From contig DUPV01000024.1 of assembly GCA_012838135.1 (NCBI GenBank), forward strand, positions 1 through 64,000: a stretch of 64,000 nt of DNA, read 5' to 3'. Shown in pieces: positions 1 to 64,000 of this stretch; the stretch's first letter is position 1; the number at the start of each line of letters is the position of its first letter. The notes below the pieces were generated by a model that was not told the DNA's origin, ran no database searches, and worked only from the letters and a program-made list of their open reading frames with translations. The position numbers and the translations under genes are program-made. Source of the stretch: Clostridiaceae bacterium (lineage in GTDB: Bacteria; Bacillota; Clostridia; Saccharofermentanales; DTU023).

Positions 1-12
1 AAGTCAAAATGT

Positions 13-2142
13 CTACAGGACAATCAATTCTTCTTGCGACGGGTATGGGAAAACATCATAAGGAGTGTATAATTCTATTTCGCGCAGGATAGTGGCGAGT
101 TCCGCCATGGCAGGACGCAATTTGTCAACCATAGCACGAATTACTTGATTAGAATCTTCCGGCTCAATAATCTCACCAATCATTTTATCAATTTCTTTTG
201 TTTTAGCATCAAGTCGGTCTAATAAATCGGCATTAAACTTTGCTCGTTCTACAGCAGACTTGCTATAGCCGGTACCGGCTACTTTTTCTAGTTTTGCTTG
301 ATAATCAAGTAATGCCGGATAGACGCCTTCCTGACCCATTCTGGTAATAATTCTGGCTTGAGTTTTGACAGAATGAATAAAATCTTTGACCAAAACCTGA
401 TAACGAGCCTCAAGTTCTTGAGCATTTAAGACATCAAATCTCTCCAATAATTTGATTGTTGAAGGTTCGCGCAAAATTTCCACGGTTTCAATATAGTTTT
501 CATAATGTTTCAGACCGCGTTTTTCAGCCTCTGTTTTCCAGCTTTGATCATAACCATTACCGGTAAATAAAATCGCATGATGTTTTTTCAAAATGTCATG
601 CGTAATTTGCATTACTGTTTTATGCAAATTTTCCGGTTCCGGTTTTTGCAAATTTTCAACTTCTGATTTATTAAAATCATCTGATTTTAAGCTTACTTCT
701 AAACGGTCAGCAATATCTTTGAGACTTTCCGCCATGCCAGCAAAGAGGAATGTATTGAGCGGAGACGCGTTCAAAGAAGCACCCAAAGTTCTGATTTCAA
801 ATTTGTTGCCGCTGAAACTGATCGGAGCTGTGCGGTTACGATCCGTAGCATCAATACTTTGCGCCGACAGACTTACCAGCGGAGCTGTTAAGCGAGTCAG
901 TTCAACCGGAGTTATCTCGGTTGTTTCTGCTAATTGAACAAACAAATCATGCAATTTATCTCCGAGATAAATTGAAAGCACACTGGGTGGTGCTTCTTGT
1001 CTGCCCAAACGATGATCGTTACCTTCATTCGAGGATGCCATACGCAATAAAACCTGATATTTATCAACGGTTTGAATAAATGCCGACAAAAATACTATGA
1101 ATTGCAAGTCTTCCGGAGCACGATCACCCGGATCAAATAAATTATCTCCGTTTGATGCTTGCAGAGAAATATTGTTGTGTTTACCGGAACCGTTTAAACC
1201 GCTAAATGGTTTTTCGGTTAATAAACATTCAAAACCGTGACGACGAGCAACTTTTTTCAAAATATCCATAATTAACATGTTTTGGTCAATAGTTGTCGTT
1301 ACATCGGCAAAAGAAGATACCAATTCATATTGACCGGGAGCCACTTCATTATGTTCAATTTCCGCATAAATACCCAAAGCCCAGCATTCACGATTTACTT
1401 CTTCCATAAAATCCTGAACATTTTCACTCATTGAACTGAAGTACGGATCTTCATAATCTCCGCCACGCGGCATCTCGGCTGAGAACAATGCCTTTTCACA
1501 AAATCTTAAATCCGGTCTTTGCATCGCTTTGTCTTTGTAAACCAAGAAATATTCTTGTTCCAAACCAACCATCGGACGCACAAATTCAACCTCTGTTTTG
1601 CCTAAAAGGTTCAAAACTCTGGTAGCTTGTTCACTCAAAGCCTCACGTGCATTGATTAAAGGCATTTTCATATCAAGTTTGGCACCGGTATAGCTGATAA
1701 ATACACTCGGAATATAAAGAACATTTTTTCTGACAAAAGCCGACGAAGAAACATCCCAATAAGTATAACCGCGAGCTTCAAAGGTGTCACGTAAACCGCC
1801 ATGCGGGAAAGCTGACCCGTCGGTTTCACCGCGCATTAAAGATTTGCCGGATAACCTTGAGATCGGTGAGCCGTCTTTACCTTCTTGGAGAAATGAAACA
1901 TGTTTTTCCGCAGTTTTACCGGTTAAAGGTTGAAACCAATGACAAAAATGAGTTGCTCCTCTTTCCATTGCCCAAACTTTCATTGCATGGGCAATCGCAT
2001 CGGCAACTTCCCGATCAATCGGCTGATTTTGGAAAACTGCTTGCTCCCAAGCATAATATACGGGTTTAGGTAAGCGATCTTTCATCACTGACTTGCCGAA
2101 TAGATTTTTACCAAATTCCTTGACCAATTCAAATCGAGTCAT
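13..2142 (-). CDS. glnN: Type III glutamine synthetase
   Basis: 709 aa; GSIII-like N-terminus (RFELVKEFGKNLFG), GLEQEYFL, NGSGKHNNIS and NRTAPISFSGNKFEIRTLGAS motifs; GGAGG-type RBS upstream. Confidence 0.95.
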   Translation of the reverse strand: MTRFELVKEFGKNLFGKSVMKDRLPKPVYYAWEQAVFQNQPIDREVADAIAHAMKVWAMERGATHFCHWFQPLTGKTAEKHVSFLQEGKDGSPISRLSGKSLMRGETDGSAFPHGGLRDTFEARGYTYWDVSSSAFVRKNVLYIPSVFISYTGAKLDMKMPLINAREALSEQATRVLNLLGKTEVEFVRPMVGLEQEYFLVYKDKAMQRPDLRFCEKALFSAEMPRGGDYEDPYFSSMSENVQDFMEEVNRECWALGIYAEIEHNEVAPGQYELVSSFADVTTTIDQNMLIMDILKKVARRHGFECLLTEKPFSGLNGSGKHNNISLQASNGDNLFDPGDRAPEDLQFIVFLSAFIQTVDKYQVLLRMASSNEGNDHRLGRQEAPPSVLSIYLGDKLHDLFVQLAETTEITPVELTRLTAPLVSLSAQSIDATDRNRTAPISFSGNKFEIRTLGASLNASPLNTFLFAGMAESLKDIADRLEVSLKSDDFNKSEVENLQKPEPENLHKTVMQITHDILKKHHAILFTGNGYDQSWKTEAEKRGLKHYENYIETVEILREPSTIKLLERFDVLNAQELEARYQVLVKDFIHSVKTQARIITRMGQEGVYPALLDYQAKLEKVAGTGYSKSAVERAKFNADLLDRLDAKTKEIDKMIGEIIEPEDSNQVIRAMVDKLRPAMAELATILREIELYTPYDVFPYPSQEELIVL

Positions 2143-2240
2143 AGCGGTTCCTCCTATACATGCTTTTCTGCACGACCGACGTTTATTGTAATATATTCTT
2201 CTATTATGAATATTTAATAATAATATGCAATTTACGGCAA

Positions 2241-3215
2241 TTAAATAATATTATGTAACAAGTCTTCTGAATCTCTATTTGACAATAAGCCGAGCGGAAT
2301 GTCAAAAATTGTTTTCGCGCCATACTGTTCCGCTTTGTATAATCTATAGGTCGCTCTGGCGAAAGCCACGCTAATTGCAGCAGTATATTGCGGATTGCTG
2401 TCAAGTTTTAAATTAAATTCAAAAACCGCTTTAGTTTCAGGAGAAGTTTCACCTTGTCTGATAACTGTACCACCATGTGGCATTCCCTGATGATTTTGTA
2501 AAAATTCAGCTTGTGAAATAAAGTTTACTTCAGTCTGGTAAGGTGCAAAATAATCCGGCATATTTTTGATTTCATTTGCAATTATTTCTTGATCAGCATC
2601 CGGTTCTGCCACAACATAAACAACCCTTTGATGAGCTTTGGCAGAAGTATATTCAACAGCTTTACCTTCTTTAATTTGAGAAATCATTGTTTGATCAGGA
2701 ATTGTATATTGTACACCGTTTTTCACACCGGGGACTCTGCGAACAGCATCACTATGCCCTTGGCTGAGCCCTTTCCCCCAAAATGTATAAGTTTTGCCGA
2801 CCGGTAAAATTGCTTCAGAAAGCATTCTTTGCAAAGAAAAAAGTCCCGGATCCCAACCAATAGCAATTGTTGAAACATATTTATGTTTTAATGCTATGCG
2901 ATTCATTTCAGCAAAATAATCGGCAATTGCCGAATGTGTATCAAAACAGTCAACCGTATTGAAATTAGCTGCCAACTCCGGTCCTTGCTCCGGAATATCT
3001 TTTTGTGAACCACCGGCTAAAATCAAAACATCAATTTCATTTTGAAAATTAATCAGACTATCGTAGGATTCTACCCTCGAGTCTGACATTATAGTTTGCG
3101 GATCACGCCGCGTAAAAATAGCAAACAGCTCCATATCGGAACTGTTTGTTAAAGCCGTTTCAATACCCCGACCTAAATTACCATAACCTACAATACCTAT
3201 TTTAATTTTCGTCAT
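2241..3215 (-). CDS. ddh: meso-diaminopimelate dehydrogenase
   Basis: 324 aa; GIVGYGNLGRGIE Rossmann motif, WDPGLFSLQRML, GKGLSQGHSDAVRRVPGVKNGVQYT; next to dapB/dapA. Confidence 0.93.
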   Translation of the reverse strand: MTKIKIGIVGYGNLGRGIETALTNSSDMELFAIFTRRDPQTIMSDSRVESYDSLINFQNEIDVLILAGGSQKDIPEQGPELAANFNTVDCFDTHSAIADYFAEMNRIALKHKYVSTIAIGWDPGLFSLQRMLSEAILPVGKTYTFWGKGLSQGHSDAVRRVPGVKNGVQYTIPDQTMISQIKEGKAVEYTSAKAHQRVVYVVAEPDADQEIIANEIKNMPDYFAPYQTEVNFISQAEFLQNHQGMPHGGTVIRQGETSPETKAVFEFNLKLDSNPQYTAAISVAFARATYRLYKAEQYGAKTIFDIPLGLLSNRDSEDLLHNII

Positions 3216-3289
3216 TAATTTTCCTTGCCATAATCATATTATATAAATACTTTTGTAATATTAAACAATTGATTTGGTCATAAAAATGT

Positions 3290-4048
3290 TTATTTCTTTT
3301 GTAAAACATCGTCCATATCATAAAAACCGGCAGGTTGCTCAACGACAAATTCAGCAGCCTGAATTGCTCCGTTCGCAAAGACTTTACGTGAATTTGCATT
3401 ATGTTTGATTTCAATAATTTCATCTTCACCGGCAAAGATTACGGAATGCTCACCGACAATCGTACCACCTCTGATAGCCGCAATTCCAATTTCGTTTTTA
3501 TTCCGACCATCATAAATGCCGGCACGACCGTTCAATGCATGCAGCGAATCAGCTCGACCTTTATTCGCAGCATCAAACAGCATTTTTGCTGTTCCGCTTG
3601 GTGAGTCTACTTTATAGCGATGATGTTTTTCAATAATCTCAATATCAAAGTTTTTCAGCATGGAAGCCAGTTGTTCAACCATGATTTGCATGACATTCAC
3701 ACCAAGACTCATGTTTTTTGCATGGAGAATCGCGACTTTCTCAGATGCCGCCTTTATTGCGGCTTCTTGTTCATCGGAATAACCGGTTGAGGCAATCACC
3801 ATCGGCAAATTGTTTTTAATTCCAAAATCCAGCAAAGCATTTAAGCTTGCCGGATTGGAAAAATCAATAATCACATCAATTTGCTCGGGATTATCAATAT
3901 CTGCTAAATCAAGATAAACCGGGTATGGTAAATCAGGGCCCAATTCAGCTGCAAAACCGGCAACAATCTGATGTTGCTCGGAACTTTTCAATAAATCGGT
4001 AATCATATGACCCATTTTTCCAGTAGCACCGGATAACAAAATTTTCAT
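3290..4048 (-). CDS. dapB: 4-hydroxy-tetrahydrodipicolinate reductase
   Basis: 252 aa; GATGKMGH, IDFSNPAS, EKHHRYKVDSPSGTA, IRGGTIVGEHSVIFAGEDE. Confidence 0.95.
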   Translation of the reverse strand: MKILLSGATGKMGHMITDLLKSSEQHQIVAGFAAELGPDLPYPVYLDLADIDNPEQIDVIIDFSNPASLNALLDFGIKNNLPMVIASTGYSDEQEAAIKAASEKVAILHAKNMSLGVNVMQIMVEQLASMLKNFDIEIIEKHHRYKVDSPSGTAKMLFDAANKGRADSLHALNGRAGIYDGRNKNEIGIAAIRGGTIVGEHSVIFAGEDEIIEIKHNANSRKVFANGAIQAAEFVVEQPAGFYDMDDVLQKK

Positions 4049-4210
4049 TGGCTAATCCTTCCTTATTGTTTCTTACTGTTTCTCATTTGTTTACTGATGC
4101 AATTTGCATTGCTAAATCATTTATCCAATTCACCTGCGTTTGATGTGTCCTTGTCCGATACACTTTTGTTTCTTTATTCAATTTACCCGATTTGAAGCAT
4201 GTAAAAATAA

Positions 4211-5089
4211 TTATAATAAATTCAGGGCAGTCAATTCTTTACGCAATAATTCAACAGTTGCTTCTGAAGCTCTGGTTAGCGGCAGACGCAAGCCGCCGGC
4301 GGGTAAACCTAGTAATTCCATTGCACTTTTAATCGGTACGGGATTTACTTCGGCGAACATTGCTTTAATTAACGGCAAATATTTGACCTGCATCTCACCG
4401 GCCGTTTTAAAATCACCGTCCAAGCAAGCTTGAACCATATTGTGCATTTCGAGCGGTAAAGCATTGGCAAACACTGAAATAACTCCGTTGCCACCAAGCG
4501 ACATCAAAGGTACTACAACATCATCATTACCTGAATACACAGCAAAATCTTTTGGTACTGCGTGTTTAATAGCAGCTGTATAAGCTAAATTACCGGTTGC
4601 ATCTTTAATCCCGACAATATTGTCAATTTCAGCCAACTCTTTAACCACGTCAACCGGAATTTCAACAGCGGTACGACCGGGAACTGTATAAAGAATTAAA
4701 GGAATTTTTACATTATTTGCTATGGTTTTATAATGTTCATATAAACCGCGTTTTGTGGCTTTATTGTAGTAAGGGGTAACAATTAACAAAGCATCGGCAC
4801 CTGTTTTTTCCGCTTCAACACTAAGTTCAACAGCATGATCCGTATGATTGATACCGGTACCTGCAATAACCGGAATCTTTCCGCCGACTCTTTTTACTAC
4901 ATAACTAATGGCTTCAATTTGCTCCGGATCGGAAGCAGTTGAAGCTTCACCTGTTGTGCCCATTACGATAATAGCATCGGTTTTGTTTTTCAAATGAAAA
5001 TCGACCAATTTATCGAAACCCGGATAATCAATTTCTCCATTTTCTTTAAAGGGTGTGACAATAGCAACACCGGAACCAGTAAATAACAT
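4211..5089 (-). CDS. dapA: 4-hydroxy-tetrahydrodipicolinate synthase
   Basis: 292 aa; GTTGEASTAS, PVIAGTGINHTDHAVEL, TPYYNKATKRGLYEHYK, GIKDATGNL. Confidence 0.96.
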   Translation of the reverse strand: MLFTGSGVAIVTPFKENGEIDYPGFDKLVDFHLKNKTDAIIVMGTTGEASTASDPEQIEAISYVVKRVGGKIPVIAGTGINHTDHAVELSVEAEKTGADALLIVTPYYNKATKRGLYEHYKTIANNVKIPLILYTVPGRTAVEIPVDVVKELAEIDNIVGIKDATGNLAYTAAIKHAVPKDFAVYSGNDDVVVPLMSLGGNGVISVFANALPLEMHNMVQACLDGDFKTAGEMQVKYLPLIKAMFAEVNPVPIKSAMELLGLPAGGLRLPLTRASEATVELLRKELTALNLL

Positions 5090-5388
5090 AGAAAATCCTC
5101 CTTATTATTTATGCTATTTTATTTTGCCGATTAACCTAACCAAAGCCTAAATCTCTTATTGCAGAATTCAATACTTACCTAAACTCTCATCAAATTATCT
5201 GACACTAATTCAATTCCATAGCAGTTTGATTATAAATCCATATCCTGCTTAATTATATACCAATTATTATACACCAATCTGATTGTTTATGAATCAATTC
5301 TATAAAAGTCACCGATAATAAATTTAAAATAGAGCAACAGAAAATCTTTTTATCTATAAAGCAATTCAAAATTTCTTAAAGCAACTGT

Positions 5389-6594
5389 TTATAAACCGAA
5401 AGCATCAGCTAAAGCATTGATAATTTTGTTTTTATCTTCAGCTTTTACTACATATGAAATACTGATATCAGAAGTTGAAACCATATAAAACAGGACATTT
5501 TGTTCAATAAAAACATTGAATGCTTTTGCTGCAACACCGACTTGATTACGCATTGCACTGCCGATAATTGAAATTTTATTCAGATTTTCAACAAAAGTAT
5601 ATTCCAGTTCCATGCGATTCAAAACTTCAATTATTTCTTGCTTCGAATCCATATCCGAAGTAAAAGAAAATGCTGAATTATTTTGGTCAATAATAACTTG
5701 ATTCAAAATATCCACATTAACATCGGCCGCTGCTAATTCCGTAAAACATTTTGATGATTCAAAGCTTAAATTCGGCAAACCTTGAATGCTGACCAACAAA
5801 ATATTTTCAATTGCCGAAACATTAGTTAACTTGAAATCTTCCATTTTTTTCCCTCCGGTTTGTTCTGTAAAATCTGAAATATAAGTACCTTCAACTTCTC
5901 CGGTATTCAATGCAATATAGAGAGGAACATGATATTTGGCTGCCAACTCAACACTGCGTGCTTCGATAACTCGCGCACCCTGATGAGCCATCTCTACAAC
6001 TTCTTCGTAATTGATGCGATCAATTTTTTTAGCTTGCGGCCGAATTCTCGGATCAGCACTATAAATACCATCTACGTCAGTATAAATTTCACATTTTGCA
6101 CCTAATTTTGCAGCTAAGGCAACTGCCGAAGTATCAGAACCGCCGCGGCCTAAAGTCGTAATATCTCCCGCTTTATTCATGCCTTGAAATCCTGCAACTA
6201 CAGCTATTTCACCACGTTTTAAGGCAGATTCGATCAACTTCGGATCCAAGTCTTCAATTTTGCTTTTACGATGTGAACCTTTAGTTCTGAATCCTGCTTG
6301 AAATCCGGTAAAACTCTCTGCCGGGTAACCTAAATCATTTAAGCATAATGCCAAAAGTGATGCAGATATCAATTCGCCGCTTGATAATAAAACATCAACT
6401 TCTCTGGCAATCGGACGTGCACTCACTTCATATGCTAAATTCAGCAGATTATCTGTAGTTTTACCCATTGCGGATACAACAACTACAAGATCATCATATT
6501 TTTCTTTTTGGCGTAAAATCAACTGACATACTTGTTTAATCTTATCTGTGGTAGCAACTGATGTACCACCGAATTTCATAACTAATCTCTTCAT
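5389..6594 (-). CDS. lysC: Aspartate kinase with C-terminal ACT region
   Basis: 401 aa; VMKFGGTSVA, FQGMNKAGDITTLGRGGSDTSAVALA, YTDVDGIYSADPRI. Confidence 0.94.
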   Translation of the reverse strand: MKRLVMKFGGTSVATTDKIKQVCQLILRQKEKYDDLVVVVSAMGKTTDNLLNLAYEVSARPIAREVDVLLSSGELISASLLALCLNDLGYPAESFTGFQAGFRTKGSHRKSKIEDLDPKLIESALKRGEIAVVAGFQGMNKAGDITTLGRGGSDTSAVALAAKLGAKCEIYTDVDGIYSADPRIRPQAKKIDRINYEEVVEMAHQGARVIEARSVELAAKYHVPLYIALNTGEVEGTYISDFTEQTGGKKMEDFKLTNVSAIENILLVSIQGLPNLSFESSKCFTELAAADVNVDILNQVIIDQNNSAFSFTSDMDSKQEIIEVLNRMELEYTFVENLNKISIIGSAMRNQVGVAAKAFNVFIEQNVLFYMVSTSDISISYVVKAEDKNKIINALADAFGL

Positions 6595-6672
6595 TTCTTT
6601 ACCATCACAATATTTTTATCTTAATAATCTATTTTGCCACCATAGTATTTAGCCACTGCATATATTTTTAGC

Positions 6673-6710
6673 ATTCGTAATGATCACAAGTACTTTTGAT
6701 CATTACGAAT
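6673..6710. repeat. Perfect 14-bp inverted repeat spanning the lysA stop codon
   Basis: ATTCGTAATGATCA (6673-6686) / TGATCATTACGAAT (6697-6710), 10-nt loop; no T-tract on either side. Confidence 0.9.
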
Positions 6711-7997
6711 CAAATCTTCATAGGTTTCCCGTTTCACCGCAAGATGACTTCGTCCGTTTTCGACGAAAACAACTGCCGGTCTGGGAATACGATTATAGTT
6801 TGAACTCATTGCATAATTATATGCTCCGGTTCCCGGAATTAACAACAAATCACCCGGATCAGCCTGCGGCAAAGCTACATCCTCAATTAAAATGTCACCG
6901 GTCTCACAACATTTACCTGCAATTCGGTAATTCTCGGTCGGTTCTTCCTGCATCCGATTTGCCAAACAAGCCTCGTACTCCGCCTGATAAAGTGCCGGTC
7001 TCGGATTATCGGTCATGCCGCCATCGACAAAAATAAACGGTTTTCCCTGATAAGGCTGTTTGACTGCTCCTACCGTATAGAGTGTGCTGCCGCTTGCATT
7101 AATCAATGAACGCCCCGGCTCAATACTGACAATCTCGATTATCAAATTAAGTTCAGCTATAATCCGTTCAATTTTAACTATATATTCCGTCAAAAATTCA
7201 GCATAGTCAAATGGCTTATCCTCTTTTGTATAGTATACTCCGAAACCTCCACCCAGATTAATTTCTCTGACTTTAATCGAATAATCATCCGATAGTTTAC
7301 GGGCAAAAGAAAACATTGCAGCTGCTTCCTGAAAAAAGAAATCTTTGTTCAAAATCTGAGAACCGATATGACAATGAATACCTTCCAGTTCAAGCCAAGG
7401 ATCCGAATTCATCTCTTGCAATAATAAGCAGGTTGCGGGATCAGCAATACTCATCCCGAATTTTGAATCTTCCTTGGTGGTTTGAATATACTTATGTGTA
7501 TCCGCTTCAATACCCGGATTAACCCGCAACAACACTTTGACCTTTTTTTGTTTTTGCGCAGCCAATGCTGATAAAACCAAGAATTCCGTATGATGATCAA
7601 CAATAATTCTGCCAACATTGTTTTTCAAAGCCATTTCCAATTCTTCCGGCAATTTATTATTACCATGCAATGAAATTTTTGCCGGATCATAACCTGCGGC
7701 AAGTGCCGTATAGAGTTCTCCCCCACTGACAACATCCAAATATAAGCCGGTCTCTTTTGCCAAGCCCAAGATATACAAATTACTGAAAGCTTTTGAAGCA
7801 TAAGAAATATGCGTTTGAAATTTTTCCGAATGAAAATTATCTAAAAAAATATTTGCCTGATCCTTAAAATGTTTTTGATCAATTATATAGAGAGGAGTGC
7901 CATGTTCCGCACGCAATTGTTCAACTGAAACATCGCCGATCAGCAATTGATTATTCTCAATTTTCATTGTGCCATGTAATTTCATTTTTAACCTCAT
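6684..7997 (-). CDS. lysA: Diaminopimelate decarboxylase
   Basis: 437 aa; SYASKAFSN, GGELYTAL, HCHIGSQI, EPGRSLI, CCETGDIL, GTGAYNYAMSSNYN. Confidence 0.95.
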   Translation of the reverse strand: MRLKMKLHGTMKIENNQLLIGDVSVEQLRAEHGTPLYIIDQKHFKDQANIFLDNFHSEKFQTHISYASKAFSNLYILGLAKETGLYLDVVSGGELYTALAAGYDPAKISLHGNNKLPEELEMALKNNVGRIIVDHHTEFLVLSALAAQKQKKVKVLLRVNPGIEADTHKYIQTTKEDSKFGMSIADPATCLLLQEMNSDPWLELEGIHCHIGSQILNKDFFFQEAAAMFSFARKLSDDYSIKVREINLGGGFGVYYTKEDKPFDYAEFLTEYIVKIERIIAELNLIIEIVSIEPGRSLINASGSTLYTVGAVKQPYQGKPFIFVDGGMTDNPRPALYQAEYEACLANRMQEEPTENYRIAGKCCETGDILIEDVALPQADPGDLLLIPGTGAYNYAMSSNYNRIPRPAVVFVENGRSHLAVKRETYEDLIRNDQKYL

Positions 7998-8045
7998 TTC
8001 AAATGCGATACTCGTAAATTGTATAACATAAGCCTCTCTTTATAA

Positions 8046-8837
8046 TTATTTTGAAAAACTATATCCGGCATCGGAAATTAATTGTTTAGTATACAGATTT
8101 TGCGGATTTCGAAAAACCTTTTCAACATTCCCTTGTTCAACTATACTACCTTGGTTCAAAACAGCTATCGTATCACATAGATGATATATTACAGCTAAAT
8201 CATGAGAAATAAACAAACACGAGAATTTAAATTCTTTTCGCAAATCGATAATTAAATCAAGAACTTGGGCTTGTACTGAAACATCCAGTGAAGAAACCGG
8301 TTCATCAGCAATTAAAAGACAAGGTTCAACAATCAAAGCACAGCCCAGAGCAACTCTCTGTAATTGACCGCCCGATAATTGATGCGGATACCTTAAAAAA
8401 TAATCAGCTGACAGACCAACTTGTTCCAACATATGACGTGCTTTTGTTTCAATTTCAGACTCACTGAGAGATTTTCGGATTAAAAGAGGTTCCATCAATT
8501 GTTTACCGATTGTCATTTTCGGATTAAAAGAACTGTAGGGATCCTGAAAAACCATTTGAATGCCACAATTAAATTGTCTGATTCTTTGTCGTAAAGACAA
8601 ATCTTGAACTTCTTGCCCGCGAAAAAGAATTTTGCCTGAAATCGGTTTAATAAAACCGGTAATTAAATTTGCCAAAGTAGTTTTGCCGGAACCAGATTTG
8701 CCAACCAAACCCAAACACTCACCGGGTTTCATTGTCAAAGATAAATCCTTTAAAACATACTCCAATTTATGTAAAGAAGCAGAATAACTGGCATATATAT
8801 TATTTATTTCTAGGATATTGTGAAATTTTTCTGACAT
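8046..8837 (-). CDS. Dipeptide/oligopeptide ABC transporter ATP-binding protein (DppF/OppF-like)
   Basis: 263 aa; Walker A GKSGSGKTT, LSGGQLQR, Walker B LLIADEPVSSLD. Confidence 0.88.
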   Translation of the reverse strand: MSEKFHNILEINNIYASYSASLHKLEYVLKDLSLTMKPGECLGLVGKSGSGKTTLANLITGFIKPISGKILFRGQEVQDLSLRQRIRQFNCGIQMVFQDPYSSFNPKMTIGKQLMEPLLIRKSLSESEIETKARHMLEQVGLSADYFLRYPHQLSGGQLQRVALGCALIVEPCLLIADEPVSSLDVSVQAQVLDLIIDLRKEFKFSCLFISHDLAVIYHLCDTIAVLNQGSIVEQGNVEKVFRNPQNLYTKQLISDAGYSFSK

Positions 8838-8960
8838 TTGACTTCTTTATATATTCTTTCTTTTGATAATTTGATAATTATTGACTTAATTTAATATACG
8901 CTTCGTTAACATCACTTTGCTTAATCGGCTTGTAAAAATATCTTTCTTCTATTTAGCTTT

Positions 8961-9941
8961 CTATTTATCAAGCAAAAAGCAGGCTGCTTGATGACCGTCG
9001 CACATTTCATACATATCCGGTAATTCTTGTCGGCAACGCTCAAATACTTTGGGACAACGTTCGGCAAACAGACAATTTGTAGCAGATCCGCGATAATCTT
9101 TTGTTCGCGCTCTCATTATCATTAAATGCTGCCCTCTTTTTTCCGGTGTAGGAATCGACTCCAATAAGAGTTTAGTGTACATGTGTTGAGGTTGCATAAT
9201 AATTTGCGTAGTTGCACCAACCTCAACCGGAATGCCCTGATACAAAACATAAACTCGATCACATAACTTTTTAACCGTTGAAAAATCATGAGAAATATAT
9301 AACACTGATGTTTTTCTGCTGAAATTAATCAATTTAATTAATTCAATAATCTGAGCTTGAACCGAAACATCAAGTGCAGTTGTCGGTTCATCGGCAATTA
9401 ATAATTCAGGATTATTGATAATAGCCATAGCTATCAGTACTCTTTGTCTTTGTCCACCGGACAATTCATGTGGATAACGCTTCGCTAATTTTTCAACATC
9501 CGATAAATTAACCGCCCGCATTGTACCGTAAACTCTATTTCGACGCTCTTTCGGGTTCAAGTTAGTGTGAATCTTTAAGACTTCATCAATTTGTTTACCG
9601 ATACGAATCAAAGGATTCAAAGATTGACTTGCATCCTGATAAATTATCCCAAGTTGATTGCCGTTGATTTTACATCTGTCTTGAGCGGTAATCCGGGTAA
9701 TATCCTGACCTTTAAAAAATATATTACCTTGAGCTATAGAAATTCCCTCAGGTAAAATACCGGCAATTGCCATTGTACTGATGCTCTTACCGCTGCCGGA
9801 CTCACCGACTAAACCGACAATTTCACCGGGTTTTATCTTCAAGGAAACGTCTCGCACTAATTCTGCACCTTGGGCAGATACAACTTTCAGATGTTCAACT
9901 TTTAAGATATATTCAGATTTTGTCAGATCATTTTGCATCAA
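8961..9941 (-). CDS. Dipeptide/oligopeptide ABC transporter ATP-binding protein (DppD/OppD-like)
   Basis: 326 aa; GESGSGKSIS, LSGGQRQRV, DEPTTALDV; C-terminal Cys cluster CLFAERCPKVFERC. Confidence 0.9.
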   Translation of the reverse strand: MMQNDLTKSEYILKVEHLKVVSAQGAELVRDVSLKIKPGEIVGLVGESGSGKSISTMAIAGILPEGISIAQGNIFFKGQDITRITAQDRCKINGNQLGIIYQDASQSLNPLIRIGKQIDEVLKIHTNLNPKERRNRVYGTMRAVNLSDVEKLAKRYPHELSGGQRQRVLIAMAIINNPELLIADEPTTALDVSVQAQIIELIKLINFSRKTSVLYISHDFSTVKKLCDRVYVLYQGIPVEVGATTQIIMQPQHMYTKLLLESIPTPEKRGQHLMIMRARTKDYRGSATNCLFAERCPKVFERCRQELPDMYEMCDGHQAACFLLDK

Positions 9942-10834
9942 GCCAAACTCCTTTGTTGAGAAATTTGCTTCAAACCGTTACTGATAAAAAAACTGCCTAA
10001 AACTAATGTCACAATCATTAAGCCGGGAGCAATTGCCGACCACGGTGCTTGAAAAAGAAAGCCTTGAGCATCCTTGAGCATTCTGCCCCAAGTAATCTGT
10101 GACGGCGGAACACCAAGTCCTAAAAAACTTAATGATGATTCTGCCAAAATAGCATTGGCAAAACCTAAAGCAATTGCCGACATTAAGCGAGTTCTGATTT
10201 GAGGAAATAAATGTCGCCAAATTATTCTGCCGGACGAAGCTCCAAGTAATTGTAATCGTTTGACAAAATTTCGCTGACGATATTCTAAAAAGCCGCTGCG
10301 GATGACTCGCATATAGGATGGAATAAACATAATACCCAAAGCAACAATGACTTGCCAAATGCCATTGCCGAAAGTAGCAACAAACAGCATTCCCATTAAA
10401 ATTGCCGGGATTGATAACAATGCATCACTGATCCGATTGCCCCAATAATCAACCGTACCACCATAATAACCGCTCAATGCACCAATTAACAAACCGCTTG
10501 AACAACCGATTAAATTAATTCCAATTGAAATAATAATCGTTAATGGTAAACCGCTCATTACACGGGTAAAAATATCGCGTCCATAATTATCCGTACCGAA
10601 CCAATGCTTGGAATCAGGAGTTACAAAACGTTCTGACATATTCATTGATGTAGTATCGTAAGGTCTGTAAAATATATTAATCAAGAATAATACAAGTGGA
10701 ATTGCTAACAACACAAAACCGATTCGGAACTGAATTTTGGCACCCTTATTGATTGAACTCGCTCTGTAATAAGCACGTTGCACATCAGGTGCGAAAGAAA
10801 TTTGATTGTTTTTATCTTTACGCTTAAATCTCAT
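9938..10834 (-). CDS. Dipeptide/oligopeptide ABC transporter permease (DppC-like)
   Basis: 298 aa; FGTDNYGRDIFTRV hallmark, AESSLSFLGLGVPPSQITWGRML; overlaps flanking genes. Confidence 0.93.
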   Translation of the reverse strand: MRFKRKDKNNQISFAPDVQRAYYRASSINKGAKIQFRIGFVLLAIPLVLFLINIFYRPYDTTSMNMSERFVTPDSKHWFGTDNYGRDIFTRVMSGLPLTIIISIGINLIGCSSGLLIGALSGYYGGTVDYWGNRISDALLSIPAILMGMLFVATFGNGIWQVIVALGIMFIPSYMRVIRSGFLEYRQRNFVKRLQLLGASSGRIIWRHLFPQIRTRLMSAIALGFANAILAESSLSFLGLGVPPSQITWGRMLKDAQGFLFQAPWSAIAPGLMIVTLVLGSFFISNGLKQISQQRSLA

Positions 10835-11841
10835 CGTTTGATATCCTTCCGAAATTTAAGCTTATAGCTAAGTTGTGTCCATAAATTTGATTTTTCGGAT
10901 TTGACATCAGATAATCTGATTCGCGGGTCAATGAACTGATTGATCAAATCGACTAAAAAATTCACAACAATAACAACAATTGCAATTAAAATAATTATTC
11001 CTTGAGTTAACGGAAAATCACGTGCTTCAACCGCAGTCACCAACAATCTGCCTAAACCCGGTAAAAGAAAAACCTGCTCGATAATAATACTGCCGCCGAA
11101 AACTTCCGCTAAAATCAAGCCCAAAACAGTTACAAACGGAACGAGACTATTTCTGAAAATATGAAAGAACAAGATGCGGGATTTGGTCGCGCCTTTACCG
11201 ACTGCGGCTCTGGTATAAAACATTCGCTTTTGCTCAATGATCGCATCCCGCAAGAATTCCATTGCCATTGCAACTCTGGATAATGCAATTGCCAGAGCCG
11301 GCATCAAGAATTGTCTTAAAAAACCGGGTGATGCTAAATTGCCTTGTCCGGAACTCAAGCCTAACTGTGTCGTTCGAAAAATTAACATCAAGATTATGGC
11401 CATAAAAAACGGCGGAATTGCCAAAGTCGTTTCGGTAACAAAGCGTATCGAATTATCGAAGAAAGAACCTTGCTTTCTTGCAGCTAACAATGCTAAAGGT
11501 ACCGACAAAACAATAATTAAAATAAAAGCGTAAATCGCCAAAGAAAAAGTTGTCGGAGCAGCTGCACCGATCAATTCACCAACCGGCTTATCAAAACGAA
11601 TTGAACGGCCCAGATCTCCTTGTATCAAGCCGGCAAAATAGTTTTTTATTTTAAGTGGCAATGGTTCATTAATTCCTAATTCTAATTCCAAAGCAGTAAT
11701 TTGCTCTTGACTTGCATTCATACCGAGCATAATTCTCGCCGGATTACCCGGAATCAATTCGAACATGATAAAGACTATAAAAACAATTAACAGCAAAGTA
11801 ATCAACATTTGACCGGCTTTTTGCAATATGTATCGTGCCAT
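10831..11841 (-). CDS. Dipeptide/oligopeptide ABC transporter permease (DppB-like)
   Basis: 336 aa; ELIPGNPARIMLG, LGINEPLPLKIKNYF, GGSIIIEQVFLLPGLGRLLV. Confidence 0.93.
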   Translation of the reverse strand: MARYILQKAGQMLITLLLIVFIVFIMFELIPGNPARIMLGMNASQEQITALELELGINEPLPLKIKNYFAGLIQGDLGRSIRFDKPVGELIGAAAPTTFSLAIYAFILIIVLSVPLALLAARKQGSFFDNSIRFVTETTLAIPPFFMAIILMLIFRTTQLGLSSGQGNLASPGFLRQFLMPALAIALSRVAMAMEFLRDAIIEQKRMFYTRAAVGKGATKSRILFFHIFRNSLVPFVTVLGLILAEVFGGSIIIEQVFLLPGLGRLLVTAVEARDFPLTQGIIILIAIVVIVVNFLVDLINQFIDPRIRLSDVKSEKSNLWTQLSYKLKFRKDIKR

Positions 11842-11964
11842 AACAGTCCTTATCTAATAACAGTTCTCTTTTTAAAAATTGGAATAATATTTTAATATAA
11901 TACCATTCAGACAAATTAATTGATAATTTATATTCAAAACTTGTAGAAATTTTTTAGTAATATT

Positions 11965-12017
11965 AAACAGCCCTTGCAAGTCGGCTGATAAAGAGCAAAC
12001 ACATTCAAGGACTGTTT
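11965..12017. promoter_or_regulatory. Intergenic hairpin between dppA-like and dppB-like genes
   Basis: AAACAGCCCTTG (11965-11976) pairs with CAAGGACTGTTT (12006-12017), one mismatch. Confidence 0.5.
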
Positions 12018-12063
12018 AAGTGTCGATTCAATTCATTCAATGAATGCCGCCAATGTCCAAAGT

Positions 12064-13695
12064 TTATTTGTAATACACGGTATACATGTCTTGGACATAT
12101 TGCGGATAGGTTGTGTAGCCACCAAGTGTTTTGATTACTGCTGTCTGAGTTCCGGGATTTTGTAAAAATACTGATGCCGCATCATCTTGCAATATTTTTT
12201 GCATTTGATGATAGAGTTCAACTCGCTTAGCATGATCGGTTTCACTTAATGCCGATTCGTATAATTCATCAAATTCCGTATTGACGAAATTAATAAAGTT
12301 ATTATCGGATTTTGAATAATAATGTCTTAAAACTGTGGCAGGAGCTACATAATCAAAAGTTAAAGCTATTACGGTCGAATCATAATTCCGTCCCATATAA
12401 ACATCTGAAAGCCAGGTACCCCAATCAACAGTTTTCACTTCAGCAGTAACACCGATTTGTTCTAATTGAGCAGCTAATACTTCCGCTGTCTGAACATGTA
12501 TCACATAATCGCCGGGAACAGTAATCTCAATTTTCAGATCTTGATAACCTGCTTCTTCCAGCATTTTTTTCGCTTCTTCCGGATTGTATTGGCTTGCCAA
12601 ATCTGCATTATAGTAATCTTGCATCGGCGGGGCCATGCCCGATTCCAAAGCTCTGCCTTCACCAAAAGTTACCGCATCAATCAGCATTTGTTTGTCTACC
12701 GCCATATTCAAAGCTTTGCGTACGACAGGATCATCGAAAGGTGCTCTTTGGTTATTTAAGCCCCAGATTTGGACCATATTTGAATCAGCTGCAATAAAAT
12801 CATACTTATCTTTCAATAATTCAGCTTTGTCCATTGTCAAATACGGAAATATATCAAAGTTACCTTCTTGTAAATCCATAATTGCAGCATCTGCATCTGA
12901 AACAATCATAAATGTTACTTCATCCAAGTATGCAGTGCGATCGCGCCAATAATCAGCGTTGCGTTTCATTTTCAGATGTTGTTGTGTCTTGTATTCCGTA
13001 AATATAAAAGGTCCGGTGCCGATTGGCTTTTGTGCTTGTTCCGTATAGTCTTGCGGAATAATCGCCAAAGTCATATAAGTGATAAAGTCAGCATCGGATT
13101 CTTTCAATTTTACAGTTACCGTACCGGCTTCTGCATCTCCTGAAACCGATTCAATTATAGCCAATTGAGGAATCAAAGCTGCTTTGCTGTCCGGCAACAT
13201 ACCGGCAGCTCTTTGCAAAGAATAAACCACGTCATCAATCGTTAATTCTGTATCATTATGAAATTTGACACCGGTCCGAATTTTAAAGGTAAATTCAGTT
13301 GCATCATCCGAAAAATTAAAAGATTCAGCTAAAGCAGGTTCGAAAGTACCGTCAGGCATTAATTTGACTAAACCGTCAAAGAAATTATATATTACTTCTT
13401 TTGTTCCGGCTGCTGCAGCCAAATATGGATCCAGAGAATCTAACTCTTGTGTGATACCCACGATCACCGAACCGCCTTGTTGTGGCTCTGCTTGCTCCTC
13501 AAGTGATCCGTCATCTTTCTTTGCATCGTCTTCACTTACAATCTGATCGGTTTGTTCGGTATTTTTAGTATCTTTTTCAGCATCTTTTTTACCACATGCT
13601 GTTAAAAACAAAACCAATGATAGAATTATCAAAACCTTCTGCATTATTTTTTTATGTTTAGCCATGTAATCCTCCTGAAATGTTAATTTATTCAT
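12064..13695 (-). CDS. ABC transporter substrate-binding lipoprotein, family 5 (DppA/OppA-like)
   Basis: Lipobox LFLTACG; ITQELDSLDPYLA, FKIRTGVKFHNDTELTIDDVVYSLQ, GTGPFIFTEY. Start probably 13665. Confidence 0.92.
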   Translation of the reverse strand: MNKLTFQEDYMAKHKKIMQKVLIILSLVLFLTACGKKDAEKDTKNTEQTDQIVSEDDAKKDDGSLEEQAEPQQGGSVIVGITQELDSLDPYLAAAAGTKEVIYNFFDGLVKLMPDGTFEPALAESFNFSDDATEFTFKIRTGVKFHNDTELTIDDVVYSLQRAAGMLPDSKAALIPQLAIIESVSGDAEAGTVTVKLKESDADFITYMTLAIIPQDYTEQAQKPIGTGPFIFTEYKTQQHLKMKRNADYWRDRTAYLDEVTFMIVSDADAAIMDLQEGNFDIFPYLTMDKAELLKDKYDFIAADSNMVQIWGLNNQRAPFDDPVVRKALNMAVDKQMLIDAVTFGEGRALESGMAPPMQDYYNADLASQYNPEEAKKMLEEAGYQDLKIEITVPGDYVIHVQTAEVLAAQLEQIGVTAEVKTVDWGTWLSDVYMGRNYDSTVIALTFDYVAPATVLRHYYSKSDNNFINFVNTEFDELYESALSETDHAKRVELYHQMQKILQDDAASVFLQNPGTQTAVIKTLGGYTTYPQYVQDMYTVYYK

Positions 13696-14024
13696 CTTAC
13701 ATCATTTTCACAACATTCTAAACCAATTATTCATTAAACAGTATTCAGTGCGAATTGCAATTTAAATTGAAATTAAATTGTAATTCATTTTACAACTTGC
13801 TTAAATCAGTATCAATTGATAATTGTTCTATAAAACAAACTGCAAATGCTTCCTTTGATAATCATAATCCCTGGTTGCAATCTATTGCATACACTCAATG
13901 TATAAATATGAGATTACAGTTTACACAATTTCACACAATTCAATGTTGGTTCATTGTTCTTTGCATATTTATTCGCAGAACAGCATTATTTAATTATTCT
14001 ATTTTAACAATTAAGTATTATTTT

Positions 14025-14053
14025 TTGACAATTAAAAAGCCTATAAATATAAT
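14025..14053 (+). promoter_or_regulatory. Consensus sigma-A promoter upstream of argGH
   Basis: TTGACA (14025-14030), 17-nt spacer, TATAAT (14048-14053). Confidence 0.8.
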
Positions 14054-14126
14054 ATGAAACATGCATTAAAGAAGAATTTTTATTGTTTTAAATTATTATT
14101 TAAATTGTTAAAAGTATTTAAGGGGA

Positions 14127-14155
14127 CTTCTGAAATTGTTTCAGAAGATTTTTTG
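14127..14155 (+). terminator. Intrinsic terminator/attenuator in the argG leader
   Basis: CTTCTGAAA-TTG-TTTCAGAAG followed by ATTTTTT, between the promoter and argG. Confidence 0.75.
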
Positions 14156-14196
14156 TTCTCATAAGCTACATATTTATTAATATCTTTGGAGGTTTT

Positions 14197-15429
14197 ATGC
14201 AAAATCCATATGAATTGTTAAAGAATACACCAAAAGTTATTCTCGCATATTCCGGTGGCTTGGATACTTCAGTCTTGGTTGCCTGGTTAAAAGAGCAAGG
14301 TGTTGCAGAGGTTATTTGTGTTGCCGGTAATGTCGGTCAAATATCCGACCCGCAAGCTTTGGAAGCAAGAGCTTTCAATACAGGTGCCGACAAGTTTTAT
14401 TGTCTGGATTTAACTGAAGAGTTTTTAGATGACTACATCTTTCCCACAATGCAAGCCGGAGCAAAATACGAAAATGTCTATTTACTCGGAACTGCAGTTG
14501 CCAGACCAATTCTTGCTAAAGGATTGGTCGAAATTGCCAAAAAAGAAAATACCGATGTAATCGTGCATGGTTGTACAGGTAAAGGCAATGACCAGGTCAG
14601 ATTTGAATTAACGATCAATGCTTTAGCCCCTGAAATAAAAGTTGTCGCTCCTTGGAGATTTTGGGATATCAAGGGTCGCTCCGAAGAAATTGACTATGCG
14701 GAAGCTCATAATATCCAATTGGAATTTTCCAGAGAAGAAGATTATTCAATGGATGAAAATATCTGGCACCTTTCACATGAAGGTTTGGATTTGGAAGATC
14801 CTGCCAACGCTGCAAATTTAGACAAAATTCTGCATTGGGTTACTCCGCCTGAAAAGGCTCCGGATCAAGCGGAAATTGTCGAAATTGAATTTGTGCAAGG
14901 TAAACCGGTCGGGCTCAACGGTAAAAAAATGAATTCGGTTGATTTAGTTTATGCATTAAATGAAATCGGCGGAAAACACGGAATCGGTATTGACGATATC
15001 GTTGAAAGCCGTTTGGTCGGAATGAAGAGCCGCGGTGTCTACGAAAATCCGGCAGGTTCAATTCTCTATTTTGCCCATCACAAATTGGAAACTTTAACAG
15101 TTGAAGCAAATACTTTGCATTTCAAATTATCAATCGCTCATAAATATGCTGAACTGGTTTACAACGGCAAATGGGAAAGCTCTTTACGTAAAGCTCTGGC
15201 AGCTTTTGTTGCGGAAACTCAAAAATTTGTAACAGGAACCGTAAAGGTAAAATTATATAAAGGCAGCATGCAACCGGCAGGTCTGACTTCTCCTTATTCA
15301 CTATTCGATGAAGGTTATGCAACATTCGAACATGATGAAGTATATGACCATGGTGATGCCGGCGGCTTTATCAAATTATTCGGTTTATCAAATAAACTTC
15401 AGGCTATGTTGCAAAACCCTGAAAAATGA
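14197..15429 (+). CDS. argG: Argininosuccinate synthase
   Basis: 410 aa; LAYSGGLDTSVLVAWL, GCTGKGNDQVRFE, GGKHGIGIDDIVESRLVGMKSRGVYE. Confidence 0.97.
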   Translation: MQNPYELLKNTPKVILAYSGGLDTSVLVAWLKEQGVAEVICVAGNVGQISDPQALEARAFNTGADKFYCLDLTEEFLDDYIFPTMQAGAKYENVYLLGTAVARPILAKGLVEIAKKENTDVIVHGCTGKGNDQVRFELTINALAPEIKVVAPWRFWDIKGRSEEIDYAEAHNIQLEFSREEDYSMDENIWHLSHEGLDLEDPANAANLDKILHWVTPPEKAPDQAEIVEIEFVQGKPVGLNGKKMNSVDLVYALNEIGGKHGIGIDDIVESRLVGMKSRGVYENPAGSILYFAHHKLETLTVEANTLHFKLSIAHKYAELVYNGKWESSLRKALAAFVAETQKFVTGTVKVKLYKGSMQPAGLTSPYSLFDEGYATFEHDEVYDHGDAGGFIKLFGLSNKLQAMLQNPEK

Positions 15430-15515
15430 TTAAGCTTCAGTAATTATGAAAGATATTACGTAGAATATCCGAAAATCAATTGCGGAAATTAATAAAGCAA
15501 AGCAAGAGGACTAAA

Positions 15516-16898
15516 ATGAAATTGTGGCACGGCATGTTATCAGGCGAGCTAAATCAAAAGGCAGAAGAATTCAATGCTTCTTTTGCAATTGATCAAAGAA
15601 TGATCTATCAAGATATTGACGGATCTGTTGCTCATGCCACCATGCTCGGACAAACCGGCATTTTGCCGCAAAATGATGTTGAACGAATTATTAAAGGTCT
15701 TAAGGAAATTAAAGGCGATTTAGAAAATAATCTGTTACAACTTGATCCGCAAGCTGAAGATGTTCACACTTTTATTGAGAATGAATTAACTAAACGTATC
15801 GGTGATGCAGGAAAAAAACTTCATACCGCCCGTTCCAGAAATGATCAGGTCGCAACAGATATCAGACTTAATTTGCGTTCCGAAATTGTACAAATCACAG
15901 AACTTTTACAAAACTATATTATGGCAATGTGCAGTTTGGCTGAGCAAAATCTGACAACTATTATGCCGGGATATACTCACCTGCAGGCAGCTCAACCGAT
16001 TACATTTGCTCATCATCTATCCGCATATTGCATGATGGCCTTACGTGATATAGAAAGACTTGCTGACTGCAGTAAAAGGCTCAATCAATCACCTTTAGGT
16101 GCATGTGCCTTAGCCGGTACAAGTTATCCGATTGATCGTCAATTAACTGCCGAAATGCTGGATTTTGAATCCGTAATGCAAAACAGTATGGACGCGGTAA
16201 GCGATCGGGATTTCATTCTTGAATTAAACGGTGTTTTGGCTATTATTGCCATCCACCTTTCCCGCCAAGCTGAAGAACTGATTATTTGGAGTTCACAACC
16301 ATACAGCTTCATCAAAATCGCCGATGAATTTTCAACCGGTTCTTCGATTATGCCCCAGAAAAAAAATCCGGATATGGCTGAGTTAATCCGTGGTAAATCC
16401 GGCAGAATCTTAGGTAATTTAATTCAGAGTTTAACCATGATCAAGGGTTTGCCGCTTGCCTATGCCAAAGATATGCAAGAAGATAAGGAATCAATTTTTG
16501 ATTCTGTTGATACAGTTAAAATTTGTCTGGATATAATGGCAAATATGCTATCATCTTTAACCGTTAATCAGGATAAAATGTTACGTGCAACTGAACTCGG
16601 TTATCTGGCAGCTACTGATTTAGCAGATTATTTGGTCAAAAAAGATATTCCGTTCAGGGATGCACATCATATGATTGCAATGCTGGTAGCAATAGCTGAT
16701 AAGGAGGGAAAAACTTTCGCCGAGCTTCCGTTGGAAGTTTATCGCAGGGTATCACGTTCTTTTGAGGCTGATCTTTTTGAGGTAATTGATATGAAAAATA
16801 TTGTTAACTCCAAAAAATCTTTCGGCGGGCCCGCTCCGGCAGAAGTCGAGCGTCAAATCGCTTGGATTAAACAAAAACTACAAACTTATTCTTCATAA
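15516..16898 (+). CDS. argH: Argininosuccinate lyase
   Basis: ORF 15480-16898; KLWHGMLSG start, HTARSRNDQVATD, GSSIMPQKKNPDMAELIRGKSG. Confidence 0.96.
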   Translation: MKLWHGMLSGELNQKAEEFNASFAIDQRMIYQDIDGSVAHATMLGQTGILPQNDVERIIKGLKEIKGDLENNLLQLDPQAEDVHTFIENELTKRIGDAGKKLHTARSRNDQVATDIRLNLRSEIVQITELLQNYIMAMCSLAEQNLTTIMPGYTHLQAAQPITFAHHLSAYCMMALRDIERLADCSKRLNQSPLGACALAGTSYPIDRQLTAEMLDFESVMQNSMDAVSDRDFILELNGVLAIIAIHLSRQAEELIIWSSQPYSFIKIADEFSTGSSIMPQKKNPDMAELIRGKSGRILGNLIQSLTMIKGLPLAYAKDMQEDKESIFDSVDTVKICLDIMANMLSSLTVNQDKMLRATELGYLAATDLADYLVKKDIPFRDAHHMIAMLVAIADKEGKTFAELPLEVYRRVSRSFEADLFEVIDMKNIVNSKKSFGGPAPAEVERQIAWIKQKLQTYSS

Positions 16899-17080
16899 AA
16901 GTTATATAAATTTTATGAAAATTAATGAAAAAATATAAAAATTAACAAAATTTTATAAAAAAGAATTATAAATTTGTAAAATTAAAAGCAGTAATAAAAA
17001 ATTGCATATAGTTTAAAAAACATAATAAAAACATTGAACTTAATTTAAACAGAAAAATCAAAACATTGAAGGAGAAAATA

Positions 17081-17971
17081 ATGAAAAAAACAATTAACAA
17101 AAAATCAATCTTAACTGTGCTTTTAGCGGTTATGCTCATGTTGAGCGTTGTTGCTTGCGGTAGCAAAAAAGAAGATACAGCAAAAGAAAAAGAAACTGAA
17201 GCTAAAAAAGAGACTGAAGAAAAAACAGAAAAAGAGACTGAAGAAAAAACAGAAAAAGAAGCTGAAACAGAAAAATCCGCTGATGCCACAACCGGCAAGG
17301 CACTGGAAGACGGAGTACTCGACCTTGGTACGAATGCCGCATTCCCGCCATATGAATTTTATGAAGGTGAAAAAATTGTCGGTATCGACCCGGAAATCGC
17401 TCAAGCAGTTGCCGATCATTTAGGCTATAAATTGAAAATTCACGACATGGAATTTGCTAATATCATCGCTTCAATTGAAAGCGGAAAAGTTGACGGCGGA
17501 ATCGCCGGTATGACCGTTACGGAAGAACGTTTAGAAAGCGTTAACTTTTCAAATTCATATGCTACCGGTATTCAATCAATTATTGTAACTCTGGATTCCG
17601 ACATTGAAGGTCCGGATGATCTCGCAGGAAAGAAAATCGGCACTCAATTCGGTACAACCGGTGACTTTTATGCTCAAGATGATTTCGGTGAAGATAATGT
17701 TCAATCTTTTGATAAAGGTGCTGATGCCGTTGTTGCACTCAACGCAGGCAAAGTTGATGCAGTTATCATTGACAATGAGCCGGCAAAAAGTTTTGCAGCA
17801 GCAAATGATAATTTGAAAGTCCTCGAGACTAACTATGCAGTCGAAGATTATGCTATCGCTTTAACTAAAACCAATGATGCCCTTTTAACAGAAGTCAACG
17901 AAGCTTTAACAGCTCTCAGAGAAAATGGAAAGTTACAAGAAATCATTGATAAATATATCAAAGCTGAATAA
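17081..17971 (+). CDS. Polar amino-acid ABC transporter substrate-binding lipoprotein with Lys/Glu-rich linker
   Basis: Lipobox LSVVACG; KETEAKKETEEKTEKE linker; GTNAAFPPYEF, GIDPEIAQAVADHLG, GTQFGTTGD. Confidence 0.92.
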   Translation: MKKTINKKSILTVLLAVMLMLSVVACGSKKEDTAKEKETEAKKETEEKTEKETEEKTEKEAETEKSADATTGKALEDGVLDLGTNAAFPPYEFYEGEKIVGIDPEIAQAVADHLGYKLKIHDMEFANIIASIESGKVDGGIAGMTVTEERLESVNFSNSYATGIQSIIVTLDSDIEGPDDLAGKKIGTQFGTTGDFYAQDDFGEDNVQSFDKGADAVVALNAGKVDAVIIDNEPAKSFAAANDNLKVLETNYAVEDYAIALTKTNDALLTEVNEALTALRENGKLQEIIDKYIKAE

Positions 17972-17993
17972 GCTCAAATTGCACTTTAGATAT

Positions 17994-18034
17994 TTTGCCG
18001 ATTTTTCTATAATAAGAGAATCGGCAAATTTTTT
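17994..18034 (+). terminator. Intrinsic terminator between SBP and permease
   Basis: TTTGCCGATT (17994-18003) / AATCGGCAAA (18019-18028) followed by TTTTTT. Confidence 0.8.
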
Positions 18035-18129
18035 ATTATCTTTATTAGCAATTTGAACCAGCAAAAAAGCGAAACAAAAACCGCCGACTTAGCCGGTGGT
18101 TATGATTTAAATAATATCAGGAGACTTTC

Positions 18130-18849
18130 ATGGTAGTATCCTTGCAAGTAATAGTAGATTTTATTCAAAATAACTTTCTCAAAGATGATAATTGGAGGTA
18201 TCTGGCTAACGGTTTCTCCATCACTCTTCAGGTCACATTTTTTGCATTTTTACTCGGTTTTACTTTAGGAATTTTCTTAGCAATCATCAGAGTAGCTTGT
18301 AAAGATTTAAAACCGAGCTGGAAAACTCCTTCCGGTCTTTTAATCAATCTATTAAGCAAAATATCTAATCTTTACATCACGATTATTCGAGGAACTCCGA
18401 CTACTGTTCAACTTTTAATCATGTTTAACGTAATTCTGGTTAATCTGCATAATCTGAAAATTGTTGCAATTCTAACTTTCGGCTTAAACTCTGCAGCTTA
18501 TATGGCTGAAATATTCCGCAGCGGTATCCAGGCAGTCAGCCCCGGTGAAATAGAAGCGGCAAGATCACTTGGTTTAAGTTATATGCAAACTATGTCAAGA
18601 ATTGTAATGCCACAAGCTTTTCGCAATTGTTTGCCCTCTTTCGGCAATGAAGTCATCACTTTATTCAAAGAAACTTCGATCAGCGGTTTCATTGGCTTAG
18701 TCGACCTGACGCGCGGCGCAGGAATCTTGATCAGCAAAACCTTTCGGGCAGCACCGCCTTACTTTGCTTCAGCGTTGATTTATTTGATTGTAGTATTAAT
18801 TCTTGAACAGATTTTTCACGCTTTAGAAAGAAGAATAACCCATGATTAA
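18130..18849 (+). CDS. Polar amino-acid ABC transporter permease (HisM/GlnP type)
   Basis: 239 aa; [60 protein letters not shown]. Confidence 0.94.
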
Positions 18850-18871
18850 AAGCTTTAATTTATATCAAAAT

Positions 18872-19597
18872 ATGATTGAAATCCGAAATTTATATAAAAA
18901 TTTTGATGATCTGGAAGTATTACGGGGTGTCAATTTAAAAATTAAACCCAGTGAGAAAGTTGTTATCATCGGACCATCCGGCTCCGGTAAATCAACTATG
19001 CTTCGCTGCATGAATTTATTGGAAAAACCGACTTCCGGTGAAATAATATTCAAAGATCAGGTTATTAATCACGGCCACCTTGACATTAACAAAGTCAGAG
19101 AAAATATGGGCATGGTATTTCAACAATTCAATCTTTTTTCTAATCTGAATGTTTTGGAAAATTTAACTCTGGCTCCGATTATACGGCACCGTTTAAATAA
19201 AGATGAAGCTGAAGCTAAAGCCTTGGAATTGTTGAAACGCATCGGTTTGCCTGAAAAAGTAAACAATTATCCCAATCAATTATCCGGCGGTCAACAGCAA
19301 AGAATCGCCATTGCCCGAGCTTTAATGATGGATCCGGATCTATTATTATTCGATGAACCAACCTCTGCTCTTGATCCTGAAATGGTTGGTGAAGTATTGG
19401 AATTGATGACTGAATTAGCCGAAGCAGGTATGACCATGGCTGTCGTAACTCATGAAATGGGATTCGCTCGCCAAGTTGCAAATCGTATTCTATTTATCGA
19501 CGAAGGTCTGATTGTTGAAGAAAGTAATGATCCGAATGACTTTTTTAACAATCCACGAGAAGAGCGCACCCAACAATTCTTATCCAAAATTCTTTAA
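18872..19597 (+). CDS. glnQ: Polar amino-acid ABC transporter ATP-binding protein
   Basis: ORF 18842-19597; [53 protein letters not shown]. Confidence 0.94.
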
Positions 19598-19694
19598 AGC
19601 AAACTTCTCATCAATGATTTGTCATTATTCGTATTCAAATGTTAACAGTCGAATACGATCAGACTTCTCGTTACTTATCATGTGATTTTGCTGA

Positions 19695-20354
19695 TTATTC
19701 TGACTTTTTTGCAATATAATCTCGAATAAACTGGTCAGCAAGATCAAAAATCTCCGGTGGCAATTCCGGAAGATGGCGGTCACGGCGAAAGAATGAAGCT
19801 GTCGCGGCACCGATCAGTTTTTTATCAAGATTCTCTGCGGAAATGTTTTGATCAAGATTTTCCGCGGAAATATTAGTCAGATCAATGATATTATCATATT
19901 CAGGCTGATTGATAATATATAAATGAATCTCGACTACAATAACTGTTTTTCCTGATTGAATAACTCTTGCTTTTGCCATTAACAAATCACCGGAAAAAAC
20001 AGGCTTCAAAAATCGATAACTGAGATCAATTGTTGCCGTAGGTTGACCGAGGTAAACCATGCTGGCACCGGCTGCCGTATCCGCTAAAGTCATCAATACA
20101 CCGCCATGCACTGCACCGTTGGGATTTAAATGTTGTTCGGAAACCAGCAGTGACACAATTGATTTCTGATGCTTGATTGTTTCAATTTTTGCACCTAATG
20201 TATTGGCAAAATGATTTCGTTCCAAACGATCAACAATCATTTGATTTAGCAATGTATAAAATTCCCGGTCAGATACTTTTGTAGCTTTTTCTTTTCGCTC
20301 TTGCAAATTAGATTTTGAATCATTTAAGTTTTCAGAATTTTGTTTTTCCCTCAT
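19695..20354 (-). CDS. PaaI-type hotdog-fold thioesterase
   Basis: LNPNGAVHGGVLMTLADTAAGASM hotdog motif. Confidence 0.8.
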   Translation of the reverse strand: MREKQNSENLNDSKSNLQERKEKATKVSDREFYTLLNQMIVDRLERNHFANTLGAKIETIKHQKSIVSLLVSEQHLNPNGAVHGGVLMTLADTAAGASMVYLGQPTATIDLSYRFLKPVFSGDLLMAKARVIQSGKTVIVVEIHLYIINQPEYDNIIDLTNISAENLDQNISAENLDKKLIGAATASFFRRDRHLPELPPEIFDLADQFIRDYIAKKSE

Positions 20355-21321
20355 ATCCTACCATACCTTCATAATCAAGTTCGAGAATTTTAACTTTCCA
20401 GGCATTGCCTAAGCTGGTTTGAATATTGTTCTTTATTTTCTGTGTATTAACTTGTGAGTTGCAGGTAACAGTTAAAATGGATGGTCCTGCACCCGAGAGA
20501 ACACTGCCGCAAGCTCCGGATTGTATTCCGACATTCAGTATTTCATAAAAATCAGGAATTAAGCCTGCTCGATAAGGCTGATGCAATCTGTCTTGCAAAC
20601 CTAAACTTAATAAATCATGATTCGCATCGGACATACCCTTGAGCAAATAACCCAAGGATCTGATATTAAAAATTGCATCGGCACGTGCTACTTCAGCAGG
20701 TAAAACACCTCTGGCTTTGGCCGTCTTCAAACTGAAACTTGGAATACTGATAATAAAATTAACATCTGAACTTACATTTAGCTCTTGAGTAACAACCTGT
20801 GGCAATTTATCCGAATCCAAGATCGCAGCCAATTGTAAACCGCCAAAAACAGCCGGACTCAAATTGTCCGGGTGCTGTTCAATTGTTGAAGCAATCGCTA
20901 AAATTGCACCCTTCGAAAAAGGATCTACATTGTGTATATTATAGTACGATTCAATTTGATCGGCGGAATAAAGCTGTTTGGCAATCCATTGTGCAGCTCC
21001 CGCACCTGCAACATAACAAGTTGCTGAAGATCCCAGACCTTTGGCTACCGGAACATCACTCCGGATACATTCAACCTTGGTCGGAATCGGTAATTTAACA
21101 TTGAACAGACGACAATATTGAACATAAGCCTCCAACATTGGCATTTGAGATGCGGTTCTTGTAGCAAGCCACTTGATCTGCTCTTCATAGCTAACCGGTT
21201 GTTCCGGATTATCCCAAGTAAAAGTAAACCAATTATATAGCTTAAATGCTATGCCTAAACAATCGAAGCCGGGACCTATATTCGCACTGGTGGCAGGAAC
21301 TCTTACTGTATACTGTTTCAT
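20332..21321 (-). CDS. thrB: Homoserine kinase (GHMP family)
   Basis: ORF 20332-21345; VRVPATSANIGPGFDCLGIAF, VPVAKGLGSSATCYVAGA, SGACGSVLSGAGPSILT. Confidence 0.94.
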   Translation of the reverse strand: MKQYTVRVPATSANIGPGFDCLGIAFKLYNWFTFTWDNPEQPVSYEEQIKWLATRTASQMPMLEAYVQYCRLFNVKLPIPTKVECIRSDVPVAKGLGSSATCYVAGAGAAQWIAKQLYSADQIESYYNIHNVDPFSKGAILAIASTIEQHPDNLSPAVFGGLQLAAILDSDKLPQVVTQELNVSSDVNFIISIPSFSLKTAKARGVLPAEVARADAIFNIRSLGYLLKGMSDANHDLLSLGLQDRLHQPYRAGLIPDFYEILNVGIQSGACGSVLSGAGPSILTVTCNSQVNTQKIKNNIQTSLGNAWKVKILELDYEGMVGYEGKTKF

Positions 21322-21460
21322 GCTGTTTCCTTTTAATATATTCACATTTTTTCAAAAGTGTTAATTTCTTTACAATCATATCACTATACCGGTGATATTA
21401 AACAATACTTTTTGACAAAAGCAGTTCTATGTTTATCCATTAATGCTTTATTAAATAATT

Positions 21461-22903
21461 CTATATGTTATCAAATACTGCTTTTGACATTTGATCCGCT
21501 GAAATCAATATTTCTTGATCTTGAGGTAATTGCCATAATTTACTGACTGTTTGTGGAATTTCCTGCCCTGATAATGCGGCAATGACTTCAATTGATTGCC
21601 AATCGTCTGTCGGAATTTCCTTGCCTAAAGCCGCCAATGTTTTTTCTATAAACTTATAGGGACTGGCGGTACTGGCCACTAAAGTTAAATCGGTTAATCC
21701 GGCTTTAGCTATTGCTGAATAGCCAACAGCAGTGTGCGGATCAATCAAATAGTCATATGTATTATATACATGATTAATCGCAGTTGAAGTTTCGTTTTCA
21801 TCTGTCCAGGAAGCAGTTAAATCTAATAGCTCAGTATCAATTTGGAATTTACCGGAAACATTCAGCTCCTGCATTAAAGATTTAAGCCATTCACTATCCG
21901 GATTTTTTAAATACAAATAACGTTCCAAATTGCTGGCAACTAAAATATCCATCGAAGGTGATGAAGTTTTTACTAAGGTGCGATTACTGTCATAAATTCC
22001 TGTTTGCAAAAAATCCGACAAAACATTGTTTTCATTGGCTGCTAAATGAATTCTGCCCAAAGGTAATCCCATTGTTTTAGCATAACAAGCAGCTAAAATA
22101 TTACCGAAATTACCGGTTGGAACTATGATTGATATCGTTTCGCCGTACGACAAATCATTCGCTGCAACCGCTTGTAAATAGCTATTGATATAATAAATCG
22201 TCTGAGGAATCAGACGTCCGATATTAATCGAATTGGCAGAAGATAAAGCATATCCGCATGTTGCCACTTCAGCGGCAAACTTCTGATCGGAAAATAATTG
22301 TTTTACCCCACGCTGACAATCATCAAAATCACCTTGCAAAGCAATAGCTCGCACATTATCGTATTCACGACATAACATCTGTCTTTTTTGAAAAGAGCTG
22401 ACACCGTTATGCGGATAAAAAACGATAACTTTAAAATGCTCAACATCGGCAAAGCCTTCCATTGCAGCCTTGCCCGTATCACCCGAAGTTGCGGTTAGAA
22501 TCAAAATATCTTGTTGAAAGTCAAGCTGTTTCTTCGCAGCTTGCATCAAGTGCGGCAAAAATTGGAGAGCTAAATCTTTAAAAGCAAGAGTCGGTCCATG
22601 CCATAATTCTAAAAAACCGGTTTGTTTATTTATTCGGTGAACAGGAACAATTCGCGGATCATCAAAATTTTCACCATATGCGGTACTAACTATTTCCGCA
22701 ATAACTTGATCGGATAAATCAGAAAAGAATATTTTGAAAATTCTTTTGGCTATAGTCTGATAATCTGAACCGATCCATGCGGCAAAATCGATTTCAGGTA
22801 ATTCTTGCGGTACAAAAAGTCCACCGTCCGGAGCTAATCCCTGTAAGACAGCCTCGGAAGGTGAAAATAAATCATTTTTATTTCTGGTACTGTGATATTG
22901 CAT
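21461..22903 (-). CDS. thrC: Threonine synthase
   Basis: 480 aa; YHSTRN, LAPDGGLFVP, ATSGDTGKAAMEGF, PTGNFGNILAACYAKTMG. Confidence 0.95.
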   Translation of the reverse strand: MQYHSTRNKNDLFSPSEAVLQGLAPDGGLFVPQELPEIDFAAWIGSDYQTIAKRIFKIFFSDLSDQVIAEIVSTAYGENFDDPRIVPVHRINKQTGFLELWHGPTLAFKDLALQFLPHLMQAAKKQLDFQQDILILTATSGDTGKAAMEGFADVEHFKVIVFYPHNGVSSFQKRQMLCREYDNVRAIALQGDFDDCQRGVKQLFSDQKFAAEVATCGYALSSANSINIGRLIPQTIYYINSYLQAVAANDLSYGETISIIVPTGNFGNILAACYAKTMGLPLGRIHLAANENNVLSDFLQTGIYDSNRTLVKTSSPSMDILVASNLERYLYLKNPDSEWLKSLMQELNVSGKFQIDTELLDLTASWTDENETSTAINHVYNTYDYLIDPHTAVGYSAIAKAGLTDLTLVASTASPYKFIEKTLAALGKEIPTDDWQSIEVIAALSGQEIPQTVSKLWQLPQDQEILISADQMSKAVFDNI

Positions 22904-22999
22904 TTTATCCTCGTCTATTAGTTAATTTACATTCTTGTCAGTAAAGTGTACATATTCGTTAGCGCTCGCACTCTCCACGCAGCTCTTGCGTCTGAAACT

Positions 23000-24334
23000 C
23001 TAACTTTTTGTAAGCTCGTTGGAAGTTTTCTGGAAGAATTCATTATAAATTGTTGATACGGCGTTTTCAAAATCATTATTTGCAATACCTACTATAATGT
23101 TAAATTCACTTGAACCTTGAGAAATCATGCGAATGTTAATTCCTGCTTCGGCTAAAGCTCCGAATACTCTTGCCGATACACCGGCTCGCATCGCCATATT
23201 CTCACCCACAACTGCCAACAATGCCAATCCGGGCATTATCTCGATACGATCCGGTGAACAATATATATCAATCTCTTCCAGTATCTTTCTTTCTTTGCCC
23301 TGCATACTTTCTTCTCGCACAATTAATGATACGGTATCTATTGAAGAGGGCATATGGTGGATTTGAATTCCGTTAGTTTCAAACACCGAGCACAATTTAC
23401 GAAAGAAGCTTAAATCTTCGGTCATCCGATATTTTTCAACATCTATAATCATAAAATCTTTCACGCCGGCAACTCCGGTCAGAATCGGATCCTCTTTTGT
23501 TCTTTTGGCTCTCGGTAAAATCAGCGTGCCCGGCTCATTGGGTGCATTGGTATTTAAAATATGAATCGGAATGCCTCTTTGTCTGGCGGGGAAAATAGCC
23601 TCATGATGCAAAACTGCAGCGCCCATATAACTCAACTCGCGCAATTCATCATAAGTTATAACGTGTAAAGGCATCGGATTCTCCACAATTCTCGGATCAG
23701 CTGCCAAGAAGCCTGAAACATCTGTCCAGTTTTCATATTTTTCAACAGAAAGTGCGGATGCTACAATCGAACCGGTAATATCCGAACCGCCTCTGGAAAA
23801 AGTAACAATTGAACCATTTTCTTGTGCACCATAGAATCCCGGAATTACGAAGCAAGCATCTTTAATATGTTCTTTAATCAAAATACGGGTCATATTCTCA
23901 TCATATTTACCATTTTGGTCAAAACGAATTATATCAGCTGCATCAAAAAATTTATAACCGAGATATGCTGCCATTAATTTTGCCGAAAAATATTCACCGC
24001 GACTGGCAGCATAATCTCTGGATGCTCCCGTAATCAGCTTTTGCTCAACTTCATTCAATTCAGGTTCAAGATCAATTGCCAAATTCAAATCATTTTGAAT
24101 TTTCAAAAAACGTTCTTTAATTGAAGCAAAAACTTCTTCACCACCAATTCCTATTTCCATTAATTGATGGCATAAATACAGCATATCGGTAATTTTATGG
24201 TCTTCGGTAAAACGCTTGCCGGGAGCAGACACAATTACAATCTTTCTTTCACTATCTGCCTTAATAATCGACTTTACTTTTTTGAATTGGGAAGCATCAG
24301 CACACGATGTTCCGCCAAATTTTGTCACTTTCAT
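23000..24334 (-). CDS. Second aspartate kinase, next to thrCB
   Basis: 444 aa; VTKFGGTSCAD, VTFSRGGSDITGSIVA, NWTDVSGFLAADPRIV, C-terminal ACT-like region. Confidence 0.93.
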   Translation of the reverse strand: MKVTKFGGTSCADASQFKKVKSIIKADSERKIVIVSAPGKRFTEDHKITDMLYLCHQLMEIGIGGEEVFASIKERFLKIQNDLNLAIDLEPELNEVEQKLITGASRDYAASRGEYFSAKLMAAYLGYKFFDAADIIRFDQNGKYDENMTRILIKEHIKDACFVIPGFYGAQENGSIVTFSRGGSDITGSIVASALSVEKYENWTDVSGFLAADPRIVENPMPLHVITYDELRELSYMGAAVLHHEAIFPARQRGIPIHILNTNAPNEPGTLILPRAKRTKEDPILTGVAGVKDFMIIDVEKYRMTEDLSFFRKLCSVFETNGIQIHHMPSSIDTVSLIVREESMQGKERKILEEIDIYCSPDRIEIMPGLALLAVVGENMAMRAGVSARVFGALAEAGINIRMISQGSSEFNIIVGIANNDFENAVSTIYNEFFQKTSNELTKS

Positions 24335-24372
24335 TTTTCATCTCCACTTTTATCTATTGAAATTAATCTAAT

Positions 24373-25398
24373 TTAAATATCTTCAACTTGGTTGTTGTTA
24401 CCATTAATCTGTTTATTATAATTTACTAATCCAATTCCTGCCATCACTAAAATTAAGGCAGCTATTAAGTTGCTTTGCAAAATGTTTTCTTTCAAGACAA
24501 TTGCTGAGCCTATTGTTCCGACTACAGGAATTAAACTTTTAAACACACCTAATTTTGAAACAGGATGATATTTTAACATTGTTGTCCATAATGCAAAAGC
24601 GACTGCACTTAAAGCACTCAAATAAATCAAAATCAGCCAAGCTGTATAATTACGCGGACTCAACGAACCGCCAAGGCTCAATCCGGTAATAATCAAAACC
24701 AAGCCGCCCAAAATAAAATTCCATCCGCTCAGTAAGCGTGGATGATTACGTTTGACAAACAATTTGTTGATCAATGTTCCGATTGATGTTGAAAGTGCCG
24801 AAAGCAACATCAGGCCATCACCTAACCAGTTGAAGTCCAGAGTAGTGCCTCCGCTGATATTCAAAACAATCACACCGATGAAACCGATAATGCAACCGAT
24901 TGTTTTTGAAAAATTAAGTTTTTCATTAACAAAAATAAAACTTGCCAAAATTACTTCCATAAATGCAGCTGTTGAAGATATAATCGAACCGATTGCTCCT
25001 GAAGTATTGGCAAGTCCGACAAAGAAAAAACCGTATTGAAAAATTGTTTGCGGTATAGCAAGAATTAAAGAATCACGCCATTGTGCTGTGTTTTGCGGGA
25101 ACGGGTTGATTTTTTCAGTAATTGCCGTGAACAAAATCATCAATAAACCGGCAAGAAAAAATCTGATACCGGCAAATAAAAGTAAGGACGGTACGGCATC
25201 CGGCGCAGCATTGTCGATTTGAAACAAGCTATAGCCGGTCTTTACCGCCGGAAAAGCACTGCCCCAAAGGGCGATGCATAAAAGTGTCGCTGTTAGCCAA
25301 ACAATAGGCTTAAGCCAAAACTCTGCTTTGGTTTTTTCCGTCTGATTTTGCTCTTGTATCATGATTTTTTGTGCTCTGCCGACATTTTTATTTTTCAC
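24373..25398 (-). CDS. EamA/DMT-superfamily transporter
   Basis: 341 aa; about 10 hydrophobic segments; LWGSAFPAVKTGYSLF. Confidence 0.85.
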   Translation of the reverse strand: MKNKNVGRAQKIMIQEQNQTEKTKAEFWLKPIVWLTATLLCIALWGSAFPAVKTGYSLFQIDNAAPDAVPSLLLFAGIRFFLAGLLMILFTAITEKINPFPQNTAQWRDSLILAIPQTIFQYGFFFVGLANTSGAIGSIISSTAAFMEVILASFIFVNEKLNFSKTIGCIIGFIGVIVLNISGGTTLDFNWLGDGLMLLSALSTSIGTLINKLFVKRNHPRLLSGWNFILGGLVLIITGLSLGGSLSPRNYTAWLILIYLSALSAVAFALWTTMLKYHPVSKLGVFKSLIPVVGTIGSAIVLKENILQSNLIAALILVMAGIGLVNYNKQINGNNNQVEDI

Positions 25399-25467
25399 GC
25401 ATTACATCCTCTTAAAATAAAAACATCAAACAGACAATCGTTTTGCATTGATTTCACCATATTATTA

Positions 25468-27363
25468 CTAACTGTTAACCTCATTTTTCCCAATTACATT
25501 GTCAGTAGTTTGAAACACATTTTCATTAGCGGTAAGTCCGTATGAATCAATTACAGGTAACGCAAAAATTGAAACAATATGGCTATTCTGTTTGTCTAAA
25601 GCATCTAATAATGTTTGACTAACTGCTAACGTAATATTGGCGTCAACTAAAAACCAAATTACTTCTTTTTCCGGCTGAAGTTGCATCGACTTGCTGAGCC
25701 ATGTTCCAGCCCTTGCATCACGACCATGTAAGATTGTCGCACCGGTTGAACCGGCAGACCTTGCCAAAGCGATAACATCTTCCGTATAGCCACGTTCTAC
25801 CACACAAAAAATCAAATCTTTTTGTTCACCTGAAATTTGATCCGAGGCAATCGCACAAATTTCTTTTCGATCGACAGGAGCAACATCTTCCGAAATATGC
25901 TTTGAACGCATGGTTTGAATTTTATTTATCGAACCCAAAATCATAATACTTAAAACCGGCGTCATCGCAATCATCGCAATAATACCGAATCCGTCACGCA
26001 AAACATCAGCTGTAGGTATACTGTCGGCTACACCTTGGGCAAATGCCAAAACAAATGTTGCACTCATCGGACCTGATGCAACTCCGCCGGCATCAAACGC
26101 TATGCCCACAAAGATCGGATCAACAAAATAAGATAATATAATTGCTATAACAAAACCGGGTAACAAAAAGAACCATAACTGAACTTGAGGTGTCATAATC
26201 TTAACCATTGACAAAGCAATTGCAATTCCGACACCGATTGAAAGAGTCCCTTTCAAAACCGTAATCGGTATATTACCCGCAGTCACATCTTCAACCTGTT
26301 CACCCAGAACATGAACCGCCGGTTCAGCCAGCACAACCATCATACCTAATAAAAGCCCGAAGACAGGAAGCATCTCTAAATATCTGTCCGCCAATCCCAT
26401 GCCCAGAATACGGCCCATATCCATAAATCCTTCATTTGCTCCAACCAAGAACAAAGTCAAACCGATAATTGTATAGACCAAACCGCGAACAATTCTGACT
26501 AATTCCTTACGTTTAACTTTAAATTTGAAAAAGTTGAAAACAAAGAATAAAGCTGCGATCGGAGCTAAAGCCTTAAGCGATTCGATTAAAGTATATTGCA
26601 TGGCTGAGAAAATCGGAGACCACACCTCAGTTGAAGTAACAAATTCAACTGTTTCACCATGAATGTTTTGTTGTCCGGTAAGAACTGAAATTAACATTAC
26701 AGCCAAAATCGGTCCGGCACTCATTGCACCAACCATACCAAAAGAGTCTTCTTCCGCTGTTTTACCGCCTTTAGTCCGCGACAAACCGACTGAAATTGCG
26801 AGCACAAACGGGGTAGTCAAAGCACCGGTTGTCGCACCGGAGGCATCAAACGAAATCGCTAAAAATTCTTCTGAAACTTGAGTGCCTAAGACCAAGATTA
26901 CCAGATAGACCAAAGTCATCATTACATTATATTTAAAATTACTGAGAATTCTGATTGAAGCAATTGAAATAAGTACGCCGACACCGACAGAAATCATAGT
27001 GACTAAAAAACCTGCATCTAGCGTTCCGCCGGAAGCACTCTCTACTTGATCTCCGAGAATTAATATATCCGGTTCGGCAATCGTAATTAAAAAGCCGAGT
27101 ATAAAGCTAAGCAAAATTGTTTTAATCAAACTCTTACTTGTTGCTATTTCACGTGCCATATGATAGCCAATCGGTTCCATACTCTGATCCACACCCCAGA
27201 GAAAAATCGAAAGTCCGGCAAATACCAGAAATGCCCCGACAAAAAATCTTTGCATAACCGGAATATCTATCGGAATAAATGTCAAGCCTAAGATCGCTAC
27301 AAAGATTACGATCGGGATTAAAGATTGAGAAACTTCTTTGGTTTTTGATTGTAATATATTCAT
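25468..27363 (-). CDS. DUF1538-type membrane protein (two internal repeats) with C-terminal PII-like domain
   Basis: Repeated AEPDILILGDQVESASGG / AEPAVHVLGEQVEDVTAG and FDASGATTGALTTPFVLA / FDAGGVASGPMSATFVLA; C-terminal tail FCVVERGYTEDVIALARSAGSTGATILHGRDARAG. Confidence 0.8.
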   Translation of the reverse strand: MNILQSKTKEVSQSLIPIVIFVAILGLTFIPIDIPVMQRFFVGAFLVFAGLSIFLWGVDQSMEPIGYHMAREIATSKSLIKTILLSFILGFLITIAEPDILILGDQVESASGGTLDAGFLVTMISVGVGVLISIASIRILSNFKYNVMMTLVYLVILVLGTQVSEEFLAISFDASGATTGALTTPFVLAISVGLSRTKGGKTAEEDSFGMVGAMSAGPILAVMLISVLTGQQNIHGETVEFVTSTEVWSPIFSAMQYTLIESLKALAPIAALFFVFNFFKFKVKRKELVRIVRGLVYTIIGLTLFLVGANEGFMDMGRILGMGLADRYLEMLPVFGLLLGMMVVLAEPAVHVLGEQVEDVTAGNIPITVLKGTLSIGVGIAIALSMVKIMTPQVQLWFFLLPGFVIAIILSYFVDPIFVGIAFDAGGVASGPMSATFVLAFAQGVADSIPTADVLRDGFGIIAMIAMTPVLSIMILGSINKIQTMRSKHISEDVAPVDRKEICAIASDQISGEQKDLIFCVVERGYTEDVIALARSAGSTGATILHGRDARAGTWLSKSMQLQPEKEVIWFLVDANITLAVSQTLLDALDKQNSHIVSIFALPVIDSYGLTANENVFQTTDNVIGKNEVNS

Positions 27364-27372
27364 GTAATCCCC

Positions 27373-28014
27373 CTACGCTTGATAACTGCCCGTAATACGC
27401 GAAACAGGTAACACAAAAATGATTCCTTTGCTGGGTTTATCTAAATCCATTTCAGTTATTAAACATTCTTTAATCGGTTTGACCGATTCACTTTTGACCA
27501 AAAGCATTACAATGTCTTTTTGCGGCTCAATAATCATCGGGAAAAATGTTTCAGCCGGAACACCCGCACCACGACCATGGATAATCGTACCGCCAACTTC
27601 TCCGATTTGGCGAACATGGCGCATAACTTCTCTGCCTTGTCCTTCATTTACTACTACAAAAATACATTGATAATCAAAGCATTGCGGATCAAATCTTTCA
27701 TTTTCTGAAAGATTGCTCAAATGACCGAAACGACTGATCGGAATCGAAAAGGCAATCCCATGTCTTTTTCGCTGAATATTGAAACTCTCAAGCATCATCT
27801 CATGAATAGCATCTTCAAATCTTGACTCTATCGGTAAAAATATTATTTCTTTTTGAGTTTCCTCAAGACCGAGAATTTCTAAAAATTTGTTGGAAACAGT
27901 TCCCTCACCGAGCATAACAACTCCGCCCGTTAAACCCAATATCCTTATTTCGCTTAAAACTTGTTTAGCCTTGCCGCGATTGAGCACACTCAAGAATAAA
28001 GATTGATTATTCAT
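27373..28014 (-). CDS. Tandem PII-like (GlnB/GlnK-fold-like) protein
   Basis: 213 aa with two repeats: LSVLNRGKAKQVLSEIRILGLTGGVVMLGEG and FVVVNEGQGREVMRHVRQIGEVGGTIIHGRGAG. Confidence 0.75.
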   Translation of the reverse strand: MNNQSLFLSVLNRGKAKQVLSEIRILGLTGGVVMLGEGTVSNKFLEILGLEETQKEIIFLPIESRFEDAIHEMMLESFNIQRKRHGIAFSIPISRFGHLSNLSENERFDPQCFDYQCIFVVVNEGQGREVMRHVRQIGEVGGTIIHGRGAGVPAETFFPMIIEPQKDIVMLLVKSESVKPIKECLITEMDLDKPSKGIIFVLPVSRITGSYQA

Positions 28015-28109
28015 GATTTTCTCCTTTTATTGTCTATTCAAAAATATTACTTCCTATATTGCGGTTGTTTAATTACACGAAATATCTGTTTTGATTTCAG
28101 ATTCTCTTT

Positions 28110-28736
28110 TTACCATTGTTCAATTTCTTTACGTTGCTTGTACTTTTGTTTAAGCCCATGCCGCTCACTCAAATTATCTTTTATATCCGCTAAGGTCACA
28201 CCGCTTTGATTAAGCAACAAAGTTAAATGATAGAGTAAATCACTGGCTTCATTAATAATTTCCGTCTTATTATTATTTTTGACGGCGATTATCGTTTCGG
28301 TCATTTCTTCACCGGTTTTCTTGAGGATTTTATCAATACCCTGTTCGATTAAATATTTAGTATAAGAACCATCTTGCGGATTGTTGATCCGATCTTGAAT
28401 CGTTTTTTCCAAAATTTCCAAAGTAAAATAATAATCGTCAAAACAGCTGACATTTCCTAAATGACAAGTCGGTCCGTCAGGTTTAACCCGTATTAATAAA
28501 GCATCCTGATCACAGTCAAGGCACATACTGATTACATGCTGGAAATTCCCGCTGGTTTCACCTTTCTTCCATAACTCTTGTCGTGATCTGGAAAAAAACC
28601 AAACCACTTGATCTCGTACCGTTAAGTTATAGGCCTCCTCATTCATAAAACCGTTCATTAAGACTTGACCGGTATCATAATCTTGTAAAATAACCGAAAG
28701 TAAGCCGTTGTTTTTTGAAAAATCAGGTTGCATCAT
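28110..28736 (-). CDS. hisI: Bifunctional phosphoribosyl-AMP cyclohydrolase / phosphoribosyl-ATP pyrophosphatase
   Basis: ORF 28110-28904; GLLSVILQDYDTGQVLMNGFMNEEA, WFFSRSRQELWKKGETSGN, CDQDALLIRV; HisE domain KYLIEQGIDKILKKTGEEMTETIIA. Start at MMQPDF inferred. Confidence 0.95.
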   Translation of the reverse strand: MMQPDFSKNNGLLSVILQDYDTGQVLMNGFMNEEAYNLTVRDQVVWFFSRSRQELWKKGETSGNFQHVISMCLDCDQDALLIRVKPDGPTCHLGNVSCFDDYYFTLEILEKTIQDRINNPQDGSYTKYLIEQGIDKILKKTGEEMTETIIAVKNNNKTEIINEASDLLYHLTLLLNQSGVTLADIKDNLSERHGLKQKYKQRKEIEQW

Positions 28737-28954
28737 TAGGATCTCATTTCTTTCTTTGTTTTGCTTTAATTGTCTTTGTATATGATATATAAAGGTGGTA
28801 ATGTTGCAACTCTTGCCATAATTTTTCGACATTAGTTGTTTTATTGCCACCTTTTCAAGGAATTTAAGATTAATTAGTGACAATCTCGCAACTTTTGCCA
28901 CCATTTTTTATTATTAAATTGTTTTAATGTCACTTTCTAAAATACCTCTCATTT

Positions 28955-29728
28955 CTATAGCCGTACTTCAATTCCGGCTTCCGCAAGAGACTTTTTCAAT
29001 TCTGATATTTCAACTTCATTTTGATGAAAGATTGAAGCAGCCAAACCGGATTTTACAGATGTCTGTTTAAATAATTCAACAAAATCTTCTATCTTACCGG
29101 CACCGCCACTGGCAATTAACGGTTTGTCCGTATATTTTACTGCTTCTTTGAAAAACTCCAAATCAAAACCTTGTTTGGCACCATCGAAATCAATTCCCGT
29201 AATTAAGAATTCACCTGCTCCCAGCTTGGTAAATTTCTCCAACGCACTGAAAACTTCCCAATCCGATTTTTTTGTGCCGCCATGGGTATAAACATAATGC
29301 TTACCGGATTCAGAATCTTGTTGAATGTCAAAAGCAACAATTATTTTTTCCGAACCGAATTTCGAGGCGGCTTCTTCGATAAAAAGCGGATTATTCAGAG
29401 CTGCACTGGCAATGCTCACTTTATCTGCACCAGCTTGAAGAATTCTGGCAACATCTGCCAAAGAAGCAATGCCACCGCCAACAATCAATTCGATATCAAT
29501 TGCAGAAGAAATCGCGTAAATCAAATCAATATTGAAATCTGCACCGGTTTGAGTTTTTGAAATATCCAATATTGCCAATTCATCGGCACCGGTTACACAA
29601 TAATGTTTTGCCATTGTCAAAGGATCACCCATTTCTCTCAGACCGACAAAATTTGTACCTTTGACTACTTTTCCGTCTTTTAAATCCAAACATGGAATTA
29701 TTTTGCGAAGATTATTTTCTGTTTTCAT
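28955..29728 (-). CDS. hisF: Imidazole glycerol phosphate synthase cyclase subunit
   Basis: 257 aa; KIIPCLDLKDGKVVKG, VGGGIASLADV, IASGGAGKIEDF. Confidence 0.96.
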   Translation of the reverse strand: MKTENNLRKIIPCLDLKDGKVVKGTNFVGLREMGDPLTMAKHYCVTGADELAILDISKTQTGADFNIDLIYAISSAIDIELIVGGGIASLADVARILQAGADKVSIASAALNNPLFIEEAASKFGSEKIIVAFDIQQDSESGKHYVYTHGGTKKSDWEVFSALEKFTKLGAGEFLITGIDFDGAKQGFDLEFFKEAVKYTDKPLIASGGAGKIEDFVELFKQTSVKSGLAASIFHQNEVEISELKKSLAEAGIEVRL

Positions 29729-29846
29729 ACTATATTCTTTATGACTTTCTATTACCCTCTATCGCTCAGGGCTATCTATAACAAGTTTTTATCATTTGTT
29801 GCCATTAATGGTCTGCACAATCACTATCTAAATTGCCGGATTTATA

Positions 29847-30551
29847 CTAAATAATATTATCCCAAAAATTCGGTTTATGACCGGCTTTTCCAACTATAGC
29901 CTCTGTTATACCAAGTTCAAATAAATGGTCGAGATCATCCTTGTTGCGCACACCGCCGCTTGCAATGACTTTGTGCCGCGTCAAGTTATTAATTCTCGCC
30001 GTATTTGTAAAATTAGGACCTTGATCCATGCCATCCTTATTAATATCCGTATAAATAATACCGGCTAACGGAAGATTCTCAACTAAAGGCAAATATTGAT
30101 CTACAGTCATTCCGCTATCTTCTGTCCAGCCGTTGATAAATATTTGATCAACTCTCGCATCTAAACCGACAAAAATCCTTTCAGGATAAAGACCGGTCAT
30201 TTCTTTAAGCCATTCTATATCCGTAATCGCTCCGGTTCCGAGAATAAAATAATCGATACCTTGTTTTGCATAATTTGCAATAGATTCTGCATTACGCAAA
30301 CCACCGCCGATTTGCAAAGGCAAATCGGTCAAAGTTTTTAACTCTGAAATCAATTGTATTTCTTTGGCTTCTTGTGCTTTTGCTCCGATTAAATCAATTA
30401 TATGAATTCTTGCAACTTGTTGAAATTTACTGTAGAACTTAATTGCTTCTTGAGGTGTACGTTGCATCAAAGATTTTTGTTGATAATCACCTTGCCTCAG
30501 ACGCACATTTTGACCGTCAATTAAATCAATAGCCGGAATAATCTTTATCAT
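29847..30551 (-). CDS. hisA: ProFAR isomerase
   Basis: 234 aa; IIPAIDLIDGQNVRLRQGDY, QIGGGLRNAESI, YTDINKDGMDQGPN, IASGGVRNKDD. Confidence 0.95.
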   Translation of the reverse strand: MIKIIPAIDLIDGQNVRLRQGDYQQKSLMQRTPQEAIKFYSKFQQVARIHIIDLIGAKAQEAKEIQLISELKTLTDLPLQIGGGLRNAESIANYAKQGIDYFILGTGAITDIEWLKEMTGLYPERIFVGLDARVDQIFINGWTEDSGMTVDQYLPLVENLPLAGIIYTDINKDGMDQGPNFTNTARINNLTRHKVIASGGVRNKDDLDHLFELGITEAIVGKAGHKPNFWDNII

Positions 30552-30593
30552 TAAATAATCCTTTCGTATTCTACAAACTGACGCAAACCAAAA

Positions 30594-31172
30594 TCATTCA
30601 ATAACCCCTTTGGACGATGGCACTCCGCCATCAGTCTCACTTAGAGCAATTCTTAAACTCCGGGCAAAAGCTTTGAAAACAGCTTCGATTTCATGATGTG
30701 TATTGCCCTTTTTCAGCAAATCGATATGCAAAGTCATTCGGCTATTCATCGCGACGGCATTGAAAAACTCCTCAACCAATTCAACATCAAAATCACCGAC
30801 TTTCGCCTTGGAAAAATCTGCCTGAAAATTCAGATGCGGTCTGCCGGATAAATCCAGAACAACTCTTGCCAATGACTCATCCATCGGTAAATAAAAGAAA
30901 CCGTATCTTTGATAAGATTTTTTTGCAGTATACAGTTCGCGAATCAATTGACCAAGAACAATTCCGATATCTTCCACCGTATGATGAAAATCGACTTCCA
31001 AATCTCCATCAGCAATCACTTCCAAATATAAACCCGAATGAAAACTGAACAAAGTAAGCATATGATCAAAAAATCCGATTCCGGTATTGATTTTCGATTC
31101 AGCGGCCAATCGATCTTCTGTTAAACTGACTTCTATTGTGGTTTCTAAAGTCGAGCGTTTTTTTGTTAACAT
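30594..31172 (-). CDS. hisB: Imidazoleglycerol-phosphate dehydratase
   Basis: 192 aa; TGIGFFDHMLTLFSFHSGL, DFHHTVEDIGIVLGQ, NTHHEIEAVFKAFARSLR. Confidence 0.96.
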   Translation of the reverse strand: MLTKKRSTLETTIEVSLTEDRLAAESKINTGIGFFDHMLTLFSFHSGLYLEVIADGDLEVDFHHTVEDIGIVLGQLIRELYTAKKSYQRYGFFYLPMDESLARVVLDLSGRPHLNFQADFSKAKVGDFDVELVEEFFNAVAMNSRMTLHIDLLKKGNTHHEIEAVFKAFARSLRIALSETDGGVPSSKGVIE

Positions 31173-31204
31173 AGTACATCACATCTCCATTTATATTATA
31201 AATA

Positions 31205-32200
31205 TCAATATTTTTGTTTCCATTCCATAATAGCTTGATTTAATGCCGGATAGTCATCAAGTTTGATAATTGAATAACGTGCTGCATTTTTCAAAATCGG
31301 GGTGTCATATGTCCGAGGCAAAAATCCTTTGCTTATTAAAAATTCTGCTAAATCTACGGCTAAATCGCCAAAAGTAAAAATATAATTAGCAAGTGACGGC
31401 TTAATTGTTATCAGATCATTAACTTGAGCCAAAGCCTTCGTTAATTGTTTTTTGCTTTCAAATTGATAATTTTTAAATTCAGCTAATTTTTCTTTGTTTG
31501 AAAATAATTCACTTGCCAAATTTAAAGACAATGAGTTTAAAGTATACGGGTGATTTATACTATTAATTTTAGTAAAGGTTTCGCCCTGTGCAATTGCCAA
31601 GCCGATTCTTAAACCTGCCATGCCGTATAATTTGCTTAAGGTTCGCAAAAATACGATATTCTGACCTTGTGGTCTTTCATAGTCTACTGCAAAATCTATA
31701 TAGCATTCATCCAGAACCAAATAGCCATCAACTTCCGCCATTGTATCTGCCAAGAGTTGCAATTCCTCTGTTTTGAACATTACTCCTGTCGGATTATGCG
31801 GATTGGAAATCATAAACAAAGACGGTTTACGTTCTTGAATAGCCTGCACTGCTTTAGCAAAGTCAAAAGAAAAATCCGGTTCACAATCAACAGTTAACAG
31901 CTCCGGCAAAACTTGTTCCGTATATATTTTATACATTACAAAATCAGGATTAAAAGCCATGACACCGTTTTGACCGAGAGTCATTACTGCTTTCTGAATC
32001 CATTCGTCTGAACCGTTTGCTACTTCAATTTCAGACGGATTCAAATCATAAGCCTTGGCATAAATATTGATAAAGCGTTGTCTTTCTTGATCAGGATACT
32101 GATTATAATCAGTATTTTGAACAACTTTAATAATTTGTTCATTACTTAATGGTTTCAGCGGACAGGTATTGCGATTCATTATGATCATATTTTTCTCCAA
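31205..32200 (-). CDS. hisC: Histidinol-phosphate aminotransferase
   Basis: 331 aa; ANGSDEWIQ, NPHNPTGV, LDECYIDF, LRTLSKLYGMAGLRIG. Confidence 0.93.
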   Translation of the reverse strand: MEKNMIIMNRNTCPLKPLSNEQIIKVVQNTDYNQYPDQERQRFINIYAKAYDLNPSEIEVANGSDEWIQKAVMTLGQNGVMAFNPDFVMYKIYTEQVLPELLTVDCEPDFSFDFAKAVQAIQERKPSLFMISNPHNPTGVMFKTEELQLLADTMAEVDGYLVLDECYIDFAVDYERPQGQNIVFLRTLSKLYGMAGLRIGLAIAQGETFTKINSINHPYTLNSLSLNLASELFSNKEKLAEFKNYQFESKKQLTKALAQVNDLITIKPSLANYIFTFGDLAVDLAEFLISKGFLPRTYDTPILKNAARYSIIKLDDYPALNQAIMEWKQKY

Positions 32201-32284
32201 TGTTCAGTTATCTTAAACCTATAATATTTGATTATAGGCAAATCAAAACACATGTTTTCGAACTAATTTATATTAAGATAATTA

Positions 32285-32338
32285 AAATGATTAAACCAAT
32301 ATTTTAATCATTTACGAATTATTAATTTTAATCGTAAA
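32285..32338. repeat. Two overlapping hairpins in the hisD-hisC intergenic region
   Basis: AAATGATTAAA/TTTAATCATTT (32285-32295, 32303-32313) and TTTACGA/TCGTAAA (32311-32317, 32332-32338) share 32311-32313. Confidence 0.6.
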
Positions 32339-32367
32339 TTAAACTCCAATTGAAATCACATTTTATT

Positions 32368-33627
32368 TTATAACTCGTCTTTACGAATTTTCAAGCTCTC
32401 TGCATGACAGAATAAACCTTCTGCCTCAGCTACTTCTATCGCCGGATCAACAATCCTCTCAAAAGTATCTTGTTCGATATTAATAATCGCATGGCTCGTC
32501 AAAAAATCATTGACATTCAAACCGTGACTGAATCTCGCACTTTGATTTGTCGGCAAAACATGGGACGGACCTGCTACATAATCACCCACAGCTTCCGGTG
32601 AATAATTACCTTGGAAAACTGCTCCGGCATATTTTATTTGCGGAATAATCTCTGCCGCAGCTTGATGCTGAATCGACACATGTTCCGGTGCAATATAGTT
32701 GATAGTACTAATCAAATCTTCTCTATTTCCGACAATTGAATAATGATTGTTTTGCAAAGATTCAGCAATTATTTCAACTCTTACTTGTGAAGCCAAAGCT
32801 TCTAAAGCTTTCAAACGCACTGTTTCCAACAAGTCAGACGACTCTGCTGCCAAGAAAGTCCTGGCTTCCGGATCGTGTTCGGCTTGAGCAAATAAATCAA
32901 AAACCACTGCATCCGGATTAGCAGACTCATCGATATAAACCAAAATTTCACTTGGTCCGGCTATCATATCAATACCAACTTCACCGAAAACCAAACGTTT
33001 GGCATTAGCCACAAAACTGTTGCCCGGACCGACAATTTTATCCACTTTAGGAATTGTTTCCGTACCGTACGCCAAGGCGGCAATTGCCTGTGCTCCTCCG
33101 ACTGTATATACATTTTCGACACCGCAAACATATAAAGTTGCAAAGGTAATATTGTTCTCAGTGTAAGTCGGAGTAACGACATGAATTTCCGAAACACCGG
33201 CAACTTTGGCACCGATAATACTCATCAAAACTGAAGACGGATATAAAGCTTGCCCACCCGGAACATAAAAACCTACTTTTTCTAAAGGATGGTAAACATA
33301 TTGGAATTCACCCAAATCAAGATTTTGGTATTTAATCTGAATTTCATAGGATTCAATTCTCTGTTTAATAAATTGTAAAGCATCTTGGAGATTCGGTTCC
33401 AAAGCGTCGTAACTAGCCTTCAAATACTCGATCGGAACTTTGAAGTCTGCAATCTCTTGTTGATCAAACTTAGCTGTATATTCACGTAAAGCCTGATCTT
33501 TATTCTTGCGGACAGTCTGTAAAATTTGCATTACTTGTTCGGTTTGTTCAAAATTAGTTTCAGACGTAGCCTCACTGAATACTGATTTAAAATCTTGACA
33601 ACTGTACATTGGTTTTAATTCAATCAT
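32368..33627 (-). CDS. hisD: Histidinol dehydrogenase
   Basis: ORF 32368-33642; VGFYVPGGQALYPSSVLMS, DMIAGPSEILV, DLFAQAEHDPEAR, GPSHVLPTNQSARFSHGL. Confidence 0.96.
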   Translation of the reverse strand: MIELKPMYSCQDFKSVFSEATSETNFEQTEQVMQILQTVRKNKDQALREYTAKFDQQEIADFKVPIEYLKASYDALEPNLQDALQFIKQRIESYEIQIKYQNLDLGEFQYVYHPLEKVGFYVPGGQALYPSSVLMSIIGAKVAGVSEIHVVTPTYTENNITFATLYVCGVENVYTVGGAQAIAALAYGTETIPKVDKIVGPGNSFVANAKRLVFGEVGIDMIAGPSEILVYIDESANPDAVVFDLFAQAEHDPEARTFLAAESSDLLETVRLKALEALASQVRVEIIAESLQNNHYSIVGNREDLISTINYIAPEHVSIQHQAAAEIIPQIKYAGAVFQGNYSPEAVGDYVAGPSHVLPTNQSARFSHGLNVNDFLTSHAIINIEQDTFERIVDPAIEVAEAEGLFCHAESLKIRKDEL

Positions 33628-33738
33628 TATGTAAAACTCCATTTTTCATTACTTGGAAATCTTTTATGAATTCCCTTACGGCATTGAAATATTATTAAAA
33701 AAACTCCTTCAAAAGCTTCTCTTTAAGTTATTCCAAAA

Positions 33739-34344
33739 TTAATCGAAAACCCCGATCTCTTTCAAGAAAGGATAAATTTTATCCTCTTTTGTATAAAAGG
33801 TTTGGCGATTGGCAATCAAACGTGCATGCACATCCATTATTTTCTCATATTCTATCAAACCGTTGGCACGCAATGTATTGCCGGTTTCAACAATATCAAC
33901 AATACCATCTGCCAAACCGAGTAATGGCGCTAATTCTACAGAACCGTTGAGATGAATCAACGAAACCTGCTGGCGTTTTTCCTTGAAATATTGAAAAGCA
34001 ATATTCTTAAATGTTGTCGCAATCGTTTGAAAACGCTCAACCCCCGGCAAACCGCAAATCGAAAAATGACATTCACCGAATGGCAGGCGAGAAACATTCA
34101 TAATATCAAATTCATTTTCCGTAATAATATCCAAGCCGATGATGCCGATATCGGCACTGCCGTTTTCAACATAAATCGGCACATCTCTGCCTTTGGCATA
34201 AATAAATTTTACATCATTAACAATCGTATACAAAGAGCGCGATTTAGCATCTAAAACTGTAGAATACTGCTCTAAGCCCTGCTTCTCCAAATAATCCATA
34301 AAATCGTTTAATAAACGACCTTTCGGTAATGCAACCGTAATCAT
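33739..34344 (-). CDS. hisG: ATP phosphoribosyltransferase, short form
   Basis: 201 aa, no C-terminal regulatory domain; VALPKGRLLNDF, DIGIIGLDII, DGIVDIVETGNTLRANGL. Confidence 0.95.
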   Translation of the reverse strand: MITVALPKGRLLNDFMDYLEKQGLEQYSTVLDAKSRSLYTIVNDVKFIYAKGRDVPIYVENGSADIGIIGLDIITENEFDIMNVSRLPFGECHFSICGLPGVERFQTIATTFKNIAFQYFKEKRQQVSLIHLNGSVELAPLLGLADGIVDIVETGNTLRANGLIEYEKIMDVHARLIANRQTFYTKEDKIYPFLKEIGVFD

Positions 34345-35153
34345 ACTAAGCCTCCGTCTTCAAGATTGAGAGCAATGCCGAATGCACCGTCATTATATTC
34401 ACCGCCACTTAAAAGAGGCGTGTCATAATTCAAAAAAACTTGAAAATATAAACCGTTGTAATAGCTTTGAGGTGATCTGAACGACAGATCCAACATGAAC
34501 TTAATCTGATCTTGTTCTGCTATATTTTTAATCTGATTGATTAATTTCATTCGAGCGTCATCAGAAAATTCTTGCTGAATCAAATTAAACTGTTGACTGA
34601 CTCTGGTTGACAATAATTTATATAATGGATGATCTGCACCAAGTTTTTCTTTTAACTCACTCAAATTTTTATCGTAAATCAAAAATCTGATTTCATTATT
34701 CAAATCATATTTTTCTAAATATAAATCAATTAAATAATCATTATTGGCAACCAATGATCGTAAAACTCGATTTTGTTGTTCTGCCTGTTTTTTAATAAAA
34801 TCCAAATGCAGCTTAATGCTGTTGACAATTTCATCTGTACTTGGTTGATATAATTCAACTCCGGCTTGATAAAATGAGCGATAATTTCTAATTACCGGAC
34901 CATAATAACAAAATAAACGATCTTCCAAAAAATAAGCTTCATTGAAATTCAATAGTGATCTGGTCCAGTCACTGCGAATTGCATACATCCGTTCATCACG
35001 TTCAAAAACAATACTACTCGGTTGAAATTTTTTGTCTTCAATTCTGAAAGGCTCAATCATATTCAAATCAATCAATTTATAGCCTTGATCAGCCATGAGT
35101 TTAGTATATTGATAACCCAGCGACATTCTCTTTAGAAGTTCTTGATTAGACAT
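34341..35153 (-). CDS. hisZ: ATP phosphoribosyltransferase regulatory subunit
   Basis: 270 aa HisRS-like; DWTRSLLNF, CYYGPVIRN, GLYFQVFL, LLSGGEYNDG; overlaps hisG. Confidence 0.85.
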   Translation of the reverse strand: MSNQELLKRMSLGYQYTKLMADQGYKLIDLNMIEPFRIEDKKFQPSSIVFERDERMYAIRSDWTRSLLNFNEAYFLEDRLFCYYGPVIRNYRSFYQAGVELYQPSTDEIVNSIKLHLDFIKKQAEQQNRVLRSLVANNDYLIDLYLEKYDLNNEIRFLIYDKNLSELKEKLGADHPLYKLLSTRVSQQFNLIQQEFSDDARMKLINQIKNIAEQDQIKFMLDLSFRSPQSYYNGLYFQVFLNYDTPLLSGGEYNDGAFGIALNLEDGGLV

Positions 35154-35173
35154 TTTATTACCTCTTTAACAGC

Positions 35174-35191
35174 GTTCATTTTAGCATGAAC
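35174..35191. promoter_or_regulatory. Candidate operator dyad upstream of hisZ
   Basis: GTTCAT-TTTAGC-ATGAAC in the hisZ / YerC-family divergent intergenic region. Confidence 0.4.
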
Positions 35192-35396
35192 AATTCTTAT
35201 AACTCCAAATTAAATAATATTAAAATAACTTTTATTTCAATAAAAATCTATATAAATTGAAATTATTTCAAATATGGTATATGCTTTATATGCTTCATCG
35301 CTTTATCGCACTAAAGCAATGATGTCAAAGATGATAACAAACTTTTTCATCGGTAGCAAGCAAAAATAATCAGCTTAAAGAATTTAGGAGAAAATA

Positions 35397-35690
35397 ATGC
35401 ATATAGATAATTTAAAAGACAATTCTTTGGACAATTTGTTTAAAGGCATACTTGCTCTAAAGACAATTGAAGAATGTTATCAGTTCTTCGATGATCTCTG
35501 TACGGCGAGTGAGATTATTGCATTAAAACAAAGATTTCAAGTTGCAACCCTGATCAAACAAGGTAAAACCTATTCCGAAATCGAACAGATCACCGGCACT
35601 TCCAGCGCTACCATCTCCCGTGTCAGACGTGCCTTAGAATATGGCAGCAATGGCTATAATACGATTATTGATCGATTAAATAATAATTAA
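35397..35690 (+). CDS. TrpR/YerC-family transcriptional regulator
   Basis: 97 aa; CTASEIIALKQRFQVATLIKQGKTYSEIEQITGTSSATISRVRRALEYGSNGY. Confidence 0.9.
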   Translation: MHIDNLKDNSLDNLFKGILALKTIEECYQFFDDLCTASEIIALKQRFQVATLIKQGKTYSEIEQITGTSSATISRVRRALEYGSNGYNTIIDRLNNN

Positions 35691-35763
35691 TTATTTGCAT
35701 TTAATAAGATTTCAATGCTAGAGTTGATTGTTGATAAGTCATGAAATTAAAAAGGTGGTTGTT

Positions 35764-36438
35764 ATGAATAATAAAATTGAAGCTGTGATTTTTGATGTCG
35801 ATGGGGTTTTACTTGACAGCATGCCAAGCCTGAATGCTATGCCGTCAATTGTCCTGCAAAAATTAGGCATTGAACCGGATCCGAATTTAGGTCAACGTTT
35901 ATTTGCTGAAACTTTTGAAACTGCAAGCGAATATATGGTTAAACAATATAATTTGAAACATTCTCCGGAGCAGTTGTATCAGGCACTGATGGATCAGCAA
36001 ACGGATATTTATATTAATGAAATCAAGCCCAAAAAACATGCCAAGGAAACCTTGGAATATTTGAAACAATCCGGCATTCCTATGGTAATTGCTACTTCAA
36101 ATGAGCGTTATCTTTGCGAAGGAGCGATGAAAAAACATGGTTTTTATGATTATTTTTCCGGTATCATCACTTCACCTGAAGTCGGGAATACCAAGGAAGA
36201 ACCGGATATTTTTTATGCCGCCTTAGAATTACTAGGTAAGCCAAAAGAAAATACCGTTTTATTTGAAGATGGTCTGCATGCAATCATAACTGCAAACAAA
36301 ATCGGACTACCTGTAATCGGTGTTTTTGATCAAGAAAGCTCACATCTGCAAGCTGAAATCCGAAAACGGACAAATCAATACATAACGGGCTTAGACGAAT
36401 GGTTGGATTCACCTGTCGCAAAGAATTTGGCTTTTTAA
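35764..36438 (+). CDS. HAD-superfamily hydrolase (beta-phosphoglucomutase-like)
   Basis: ORF 35728-36438; VIFDVDGVLLDSMPS, VIATSNERYLCEGAMKKHG, EDGLHAI. Confidence 0.88.
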   Translation: MNNKIEAVIFDVDGVLLDSMPSLNAMPSIVLQKLGIEPDPNLGQRLFAETFETASEYMVKQYNLKHSPEQLYQALMDQQTDIYINEIKPKKHAKETLEYLKQSGIPMVIATSNERYLCEGAMKKHGFYDYFSGIITSPEVGNTKEEPDIFYAALELLGKPKENTVLFEDGLHAIITANKIGLPVIGVFDQESSHLQAEIRKRTNQYITGLDEWLDSPVAKNLAF

Positions 36439-36504
36439 TTAATATTCATTTTAGAATTTTTAGCCGGATGTACCGGTTTTTAAGAACAGCATCATTTAAG
36501 AACT

Positions 36505-36535
36505 TGAGAAATTTGCTGAATAATTTCTCATTTTT
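36505..36535 (+). terminator. Intrinsic terminator between convergent genes
   Basis: TGAGAAATT (36505-36513) / AATTTCTCA (36522-36530) followed by TTTTT. Confidence 0.7.
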
Positions 36536-36542
36536 CCCTGTT

Positions 36543-37976
36543 TCACGTTGATGCTTGATCATAAACTGCACGAATAATAATTCTGACAATTTTGGAATTT
36601 TCAGTTTGGACAATCAATTCCATTTTTGTACCTTGTTGATTACCCGAGATAACAAAATTTGACTCCGGAGAAAACGGATAATTCATACAAAAATCATTCA
36701 AATCCATACCATAATACAAGGAATCAGTTTTGCCTTTAGCTGATCCTAAACTTAATTTATCGGATTTTTCGTTCAATTCCAGTTGCTCGACAATTCCTGA
36801 CCACACATTGCTTTTCGGATCACCCAACCCCTTAATAATCAGAGTCAATTGATCATATTGAATTTGCCAAAAAACTGCACCGGTTTGTAAAGGATCTTCC
36901 ATTTCTATCTTTTCAATTTTGGGTTCTCCTAAGAGGGAATTAAATTTATCACTATAATATAATTCTCTGACACCGTTGCTTGACCAAGACAATAAAAAAT
37001 CATCTTCATAGTACAGATTCAAATGCTGATTTTTAATTTTCTCCGGATAAGGATCGGATACGGAAATCAAATTATTATTTTGCTTAAATGTACAGGTACG
37101 AATGTTTTTTTGATCATTTGTTATAGTTGTTAACTCTTGACGATATTCTATAGAATTAGGCATCAAGAGATGCACTACACTATTGAGCGGTTCAGTTTCA
37201 ATGCTCAAACGGTAATAATCAATCAAAAGTTGTGCTTTGTTATTTTCTATTTGAGAAATTTTATCTTCAACTTGTTCCGGATATGCTTGCAATAACAACC
37301 ATGCCAACATTTCCTTGTCTCGATCACTTAAAGCTCTGAAATAGAATCGGGAAAATTCATATATTTGATTAACTTCTTCTATCCAGTGAGCAGATAAATA
37401 GGGTCTGCCTTCCGCATCATGCTGAATTCCAATGATTGTCGAAACAGTTTTCTCCGCCTGATCAGTTTCGCTGCTTACTGCCTGATCACCTTTTGAAAAA
37501 ATCAATTCATAATATTCCGTGCTCTCCGCTTCCAGTGCCAAACCGGACAAAGTTGTACTGATGCCAACTGTAATCTGACGTTTTAAATCATCAGGCACCC
37601 GACGATATTCGATGATTTCTTTTTTCTCCGGATGTGACATCGCTTCAATATAAAGTGAAAAATCATTCAGCGAAAGATCTGTTTTACTCACTTCAGGTAT
37701 TGCTGCATAAACTTCCGGGACACTGACAATGTGATTAATCGAATCAATCATTGCCGACAGAAGTGAAATATCTGTAATTTCACCATCAGCATTAGTGTTT
37801 ATTTTATAGGGAAGCTTCGCTTTATTCTCAGTTCTGTTATTTGAATTTAAATTCAAACTTAAACAACCGGACAGCATTGAAAGCATAATTAATAAACCGC
37901 AAAAAACAGCTGAAATTCTTAAAACAATTCGCTCAGTTTGTCCGTTTTTATGTGTTTTTATTGTTCGCAGTTTCAT
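36543..37976 (-). CDS. Uncharacterised secreted lipoprotein
   Basis: 477 aa; hydrophobic N-terminus with MLSGC lipobox; ATGA overlap with upstream sigma factor gene. Confidence 0.65.
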   Translation of the reverse strand: MKLRTIKTHKNGQTERIVLRISAVFCGLLIMLSMLSGCLSLNLNSNNRTENKAKLPYKINTNADGEITDISLLSAMIDSINHIVSVPEVYAAIPEVSKTDLSLNDFSLYIEAMSHPEKKEIIEYRRVPDDLKRQITVGISTTLSGLALEAESTEYYELIFSKGDQAVSSETDQAEKTVSTIIGIQHDAEGRPYLSAHWIEEVNQIYEFSRFYFRALSDRDKEMLAWLLLQAYPEQVEDKISQIENNKAQLLIDYYRLSIETEPLNSVVHLLMPNSIEYRQELTTITNDQKNIRTCTFKQNNNLISVSDPYPEKIKNQHLNLYYEDDFLLSWSSNGVRELYYSDKFNSLLGEPKIEKIEMEDPLQTGAVFWQIQYDQLTLIIKGLGDPKSNVWSGIVEQLELNEKSDKLSLGSAKGKTDSLYYGMDLNDFCMNYPFSPESNFVISGNQQGTKMELIVQTENSKIVRIIIRAVYDQAST

Positions 37977-38602
37977 AAATCCAGTTTGTTTCGATATTCA
38001 CTCAATTTTTTACGGACTCTTTGCAGGGCACCATCCACACTTTTAGTTGAAACCTTTAATTTATCAGCAATTTCCCGATATGTTTTGCCTTGCAAATATA
38101 AACTCGCAACCTGATCTTCATACTTACTTAAATAATTTTGTAAAAAGTTCTCTAAGTTAATTTTAATTTCTTTGTTCAACAACAAACTTTCCGGTGAAAG
38201 AGCCGATTCATCAGATAAAATCTCAAATAAAGATATCGGTTCATCTTCTGAGCTATTATCATAAGAATAATCCAAAGACAGACTTTCATTCAACGGTTGA
38301 TGTTTTTTTCTGGTAGCAGTTCTGATTGCATCATACAATCTTGAATCTACAACAGCTGAAGCATAATTTTTGAATGGTACATTTTGCGTAGCATCAAAAC
38401 TGAAAATTGCTTGATACAAACCGATCATGCCTTCTTGAATTAAATCTTCCTGATCGCCACCTTGTAAAAACAAACGCCTTGTTTTACCGGTAACCATGTT
38501 TTTATATTTTTTCAATAAAACTTCAGTTGCCTGCTCATCATGATTTTTTATTAAATAAATTAATTCTTGATCTGTCAATTTATCATATATTATATTCGGC
38601 AT
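37973..38602 (-). CDS. sigH: RNA polymerase sigma-70 family factor, SigH (Spo0H)-like
   Basis: 209 aa; DLIQEGMIGLYQAIFSFD region 2, YREIADKLKVSTKSVDGALQRVRKKL region 4; cysS-mrnC-rlmB-sigH order. Confidence 0.85.
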   Translation of the reverse strand: MPNIIYDKLTDQELIYLIKNHDEQATEVLLKKYKNMVTGKTRRLFLQGGDQEDLIQEGMIGLYQAIFSFDATQNVPFKNYASAVVDSRLYDAIRTATRKKHQPLNESLSLDYSYDNSSEDEPISLFEILSDESALSPESLLLNKEIKINLENFLQNYLSKYEDQVASLYLQGKTYREIADKLKVSTKSVDGALQRVRKKLSEYRNKLDL

Positions 38603-38709
38603 CGGATCGTAATTTTTCTATATATGCGAATTAACTATTGTGTTATTTATTCAAGTCAATTATTCCCTTATCTGTTGCGAGTTAATCTTCCCTTCACGTC
38701 TGTTGTAAA

Positions 38710-39519
38710 TTAATTATTACGTTGTTCTACAGCTTGAAAAACGATAATTCCGGTGGCGACAGCTGCATTCAATGAATTGATCTGACCGTGCATCGGAATA
38801 GTGACTAAAAAGTCACAACGTTTTTTTATATTATCACTCATGCCTTTTGCTTCATTACCGATTATCAAAGCAATAGACCCTTTATAATCAACCTTTTGAT
38901 AATTCTCTGCACAATCTACTTCCGTACCGTAGATCCAAAAATTTTGTTCTTTTATTCTGTCAATGAAAGTTGCAAGATTGGTCACTCTGGCAATTGGTAC
39001 AAATTCAATTGCACCGGCGGAAGCTTTTGCCACATGAGCATCAGCGGTAACTGAACGCCGTTCCGGAATCACAATCAAATCAATGCCTGCCGCTTCGGAA
39101 ATGCGCAAAATCGAACCGAAATTATACCCATCTTGTAAATTGTCCAAAATCAAGATAAAAGGTTGTTTGCCTTTTGCTTTGAGTTCTTCAAGCAATACAA
39201 AAGGATCTACATAGTTTTTCGGAGAAACTTGAGCAATAATACCTTGATGTCTGGGAGTTTCTGCCATCTCTTCGAGAACATTTTTTTCTACTTCAACGAT
39301 AATCGCACCTTGCTCTTTACATTCAAGAATTAATTCATGCAATCTTTGCTCACGACGTTGATCGGTTTTTGCAACCCAAACCTTATTGATCGTACGTCCT
39401 GCACGTAACGCCTCACTAATCGGATTACGACCCTCTATCCGGTCAAGATATTTTTCAGTGTTATTTTCAAATTTATCATTTTTAGCTCTGTTATTTTTTG
39501 TTTTACTGTTTTTAGCCAA
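38710..39519 (-). CDS. rlmB: 23S rRNA (guanosine-2'-O-)-methyltransferase, SpoU family
   Basis: IEGRNPISEALRAG, LDNLQDGYNFGSILRISEAAGID, LIIGNEAKGMS, PMHGQINSLNAAVATGIIVF. Confidence 0.93.
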   Translation of the reverse strand: MAKNSKTKNNRAKNDKFENNTEKYLDRIEGRNPISEALRAGRTINKVWVAKTDQRREQRLHELILECKEQGAIIVEVEKNVLEEMAETPRHQGIIAQVSPKNYVDPFVLLEELKAKGKQPFILILDNLQDGYNFGSILRISEAAGIDLIVIPERRSVTADAHVAKASAGAIEFVPIARVTNLATFIDRIKEQNFWIYGTEVDCAENYQKVDYKGSIALIIGNEAKGMSDNIKKRCDFLVTIPMHGQINSLNAAVATGIIVFQAVEQRNN

Positions 39520-39539
39520 AATATACTCCGATGCATTGT

Positions 39540-39923
39540 CTATAATGTATCAAATTCTAAATCCGGATTAGCTTTGCTTAACAGATCAAGCAATCTTTCG
39601 GCATCACCTTCAAGATAAATAGATCCGATCAAAGTTTCAAATGCGGTTGCTTGACGATAGTCTGCCGGATCAACATTACGTGCAGCCGGCACCGATTGGT
39701 TGCCGGCTCTTTTGACTACTTGGATCTCAGATTCTGACAAATGCGGCAACACCAATTGTAAAGCTTCAGCTTGAGCTTCTGCATTGACCCGTTTAATCAC
39801 TTCTCCATGTAAAGTACCGGCTTTTGCCGAATGCAATTTTAATAATGACAAACGAATTTGCAATTCATAAACCGCATCTCCGATATATGCCAAAGTTGAA
39901 ATCGGCAAATCCAAAGTCTTCAC
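39540..39923 (-). CDS. mrnC: Mini-ribonuclease 3
   Basis: 127 aa; LAYIGDAVYELQIR, VKRAGNQSVPAARNVDPADYRQATAFETLIGSIYLEGD. Confidence 0.92.
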   Translation of the reverse strand: MKTLDLPISTLAYIGDAVYELQIRLSLLKLHSAKAGTLHGEVIKRVNAEAQAEALQLVLPHLSESEIQVVKRAGNQSVPAARNVDPADYRQATAFETLIGSIYLEGDAERLLDLLSKANPDLEFDTL

Positions 39924-39925
39924 TA

Positions 39926-41344
39926 TTAATTCTCTACTTCCCGACTGACTTTAGGTCCTTGAGGAGTGTCCTCAATTTTATAACCCAAAGCATTCAACTC
40001 GTCTCTTATTCTGTCAGCTGTAACAAAATCACGTTCCGCTTTGGCCTGATCTCTCAATTTTACCTGTTCGAGAATATCCGCCGGAATTTCAGCTTCTGCT
40101 TTCTTTTCAGCATCTAAGCCCAAGACAGCACATAATTCAACAATACAATTACGGGCCTTTTCTAAAGAATCAGCACTTAATGCATAATCTGTAGATACGA
40201 TATTGACATGACGCACTAAATTAAAAATTGCGGCAAATGCATCAGGCGTGTTCAGATCATCATCCATTGCACGTTCAAATTCTTTTATTGTAGTGATAAT
40301 ATAATCCGACAATTCCGCAGATTGAGTTTGATCAAATTCAGGATTTGCATTTGCTATCAAAAATTCTATATTCTCAACACTTCGCAGAATTCGCTGCCAA
40401 CCATGCGTAGCTGCCATTAAAGGTTCTTCTTCAAAATTTAACGGCATCCGATAATGAGCTTGCAAGATAAAAAAACGCAGAACATCATAACCATATTCAC
40501 CGGCTAATTCACGTACCAAGAAAAAATTACCACCAGATTTTGCCATTTTCACATTATCGACATTAATAAATCCGTTATGCATCCAATAATTCACAAAAGG
40601 TTTGCCATTAGCAGCTTCGCTCTGAGCAATTTCATTCTCATGATGTGGAAACATCAAGTCCATTCCACCGGCGTGAATATCGATCGTATCACCTAAATAC
40701 TTTTTGCTCATTGCCGAACATTCAATATGCCAACCAGGCCTGCCTTCACCCCAAGGTGATTCCCAAGCAGGTTCGCCTTCTTTTTTTAATTTCCAAAGTA
40801 CAAAATCACTTAAATTGCGTTTATCGTCAAGCAATTCAACTCGCTCCGAAGCTCCGGCTTCCTGATCATCAAGATCACGTCTCGAGAGTTTGCCGTAATC
40901 TGCAAACTTAGATGTATCAAAATAAACTCCGTCATGTAAAATATAGGTATAACCTTTTTCTTCTAAAATAGAAATCATTTCAATAATTTCCGGAATTGTC
41001 TCAGTTGCTCTGGGATGGTAATCGGCTCGCATCACGTTGAGATTGTCTGCATCATGGTAATACTCTTTAATCATTTCATCTGCTAATTGTTTTACAGTTA
41101 TGTTGAGTGCCTGAGCTCGATTAATCATTTTATCGTCAATGTCAGTGAAGTTTTGCACATAGGTAACTTCAACATTTTTATAAAGCAAATAACGACGCAA
41201 TGTATCATAAACAACAAAAGGTCTGGCATTGCCCAAATGGAATAAATCATAGACTGTCGGACCACAAACATAAACTGTAACATGGTTTTCTTGTTGAGGT
41301 ATAAGTTCTTCTTTTCTTCTCGTTAAATCGTTATATATGCGCAT
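39926..41344 (-). CDS. cysS: Cysteinyl-tRNA synthetase
   Basis: 472 aa; VYVCGPTVYDLFHLGNARPFVVYD, GWHIECSAMSKKYLG, DLMFPHHENEIAQSEA, KMAKSGGNF. Confidence 0.97.
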   Translation of the reverse strand: MRIYNDLTRRKEELIPQQENHVTVYVCGPTVYDLFHLGNARPFVVYDTLRRYLLYKNVEVTYVQNFTDIDDKMINRAQALNITVKQLADEMIKEYYHDADNLNVMRADYHPRATETIPEIIEMISILEEKGYTYILHDGVYFDTSKFADYGKLSRRDLDDQEAGASERVELLDDKRNLSDFVLWKLKKEGEPAWESPWGEGRPGWHIECSAMSKKYLGDTIDIHAGGMDLMFPHHENEIAQSEAANGKPFVNYWMHNGFINVDNVKMAKSGGNFFLVRELAGEYGYDVLRFFILQAHYRMPLNFEEEPLMAATHGWQRILRSVENIEFLIANANPEFDQTQSAELSDYIITTIKEFERAMDDDLNTPDAFAAIFNLVRHVNIVSTDYALSADSLEKARNCIVELCAVLGLDAEKKAEAEIPADILEQVKLRDQAKAERDFVTADRIRDELNALGYKIEDTPQGPKVSREVEN

Positions 41345-41367
41345 TAAACGCCTCCAACCAATATTAA

Positions 41368-41537
41368 TAAACCCTTAAAAATGCACTTCTTTTGAAACCT
41401 AGCCTTCAAGACCAGGTGGGTGCCCTGCGGCGGTCTTTGACTTTACTGAAAAGCATAAGTCGTATTCCGCATCGACTCCGGACTCCCCTAAAAACGTTGC
41501 AGGTTCAAATACGAAGCGACTTACATTCTAAGGGTAC
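41368..41537 (-). ncRNA. ssrS: Probable 6S (SsrS-like) RNA, or structured cysS leader
   Basis: About 170 nt; closing stem ACCCTTA../..TAAGGGT, second stem GCTTCGTATTTGAACC/GGTTTCAAAAGAAGTGC, inner CCTGC-AA-CG/CG-CC-GCAGG; GGGCACCCACCTGG segment resembles known 6S RNAs (from memory). Confidence 0.55.
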
Positions 41538-41541
41538 TTAT

Positions 41542-41570
41542 AATATACAAAATAATACCTAACAGTTCAA
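41542..41570 (-). promoter_or_regulatory. Promoter for the 6S-like RNA / cysS leader
   Basis: Minus strand TTGAAC (41565-41570), 17-nt spacer, TATATT (41542-41547). Confidence 0.7.
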
Positions 41571-41708
41571 GAATTTCTCCTTTTATCAATTCTCGGCTTA
41601 CAAAAAACACAGAGAAAAAGTCAGATGATTTATTGCACAACTCAAGTTGCTGTGGAACTTTTTCTTAACAACTCTCTGTCAGGTGAAAGCCTTGGAAGGT
41701 GAAATTCA

Positions 41709-42338
41709 TTATCTGATAAAATCCGTTCTAACCTTTTTCTCTTTAGCAGGTGCGTAGGCAAGTCCCTGCTCACGCATTTTCAGTTGCCACACCATGTTCT
41801 TTCCCAAAATTCGCATAATCTGCTTACCCTCTTCATCCTGTTGGACCTCACCGGCGCTACGACCATGTATTACACCCCAATAATTGGATGTTGCGACCAT
41901 CATTTCGCAATATTGCAGATACTTGTGCATGATATTCAGTGCGCTGCTTCCGCCTGTTCGCCTTACCGCAGTTACTGCAGCTCCCACTTTATGAAACAGC
42001 AAATCCTCTGCGTTCCCCGCAATATAAACTAAGCGATCACAAAACGACTTCATGGCACCCGTAATTCCTGAAAAATGAACCGGTGACCCGAGAAGTATGC
42101 CGTCTGCTTCTCGTATTTTTTCAATCGCCTCGTTCAGCCCATCGTCTTTGAATGCTGAGCAAAAGCCCGTATCCGTATAACATTTACCGCAACCTATACA
42201 ACTCCTGATGGGTTTGTTACCAATTTGAATTATTTCGGTTTCGATATTTTCCTTTTCCAGCTCTTCAAAAACCATACGCATGGCTTGATAAGTATTCCCT
42301 TTAGCATTAGGGCTCCCATTAATTCCGATAACTTTCAT
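41709..42338 (-). CDS. Flavodoxin-like NAD(P)H-dependent oxidoreductase / iron-sulfur flavoprotein
   Basis: 209 aa; GINGSPNAKGNTYQAM, CIGCGKCYTDTGFC, ADGILLGSPVHFSGITGAMKSFCDR. Confidence 0.88.
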   Translation of the reverse strand: MKVIGINGSPNAKGNTYQAMRMVFEELEKENIETEIIQIGNKPIRSCIGCGKCYTDTGFCSAFKDDGLNEAIEKIREADGILLGSPVHFSGITGAMKSFCDRLVYIAGNAEDLLFHKVGAAVTAVRRTGGSSALNIMHKYLQYCEMMVATSNYWGVIHGRSAGEVQQDEEGKQIMRILGKNMVWQLKMREQGLAYAPAKEKKVRTDFIR

Positions 42339-42406
42339 TTCATTCTCTCCTTTTTGATTTCATTCCGATTTATTTGATACTTAGAATTATACGGAATCTT
42401 TCGTTC

Positions 42407-43198
42407 TTAGACAAAGTCTCCTCCATATGTGGACGATTCAAGTTGTTGTCGTGTTTTTACTTGATGTTCTGTCGCCACAACTGTTGCACTTACTTTTAAG
42501 CCCTTAGCTAACAGAGGTTTTGCCGCTTCCGAAAGAGTGATTCCGGTAGTTGTCACATCGTCAAACAATATTACGGTTAAGTTTTCTTGCTTGATTTTAC
42601 ATGCAAAACAATCTAATTCAGGATTAATCATGAATGCATCTTTCAGATTGGTTTTTCTGGCTGTTCTGTTTCGCATTTCAGTTTGTCTGGCTGTTTCACG
42701 TTGACGAATCAAAAAATCAGGCAAGAATGTTATTTCCGAAAATCCGGCTATTAATTCAGCTATTTTGGCAGCTTGATTAAATCCTCTTTGCCGTAATCTT
42801 TTTTTCCCTAAAGGAATCGGCACGATAACTGCCTGCTCTTTGTAATCAAACCAAAACTTCTGCCATAGCAAGAACATTATCTCCGCAAACCAATTTGCTA
42901 AATACAAGTTATGATAAAATTTATAACTTAAAAGCAGCTGATTGATCGGTTCTTTGTAAGCAAATAAAGCTCTGATCTCCAGATTCGATTGTTCAAAACT
43001 CCAAGTATTTTCCGGAAATAACAAGGGCAATTTGCTCAGACAATCTTTACATGTATGACGCATGAGAAATGATAAATGCGGATTAGTATTGCGATTTTCC
43101 AGCACACCTAAACGTAATAATTCACTTTGCCGAAAAAAATTATTCCCGGCAGAAAGATTGCAGATAAGGCAATTTTCCGCCCGCAAAAAATTTAACAT
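42407..43198 (-). CDS. comFC: ComFC-like phosphoribosyltransferase
   Basis: 263 aa; N-terminal Cys residues CLIC/CKDC, PIPLGKKRLRQRGFNQAAKIAELIA, VILFDDVTTTGITLSEAAKPL. Confidence 0.9.
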   Translation of the reverse strand: MLNFLRAENCLICNLSAGNNFFRQSELLRLGVLENRNTNPHLSFLMRHTCKDCLSKLPLLFPENTWSFEQSNLEIRALFAYKEPINQLLLSYKFYHNLYLANWFAEIMFLLWQKFWFDYKEQAVIVPIPLGKKRLRQRGFNQAAKIAELIAGFSEITFLPDFLIRQRETARQTEMRNRTARKTNLKDAFMINPELDCFACKIKQENLTVILFDDVTTTGITLSEAAKPLLAKGLKVSATVVATEHQVKTRQQLESSTYGGDFV

Positions 43199-43201
43199 CT
43201 G

Positions 43202-44392
43202 TCAAAGCTTTTGTACAGCGATTTTCAATTGATCTGCTTTATCAGTTTTTTCCCAAGGAAGTTCAATATCCGTACGCCCCAAATGGCCATATGCTGCTGT
43301 TTGTTTGTAGATCGGTTTTAACAAATCAAAATCTTTAATGATAGCTTGCGGTCTTAAATCAAAATTATCTCGCACAATTCTTTCCAAATCCTGTTCGGCA
43401 ATCTTATTTGTACCGAAAGTATCAACGAAAATCGAAACAGGTTTTGCAACGCCTATCGCATAAGCCAGCTGTACTTCGCAAGAATCAGCTAAATCTGCTG
43501 CAACAATGTTTTTAGCTACATAGCGGGCAGCATAAGTTGCAGATCTATCCACTTTTGTCGGATCTTTACCGGAAAGAGCTCCTCCGCCATGCCTGCCGAA
43601 TCCGCCATAAGTGTCAACCACAATTTTTCTGCCGGTTACACCGGTATCGCCTTCAGGACCGCCTATCACAAAACGTCCGGTCGGATTGATCAAAATTCTG
43701 GTTTTTTCATCGTACAAACCTGCCGGTAAAACAGGCTTCAAAACATACTCTAATACTTCCTGTTCAACTTCCTTTAGACTGCTTGATTCTCTATGTTGAG
43801 TTGAGATTACCACCGTATCAATGTGGACGGGCCGGTCATCTTCATATTCAATTGTAACTTGAGATTTGCCATCGGGTAAAAAGGTTTTTGCCTGTCCGGT
43901 TTTCCTTGCAACAGCTAATTGCTTTGCCAGTTTATGTGCTAAAGAAATCGGCAAAGGCATCAATTCTGGTGTATCTTTATTAGCAAAACCGAACATGATC
44001 CCCTGATCTCCGGCACCGCCTGATAATCCGTCATCCGCTTCGCCCATACGTTTTTCATATCCTTGAGCAACTCCTTGGGCAATATCCGGTGACTGTTCAT
44101 CAATTGAAGTCAATACGGCACATGAATCAGAATCAAAACCTAACCGATGGTCTGTATATCCGATTTCCTGAATTGTACTTCTTACTACTTGAGGAATGTC
44201 GATATATGAAGTAGTTGTAATTTCCCCTGCAACAAAGACTAAACCGGTACTGACCATTACCTCACACGCAACTCGCGCATTCGGATCATCAGTTAAAGCC
44301 GCATCTAAAATCGCATCAGAAATCTGATCACACACTTTATCCGGATGTCCTTCAGTAACTGACTCCGAAGAAAAAAACATTTTTCTGGCCAT
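43202..44392 (-). CDS. metK: S-adenosylmethionine synthetase
   Basis: ORF 43202-44401; [61 protein letters not shown]. Confidence 0.98.
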
Positions 44393-44420
44393 ATTAATCA
44401 ACCTTTCACATGCTTCTCAT

Positions 44421-44544
44421 AAAAAAAGCCTCTCACCCGGAGAAGCTTTTTTGAACTCATCTCTCAGGTATTACCTGCCGGAATTGGCACCGTCTTACGG
44501 TTGCCGGGTTTCACAGGGCCGTTCCCTCCGCCACTCTAGATAAG
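44421..44544 (-). promoter_or_regulatory. SAM-I (S-box) riboswitch with intrinsic terminator
   Basis: Minus strand CTTATCTAGAGTGGCGGAGGGAACGGCCCTGTGAAACCCGGCAACC...GGTGCCAATTCCGGCAG...TGAGAGATGAG, then AAGCTTCTCCGGGTGAGAGGCTTTTTTT; upstream of metK. Confidence 0.97.
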
Positions 44545-44760
44545 ATTAATTTATATTAACTTGTTTTTTAACCTAACATTAGATCGGATAACTGTCAAGC
44601 ATCGTGTATATCAACTTGAGGTAAATATCATAATCTATCAATATACATTTTGTTCTTCCGAACTCTGTTCGCATCATCCATCACCGTTTCATCAAGTTGA
44701 CATATACCGGATTCTTTACGTTAAAAATACTCACAGCATTTAATTTGTAACTCCAATAAT

Positions 44761-45612
44761 TCACTTAAATCTGCTTGAATTCCTCTCTATTGCTACAATT
44801 ATTTCCATAGCTTTTAAGTAATCAATCGAATTTTTAGCACAATCAAAAGATGTTGGTAACGGCACACATTCCATAGATATCCATCCCTTATATCCTATAT
44901 CTGATAAAGCATGCATATATCTTTTGAAATCAACGTTTCCTCCACCCGGATAAAGTCTGGCAGTATCAGAAAAATGAACATACCGAAGTCGATCCTTGCA
45001 ATAGACAATATTTTTTTCTATCTGATTATCTTCCATCATCATACTGTATGTATCTATATGAACACCAACATTCTCACAATTAAGATTGCTAACAAAATCT
45101 TGCACATCACGAACGGTATTTAAATAGTTGGTTATAAAACTCAAAACATTTTCAACTAATATAAAAACCCCTTTTGAATTTGCATATTCGGCGATTTCTT
45201 TGATGCATTTTTCATGATAATCTAAATAAACATGTTTCTTTGCGAGTTTTTTTATTTTTCCACGCATAGAAGCTATTACAACCATAGATCCTAAAAGTGA
45301 AGCACAATCTACGTATTCCTTCAATCTTTTTATAGCAGCCTTTCTTATTTCTTCATCATCGCTAACTATATGCAGACCATTTTCACCCAATTCTCTGCCT
45401 GTTCCTAACAGTGGAACTTTTAAATTATAATCTCTTGTTACTTGTTTTATTTCATCCCAATCATGCTTTTTGGGATTTTCCAGATGAATTTCAATACCAT
45501 CGTAGCCTAATTGGTTTGCAGTCTGACAAATATCACTTATACTTCCTCGTAAAGTAACAGGATAATCAACATTTAAATCTTCTAAAGCGCAACTAATACC
45601 ATATTTAAACAT
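44761..45612 (-). CDS. Sugar phosphate isomerase/epimerase (xylose isomerase-like TIM barrel)
   Basis: ORF 44761-45621; GYDGIEIHLENP, GVFILVENV, VGVHIDTYSMM, YVHFSDTARLYPGGGNVDF. Confidence 0.83.
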   Translation of the reverse strand: MFKYGISCALEDLNVDYPVTLRGSISDICQTANQLGYDGIEIHLENPKKHDWDEIKQVTRDYNLKVPLLGTGRELGENGLHIVSDDEEIRKAAIKRLKEYVDCASLLGSMVVIASMRGKIKKLAKKHVYLDYHEKCIKEIAEYANSKGVFILVENVLSFITNYLNTVRDVQDFVSNLNCENVGVHIDTYSMMMEDNQIEKNIVYCKDRLRYVHFSDTARLYPGGGNVDFKRYMHALSDIGYKGWISMECVPLPTSFDCAKNSIDYLKAMEIIVAIERNSSRFK

Positions 45613-45699
45613 TATAATCACCTTCCGTTAAGCTTTTTATATAATATCCGTATTGGGTAGGATATTTCCCGGAATGTTACCAAAAAACATTTTAAACCT

Positions 45700-46734
45700 T
45701 TATTTACCTGGATGAAAAAGCACTTTCATTCCCCTTGAACTACTGGCAATCTCAAAAGCTTTTTCCCAATCGGCAAGGCTGAATTGATCTGAAATCATGT
45801 CTTTTATGTTGATACGATTTAGAGACATTAATTTTAATGCTCTTTCCCAACATATCCAATTATGCCCGAAAGAACCCGTGATTGTGATTTCTCTTAGCGC
45901 TAACCATGAATAATCAAATTCCGGTTTTCCATCTATTAATCCTACTTGAACTATTGTGCCACCCTTTCTTACGATATCCATTGCCGTAGATACAACAGAT
46001 TTCGCTCCGGAAGCTTCAATAACAATATCACATCCTTTGCCTTCCGAAAGAGTCTTGACCAATTCAGGTAAATCTTGCTTTTGAGAATTAACACCATCAA
46101 TTCCAATTCTTTTTGCTAATTCCAGACGCGAGGTATCTTGATCTATTCCAACTATTATTACCTGAGCACCAAGCGCTTTTGCGACTTGTGCACACAAAAG
46201 CCCGATTGGCCCCGGTCCTATAACGACAACAAAATCACCCGGTTTCACCGATGTTCTATCACAGCAAGCATGTACAGCATTTGCCGTAGGTTCACATAAA
46301 GCAGCTTCTTCCAAACTAATATTTTCAGGGATTTTATGAACAATTGTATCTCTCATCACCAAATACTCAGCAAAAGCGCCGTCCACTCCATATCCTATAG
46401 ACAAACGCTGATCACACATTAAAGATTTATTCGTATTACAATAAAAACAGTTTCCACATATTTGCTTTCCCGTTTCAGCTACAACTCTGTCACCTATTTT
46501 TACATTTATAACTTTATCACCGATATCAGTCACGACACCGGAAAATTCATGACCGAGAATAACCGGTGCATTACACCAATGTTCTCCATTCAGTATTTTA
46601 ACATCTGTACCACAAATCCCGGCTGAATGGACTTTGATCTTAACACTGTGATCATCTGTAAGACTTGGCTCAGGAACCTCACGCAGACACAATTGTCCAT
46701 GGATATTTTTGTCAGTTTTCATCAATGCCTTCAT
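45700..46734 (-). CDS. Zinc-dependent medium-chain alcohol/polyol dehydrogenase
   Basis: ORF 45700-46752; AGICGTDVKILNG, GHEFSGVV, Cys-rich CGNCFYCNTNKSLMC, VIGPGPIGLLCAQVAKALGA. Confidence 0.9.
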   Translation of the reverse strand: MKALMKTDKNIHGQLCLREVPEPSLTDDHSVKIKVHSAGICGTDVKILNGEHWCNAPVILGHEFSGVVTDIGDKVINVKIGDRVVAETGKQICGNCFYCNTNKSLMCDQRLSIGYGVDGAFAEYLVMRDTIVHKIPENISLEEAALCEPTANAVHACCDRTSVKPGDFVVVIGPGPIGLLCAQVAKALGAQVIIVGIDQDTSRLELAKRIGIDGVNSQKQDLPELVKTLSEGKGCDIVIEASGAKSVVSTAMDIVRKGGTIVQVGLIDGKPEFDYSWLALREITITGSFGHNWICWERALKLMSLNRINIKDMISDQFSLADWEKAFEIASSSRGMKVLFHPGK

Positions 46735-46837
46735 GTTATTTACCTCTTTCATGTTTATAGTATATTGATGTTCATCAGAATCGTGAAAAACTCATGACTG
46801 TTTTCTGTTATTTTCTCAAACCACATAAGATAATAGA

Positions 46838-46940
46838 ACCGTGCCGGTTAAAGGCAGGTTGTATTAGCCTGAGAGTTGGTCTCGTTAGAAAGAGTAATGC
46901 CCCGGCTTTGCGGGTAGGATTCAAAAATAGAAACCGGTAT
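46838..46940. other. GC-rich structured element, candidate RNA of unknown class
   Basis: Plus strand: TGCC..GGCA, AGG..CCT, GAGA-GTTGG-TCTC, CTC..GAG and CCCGGCTTTGCGGG hairpins in a GC-rich island within AT-rich DNA. Confidence 0.4.
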
Positions 46941-47323
46941 TATTCTAAAAATAATCACATTTGATCCATAAATAAAATATTTTATACAAATCAACCAAAA
47001 ATAATCGTAATTTTCTTTATTTTATAATACTTTTAATTGTAATTCAACGGCCGGGTATCAGTAACTCAGTCTAAAACATATATAACATCACAAATTCCTT
47101 AAACTTTATTTTTACCATTTTTATAAAATTTGTCTTTATTTCCCAAAAAAACTCACCTTCGGAACTTAAATTCAAAGGTACAATATCCTCAACTGAATTA
47201 TTAAATTACCTCACTTTATTAAAAATTGATCAATTAACAATCAGTAATAACCGTGAAAAACAGTTACTAAAATTAAATAATATTTTTCTAAGTTAATAAA
47301 AACAAAATAAGTGAGAAGCAATC

Positions 47324-48295
47324 ATGAGAAAAGTTTATCTTATCGATCCGAATCAAAAATATGCAGAAAAACTGCAAAAACAGCTCAATCCGAAATTAAA
47401 ACCGCTCGCAAAAATTGATCTGTTGATTTCACCGGCAGAATTAAAAGAAGATTTTGATCTGGTAATTATCCATGCAAGCTATTTTTCCGATTATCGCTAT
47501 GCACATAAATTGGATAAAATCGGAATCCTGAAAACAATTCAACTAAATGATGTAACAACTCGTTTTGAACAACTATCTTCAATTGCAGATTCTACTAAAT
47601 CCGATTTATTGGTTTTATCACGCAGAACCAAAATCACAGAATGGTTACATTGGATATTGTATAAACTTGATAAAATCAAACAAAGAATCGAAAGTAGACA
47701 GAATCAAATTCATTTGCTTTTTACTTTTAATCAACATGTCCGTCATCGGTTTTTGCAAAAATGGATAACGGAACAAAAGGCTGAAGGGAATAAAGTTTTT
47801 ATCTTACCGATCAAGCCTCTGTACTTATGGAATTATCAAGCTGATTTTCACGTTGGACCTGACTTATCCGATCTTGTTTTACAAATTGAACAGGATATTG
47901 AAATCAGTGAAAAAGATTTCGGTTTGATTTTTGAAAAACAAAAATCCGGCATTTTTATTTCTCGTAACAAATCAGCTTCAGATGACGTGTTTACTTATGA
48001 ACATAATTCTGTTCAAATAATCGGAAAATTATTTAAAAAATTTATTGCTCAACATGAAAAATCCAGTAGCGGTTTAATCGATGTTGAAGCTAAACCTTTT
48101 CATTTAATTAAAGATTTGGCATCAATTTGCGATGTATGTCATTTTGACTTAGGTGAAGAAGATAATTATGGAGTGCGTATTGCTAAAACAGAAATCGCGA
48201 CATTTTTGGCAGAAAAAAGTCCGACCGTCAAATTTGAACCTATTATCTTGAATAAATCGTTCGGACCGACTGTCTTAAATAAGCTGCAGACATAG
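47324..48295 (+). CDS. Degenerate TadZ/CpaE-like protein of Tad locus
   Basis: 323 aa; receiver-like N-terminus VYLIDPNQKYAEKLQKQL; ParA-like layout but no Walker A Lys (LLFTFNQHVRHRFLQKWITEQKAEGNKVFIL); immediately upstream of TadA. Confidence 0.5.
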   Translation: MRKVYLIDPNQKYAEKLQKQLNPKLKPLAKIDLLISPAELKEDFDLVIIHASYFSDYRYAHKLDKIGILKTIQLNDVTTRFEQLSSIADSTKSDLLVLSRRTKITEWLHWILYKLDKIKQRIESRQNQIHLLFTFNQHVRHRFLQKWITEQKAEGNKVFILPIKPLYLWNYQADFHVGPDLSDLVLQIEQDIEISEKDFGLIFEKQKSGIFISRNKSASDDVFTYEHNSVQIIGKLFKKFIAQHEKSSSGLIDVEAKPFHLIKDLASICDVCHFDLGEEDNYGVRIAKTEIATFLAEKSPTVKFEPIILNKSFGPTVLNKLQT

Positions 48296-48333
48296 CATCG
48301 ATAACAGGTGCAGCAGATATAAGCAGGTATAAT

Positions 48334-49479
48334 ATGTTAAACCATCAAGCCCGACAGCAATTCATTGAGCATTTGGTTGCTAAACATACTGAAATCGATC
48401 GTCTGTCCGATATCGAATTAAAGCAGTTGTTGACTAAATTAGTAGCTGAATATCAGGATATGTCTCTGCTTAACTTGCCGGAAAGAAGAATGTTAATCAA
48501 TCAATTGTTTAATACAATGCGCGGTTTAGACTTATTACAACCGTTTGTTGATGACAATTCTGTTACTGAAATCATGGTCAACGGAGCGAACGCTATCTTT
48601 GTAGAAAGAGACGGTCGAATTTATCAGACATCAGTAAAATTTGATCATGCCGAGCACTTAACTCATGTCATAACCCGATTTTTCGGCAAAGCCAACCGTC
48701 TGATTAATGAACAAAATCCAATCAATGGTATGCGTTTAGCCGACGGTTCACGGATTCATGCTGTTCTGCCACCCGCAGCACCTGAAGGACCGGTTATGAG
48801 TATTAGAAGATTTACGGGAATCAAACCTCGTTTAGAAGCTTTAATCGAACATCAAACATTAACAGAACATGCGGCAAATACATTGATAAATTTTGTCCGA
48901 AGTAAGAAGAATATATTTATTTCCGGCGGTACCGGAACAGGTAAAACAACTTTTCTCAATGCACTTTCAGCCTATATCGGCAAAGAGGAACGAATCGTGA
49001 CAATTGAAGATAATCTCGAATTAGATTTACAGGGAATTGACAATCTTGTGCGTTTAGAAGCAAGAGAATCAGGACCGGACGGTCAGGGAGCTATTACACT
49101 CGACCAATTAATCCGTTCTTCATTAAGGTTAAGACCGGATCGGATTTTAGTAGGAGAAATCAGAGGAAGTGAAGCCTTTGAGATGATTCAGGCAATGAGC
49201 ACCGGGCATCCGGGCTCGATGTCAACCGGACATGGAAATAATAGTATGGAAATGTTGAATCGAATCAGTTTGATGATCTTGATGTCTTCAAGTTTACCCT
49301 GGGATGCTGTCCGTAGATTAGTTGCCTCGGCACTTGATGTAAATGTTCACTTAACCAGACTGCCCAGCGGAAAAAGAATTGTTCAAGAAATCAGTCACAT
49401 TACCGGATACGAAAATCAGCAGTTTCAAATTGAACCTTTATATATCAGGCAAGGAGATGATTTAATATGTCACATCTAA
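48334..49479 (+). CDS. tadA: TadA/CpaF-family secretion ATPase
   Basis: 381 aa; ITEIMVNGANAIFVERDGRI, ISGGTGTGKTTFLNAL, LRLRPDRILVGEIRGSEAFEMIQAMSTGHPGSMSTGH. Confidence 0.96.
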   Translation: MLNHQARQQFIEHLVAKHTEIDRLSDIELKQLLTKLVAEYQDMSLLNLPERRMLINQLFNTMRGLDLLQPFVDDNSVTEIMVNGANAIFVERDGRIYQTSVKFDHAEHLTHVITRFFGKANRLINEQNPINGMRLADGSRIHAVLPPAAPEGPVMSIRRFTGIKPRLEALIEHQTLTEHAANTLINFVRSKKNIFISGGTGTGKTTFLNALSAYIGKEERIVTIEDNLELDLQGIDNLVRLEARESGPDGQGAITLDQLIRSSLRLRPDRILVGEIRGSEAFEMIQAMSTGHPGSMSTGHGNNSMEMLNRISLMILMSSSLPWDAVRRLVASALDVNVHLTRLPSGKRIVQEISHITGYENQQFQIEPLYIRQGDDLICHI

Positions 49480-50978
49480 AACAATTTTCAAAAATGATAT
49501 TACCTGCTTGGCTTTTTGTATATTTAGCATCTTTGACTTGGATAGATCTGCAAAATCAAAGTATCCTGATCATATTTCTCGCATCTCTGATTATCTGTTA
49601 CGGTCTAACCAAATTTGTTATGAGCAGAACAGCATCTGCCAAAATCGAGCAGTATAAAATTCTGCTTGAATATCTGAGCAGTCGACTGGCAGCAGGGCAT
49701 ACCTTGGAAATTACATTGTTGGAAGCATCAAGTCGTCTCCAAGAAGAATTGGGACGCAGAAGTATTTTGGCAAAATGTCTGAAACAGTTAAATCAAAGCA
49801 TGAAGGCTCAACTTGATCTGGATCGCAGTTTGCTTAATCTGAAAAATCAATTTAAATGTAAAACCTGTGATGCTTTTTTTGATGTTTTACCTTATCTCAA
49901 TCATTACGGAGGTCGTTTGGATATTTTCGTCAAACAAACTCATCGCACTTTAAATGCGGAAATCCAAATGCAAAAAGACATTCAATCAGAACAGAATGCC
50001 CAAAATAGTGAGGCAATTATTCTGATGTTTTTGCCTTTTTTCTTTTCACTAGTATTAATCAAAAACAGTTCTTCATATGCAAGTTCATTGTCTGAAGTTA
50101 AATGGAGCAGACCATTGCTGGCAGTTATTTTCTTGATCGCTCATTTGGCAATTTGTTGGACACTGATTGTTTTTGCACAAAACCCGGCTAATTTTAAAGA
50201 AAAAGATGTTTTTATTAATTTATCAGGCAAAAAACCGAAAGCAAAAATCATGATATTTACTGCTCAATTCATATTGTCTTATGCTCCTGCTAAACTCGGT
50301 TATAATTTAGCTGAAACTGTGAGGATTTTATCTCAAAACAAACCTCACGCTTGGCTGATTTATCTTAAAAGAAAAGTATTGCTCACCTTTGTTTTTACAC
50401 TGATTGCCGGTGTGTTTTTTTTATTGAAAATAATCTCCGGGTCTATTTTATTAATCATTCCGCTATTTTTTTGGTTCATTCAAGATTTTGATCTTTTACA
50501 AAGAGAAAATAAGTTGAAACAACAAATCAGGATTGAATATCCTACCTTTTTAAATTCAATGGTTGTTCTTTTACGTAGCGGAATCAGCCTAGACCGCAGT
50601 CTGAGGCTAATGATCAATTCATATCAAAGCAACATCAATTCTCAACTTAAATCTAATCTTGCCCAAATCAAACATGCTTTGAGTGTGGGAGAAAGTGCAT
50701 CTGTTGCAGTATTGCAAATAGCAGAAAAATTACCACAAGAAGAAATCGCCTCCGTTTTGCAATTAATGGCACGTTATGATCGAGACGGAGGACAAGAAAT
50801 ATTGGATATTCTGGATTTACAAGCTAATGCGAGTTGGCAATTATATCGAAATGCAATGCGCCGCCGTTTACAAACCAAAAACATGGCTTTGTTATTGCCG
50901 ATGGCAACAGATTTATTTGTTGTTATCATCATGGCAATGTTGCCTGCTGTTGCCAGTATGAGCAATTTGCAGCTTTAA
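49467..50978 (+). CDS. Fused TadB-TadC-like T2SSF membrane protein
   Basis: 503 aa with two T2SSF-like units: YLSSRLAAGHTLEITLLEASSRL...FVKQTHRTLNAEIQ and FLNSMVVLLRSGISLDRSLRLMI...EILDILDLQANASWQLYRNAMRRRLQTKN. Confidence 0.75.
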   Translation: MSHLKQFSKMILPAWLFVYLASLTWIDLQNQSILIIFLASLIICYGLTKFVMSRTASAKIEQYKILLEYLSSRLAAGHTLEITLLEASSRLQEELGRRSILAKCLKQLNQSMKAQLDLDRSLLNLKNQFKCKTCDAFFDVLPYLNHYGGRLDIFVKQTHRTLNAEIQMQKDIQSEQNAQNSEAIILMFLPFFFSLVLIKNSSSYASSLSEVKWSRPLLAVIFLIAHLAICWTLIVFAQNPANFKEKDVFINLSGKKPKAKIMIFTAQFILSYAPAKLGYNLAETVRILSQNKPHAWLIYLKRKVLLTFVFTLIAGVFFLLKIISGSILLIIPLFFWFIQDFDLLQRENKLKQQIRIEYPTFLNSMVVLLRSGISLDRSLRLMINSYQSNINSQLKSNLAQIKHALSVGESASVAVLQIAEKLPQEEIASVLQLMARYDRDGGQEILDILDLQANASWQLYRNAMRRRLQTKNMALLLPMATDLFVVIIMAMLPAVASMSNLQL

Positions 50979-51169
50979 TTTTAATATTTGATTTTTGCCT
51001 TTACTTTTTCTCTTGAGTAGTTGTCCGACACATGTAATTTGTAAATTCAGTTTAAAGAAAACAGGGAAAAAACCTGTTTCTACTGATTGAATAAAACAGA
51101 AATAAACCGGAAAACAAATCATTTTTTTTATTAAAAAAATTACCATTTAACATTAAGAAAGGAAATGTC

Positions 51170-51358
51170 ATGTTAAAAATCAAAGAGTTTCAACAAAAAC
51201 TGCAAGACGAACAAGGCTTAGGTACCTTGGAAATTGTTTTAATAATTGCCGTATTGATTGCAGTTGCCTTAATTTTCAGAACTCAATTATCAAGCTTTGC
51301 CAAAAGTCTGATTAATAAAGTTTTCGATTATTCAATAATCGACGGTATCAGTTACTGA
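51170..51358 (+). CDS. Flp1-like type IVb pilin
   Basis: 62 aa; KLQDEQGLGTLEIVLIIAVLIAVALIFRTQLSSF pilin-like segment. Confidence 0.85.
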   Translation: MLKIKEFQQKLQDEQGLGTLEIVLIIAVLIAVALIFRTQLSSFAKSLINKVFDYSIIDGISY

Positions 51359-51382
51359 TAGCAAAATGAATACAATGTCAAA

Positions 51383-52495
51383 ATGAACCAATACATTCGT
51401 TTAGATATAAAAAACATTGAACAAATGCAGGAGTCGGAACTTCTGCATTTGCTACAATTCAATTTTGATTTTTCTAATGAATTTATCAAAGTTTCCGACT
51501 CAAAAAATCAGCTGAATTATCTTTTATTCGACATACCGACAGATAAATATATATTATTTGATTGGTGTGAATCTGAAAATTTCAAAACCGCAGACTGCAG
51601 CCTGCAAAAAGCTTTTTATTTTACATTGTTAAAAATTATTACCGATAATTTATCTGAACTGCATCAACATTTACTAAAACCGAATCTCAATTTAATCCGA
51701 CCAGAATTAATTACATTTTGCCAAAATCATTCAATTATTACAGAAATTCAATGGTTTGTTTTACCCTCGGATTTGCATGTCGGAATACCCGGTTCTGCAA
51801 TCAGGCAAAAAGCCGGTAACCTTTGGAATTATATTGCATCTGACAAATCTGAATTGAAAAACATTGTTATGAGCCATTATCAATTGATCGCAGAAGATCG
51901 TCATAAAGAAGCCAGAGATTTATTAGATAATTATATTGAAAATGAAGCATTAATCAATCATTCGGCAAATTTTGAACAAAAATCTGAAAAAGCTAGCAGG
52001 GAAACAAGAGCTAAAAGAAAATCAGAAACAATGAAAAACTCAAAAACAATCAAAAATAAAAAATCATATAAAAACGGCTTAATTAAAAAAATCGTGTATC
52101 GACTGAAAAATGTAAATAAGTATAAAAAAACTGTTCCGAGTGAAACAACGGTTCCAATCAATCCTCAAGATGATCTGTTTCGTTTAGCCATGCTGTCAGA
52201 AGGACCTCCGGGCACACTGGCCGAGAGTGAAGGAATGAGAGCATTTGTTCTGGTAGATGAATTTTTGATCGGCAGAGATAAAATGATTTGTGATTTAGTT
52301 TTAACTCAATCAACTATCGGCAGAGTGCATGCCAGAATTTCTCGACATGGCAGCCATTATTTTTTAGAAGATCTCGGTTCTGCCAACGGAACAACTTTAG
52401 ATGAAAAAAAGCTTAACAAACATCAAACTTATCTGTTGCCGGATCAATGTCGTTTGAAGTTTGCTGAGCGAACTTTTTATTTTCATGTTGAATAG
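51383..52495 (+). CDS. FHA-domain protein with probable DUF6382 N-terminus
   Basis: 370 aa; C-terminal LIGRDKMICDLVLTQSTIGRVHARISRHGSHYFLEDLGSANGTTLDEKKL. Confidence 0.85.
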   Translation: MNQYIRLDIKNIEQMQESELLHLLQFNFDFSNEFIKVSDSKNQLNYLLFDIPTDKYILFDWCESENFKTADCSLQKAFYFTLLKIITDNLSELHQHLLKPNLNLIRPELITFCQNHSIITEIQWFVLPSDLHVGIPGSAIRQKAGNLWNYIASDKSELKNIVMSHYQLIAEDRHKEARDLLDNYIENEALINHSANFEQKSEKASRETRAKRKSETMKNSKTIKNKKSYKNGLIKKIVYRLKNVNKYKKTVPSETTVPINPQDDLFRLAMLSEGPPGTLAESEGMRAFVLVDEFLIGRDKMICDLVLTQSTIGRVHARISRHGSHYFLEDLGSANGTTLDEKKLNKHQTYLLPDQCRLKFAERTFYFHVE

Positions 52496-52531
52496 ACTTA
52501 TCTAATTATGACAGAAAAAGTCTCATTGTTA

Positions 52532-53161
52532 TTACTTTGTACCGAACAATCTATCACCTGCATCTCCCAGGCCGGGAACAATATATGCATGTTCGTTTAA
52601 ACCTTCATCTAGTGCCGCACAGAAAATCGGCACATCGGGATGAGAGGAATGAAGATTGTGAATACCCTCGGGAGCAGCAATTATACAGACAAATTTTATT
52701 GAAGTAATATTGCGTTTTTTTAGTTGACTAACAGCATCTACTGCCGAAACACCGGTTGCCAGCATCGGATCTAAAAGAATTACATCTCTGCTTTCAACAT
52801 CTTCCGGTAATTTACAATAATATTCAACCGCTTCCAAAGTTTCAGGATCCCGGTAAAGTCCGATATGACCAACTTTAGCCATCGGAATCAAATCCAGCAT
52901 ACCATCAACCATACCAAGACCTGCTCTTAAAATCGGAACCAATGCAAGACTTTTTCCGGCAATTATTTTTGCTTTAGCAACAGCCACCGGAGTTTCAATT
53001 TCAACAGTTTTTAAAGGGAGATCCCGTGTAACTTCATACGCCATCAGGCGCGATACTTCGGTAGTCAATTCTCGAAACTCTTTAGTCGTAGTATTTTTAT
53101 CACGCATTAATGAGATTTTGTGTTGGATTAAGGGATGATCAAAAATAAAGACGTTTTCCAT
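52532..53161 (-). CDS. upp: Uracil phosphoribosyltransferase
   Basis: 209 aa; [73 protein letters not shown]. Confidence 0.97.
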
Positions 53162-53435
53162 CTAAACCTCCTGGAAGATATTTATCTTTGGTTATTTTAA
53201 CGAATTTGGCAGGCATAAACAAGAATTTATTATATTTGAATAGCATCAATTTATAGCAAATATTTAATTGCAATTATTATTGACATTTTAACTACTCTCG
53301 ATAACTAAATTCCAACTCCTTTACCGGAGCTTCTTAGACTGGAACTTAACTTTGCAATTAACTTGACATTTTAACTCAAATAAATTGCTTGACAGATTTA
53401 TTTTAATTGCCTACAATTGCAAAGCAATTAAAAGT

Positions 53436-53512
<77 letters not shown>

Positions 53513-53515
53513 CAC

Positions 53516-53566
53516 AGAATGGACTGTTTCAAAAGAAATCACTTTTTGAGATAGTCCATTCTTTTT
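53516..53566 (+). terminator. Intrinsic terminator downstream of tRNA-Arg
   Basis: AGAATGGACT (53516-53525) / AGTCCATTCT (53553-53562), then T-rich. Confidence 0.85.
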
Positions 53567-53859
53567 CCTAAAAAAAGACAATCTATTGTTATTTGAAATT
53601 TTTATCCAATTTTTAAATTGTTCGGCTTAATGTTTAATCGATCAATGACCATTTACTAAGTTGTTTTATTGTCATAATTATCATTGGTTGAAAGAACTGC
53701 TGATTTATCCATTTGTTCAAATTAATTCAGATAATTAAAAACATTTTTCAAAACGACCCCGATTTTAAAAAACTTCCTACGAAACCTATAACTATAGACC
53801 AAAAACAATAACAAGGGTTTATAAAAATTAAATTCAAAATATTAAAGGAGAACAAAAAA

Positions 53860-54780
53860 ATGAATAAAAAATTAAGCTTGTTAGCAATCATTTCGCTGGT
53901 GTTGGCACTTTTCCTCACAAGTTGTGCAGGCCAAGCAAAATCAAATCCTAAAATGGAAGCAAAGGATACTGAAAGAGGTGTAATCGTACTTTCTGTAAAT
54001 CCTGAAATCGAAATTGAATACGATAAAGACGGTAAGGTAACCGATGTTCGCGGTTCAAACCAAGACGGTACAAAAATTGTAAAAGATTATGATAATTATA
54101 TTGGCAAGGATTCAACTGTCGTTCTTCAAGAATTAGTTGATAAAATCAATGATGCAGGATATTTTATTCAAGAAGTTGGTGAATCAGAAAAAGTGTTAAC
54201 TTTACAATTAAAAGAAGGTTCTTTCTTACCAAATGATAATTTTATTGCTAATATTGGAAAAGCCGTCGAAGAAAAAGTTGGCGAATTAAATGTTGATGTA
54301 GAAGTCGGTACTGACAGCAATGACAAAAACAAAGATAAGAAAGATGAGAAAAAAGACAATGTCTCCAACCAGGATGACAAAAATGACAACAAAGACAAAA
54401 ACGATAAAAAAGATAAAAACGATAAAAAGGATAAAAACGATAAAAACGATAAAAAGGATAATGTCTCCAATCAGGATGATAAAAAAGACAACAAGAACTC
54501 TATAACAATTCCGGTAGCACCTGCCAAAAATCATACAGACTATGATGACACCGATTATGGAACAACGCCTGCAACAACAGCTGCTCCGACAGTAGATGAC
54601 ACCGATTATGATGACACCGATTATGCTCCGACTGCAGCACCGACTGTTGCTCCGACAGTAGATGACACTGATTATGATGATACCGACTATGCTCCGACTG
54701 CAGCTCAAACTGCTGCTCCGACAGTAGATGATTCGGACTATGATGACTCAAACTACGACGATTCAGATTATGATGACTAG
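53860..54780 (+). CDS. Lipoprotein with RsgI-like domain, Lys/Asp-rich tract and DDTDY repeats
   Basis: Lipobox FLTSCAG; VIVLSVNPEIEIEYDKDGKVTDVRGSNQDG resembles RsgI extracytoplasmic domain; KDKNDKKDKNDK; APTVDDTDYDDTDY repeats. Confidence 0.75.
   Translation: MNKKLSLLAIISLVLALFLTSCAGQAKSNPKMEAKDTERGVIVLSVNPEIEIEYDKDGKVTDVRGSNQDGTKIVKDYDNYIGKDSTVVLQELVDKINDAGYFIQEVGESEKVLTLQLKEGSFLPNDNFIANIGKAVEEKVGELNVDVEVGTDSNDKNKDKKDEKKDNVSNQDDKNDNKDKNDKKDKNDKKDKNDKNDKKDNVSNQDDKKDNKNSITIPVAPAKNHTDYDDTDYGTTPATTAAPTVDDTDYDDTDYAPTAAPTVAPTVDDTDYDDTDYAPTAAQTAAPTVDDSDYDDSNYDDSDYDD
54583..54777 (+). repeat. 66-bp (22-aa) in-frame tandem repeat, about 3 copies
   Basis: APTVDDTDYDDTDYAPTAAPTV / APTVDDTDYDDTDYAPTAAQTA / APTVDDSDYDDSNYDDSDYDD at 54583, 54649, 54715. 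Confidence 0.9.
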
Positions 54781-54871
54781 AATTTTAATTAATGATCACT
54801 ATCTGAACAAAAACCGATCATAAAACACGCAAAACAAAAACTGTTTTGAACAATCCGGAAATGCTTTTTAT

Positions 54872-55564
54872 ATGATTAAGAAAAAAGGAATTTTAAAACT
54901 ACGTAACGAAAAAAAATATAATATCAATCATGCAGACGCTTTCATACTAAGCCAAACATTGAAAAGGGTTTTCCGGCATGATAATAATTCTGACTCACAC
55001 GGTAATTACCGTGTGAGTAGTTTATATTTTGACACCCTTTACGATAAAGCTTTAATTCAAAATATTTCCGGGATAAATCAACGAGAAAAATTTCGCATAC
55101 GTTATTATAACAACGATTTTTCCTTTATCCGTTTAGAACGTAAAATAAAAATCAACGGTAAATGTGCAAAACAAACAGCACTCCTGGCCCAATCTGAAGT
55201 TCAACAAATTCTCAACGGAGAAATTGATTTTCTTCTACAAAAAGAAGATGCCCTGACAATTGAATTTTATTCAAAATTAAAAGGACAATTATTAAAACCG
55301 AAAACTATCGTGACTTATGACCGGGAGGCGTTTATTTATCACCCCGGCAATGTCCGAATTACCATAGATCGCAACTTAAGAACAACAACCAAAACTGATG
55401 ATTTTTTACAAATAAATAAGCACATCAATGTTTCAGACGGACTTGCTGTTTTGGAAGTAAAATATGATGAATTTCTGCCGGATCTCGTAAAGATGGCAGT
55501 CTGCTTGAACAATCGCCCGCTCACGGCTTATTCCAAGTATACTATGTGCAGAAAATACGATTAA
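54872..55564 (+). CDS. VTC-domain polyphosphate polymerase-like protein
   Basis: 230 aa; LRNEKKYNINHADAF, SSLYFDTLYDKAL, REKFRIRYYNND, RLERKIKINGKCAKQTA, TIDRNLRT, LEVKYDEFLP. Confidence 0.88.
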   Translation: MIKKKGILKLRNEKKYNINHADAFILSQTLKRVFRHDNNSDSHGNYRVSSLYFDTLYDKALIQNISGINQREKFRIRYYNNDFSFIRLERKIKINGKCAKQTALLAQSEVQQILNGEIDFLLQKEDALTIEFYSKLKGQLLKPKTIVTYDREAFIYHPGNVRITIDRNLRTTTKTDDFLQINKHINVSDGLAVLEVKYDEFLPDLVKMAVCLNNRPLTAYSKYTMCRKYD

Positions 55565-55656
55565 TAATTTATAAAGTATAAAACAGTAATCAGAAAATCA
55601 GACATAGAAATATAGAATCTAATAAATCTACAAATTAATAAACAGGAGACAGTTTC

Positions 55657-56340
55657 ATGTATATGACAATTACCTTTCAGGACATTTTCAAATCAAGTTT
55701 TTTAGAAAATATCAATGCAGTTCCGCTCATGGATATGTTAATTACATTGTTACTCTCATTCGTACTCGGTATATTCATCTTTTTTATTTATAAAAAAACA
55801 TATTCCGGTGTAATGTATTCTGCCAGCTTCGGAATCACCTTGATCGCTCTCAGCATGATTACCGCACTCTTGATTTTGGCTGTAACCAGTAATGTTGTTT
55901 TATCACTCGGTATGGTCGGTGCACTCTCAATCGTGCGTTTCCGAACCGCTATCAAAGAACCCTCCGACATCGCTTTTTTATTTTGGAGTATTGCTGTCGG
56001 TATCGTACTTGCTGCAGGCTTGATTCCTCTCGCCTTGTTCGGCAGTTTTTTCATCGGAATAATTATGCTGATTTTTGCCAATACAAAAACTCATGAACAA
56101 CCATATATACTGGTCGTACACTGCATTGATGAAGATGTTGAAAAAGAAATTCTCAGCCATATCAACGGTTCAGTCAAACGATTTTCTTTAAAGAGTAAAA
56201 CTATCATGCCCGAACAGATTGAGTTGAATTATGAGATTAGATTGAAATCTGCCGACAGTTCATTTATTAATGAATTAGCTGCCATTAAAGGTGTCAATCA
56301 TACCGTGATGGTTTCGTACAACGGCGATTATATGAGTTAA
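55657..56340 (+). CDS. DUF4956-family membrane protein
   Basis: 227 aa; SLGMVGALSIVRFRTAIKEPSDIAFLFWSIAVGI motif; after VTC and before CotH. Confidence 0.85.
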   Translation: MYMTITFQDIFKSSFLENINAVPLMDMLITLLLSFVLGIFIFFIYKKTYSGVMYSASFGITLIALSMITALLILAVTSNVVLSLGMVGALSIVRFRTAIKEPSDIAFLFWSIAVGIVLAAGLIPLALFGSFFIGIIMLIFANTKTHEQPYILVVHCIDEDVEKEILSHINGSVKRFSLKSKTIMPEQIELNYEIRLKSADSSFINELAAIKGVNHTVMVSYNGDYMS

Positions 56341-56416
56341 TCAGGTCGCAACAAAGAGTCTGCGTCATCACAACAAAATTTGTAAAATTTAAAAATAAAG
56401 TCACCGCCTAGTAAAA

Positions 56417-57820
56417 ATGTTAAAACACAAACACATTGACAAAATAATCATTGTAATTTTGCTTGTTGCTTCCCTCTTTACCATTCTATTCATGAACGGG
56501 AATCTGGGTGTTCTGCCTGCCGGACAAAATCCCGGCTATGAGCATCGTTTGTTCGATGATAGTCGCGTTCATGAGATAAATATTTATTGTGAACAATGGG
56601 ATGAAATTCTCACAGATCCGCGAGCAGAACAATATAAACATGCAGATATTGAAATCGACGGTGAGCGTTTTAATAATGTCGGTTTCAGAACAAAAGGCAA
56701 CAATTCTTTGCGTTTGACACATAAATACGGCTTAGAACGATATAGCTTTAAAATCGAATTTGACCATTATGCTGCCAACAGTTATTACGGCTTGGATAAA
56801 TTCTCTTTAGATTCTTCTTTCCAAGATAACAGTTACTTAAAATCTTACATTACCTATGACATGATGGCCTTTATGGGTGTTCCTTCTCCCCTGACCAGCT
56901 ATGTTTGGTTGACAATTAACGATCAGGCTTGGGGACTTTATTTAGCAATTGAAGAACCGGAACATGCTTTTGCCCGAAGAAATTTCGGTGTCAGTCATGG
57001 TCAACTCTATAAACCTGACTATAAAAATATTGATGCCGAAAATGCTGATGTTGCTTTAAGATATATTGACGATAATCCGGAAAATTATGACAATATTTTT
57101 CGTAAAGCAAAATTTGATCCGACCGAACAGGATAAAAAGAATTTAATCCGGGCCTTACAGATTTTATCCACCGGAGAAAATTTAACTGATGCCGTAAATA
57201 TTGATTCTGTCTTAAAATTCTTTCCGGTACAGGTTTTTGTCGTAAATCTGGACGGTTATTTAGGTAAAAACGGCCACAATTATTTTCTCTATGAAGAAAA
57301 CGGAATTATCAGTATGCTGCCGTGGGATTACAACCTGGCTTTCGGAACTTATTCACTCGGTATGCCGGAACCGATTAATGATGCCGAACTCTATATCAAT
57401 CATCCGATTGTTACGCCGGCTGCAGGTGAAATCATGTTCAAGCGTCCTCTATATCATCATCTGATGAAAAATCCGGATTGTTTTGCCCAATATAAAGAGA
57501 ACTTCGATTATCTGATTCGCGAATATTTTGAATCAGGCTACTTTTCACTGAAAGTTACTGAAACAATTGCCATGATCTCGCCCTATGTCAAAAAAGATCC
57601 GACTGCTTTTTGTTCCTTTGAAGATTATAAAATCGGTGTTCAAACATTTACCGACTTTTGTCTTTTACGAGCCGAAAGCATCCGCGGTCAACTTAACGGA
57701 ACCATACCCGCCACTATTGCCGGTCAAATTACTGCTCGGGAAGAAAATCCCGATGTATTTATTGATGCATCCAACGTTTGGCTGCCTGATCTCGGTGAAG
57801 TCGCCGATTTAAAAAAATGA
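56417..57820 (+). CDS. CotH-family protein kinase
   Basis: 467 aa; VGFRTKGNNSLR, YSFKIEFDHY, YGLDKFSLDSSFQD, WGLYLAIEEPEHAF, VVNLDGYLGKNGHNYFLYEENGIISMLPWDYNLAFG. Confidence 0.92.
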   Translation: MLKHKHIDKIIIVILLVASLFTILFMNGNLGVLPAGQNPGYEHRLFDDSRVHEINIYCEQWDEILTDPRAEQYKHADIEIDGERFNNVGFRTKGNNSLRLTHKYGLERYSFKIEFDHYAANSYYGLDKFSLDSSFQDNSYLKSYITYDMMAFMGVPSPLTSYVWLTINDQAWGLYLAIEEPEHAFARRNFGVSHGQLYKPDYKNIDAENADVALRYIDDNPENYDNIFRKAKFDPTEQDKKNLIRALQILSTGENLTDAVNIDSVLKFFPVQVFVVNLDGYLGKNGHNYFLYEENGIISMLPWDYNLAFGTYSLGMPEPINDAELYINHPIVTPAAGEIMFKRPLYHHLMKNPDCFAQYKENFDYLIREYFESGYFSLKVTETIAMISPYVKKDPTAFCSFEDYKIGVQTFTDFCLLRAESIRGQLNGTIPATIAGQITAREENPDVFIDASNVWLPDLGEVADLKK

Positions 57821-57983
57821 TAAAATAGTTTGTCAAAATCTGCATCTACTGACCATTTCTTAATATCAAAATTTATCTAATAAATTCAATAGTCGATGAA
57901 AAAAACAAGAACAACTATACATAAAACATAATAAGAATCACGTTTTTATGTGTAAAATATTATCGTTAAAGATATTCTCATGA

Positions 57984-58946
57984 TTAAAAGAAACCATAAG
58001 ACTTAAAAATGCTGATAAAAACAAAAAGCGTAAACGTTGAGAAAACTGTAGTATAAACTAACAATTGTGCTGCCAGCTGTTCATTGCCTCCCATTTGTTG
58101 AGCCATTGTATAAGAAGTAACCGCAACCGGTCCGCCAAACAAGACTAAGAACAAAGCTAAAGCTTCTCCCCTTATTCCCATCGGAATAATAATTAACATC
58201 ACAATCAGAGGAATCAGAATCAGCCTGAACAATAAACCTTCAAACAAAAGTTTGCGTGATTCCCGATCTGTCGTAAAAACAAATCTACCGCCTAAAGCAA
58301 ATAAAGCCAAAGGTGTTGCCATTTTTCCCAAAGGAAATAAAACGTTAAATAACCAATCAGACACTGAAACATTGAAGTAATTTAAAACAAGCGCAAGTAA
58401 GGATGAAATGATCAGGGGATTCTTCAAAATCCTTGCTAATACCTTGATGAAAGATACTTTTTCTTTAGCATAAAAAGAAAAAACCAGCACTGCCAAAACA
58501 TTGAACAAAGGGATAAACATTACTGTCATTACACCACCTAAAGCAGAGACTTCTGTTCCCATGATGCTTTCAGTTAATTCTATTCCCAAAAGAATGAAAT
58601 TCGAACGAAATGAATTCTGAATCATAACGGATTTATCTGCATTGGGAATATTTCTTTTTCCATAATAAATCATCGCCAACAGGAAAAAAACCAAAACACA
58701 GATTAAGCCGATTAATAACGGACGTGAAAGATTAACTGAAGCAAAATCCGAACGATAAATGTTAAAAAACAAATTTAAGGGTAAAAATATTCTAAACACA
58801 ATCGTATTTATATCCAAAAAAGTTGCCGAGCTGATTTTCAGAATTTTCTTACTTGTAAATCCCAAGAACAAATAAATAATAAAAGGAGCTACACAAGAAA
58901 ACGACAATAACAATATATCCACAATTCCACACTCTCTAATTAACAA
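57984..58946 (-). CDS. AEC-family transporter
   Basis: 320 aa multi-TM; ATPLALFALGGRF, LFGGPVAVTSYTMAQQMGGNEQLAAQLLVYTTVFSTFTLF. Confidence 0.88.
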   Translation of the reverse strand: MLIRECGIVDILLLSFSCVAPFIIYLFLGFTSKKILKISSATFLDINTIVFRIFLPLNLFFNIYRSDFASVNLSRPLLIGLICVLVFFLLAMIYYGKRNIPNADKSVMIQNSFRSNFILLGIELTESIMGTEVSALGGVMTVMFIPLFNVLAVLVFSFYAKEKVSFIKVLARILKNPLIISSLLALVLNYFNVSVSDWLFNVLFPLGKMATPLALFALGGRFVFTTDRESRKLLFEGLLFRLILIPLIVMLIIIPMGIRGEALALFLVLFGGPVAVTSYTMAQQMGGNEQLAAQLLVYTTVFSTFTLFVFISIFKSYGFF

Positions 58947-59019
58947 TTTCTATTTTCTTAATTATACAAAACTTATTATCTTAATTGTGGCAATATAATA
59001 ACTTTTATCATAATTGTTA

Positions 59020-59057
59020 AGCATAAGTGGAAAAATTGTTACTTTTCCACTTATGCT
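59020..59057. repeat. Perfect 15-bp inverted repeat
   Basis: AGCATAAGTGGAAAA (59020-59034) / TTTTCCACTTATGCT (59043-59057), 8-nt loop. Confidence 0.9.
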
Positions 59058-59197
59058 GCTGGCATATTCCATGTCAATTCAGGAGCAAATAAATATGTTG
59101 ATATATTTAATGTGTGATTTCCACCAGTAGTATGAGTTGTTGTTACTGGTGGTGCTTCTGCTTTTGTTATATTTATTATTGGTACTATTTCACACAT
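59051..59197 (-). pseudogene. Short ORF, possible C-terminal fragment of a lost gene
   Basis: Minus-strand reading MCEIVPIINITKAEAPPVTTTHTTGGNHTLNISTYLFAPELTWNMPAA*; no clear RBS; downstream of sugar operon. Confidence 0.3.
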
Positions 59198-59285
59198 TAA
59201 GCGTATCATCGTATGCCTGTATGTCAACAATCCGGGCTTTTTATTTTCTTAGATGCGGGGACTCTCTTCACTCTCAAAGAATCTT

Positions 59286-60275
59286 TTACTTTGTTGTAAG
59301 TGCTGAATCAAATGCAATTGAAGAAGGTTTATAATTTAGTTTATTGATATATTCATAAGATTCAGTTGCCCCATAAATACGATCCATACCACTATCTTCC
59401 CATTCTACAGATAATGGACCTTCGTATTGAAAATAGTTTAATTCTCGAACTATTCCATCAAAATCTACATCACCATGGCCTACTGATACAAAATTCCATT
59501 TTCGTCTTGGATCTCCAAATTCTAAATGAGAACCAAGTATTCCAGCTTTATCATTTTTATTGACTTTCACATCTTTTATATGAACATGATAAATACGATC
59601 AAAGAAGTCTCTTAAAAATGATAATTCATTAACTCCTTGCCAAACCAAATGACTAGGATCATAATTTAGTCCCAATGTTTGTCTATTGTCAAAAACTTCA
59701 AATAATGTTTTTGTTGAATAATAATCAAAAGCAATTTCAGCAGGATGCACTTCTAAAGCAAATTTAACATCATATTCATCAAAAACATCAAAAATAGGAG
59801 TCCAAAGATCATAGATTTTTTTAAATCCATCGTCAATCATTTTCGTTGTTGTTTGAGGATATGAATACCAATATTTCCAAATAGGCGATCCGGTAAAACC
59901 TGTTACAACTTTAACACCCATTTTTGCAGCAGCTTCTGCTGTTCTTTTCATTTCTTTAATAGCCCAATTCGTAATTTCAGTAGGTTTCCCTGCAATTTCC
60001 TTAGGGGCAAAATTATCTAATCGAGGATCCCAATCATCTCCTACACATTGTCCTGTTAAATGAGCTGAAATAGCATAGCATTTCAGCCCATTTTCCGATA
60101 ATAAGTTTTTAATATTATCTATATATCCCGGTTCATCAATTGCTTTTGAAACATTGAAATGCGCATGTGTTGCTAATTCCAAACCATCATAACCAATTTC
60201 TGAAACTAGTTTGCATAAATCAGCAAGATCTATGTCACCAAATTGTCCTGATGCCAATGTAATTGGTCTTGTCAT
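59286..60275 (-). CDS. Sugar phosphate isomerase/epimerase (TIM barrel)
   Basis: ORF 59286-60359; GYDGLELATHAHFNV, FALEVHPAEIAFDYYS, LGLNYDPSHLVWQG, IYHVHIKDVKVN; AGGAGG RBS upstream of MTRPITL. Confidence 0.9.
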   Translation of the reverse strand: MTRPITLASGQFGDIDLADLCKLVSEIGYDGLELATHAHFNVSKAIDEPGYIDNIKNLLSENGLKCYAISAHLTGQCVGDDWDPRLDNFAPKEIAGKPTEITNWAIKEMKRTAEAAAKMGVKVVTGFTGSPIWKYWYSYPQTTTKMIDDGFKKIYDLWTPIFDVFDEYDVKFALEVHPAEIAFDYYSTKTLFEVFDNRQTLGLNYDPSHLVWQGVNELSFLRDFFDRIYHVHIKDVKVNKNDKAGILGSHLEFGDPRRKWNFVSVGHGDVDFDGIVRELNYFQYEGPLSVEWEDSGMDRIYGATESYEYINKLNYKPSSIAFDSALTTK

Positions 60276-60318
60276 TACCACATTCCTCCTAAATATCAAT
60301 CCAAAAGTAACAAAGAAA

Positions 60319-61488
60319 TTATACTTTTTCCCATTGATTGCTTTTTGAAGAACGTGCACAAGCTTCTGCTACCTTCTCAACTCTATACGCTGTATTAAAA
60401 CAAGTTGATGGTTGCTCACCAGTTGCTATTGCTTTAGCAAATTCCAACATTTCAATTGCTTTTAATTCTCCATAACCAATATTCATACCAGCAATATTCC
60501 ATGTTGCATCTCCATAAGGATGAGCAGGACTGGTATATATCGTTTTAAATCCCCTCTCGGTATCCGGATCATCAGCATAGCACACTCTTATTTCATTCAA
60601 ACGTTCATAGTTAAACAATATGCTCCCTTTTGTTCCATGTAATTCAACAGTAATAAAATTATGTCTTCCCCATGCATTTCTCGTTGCCTCTAAACTACCC
60701 ACAGCACCGCTTTTGAAACGTAATAGCATTGTTTCTTCATCATCTGTGTCAACTTTTTCTTTTTTGGCTCCAACATCACCCTTAACTGTTCCTAATGAAT
60801 CAACACCACTTTCTTGAACAGGTCTTTCATTAATATATGTTTGCATAATGGATACAACTTCATCAATATCACCAGCTAGATACTGAGCAATATCTATAAC
60901 ATGGGATGCGATATCACCTAATGCTCCATATCCAGCTATTTCTTTTTGGAAACGCCATGATAATGGAGAATTGGGATCAGCAGACCAAGATTGTAAATAT
61001 TGGCAACGAATATTCAAGATATTTCCTATCTTACCTTCGTCAATCAATTGTTTTGCAAAAACGATTGCCGGAACGCGTCTGTATTGATATGCGTTCATAC
61101 TAATAATCCCTTTTTTTGCTGCTTCAGTAGCAGCAATGGCCATTTTTTCAGCATCTTCTATTTTCGAAGCCATCGGTTTTTCACATATTACATGTTTACC
61201 AGCATTAAGAGCGGCTATTGATATTTCTGCATGACTATCATTTGGTGTACAAACATGCACTGCATCTATTTCTGGATCTGCAATAACATCACGCCAATCA
61301 GTACAGCTTTTTTCAAATCCAAATCTAATTTTTGCCTCAGAAGCTATTTCTGGGACAATATCACAAACTGTCTTAAAAACAGGCATTACAGGCGATGGCC
61401 AAAATAATTTGGGCATGTTAGACATTCCTACTACATGTGCTTTACACATAAATCCAGCACCTATTACTGCAATATTTAATTTTTTCAT
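60319..61488 (-). CDS. Gfo/Idh/MocA-family oxidoreductase
   Basis: 389 aa; IAVIGAGFMCKAHV, AVHVCTPNDSHAEISIAALNAGKHVICEKPMA, GALGDIASHVID. Confidence 0.93.
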   Translation of the reverse strand: MKKLNIAVIGAGFMCKAHVVGMSNMPKLFWPSPVMPVFKTVCDIVPEIASEAKIRFGFEKSCTDWRDVIADPEIDAVHVCTPNDSHAEISIAALNAGKHVICEKPMASKIEDAEKMAIAATEAAKKGIISMNAYQYRRVPAIVFAKQLIDEGKIGNILNIRCQYLQSWSADPNSPLSWRFQKEIAGYGALGDIASHVIDIAQYLAGDIDEVVSIMQTYINERPVQESGVDSLGTVKGDVGAKKEKVDTDDEETMLLRFKSGAVGSLEATRNAWGRHNFITVELHGTKGSILFNYERLNEIRVCYADDPDTERGFKTIYTSPAHPYGDATWNIAGMNIGYGELKAIEMLEFAKAIATGEQPSTCFNTAYRVEKVAEACARSSKSNQWEKV

Positions 61489-61540
61489 TATAGAACCTCC
61501 GCTTAAATTATTTATTATTATTCGATTTCTAATCTATTGT

Positions 61541-62518
61541 TTATGCTGCTTTTTGTATTTTTTGTGTTAAGTTGCTCACAGCTACTGAAACTACAATAAT
61601 GGCACCTCTTATCATCATTTGTTCTGCTGAACTCAGATTAGCCAGAATTAATGCATTGTTTATGATACCCATCAATAACGATCCAACTAAAGATCCCAAT
61701 ATTGCACCTGTACCACCGGACATTGCCGTACCGCCTAAAACAACTGCAGCAATTACTGACATTTCATCACCATCTCCATAGGAAAATCTACCTGCAGATA
61801 ATCTGCCTGCATATAATACTCCACCGAGACCGGCTAATAATCCAGAAATTATAAAACTAATAATTAACACTTTTTCGGTTTTGATCCCACTATACTCTGC
61901 CGACAATCTATTGCCGCCAGTCGCTAGAACATGCCTTCCGAAACTAGATTTATAAAAAATATATGCTCCGATTAAATAAATAAGCATTGTCCAAAAAACC
62001 AAAATCGGAATAGACCCAACTGAACCGGCACCGAAAATATATGTAAAAGTATCATTATCAATTGGTATTGCGCTTGTATCAGTTATTTTCATAGCTGATC
62101 CTCTTACTAACTGCATTACTCCGAGAGTTGCTAAGAAAGCAGGTAATCGTAATTTTGTAACTAATAATCCGTTTATTAATCCCACAAATGTTCCAAAACA
62201 AATTCCTGCCAGAACAGACAATATTATTGAACCATTTTTTTGTAGGACTAATGCCGAGAACACCGACGACATAGCTGCAACAGCACCCACGGTCAAATCT
62301 ATTTGACCAGATGCCATTACAAATGTACCTCCAACAGCCATAATAGAAATAACTGCCGTCTGGCGTAATATATTTAATAAATTGGTAATATTTAAAAAGC
62401 CTTTTGGCTCAAGAAGAATTGAAAAAAACACAAAAACTATAACAAATATTATATAGACCATCAATTTGTCAAAAGGGATGGGCTTAGCATGTTTTTTATT
62501 AACTAACTTGGATTGCAT
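61541..62518 (-). CDS. Ribose/sugar ABC transporter permease (RbsC-like)
   Basis: 325 aa; GGTFVMASGQIDLTVGAVAAMSS, LPAFLATLGVMQLVRG, ATGGNRLSAEYSGI, VVLGGTAMSGGTGAILGSLVGSLLMGIINN. Confidence 0.94.
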   Translation of the reverse strand: MQSKLVNKKHAKPIPFDKLMVYIIFVIVFVFFSILLEPKGFLNITNLLNILRQTAVISIMAVGGTFVMASGQIDLTVGAVAAMSSVFSALVLQKNGSIILSVLAGICFGTFVGLINGLLVTKLRLPAFLATLGVMQLVRGSAMKITDTSAIPIDNDTFTYIFGAGSVGSIPILVFWTMLIYLIGAYIFYKSSFGRHVLATGGNRLSAEYSGIKTEKVLIISFIISGLLAGLGGVLYAGRLSAGRFSYGDGDEMSVIAAVVLGGTAMSGGTGAILGSLVGSLLMGIINNALILANLSSAEQMMIRGAIIVVSVAVSNLTQKIQKAA

Positions 62519-63995
62519 ATTGCAATTCCTCCTCTTTTAAAATTTCTTTTCGCAAAATATTCTCGCTTATCACACCATCATGCAACACAAGAATCCTATC
62601 ACAGATAGCTAAAAGCTCACTTAGTTCTGAAGAAATGAAAATGACGCTATTACCTTGATCTGCATAATTTCGGACAATATTAATTATTTCTTCTTTTGCA
62701 CCTATATCAATACCTGCCGTCGGCTCATCCAACATTAATACTTTAGGATTTATATCCATCCATTTTGCAATTACTGCCTTTTGCTGATTTCCACCGGAGA
62801 GCAGATTTATTGGGTAAAACATTGATTTTGCAATAATGTTAAATTCATCTATTTTTGCTTGAGTTGCGTTAACAGCTTGATTTTCGTTAATCCAACCATT
62901 ATGTTCATAGGCCTTTATATTAGGTAATAAGATATTATCTTTTAAAGTATGGATTAACACTAAACCTTGACGTCTTCTATCTTCAGGTATAAGAGCTATG
63001 CCTGCTTTTACCGCATCTGCAGAACAATTGATTTCCAAATTTTCCCCGTTCAAAAGGACAGTTCCATTTAGTTTTTTACGAATCCCAAAAATAGTTTCTA
63101 CTATTTCTGTTCTCCCACTGCCCATTAAACCAGCTAATCCTAAAATCTCTCCTTTTTTAACATCAAAATTTATATTAGTAATCTGATCATTAATACTTAA
63201 ATCAATTACTTGTAACATAACTTCATCAGAAGAATACGATCTCTCTTGCCAATTTAATAGATTTACGTCTGAAGTACTTCCTAACATATGTAAAATAATT
63301 TCTTCTATACTTGTTTCCTGAATAATACTTTCAAATACTAACTTGCCATCTCTCAACACAGACACACTATCTGCAATTTTAAAAATCTCATTCATTCTGT
63401 GAGAGATGTAAATCATCGAAACCCCTTCAGTCTTAAGAGAGTGCATTATTTCAAATAGTTTTTGTGTTTCATTATCTGTCAGAGATGCAGTTGGCTCATC
63501 TAAAACAAGAATTTTTGCATTTTTTGATAAAGCTTTTGCTATTTCAACCATTTGCTGATTACCAACACTTAAATGCTCAACAGTTATTTCCGGATTTAAA
63601 TCCAAACCCATTTTATTTAAAATAAAACTCGTTTCTTCATTCATTTTTTTGGTATTCCGAAATCCATTCTTCATTATTTCTCTACCTAAAAAAATATTTT
63701 CGGAAATAGTCATTGTTTGAATGAGAGATAATTCTTGAAAAATCATAGCAATTCCATGATTTTGAGCATTTTCTACATTATGTATATCAACTTCATGTCC
63801 GTTTACTTCAATTGTTCCGCTATCTTTCGAATATACTCCTGTCATTATTTTCATAAGGGTTGATTTACCAGCCCCATTACCCCCGACAAGAGCATGAATT
63901 TCGCCTTTTCTAAGAGCAAAGTCGATATCATCTAAAACTTTAACACCAAAAGACTTTGATATTTTATTCAATTTTAAACAATAATTATCCATCAA
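62499..63995 (-). CDS. Ribose/sugar ABC transporter ATP-binding protein (RbsA-like)
   Basis: 498 aa, two ATPase halves; VGGNGAGKSTLMKIMTGVY, LDEPTASLTDNE, GLAGLMGSGRTEIVE, LSGGNQQKAVIAKWM. Confidence 0.95.
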   Translation of the reverse strand: MMDNYCLKLNKISKSFGVKVLDDIDFALRKGEIHALVGGNGAGKSTLMKIMTGVYSKDSGTIEVNGHEVDIHNVENAQNHGIAMIFQELSLIQTMTISENIFLGREIMKNGFRNTKKMNEETSFILNKMGLDLNPEITVEHLSVGNQQMVEIAKALSKNAKILVLDEPTASLTDNETQKLFEIMHSLKTEGVSMIYISHRMNEIFKIADSVSVLRDGKLVFESIIQETSIEEIILHMLGSTSDVNLLNWQERSYSSDEVMLQVIDLSINDQITNINFDVKKGEILGLAGLMGSGRTEIVETIFGIRKKLNGTVLLNGENLEINCSADAVKAGIALIPEDRRRQGLVLIHTLKDNILLPNIKAYEHNGWINENQAVNATQAKIDEFNIIAKSMFYPINLLSGGNQQKAVIAKWMDINPKVLMLDEPTAGIDIGAKEEIINIVRNYADQGNSVIFISSELSELLAICDRILVLHDGVISENILRKEILKEEELQYAIQVS

Positions 63996-64000
63996 ACCCA

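Follow-up and report, generated by a model that had tools for sequence, protein, structure and literature searches.

The four-gene locus described here is probably a sigma-I-controlled extracytoplasmic phosphorylation module, in which the predicted target of a CotH-family kinase is an array of [ST]-x-Tyr motifs in an RsgI-like lipoprotein. The evidence, drawn from comparisons of sequence, comprises conservation, a shared promoter, conserved active sites and the dependence of the array on the enzymes.

Gene content and conservation of the operon

In the window, i.e., the whole 64,000-nucleotide stretch that was analysed, open reading frames and Pfam matches confirm that the four genes at 53860-57820 are real and positioned as originally predicted. 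The features are as follows.

53756..53789, + strand: sigma-I-type promoter ACCCCG-N18-CGAAACCTAT, 71-104 bases upstream of the lipoprotein start
53860..54780, + strand: RsgI-like lipoprotein gene (ORF, 306 aa, PF23750)
53998..54003, + strand: Asn47-Pro48, predicted SEAL autocleavage site (invariant; in the model, a turn between strands 1 and 2)
54319..54498, + strand: Lys/Asp-rich low-complexity stretch of the lipoprotein, confined to the genus
54535..54771, + strand: positions of nine [ST]-x-Y motifs (six TDY, two SDY, one SNY) in the lipoprotein tail, proposed CotH acceptor region
54872..55564, + strand: VTC/CYTH-type triphosphate-tunnel enzyme gene (ORF, 230 aa, PF09359)
55657..56340, + strand: DUF4956 membrane protein gene (ORF, 227 aa, PF16316)
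56417..57820, + strand: CotH kinase gene (ORF, 467 aa, PF08757)

The genes are separated by gaps of 91, 92 and 76 bases. The earlier description of the locus had missed the partner sigI-rsgI locus, the promoter, the [ST]-x-Y array and the autocleavage motif.

The lipoprotein-VTC-DUF4956-CotH order is present in several genera of the same family, and the longer order sigI-rsgI-lipoprotein-VTC-DUF4956-cotH, a sigma-I operon in which the lipoprotein gene comes third, is found in many Bacillota, among them Lachnospiraceae, Oscillospiraceae and Erysipelotrichia. Cultured relatives with the full operon include Massilimicrobiota timonensis, Flavonifractor and a Lachnoclostridium isolate. Because it recurs in so many genomes, this gene order lies far beyond chance. 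In the genome of the window, the partner sigI-rsgI locus is on another contig; in most relatives it adjoins the lipoprotein gene. All 40 lipoprotein-linked DUF4956 proteins fall inside one supported clade of 48 (support 96/88). Six of the remaining eight members come from loci cut at contig edges, and two sit beside a different SEAL lipoprotein that also bears an array. The neighbourhood survey that had been proposed therefore finds the lipoprotein strongly conserved with the other three genes. We found no support for a mobile element, with CotH relatives on only three plasmids, each at <60% identity. The genome also contains a second VTC-DUF4956-cotH locus, with a histidine kinase upstream and a broken cotH, which was assigned to a clade other than the lipoprotein-linked one.

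The suspicion that VTC/DUF4956/CotH linkage is recurrent turns out to be in print already: Gram-positive Pel loci carry CotH-polyphosphate polymerase-DUF4956(-DUF4832) accessory genes, the same three enzyme families clustered, although unlike here no SEAL lipoprotein, sigma-I or array is described (PMC7112168). In C. perfringens NELoc-2, genes for a sigma factor, an anti-sigma domain/cell-wall protein, VTC and CotH occur together (PMC2879425, PMC11677781). NELoc-2 is probably a case of the present operon type that has been published but never interpreted, and its ~222-226 aa proteins beside VTC, annotated as tubulin/FtsZ (PMC2879425, PMC11677781), may be DUF4956. In the literature searched, which covered the SEAL/RsgI papers in part, we found neither an RsgI tied to this CotH operon nor a description of the lipoprotein. 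The lipoprotein had been put forward as the novel component; the link does appear to be new to that literature, but the protein is no isolated add-on.

A sigma-I-type promoter precedes the lipoprotein gene

The pattern ACCCC-N19-CGNANNCTAT has one exact match in the window, at 53756-53789, and with one mismatch allowed the window holds 2 matches versus 0.09 expected by chance. Across 2.05 Mb of fetched loci there were 63 distinct matches, and every match with a called downstream gene lies before a lipoprotein or a sigI-type gene. The Bacillales sigma-I consensus is ACCCCC--AA-15N-CGAA (PMC4711584); in line with membership of a sigma-I regulon, ACCCC and CGWA elements lie at fixed spacing upstream of the operon, at 53756-53789. 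A sigma-70 promoter scan returned nothing beyond chance.

The lipoprotein carries a SEAL domain

The lipoprotein matches RsgI_M (PF23750) at 56.4 bits (cut-off 25.3) and has the lipobox LTSC with Cys22. Cys22, Asn47 and Pro48 are invariant in 27 homologues. In the structural model, residues 36-152 are folded and the tail, modelled at low confidence, is disordered; the best Foldseek match in the PDB is RsgI (8t9n), whose alignment begins at its own Asn-Pro. No RsgI cytoplasmic sigma-binding domain was detected (no PF12791 match), nor a transmembrane helix after the central domain; the RsgI on C61 gave a weak PF12791 match, below the cut-off. The name "RsgI-like", rather than "RsgI", was well chosen, since the protein combines a lipobox and the central domain with neither the cytoplasmic domain nor the helix.

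The locus resembles the SigI/RsgI systems of Bacillus and cellulolytic Clostridia (PMC4711584, PMC12203970) in sigma family, promoter type, SEAL domain and Asn-Pro motif. What sets it apart is its output, which is a surface kinase module where those systems drive cellulosome or heat-stress genes; its RsgI tail, where an [ST]-x-Y array takes the place of a sugar-binding module; and a second SEAL protein, the lipoprotein, which has no sigma-binding domain.

An [ST]-x-Tyr array is shared by the lipoprotein and RsgI

The lipoprotein and the anti-sigma factor RsgI have a C-terminal [Ser/Thr]-x-Tyr array in common. The last 100 residues of 30 lipoproteins contain 308 Tyr, of which 290 are preceded at position -2 by Ser or Thr. 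The 71 linked proteins hold 566 [ST]-x-Y motifs versus 129 ± 9 in shuffled sequences, which rejects a chance product of acidic, Tyr-rich composition. With Phe and His scored as Tyr, each of 45 lipoproteins from module-gene loci (45/45) contains at least eight [ST]-x-[YFH] motifs. The array is not a general RsgI-type property either: only 4 of 128 RsgI_M proteins from 75 genomes of the class Clostridia reach at least four motifs per 50 residues, all of them in cotH loci, and RsgI proteins outside the system lack it. Nor is it a property of every CotH genome, as RsgI proteins are without arrays where CotH lies outside this operon type.

The lipoprotein had been described as rich in candidate acceptor residues. 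The likely acceptor is the precise [ST]-x-Tyr array, as opposed to a general richness in charged residues. The Lys/Asp-rich stretch is missing from homologues in other genera, where PepSY domains or nothing take its place, and is itself not likely to be a modification target; its restriction to the genus was the ground for rejecting Lys polyphosphorylation there as a shared mechanism.

CotH is a predicted surface kinase

CotH matches PF08757 at 188 bits (cut-off 23.8) and PDB entry 5jd9 with E = 8e-25. It has a single N-terminal membrane anchor (residues 10-28), with the catalytic domain predicted to lie outside. Its D279 (bases 57251-57253) and D304 (bases 57326-57328) correspond to D228, the published catalytic residue, and D251 of B. 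subtilis CotH, and these catalytic and metal-binding Asp residues are invariant in 20 homologues. CotH genes are widespread beyond spore-forming bacteria, and for most of them, to our knowledge, no substrate is known.

B. subtilis CotH is a Ser/Thr kinase of Ser-rich repeats in CotB and CotG, which are encoded beside it (PMC7821199). The present locus is like this module of the Bacillus spore coat in pairing a CotH-family kinase that has conserved catalytic Asp residues with an adjoining gene for a disordered, hydroxyl-rich repeat protein. In contrast to the spore-coat module, the kinase here is predicted to act on a membrane lipoprotein whose [ST]-x-Y repeats are acidic, transcription would start from a sigma-I promoter and not under the control that governs spore-coat genes, and the operon includes a VTC-DUF4956 pair. 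The sigma-I-type promoter and the CotH membrane anchor argue against a spore-coat role. Against the proposed pairing, known CotH sites lie in Lys/Arg/Ser-rich repeats, not acidic S-x-Y arrays.

Phe and His stand in place of Tyr in some tails (L018, L013, L010) while Ser/Thr is kept, which points to Ser/Thr as the acceptor. The array might instead undergo something other than simple Ser/Thr phosphorylation, with Tyr as acceptor, with another group transferred, or with polyphosphate bound or attached. In favour of this, Ser/Thr is only slightly more constant than Tyr, VTC and DUF4956 could be given the task of making the transferred group, and some other kinase-fold enzymes are known to catalyse transfers of different kinds. 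We regard this as unlikely, given the substitutions of Tyr, the conserved catalytic Asp residues and the Ser/Thr specificity of B. subtilis CotH (PMC7821199).

The array is lost together with the enzymes

The array depends on the presence of the enzymes, as judged from gene content across genomes. In G025 and G549, which belong to different families, no CotH or DUF4956 was found, and the lipoproteins retain 0 and 1 motifs, respectively, in tails that are still acidic (47-74% Asp/Glu). The loss in G025 is precise: all three enzyme genes are gone from the interval between the lipoprotein gene and a gene that is 89-92% identical to the one following cotH in close relatives. The co-loss rests on these two independent losses, both in fragmented assemblies; a phylum-wide search of 399 genomes for further natural losses added only G549. 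G034 keeps the array with no CotH found, on a contig that ends right after VTC. The RsgI encoded away from the locus follows the same pattern, with an array where the enzymes exist and none where they are gone.

These observations also bear on whether the array is a non-covalent binding element, for metal, cell wall or a host surface, in an operon merely co-inherited with the enzymes. The tails are indeed acidic and repetitive, and their acidity outlasts the enzymes. Such a role would leave unexplained why [ST]-x-Y alone disappears with the enzymes in two lineages and why the RsgI array tracks enzymes encoded elsewhere, and we consider it quite improbable. Since the tail motif is gone in two kinase-less lineages, the kinase-substrate pairing is directly testable.

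The VTC-type enzyme and the DUF4956 protein

The VTC-type enzyme matches PF09359 at 130.7 bits (cut-off 23). All six mapped tunnel residues of yeast Vtc4 (R264, R266, K281, R361, R373 and E426; here R75, R77, K91, R151, R162 and E195) are conserved and are invariant in 14 homologues, a resemblance to Vtc4 in the residues for triphosphate binding (PMC9911596). Unlike the yeast protein, the soluble 230-aa enzyme consists of the VTC domain alone, with no SPX domain and no hydrophobic or membrane helix detected. DUF4956 matches PF16316 at 46.7 bits (cut-off 30.6); its AlphaFold2 model shows a helical membrane part followed by a C-terminal ACT-like domain, an MgtC-like layout unlike the VTC membrane domain. 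Foldseek matched it best to the C-terminal domain of MgtC (2lqj, E = 8.4e-4). Profile scores stayed below the cut-offs for MgtC PF02308 (13.4 bits, cut-off 31.4) and, as a weak match, NCBIfam MgtC/SapB (29.2, cut-off 214). In yeast, VTC couples cytoplasmic synthesis to membrane translocation (PMC9911596), which offers an analogy for VTC with DUF4956.

The pair could also be an independent unit for polyphosphate or ion homeostasis, with CotH alone acting on the lipoprotein, a possibility that we take seriously without favouring it. VTC and DUF4956 match the same three control genomes and CotH only two of these; the VTC-DUF4956 pair also occurs without CotH, as does VTC in several sampled genomes; and in G118, cotH directly follows a lipoprotein in which the array persists. 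On the other hand, G118 keeps VTC and DUF4956 elsewhere in its genome, and within the lipoprotein clade the VTC-DUF4956-CotH order is nearly invariant.

Proposed mechanism and implications

In the phosphorylation module that we propose, the stress-type sigma factor sigma-I, which RsgI restrains as its anti-sigma factor in the membrane, would transcribe the operon from the promoter pattern at 53756-53789. CotH, outside the membrane, would phosphorylate Ser/Thr of the lipoprotein array and probably also the RsgI array. FAM20C, a secretory-pathway kinase distantly related to CotH, modifies Ser with a fixed +2 residue (S-x-E) in acidic secreted proteins; by analogy, CotH may read the aromatic +2 residue much as FAM20C reads S-x-E, although in the putative motif here the +2 residue is Tyr instead of Glu. 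The weakest steps concern the donor: the VTC-type enzyme would make polyphosphate in the cytoplasm, DUF4956 would help to pass it outward, and the exported polyphosphate would serve the kinase as phosphate donor where ATP is scarce. Polyphosphate is a possible donor. The original prediction of a surface phospho- or polyphosphate-modification system with the lipoprotein as substrate stands insofar as the lipoprotein is conserved with the enzymes and its motif is gone when they are lost; attachment of polyphosphate gained no support.

Because RsgI carries the lipoprotein's array, the module may be able to monitor how far it is itself modified. An altered RsgI tail would change how the cleaved SEAL domain is released and, through this, how active sigma-I is. 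We tentatively suggest a self-sensing circuit, speculative as a whole, in which an extracellular kinase specific for +2 Tyr, fed by a polyphosphate-making and -exporting pair, phosphorylates both the lipoprotein and the tail of the controlling RsgI, such that transcription follows the balance of kinase, donor and substrate.

With a substrate and its motif predicted, a promoter located and two lineages serving as natural knock-outs, the purpose of VTC-DUF4956-CotH clusters becomes open to a simple experiment. Should polyphosphate be the donor, this would explain how a kinase outside the Gram-positive membrane is supplied with phosphate. If the proposal is true, SigI/RsgI signalling would gain covalent modification as an input, as opposed to sugar binding.

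Gene content and predicted enzyme competence

The original prediction grouped four consecutive plus-strand genes into a cassette, and in a profile search all four products exceeded the curated Pfam cut-offs.

Features of the operon and of a second locus in the same genome (G000)
53756-53789, upstream of the lipoprotein gene: sigma-I-type promoter ACCCCG-N18-CGAAACCTAT, sole exact pattern match in the window
53860-54780, plus strand: lipoprotein, 306 aa, first gene
54872-55564, plus strand: VTC-type protein, 230 aa, second gene
55657-56340, plus strand: DUF4956 membrane protein, 227 aa, third gene
56417-57820, plus strand: CotH kinase, 467 aa, fourth gene
L006:7175-9173 (contig G000:C40): second VTC-DUF4956-cotH locus, histidine kinase upstream

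In the lipoprotein, a lipobox (Cys22) is followed by the central (SEAL) domain of RsgI and then by an extended disordered tail. Residues 36-152 fold well in the AlphaFold2 model, whose best-scoring PDB hit is 8t9n, the SEAL domain of B. subtilis RsgI. Asn-Pro is the self-cutting site of RsgI SEAL domains, and Asn47-Pro48, invariant in 27 homologues, sits in the modelled turn between strands 1 and 2. Because RsgI's sigma-binding domain and transmembrane helix are absent, the protein is RsgI-like, as first labelled, and not an anti-sigma factor.

Each of six active-site positions in yeast Vtc4 is matched by an invariant residue of the VTC protein. D279 and D304 of the window CotH, both invariant, correspond to D228 and D251 of B. 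subtilis CotH, the latter the metal-binding Asp. D228 is the catalytic Asp (PMC7821199). By these residues, the module enzymes look competent. CotH has one hydrophobic helix, at its N-terminus, and VTC has none, so the kinase is predicted to lie outside and VTC inside the cell. In the DUF4956 model, membrane helices are joined to an ACT-like domain at the C-terminus, which is the MgtC layout, although the protein scores below the MgtC profile cut-offs.

Linkage of the lipoprotein to the enzymes

The order lipoprotein-VTC-DUF4956-CotH is kept in several genera of the window's family, and among named genomes located via DUF4956, the full order sigI-rsgI-lipoprotein-VTC-DUF4956-cotH occurs in Lachnospiraceae, Oscillospiraceae and Erysipelotrichia. 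The sigma genes of these operons match SigI models best, slightly under curated cut-offs. Across 104 DUF4956 loci, VTC was nearby in 103, CotH in 90 and the lipoprotein in 40. All 40 lipoprotein-linked loci fall inside one supported 48-member clade of the DUF4956 tree (96/88), the remaining eight members being six loci truncated where their contigs end and two from Massilimicrobiota that have another, array-bearing SEAL lipoprotein; lipoprotein linkage tracks the tree far more closely than randomly shuffled labels do. This neighbourhood survey bears out the conservation of the lipoprotein with the other three genes: it is part of the system. The C40 locus lies outside the clade and lacks the lipoprotein; its cotH reads as two overlapping frames (a frameshift or assembly error), where relatives have a single frame of 538-679 aa.

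In Massilimicrobiota (L090:3549-4679 and L094:241-1518), a SEAL-PepSY lipoprotein whose tail carries NTNYDNTNY repeats replaces the usual one, so a different carrier seems to have acquired the array anew. PepSY domains also lie between SEAL domain and array in other lipoproteins of several lineages (L009, L130, L095 and others; PF03413 matches in L009 and L130). Locus L015:4917-7430 (genome G037) has two tandem lipoprotein genes, each preceded by a sigma-I-type promoter.

Linkage of the enzymes, which the original prediction suspected to be recurrent, is not new, since CotH-polyphosphate polymerase-DUF4956 clusters are reported adjoining Pel loci (PMC7112168) and the NELoc-2 locus of C. perfringens holds a sigma factor, a cell-wall/anti-sigma protein, and VTC and CotH genes (PMC2879425, PMC11677781). 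The 222-226 aa 'tubulin/FtsZ' proteins adjoining the NELoc-2 VTC genes (PMC2879425) are probably DUF4956 proteins. In the literature searched, we found no array-bearing SEAL lipoprotein, [ST]-x-Y motif, RsgI-shared array, common sigma-I promoter or co-loss.

A [ST]-x-Y array that is lost with the enzymes

Nine [ST]-x-Y motifs are present in the tail of the window lipoprotein. Of the 308 Tyr within the C-terminal 100 residues of 30 linked lipoproteins, 290 have Ser/Thr at -2, and 71 linked lipoproteins and RsgI proteins hold 566 motifs, versus 129 +/- 9 after shuffling. Contexts vary (DDSDYDD, DGVTDYNDTDYGPNN, GNSGYGDSGY, DNTNYDNTNY, DDSPYDD) around a constant S/T-x-Y. Since Phe or His replaces Tyr in some tails while Ser/Thr stays, the pattern suggests that the Ser/Thr hydroxyl would be the target, with an aromatic residue read at +2. 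Class-wide, a density of four or more motifs per 50 aa is reached by only 4 of 128 RsgI_M proteins (75 genomes), each of them encoded in a cotH-containing locus.

CotH and DUF4956 are absent from the whole assembly in two lipoprotein-bearing lineages, G025, from the window's family, and G549, from a different one; VTC, checked for G025 only, was not found there. Their lipoprotein tails are still long and acidic, with zero and one motif, respectively, and their RsgI tails likewise lack the array. In G025 the enzyme genes are gone from precisely the interval between the lipoprotein gene and a gene 89-92% identical to the post-cotH gene of close relatives. Apart from this, the aligned parts of RsgI and lipoprotein show 66-81% identity, and SDHNDSEHGE in G025 is the counterpart of SDYDDSDYGE in the RsgI of G027. 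At least eight [ST]-x-[YFH] motifs occur in 45/45 lipoproteins from loci with module genes versus 0/2 after enzyme loss, a 1 in 1081 outcome by simple counting that ignores relatedness and rests on two independent losses. Genome G118 retains the lipoprotein array with cotH directly after the lipoprotein gene and VTC-DUF4956 on other contigs, which points to CotH as the array's partner. In G034 the lipoprotein, its array and VTC are present and no CotH turned up, but the contig stops directly after VTC; absence calls carry error because most genomes are metagenome assemblies.

Proposed sigma-I control and mechanism

The sigI-rsgI pair of the window's genome lies on contig C61. The promoter pattern, consistent with the sigma-I promoter published for Bacillales (ACCCCC and CGAA; PMC4711584), has 63 distinct matches in 2.05 Mb of fetched sequence versus 0.7 expected by composition. 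Wherever a gene was called downstream of a match, it was a lipoprotein or sigI-type gene. Because loci were chosen around these genes, this is specificity within the fetched loci and not a genome-wide regulon. Locus L258:4906-5232 (genome G215) has four tandem matches about 105 bases apart ahead of its lipoprotein gene, versus two in other loci. A one-mismatch site at 42164-42197 (+) has no obvious plus-strand gene downstream. At 53438-53512, upstream of the operon, lie a tRNA-like sequence and, after it, a stem-loop resembling a terminator; L012 and L017 have a comparable stretch ahead of the lipoprotein gene.

Genome comparison shows conservation, a promoter common by pattern, intact active sites, array enrichment and array loss with the enzymes. 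Beyond this, CotH likely places phosphate on the array Ser/Thr. More tentatively, VTC-DUF4956 might make and export polyphosphate as the phosphate donor, and a loop in which the array on RsgI feeds back on sigma-I would be speculative and rather improbable. In its proposed way of working, the operon would resemble the CotH-CotB/CotG spore module, from which it differs in control, place and repeats. We favour, on balance, this combined reading of the operon as a whole, in which a sigma-I-controlled surface lipoprotein may be the substrate of its own linked kinase.
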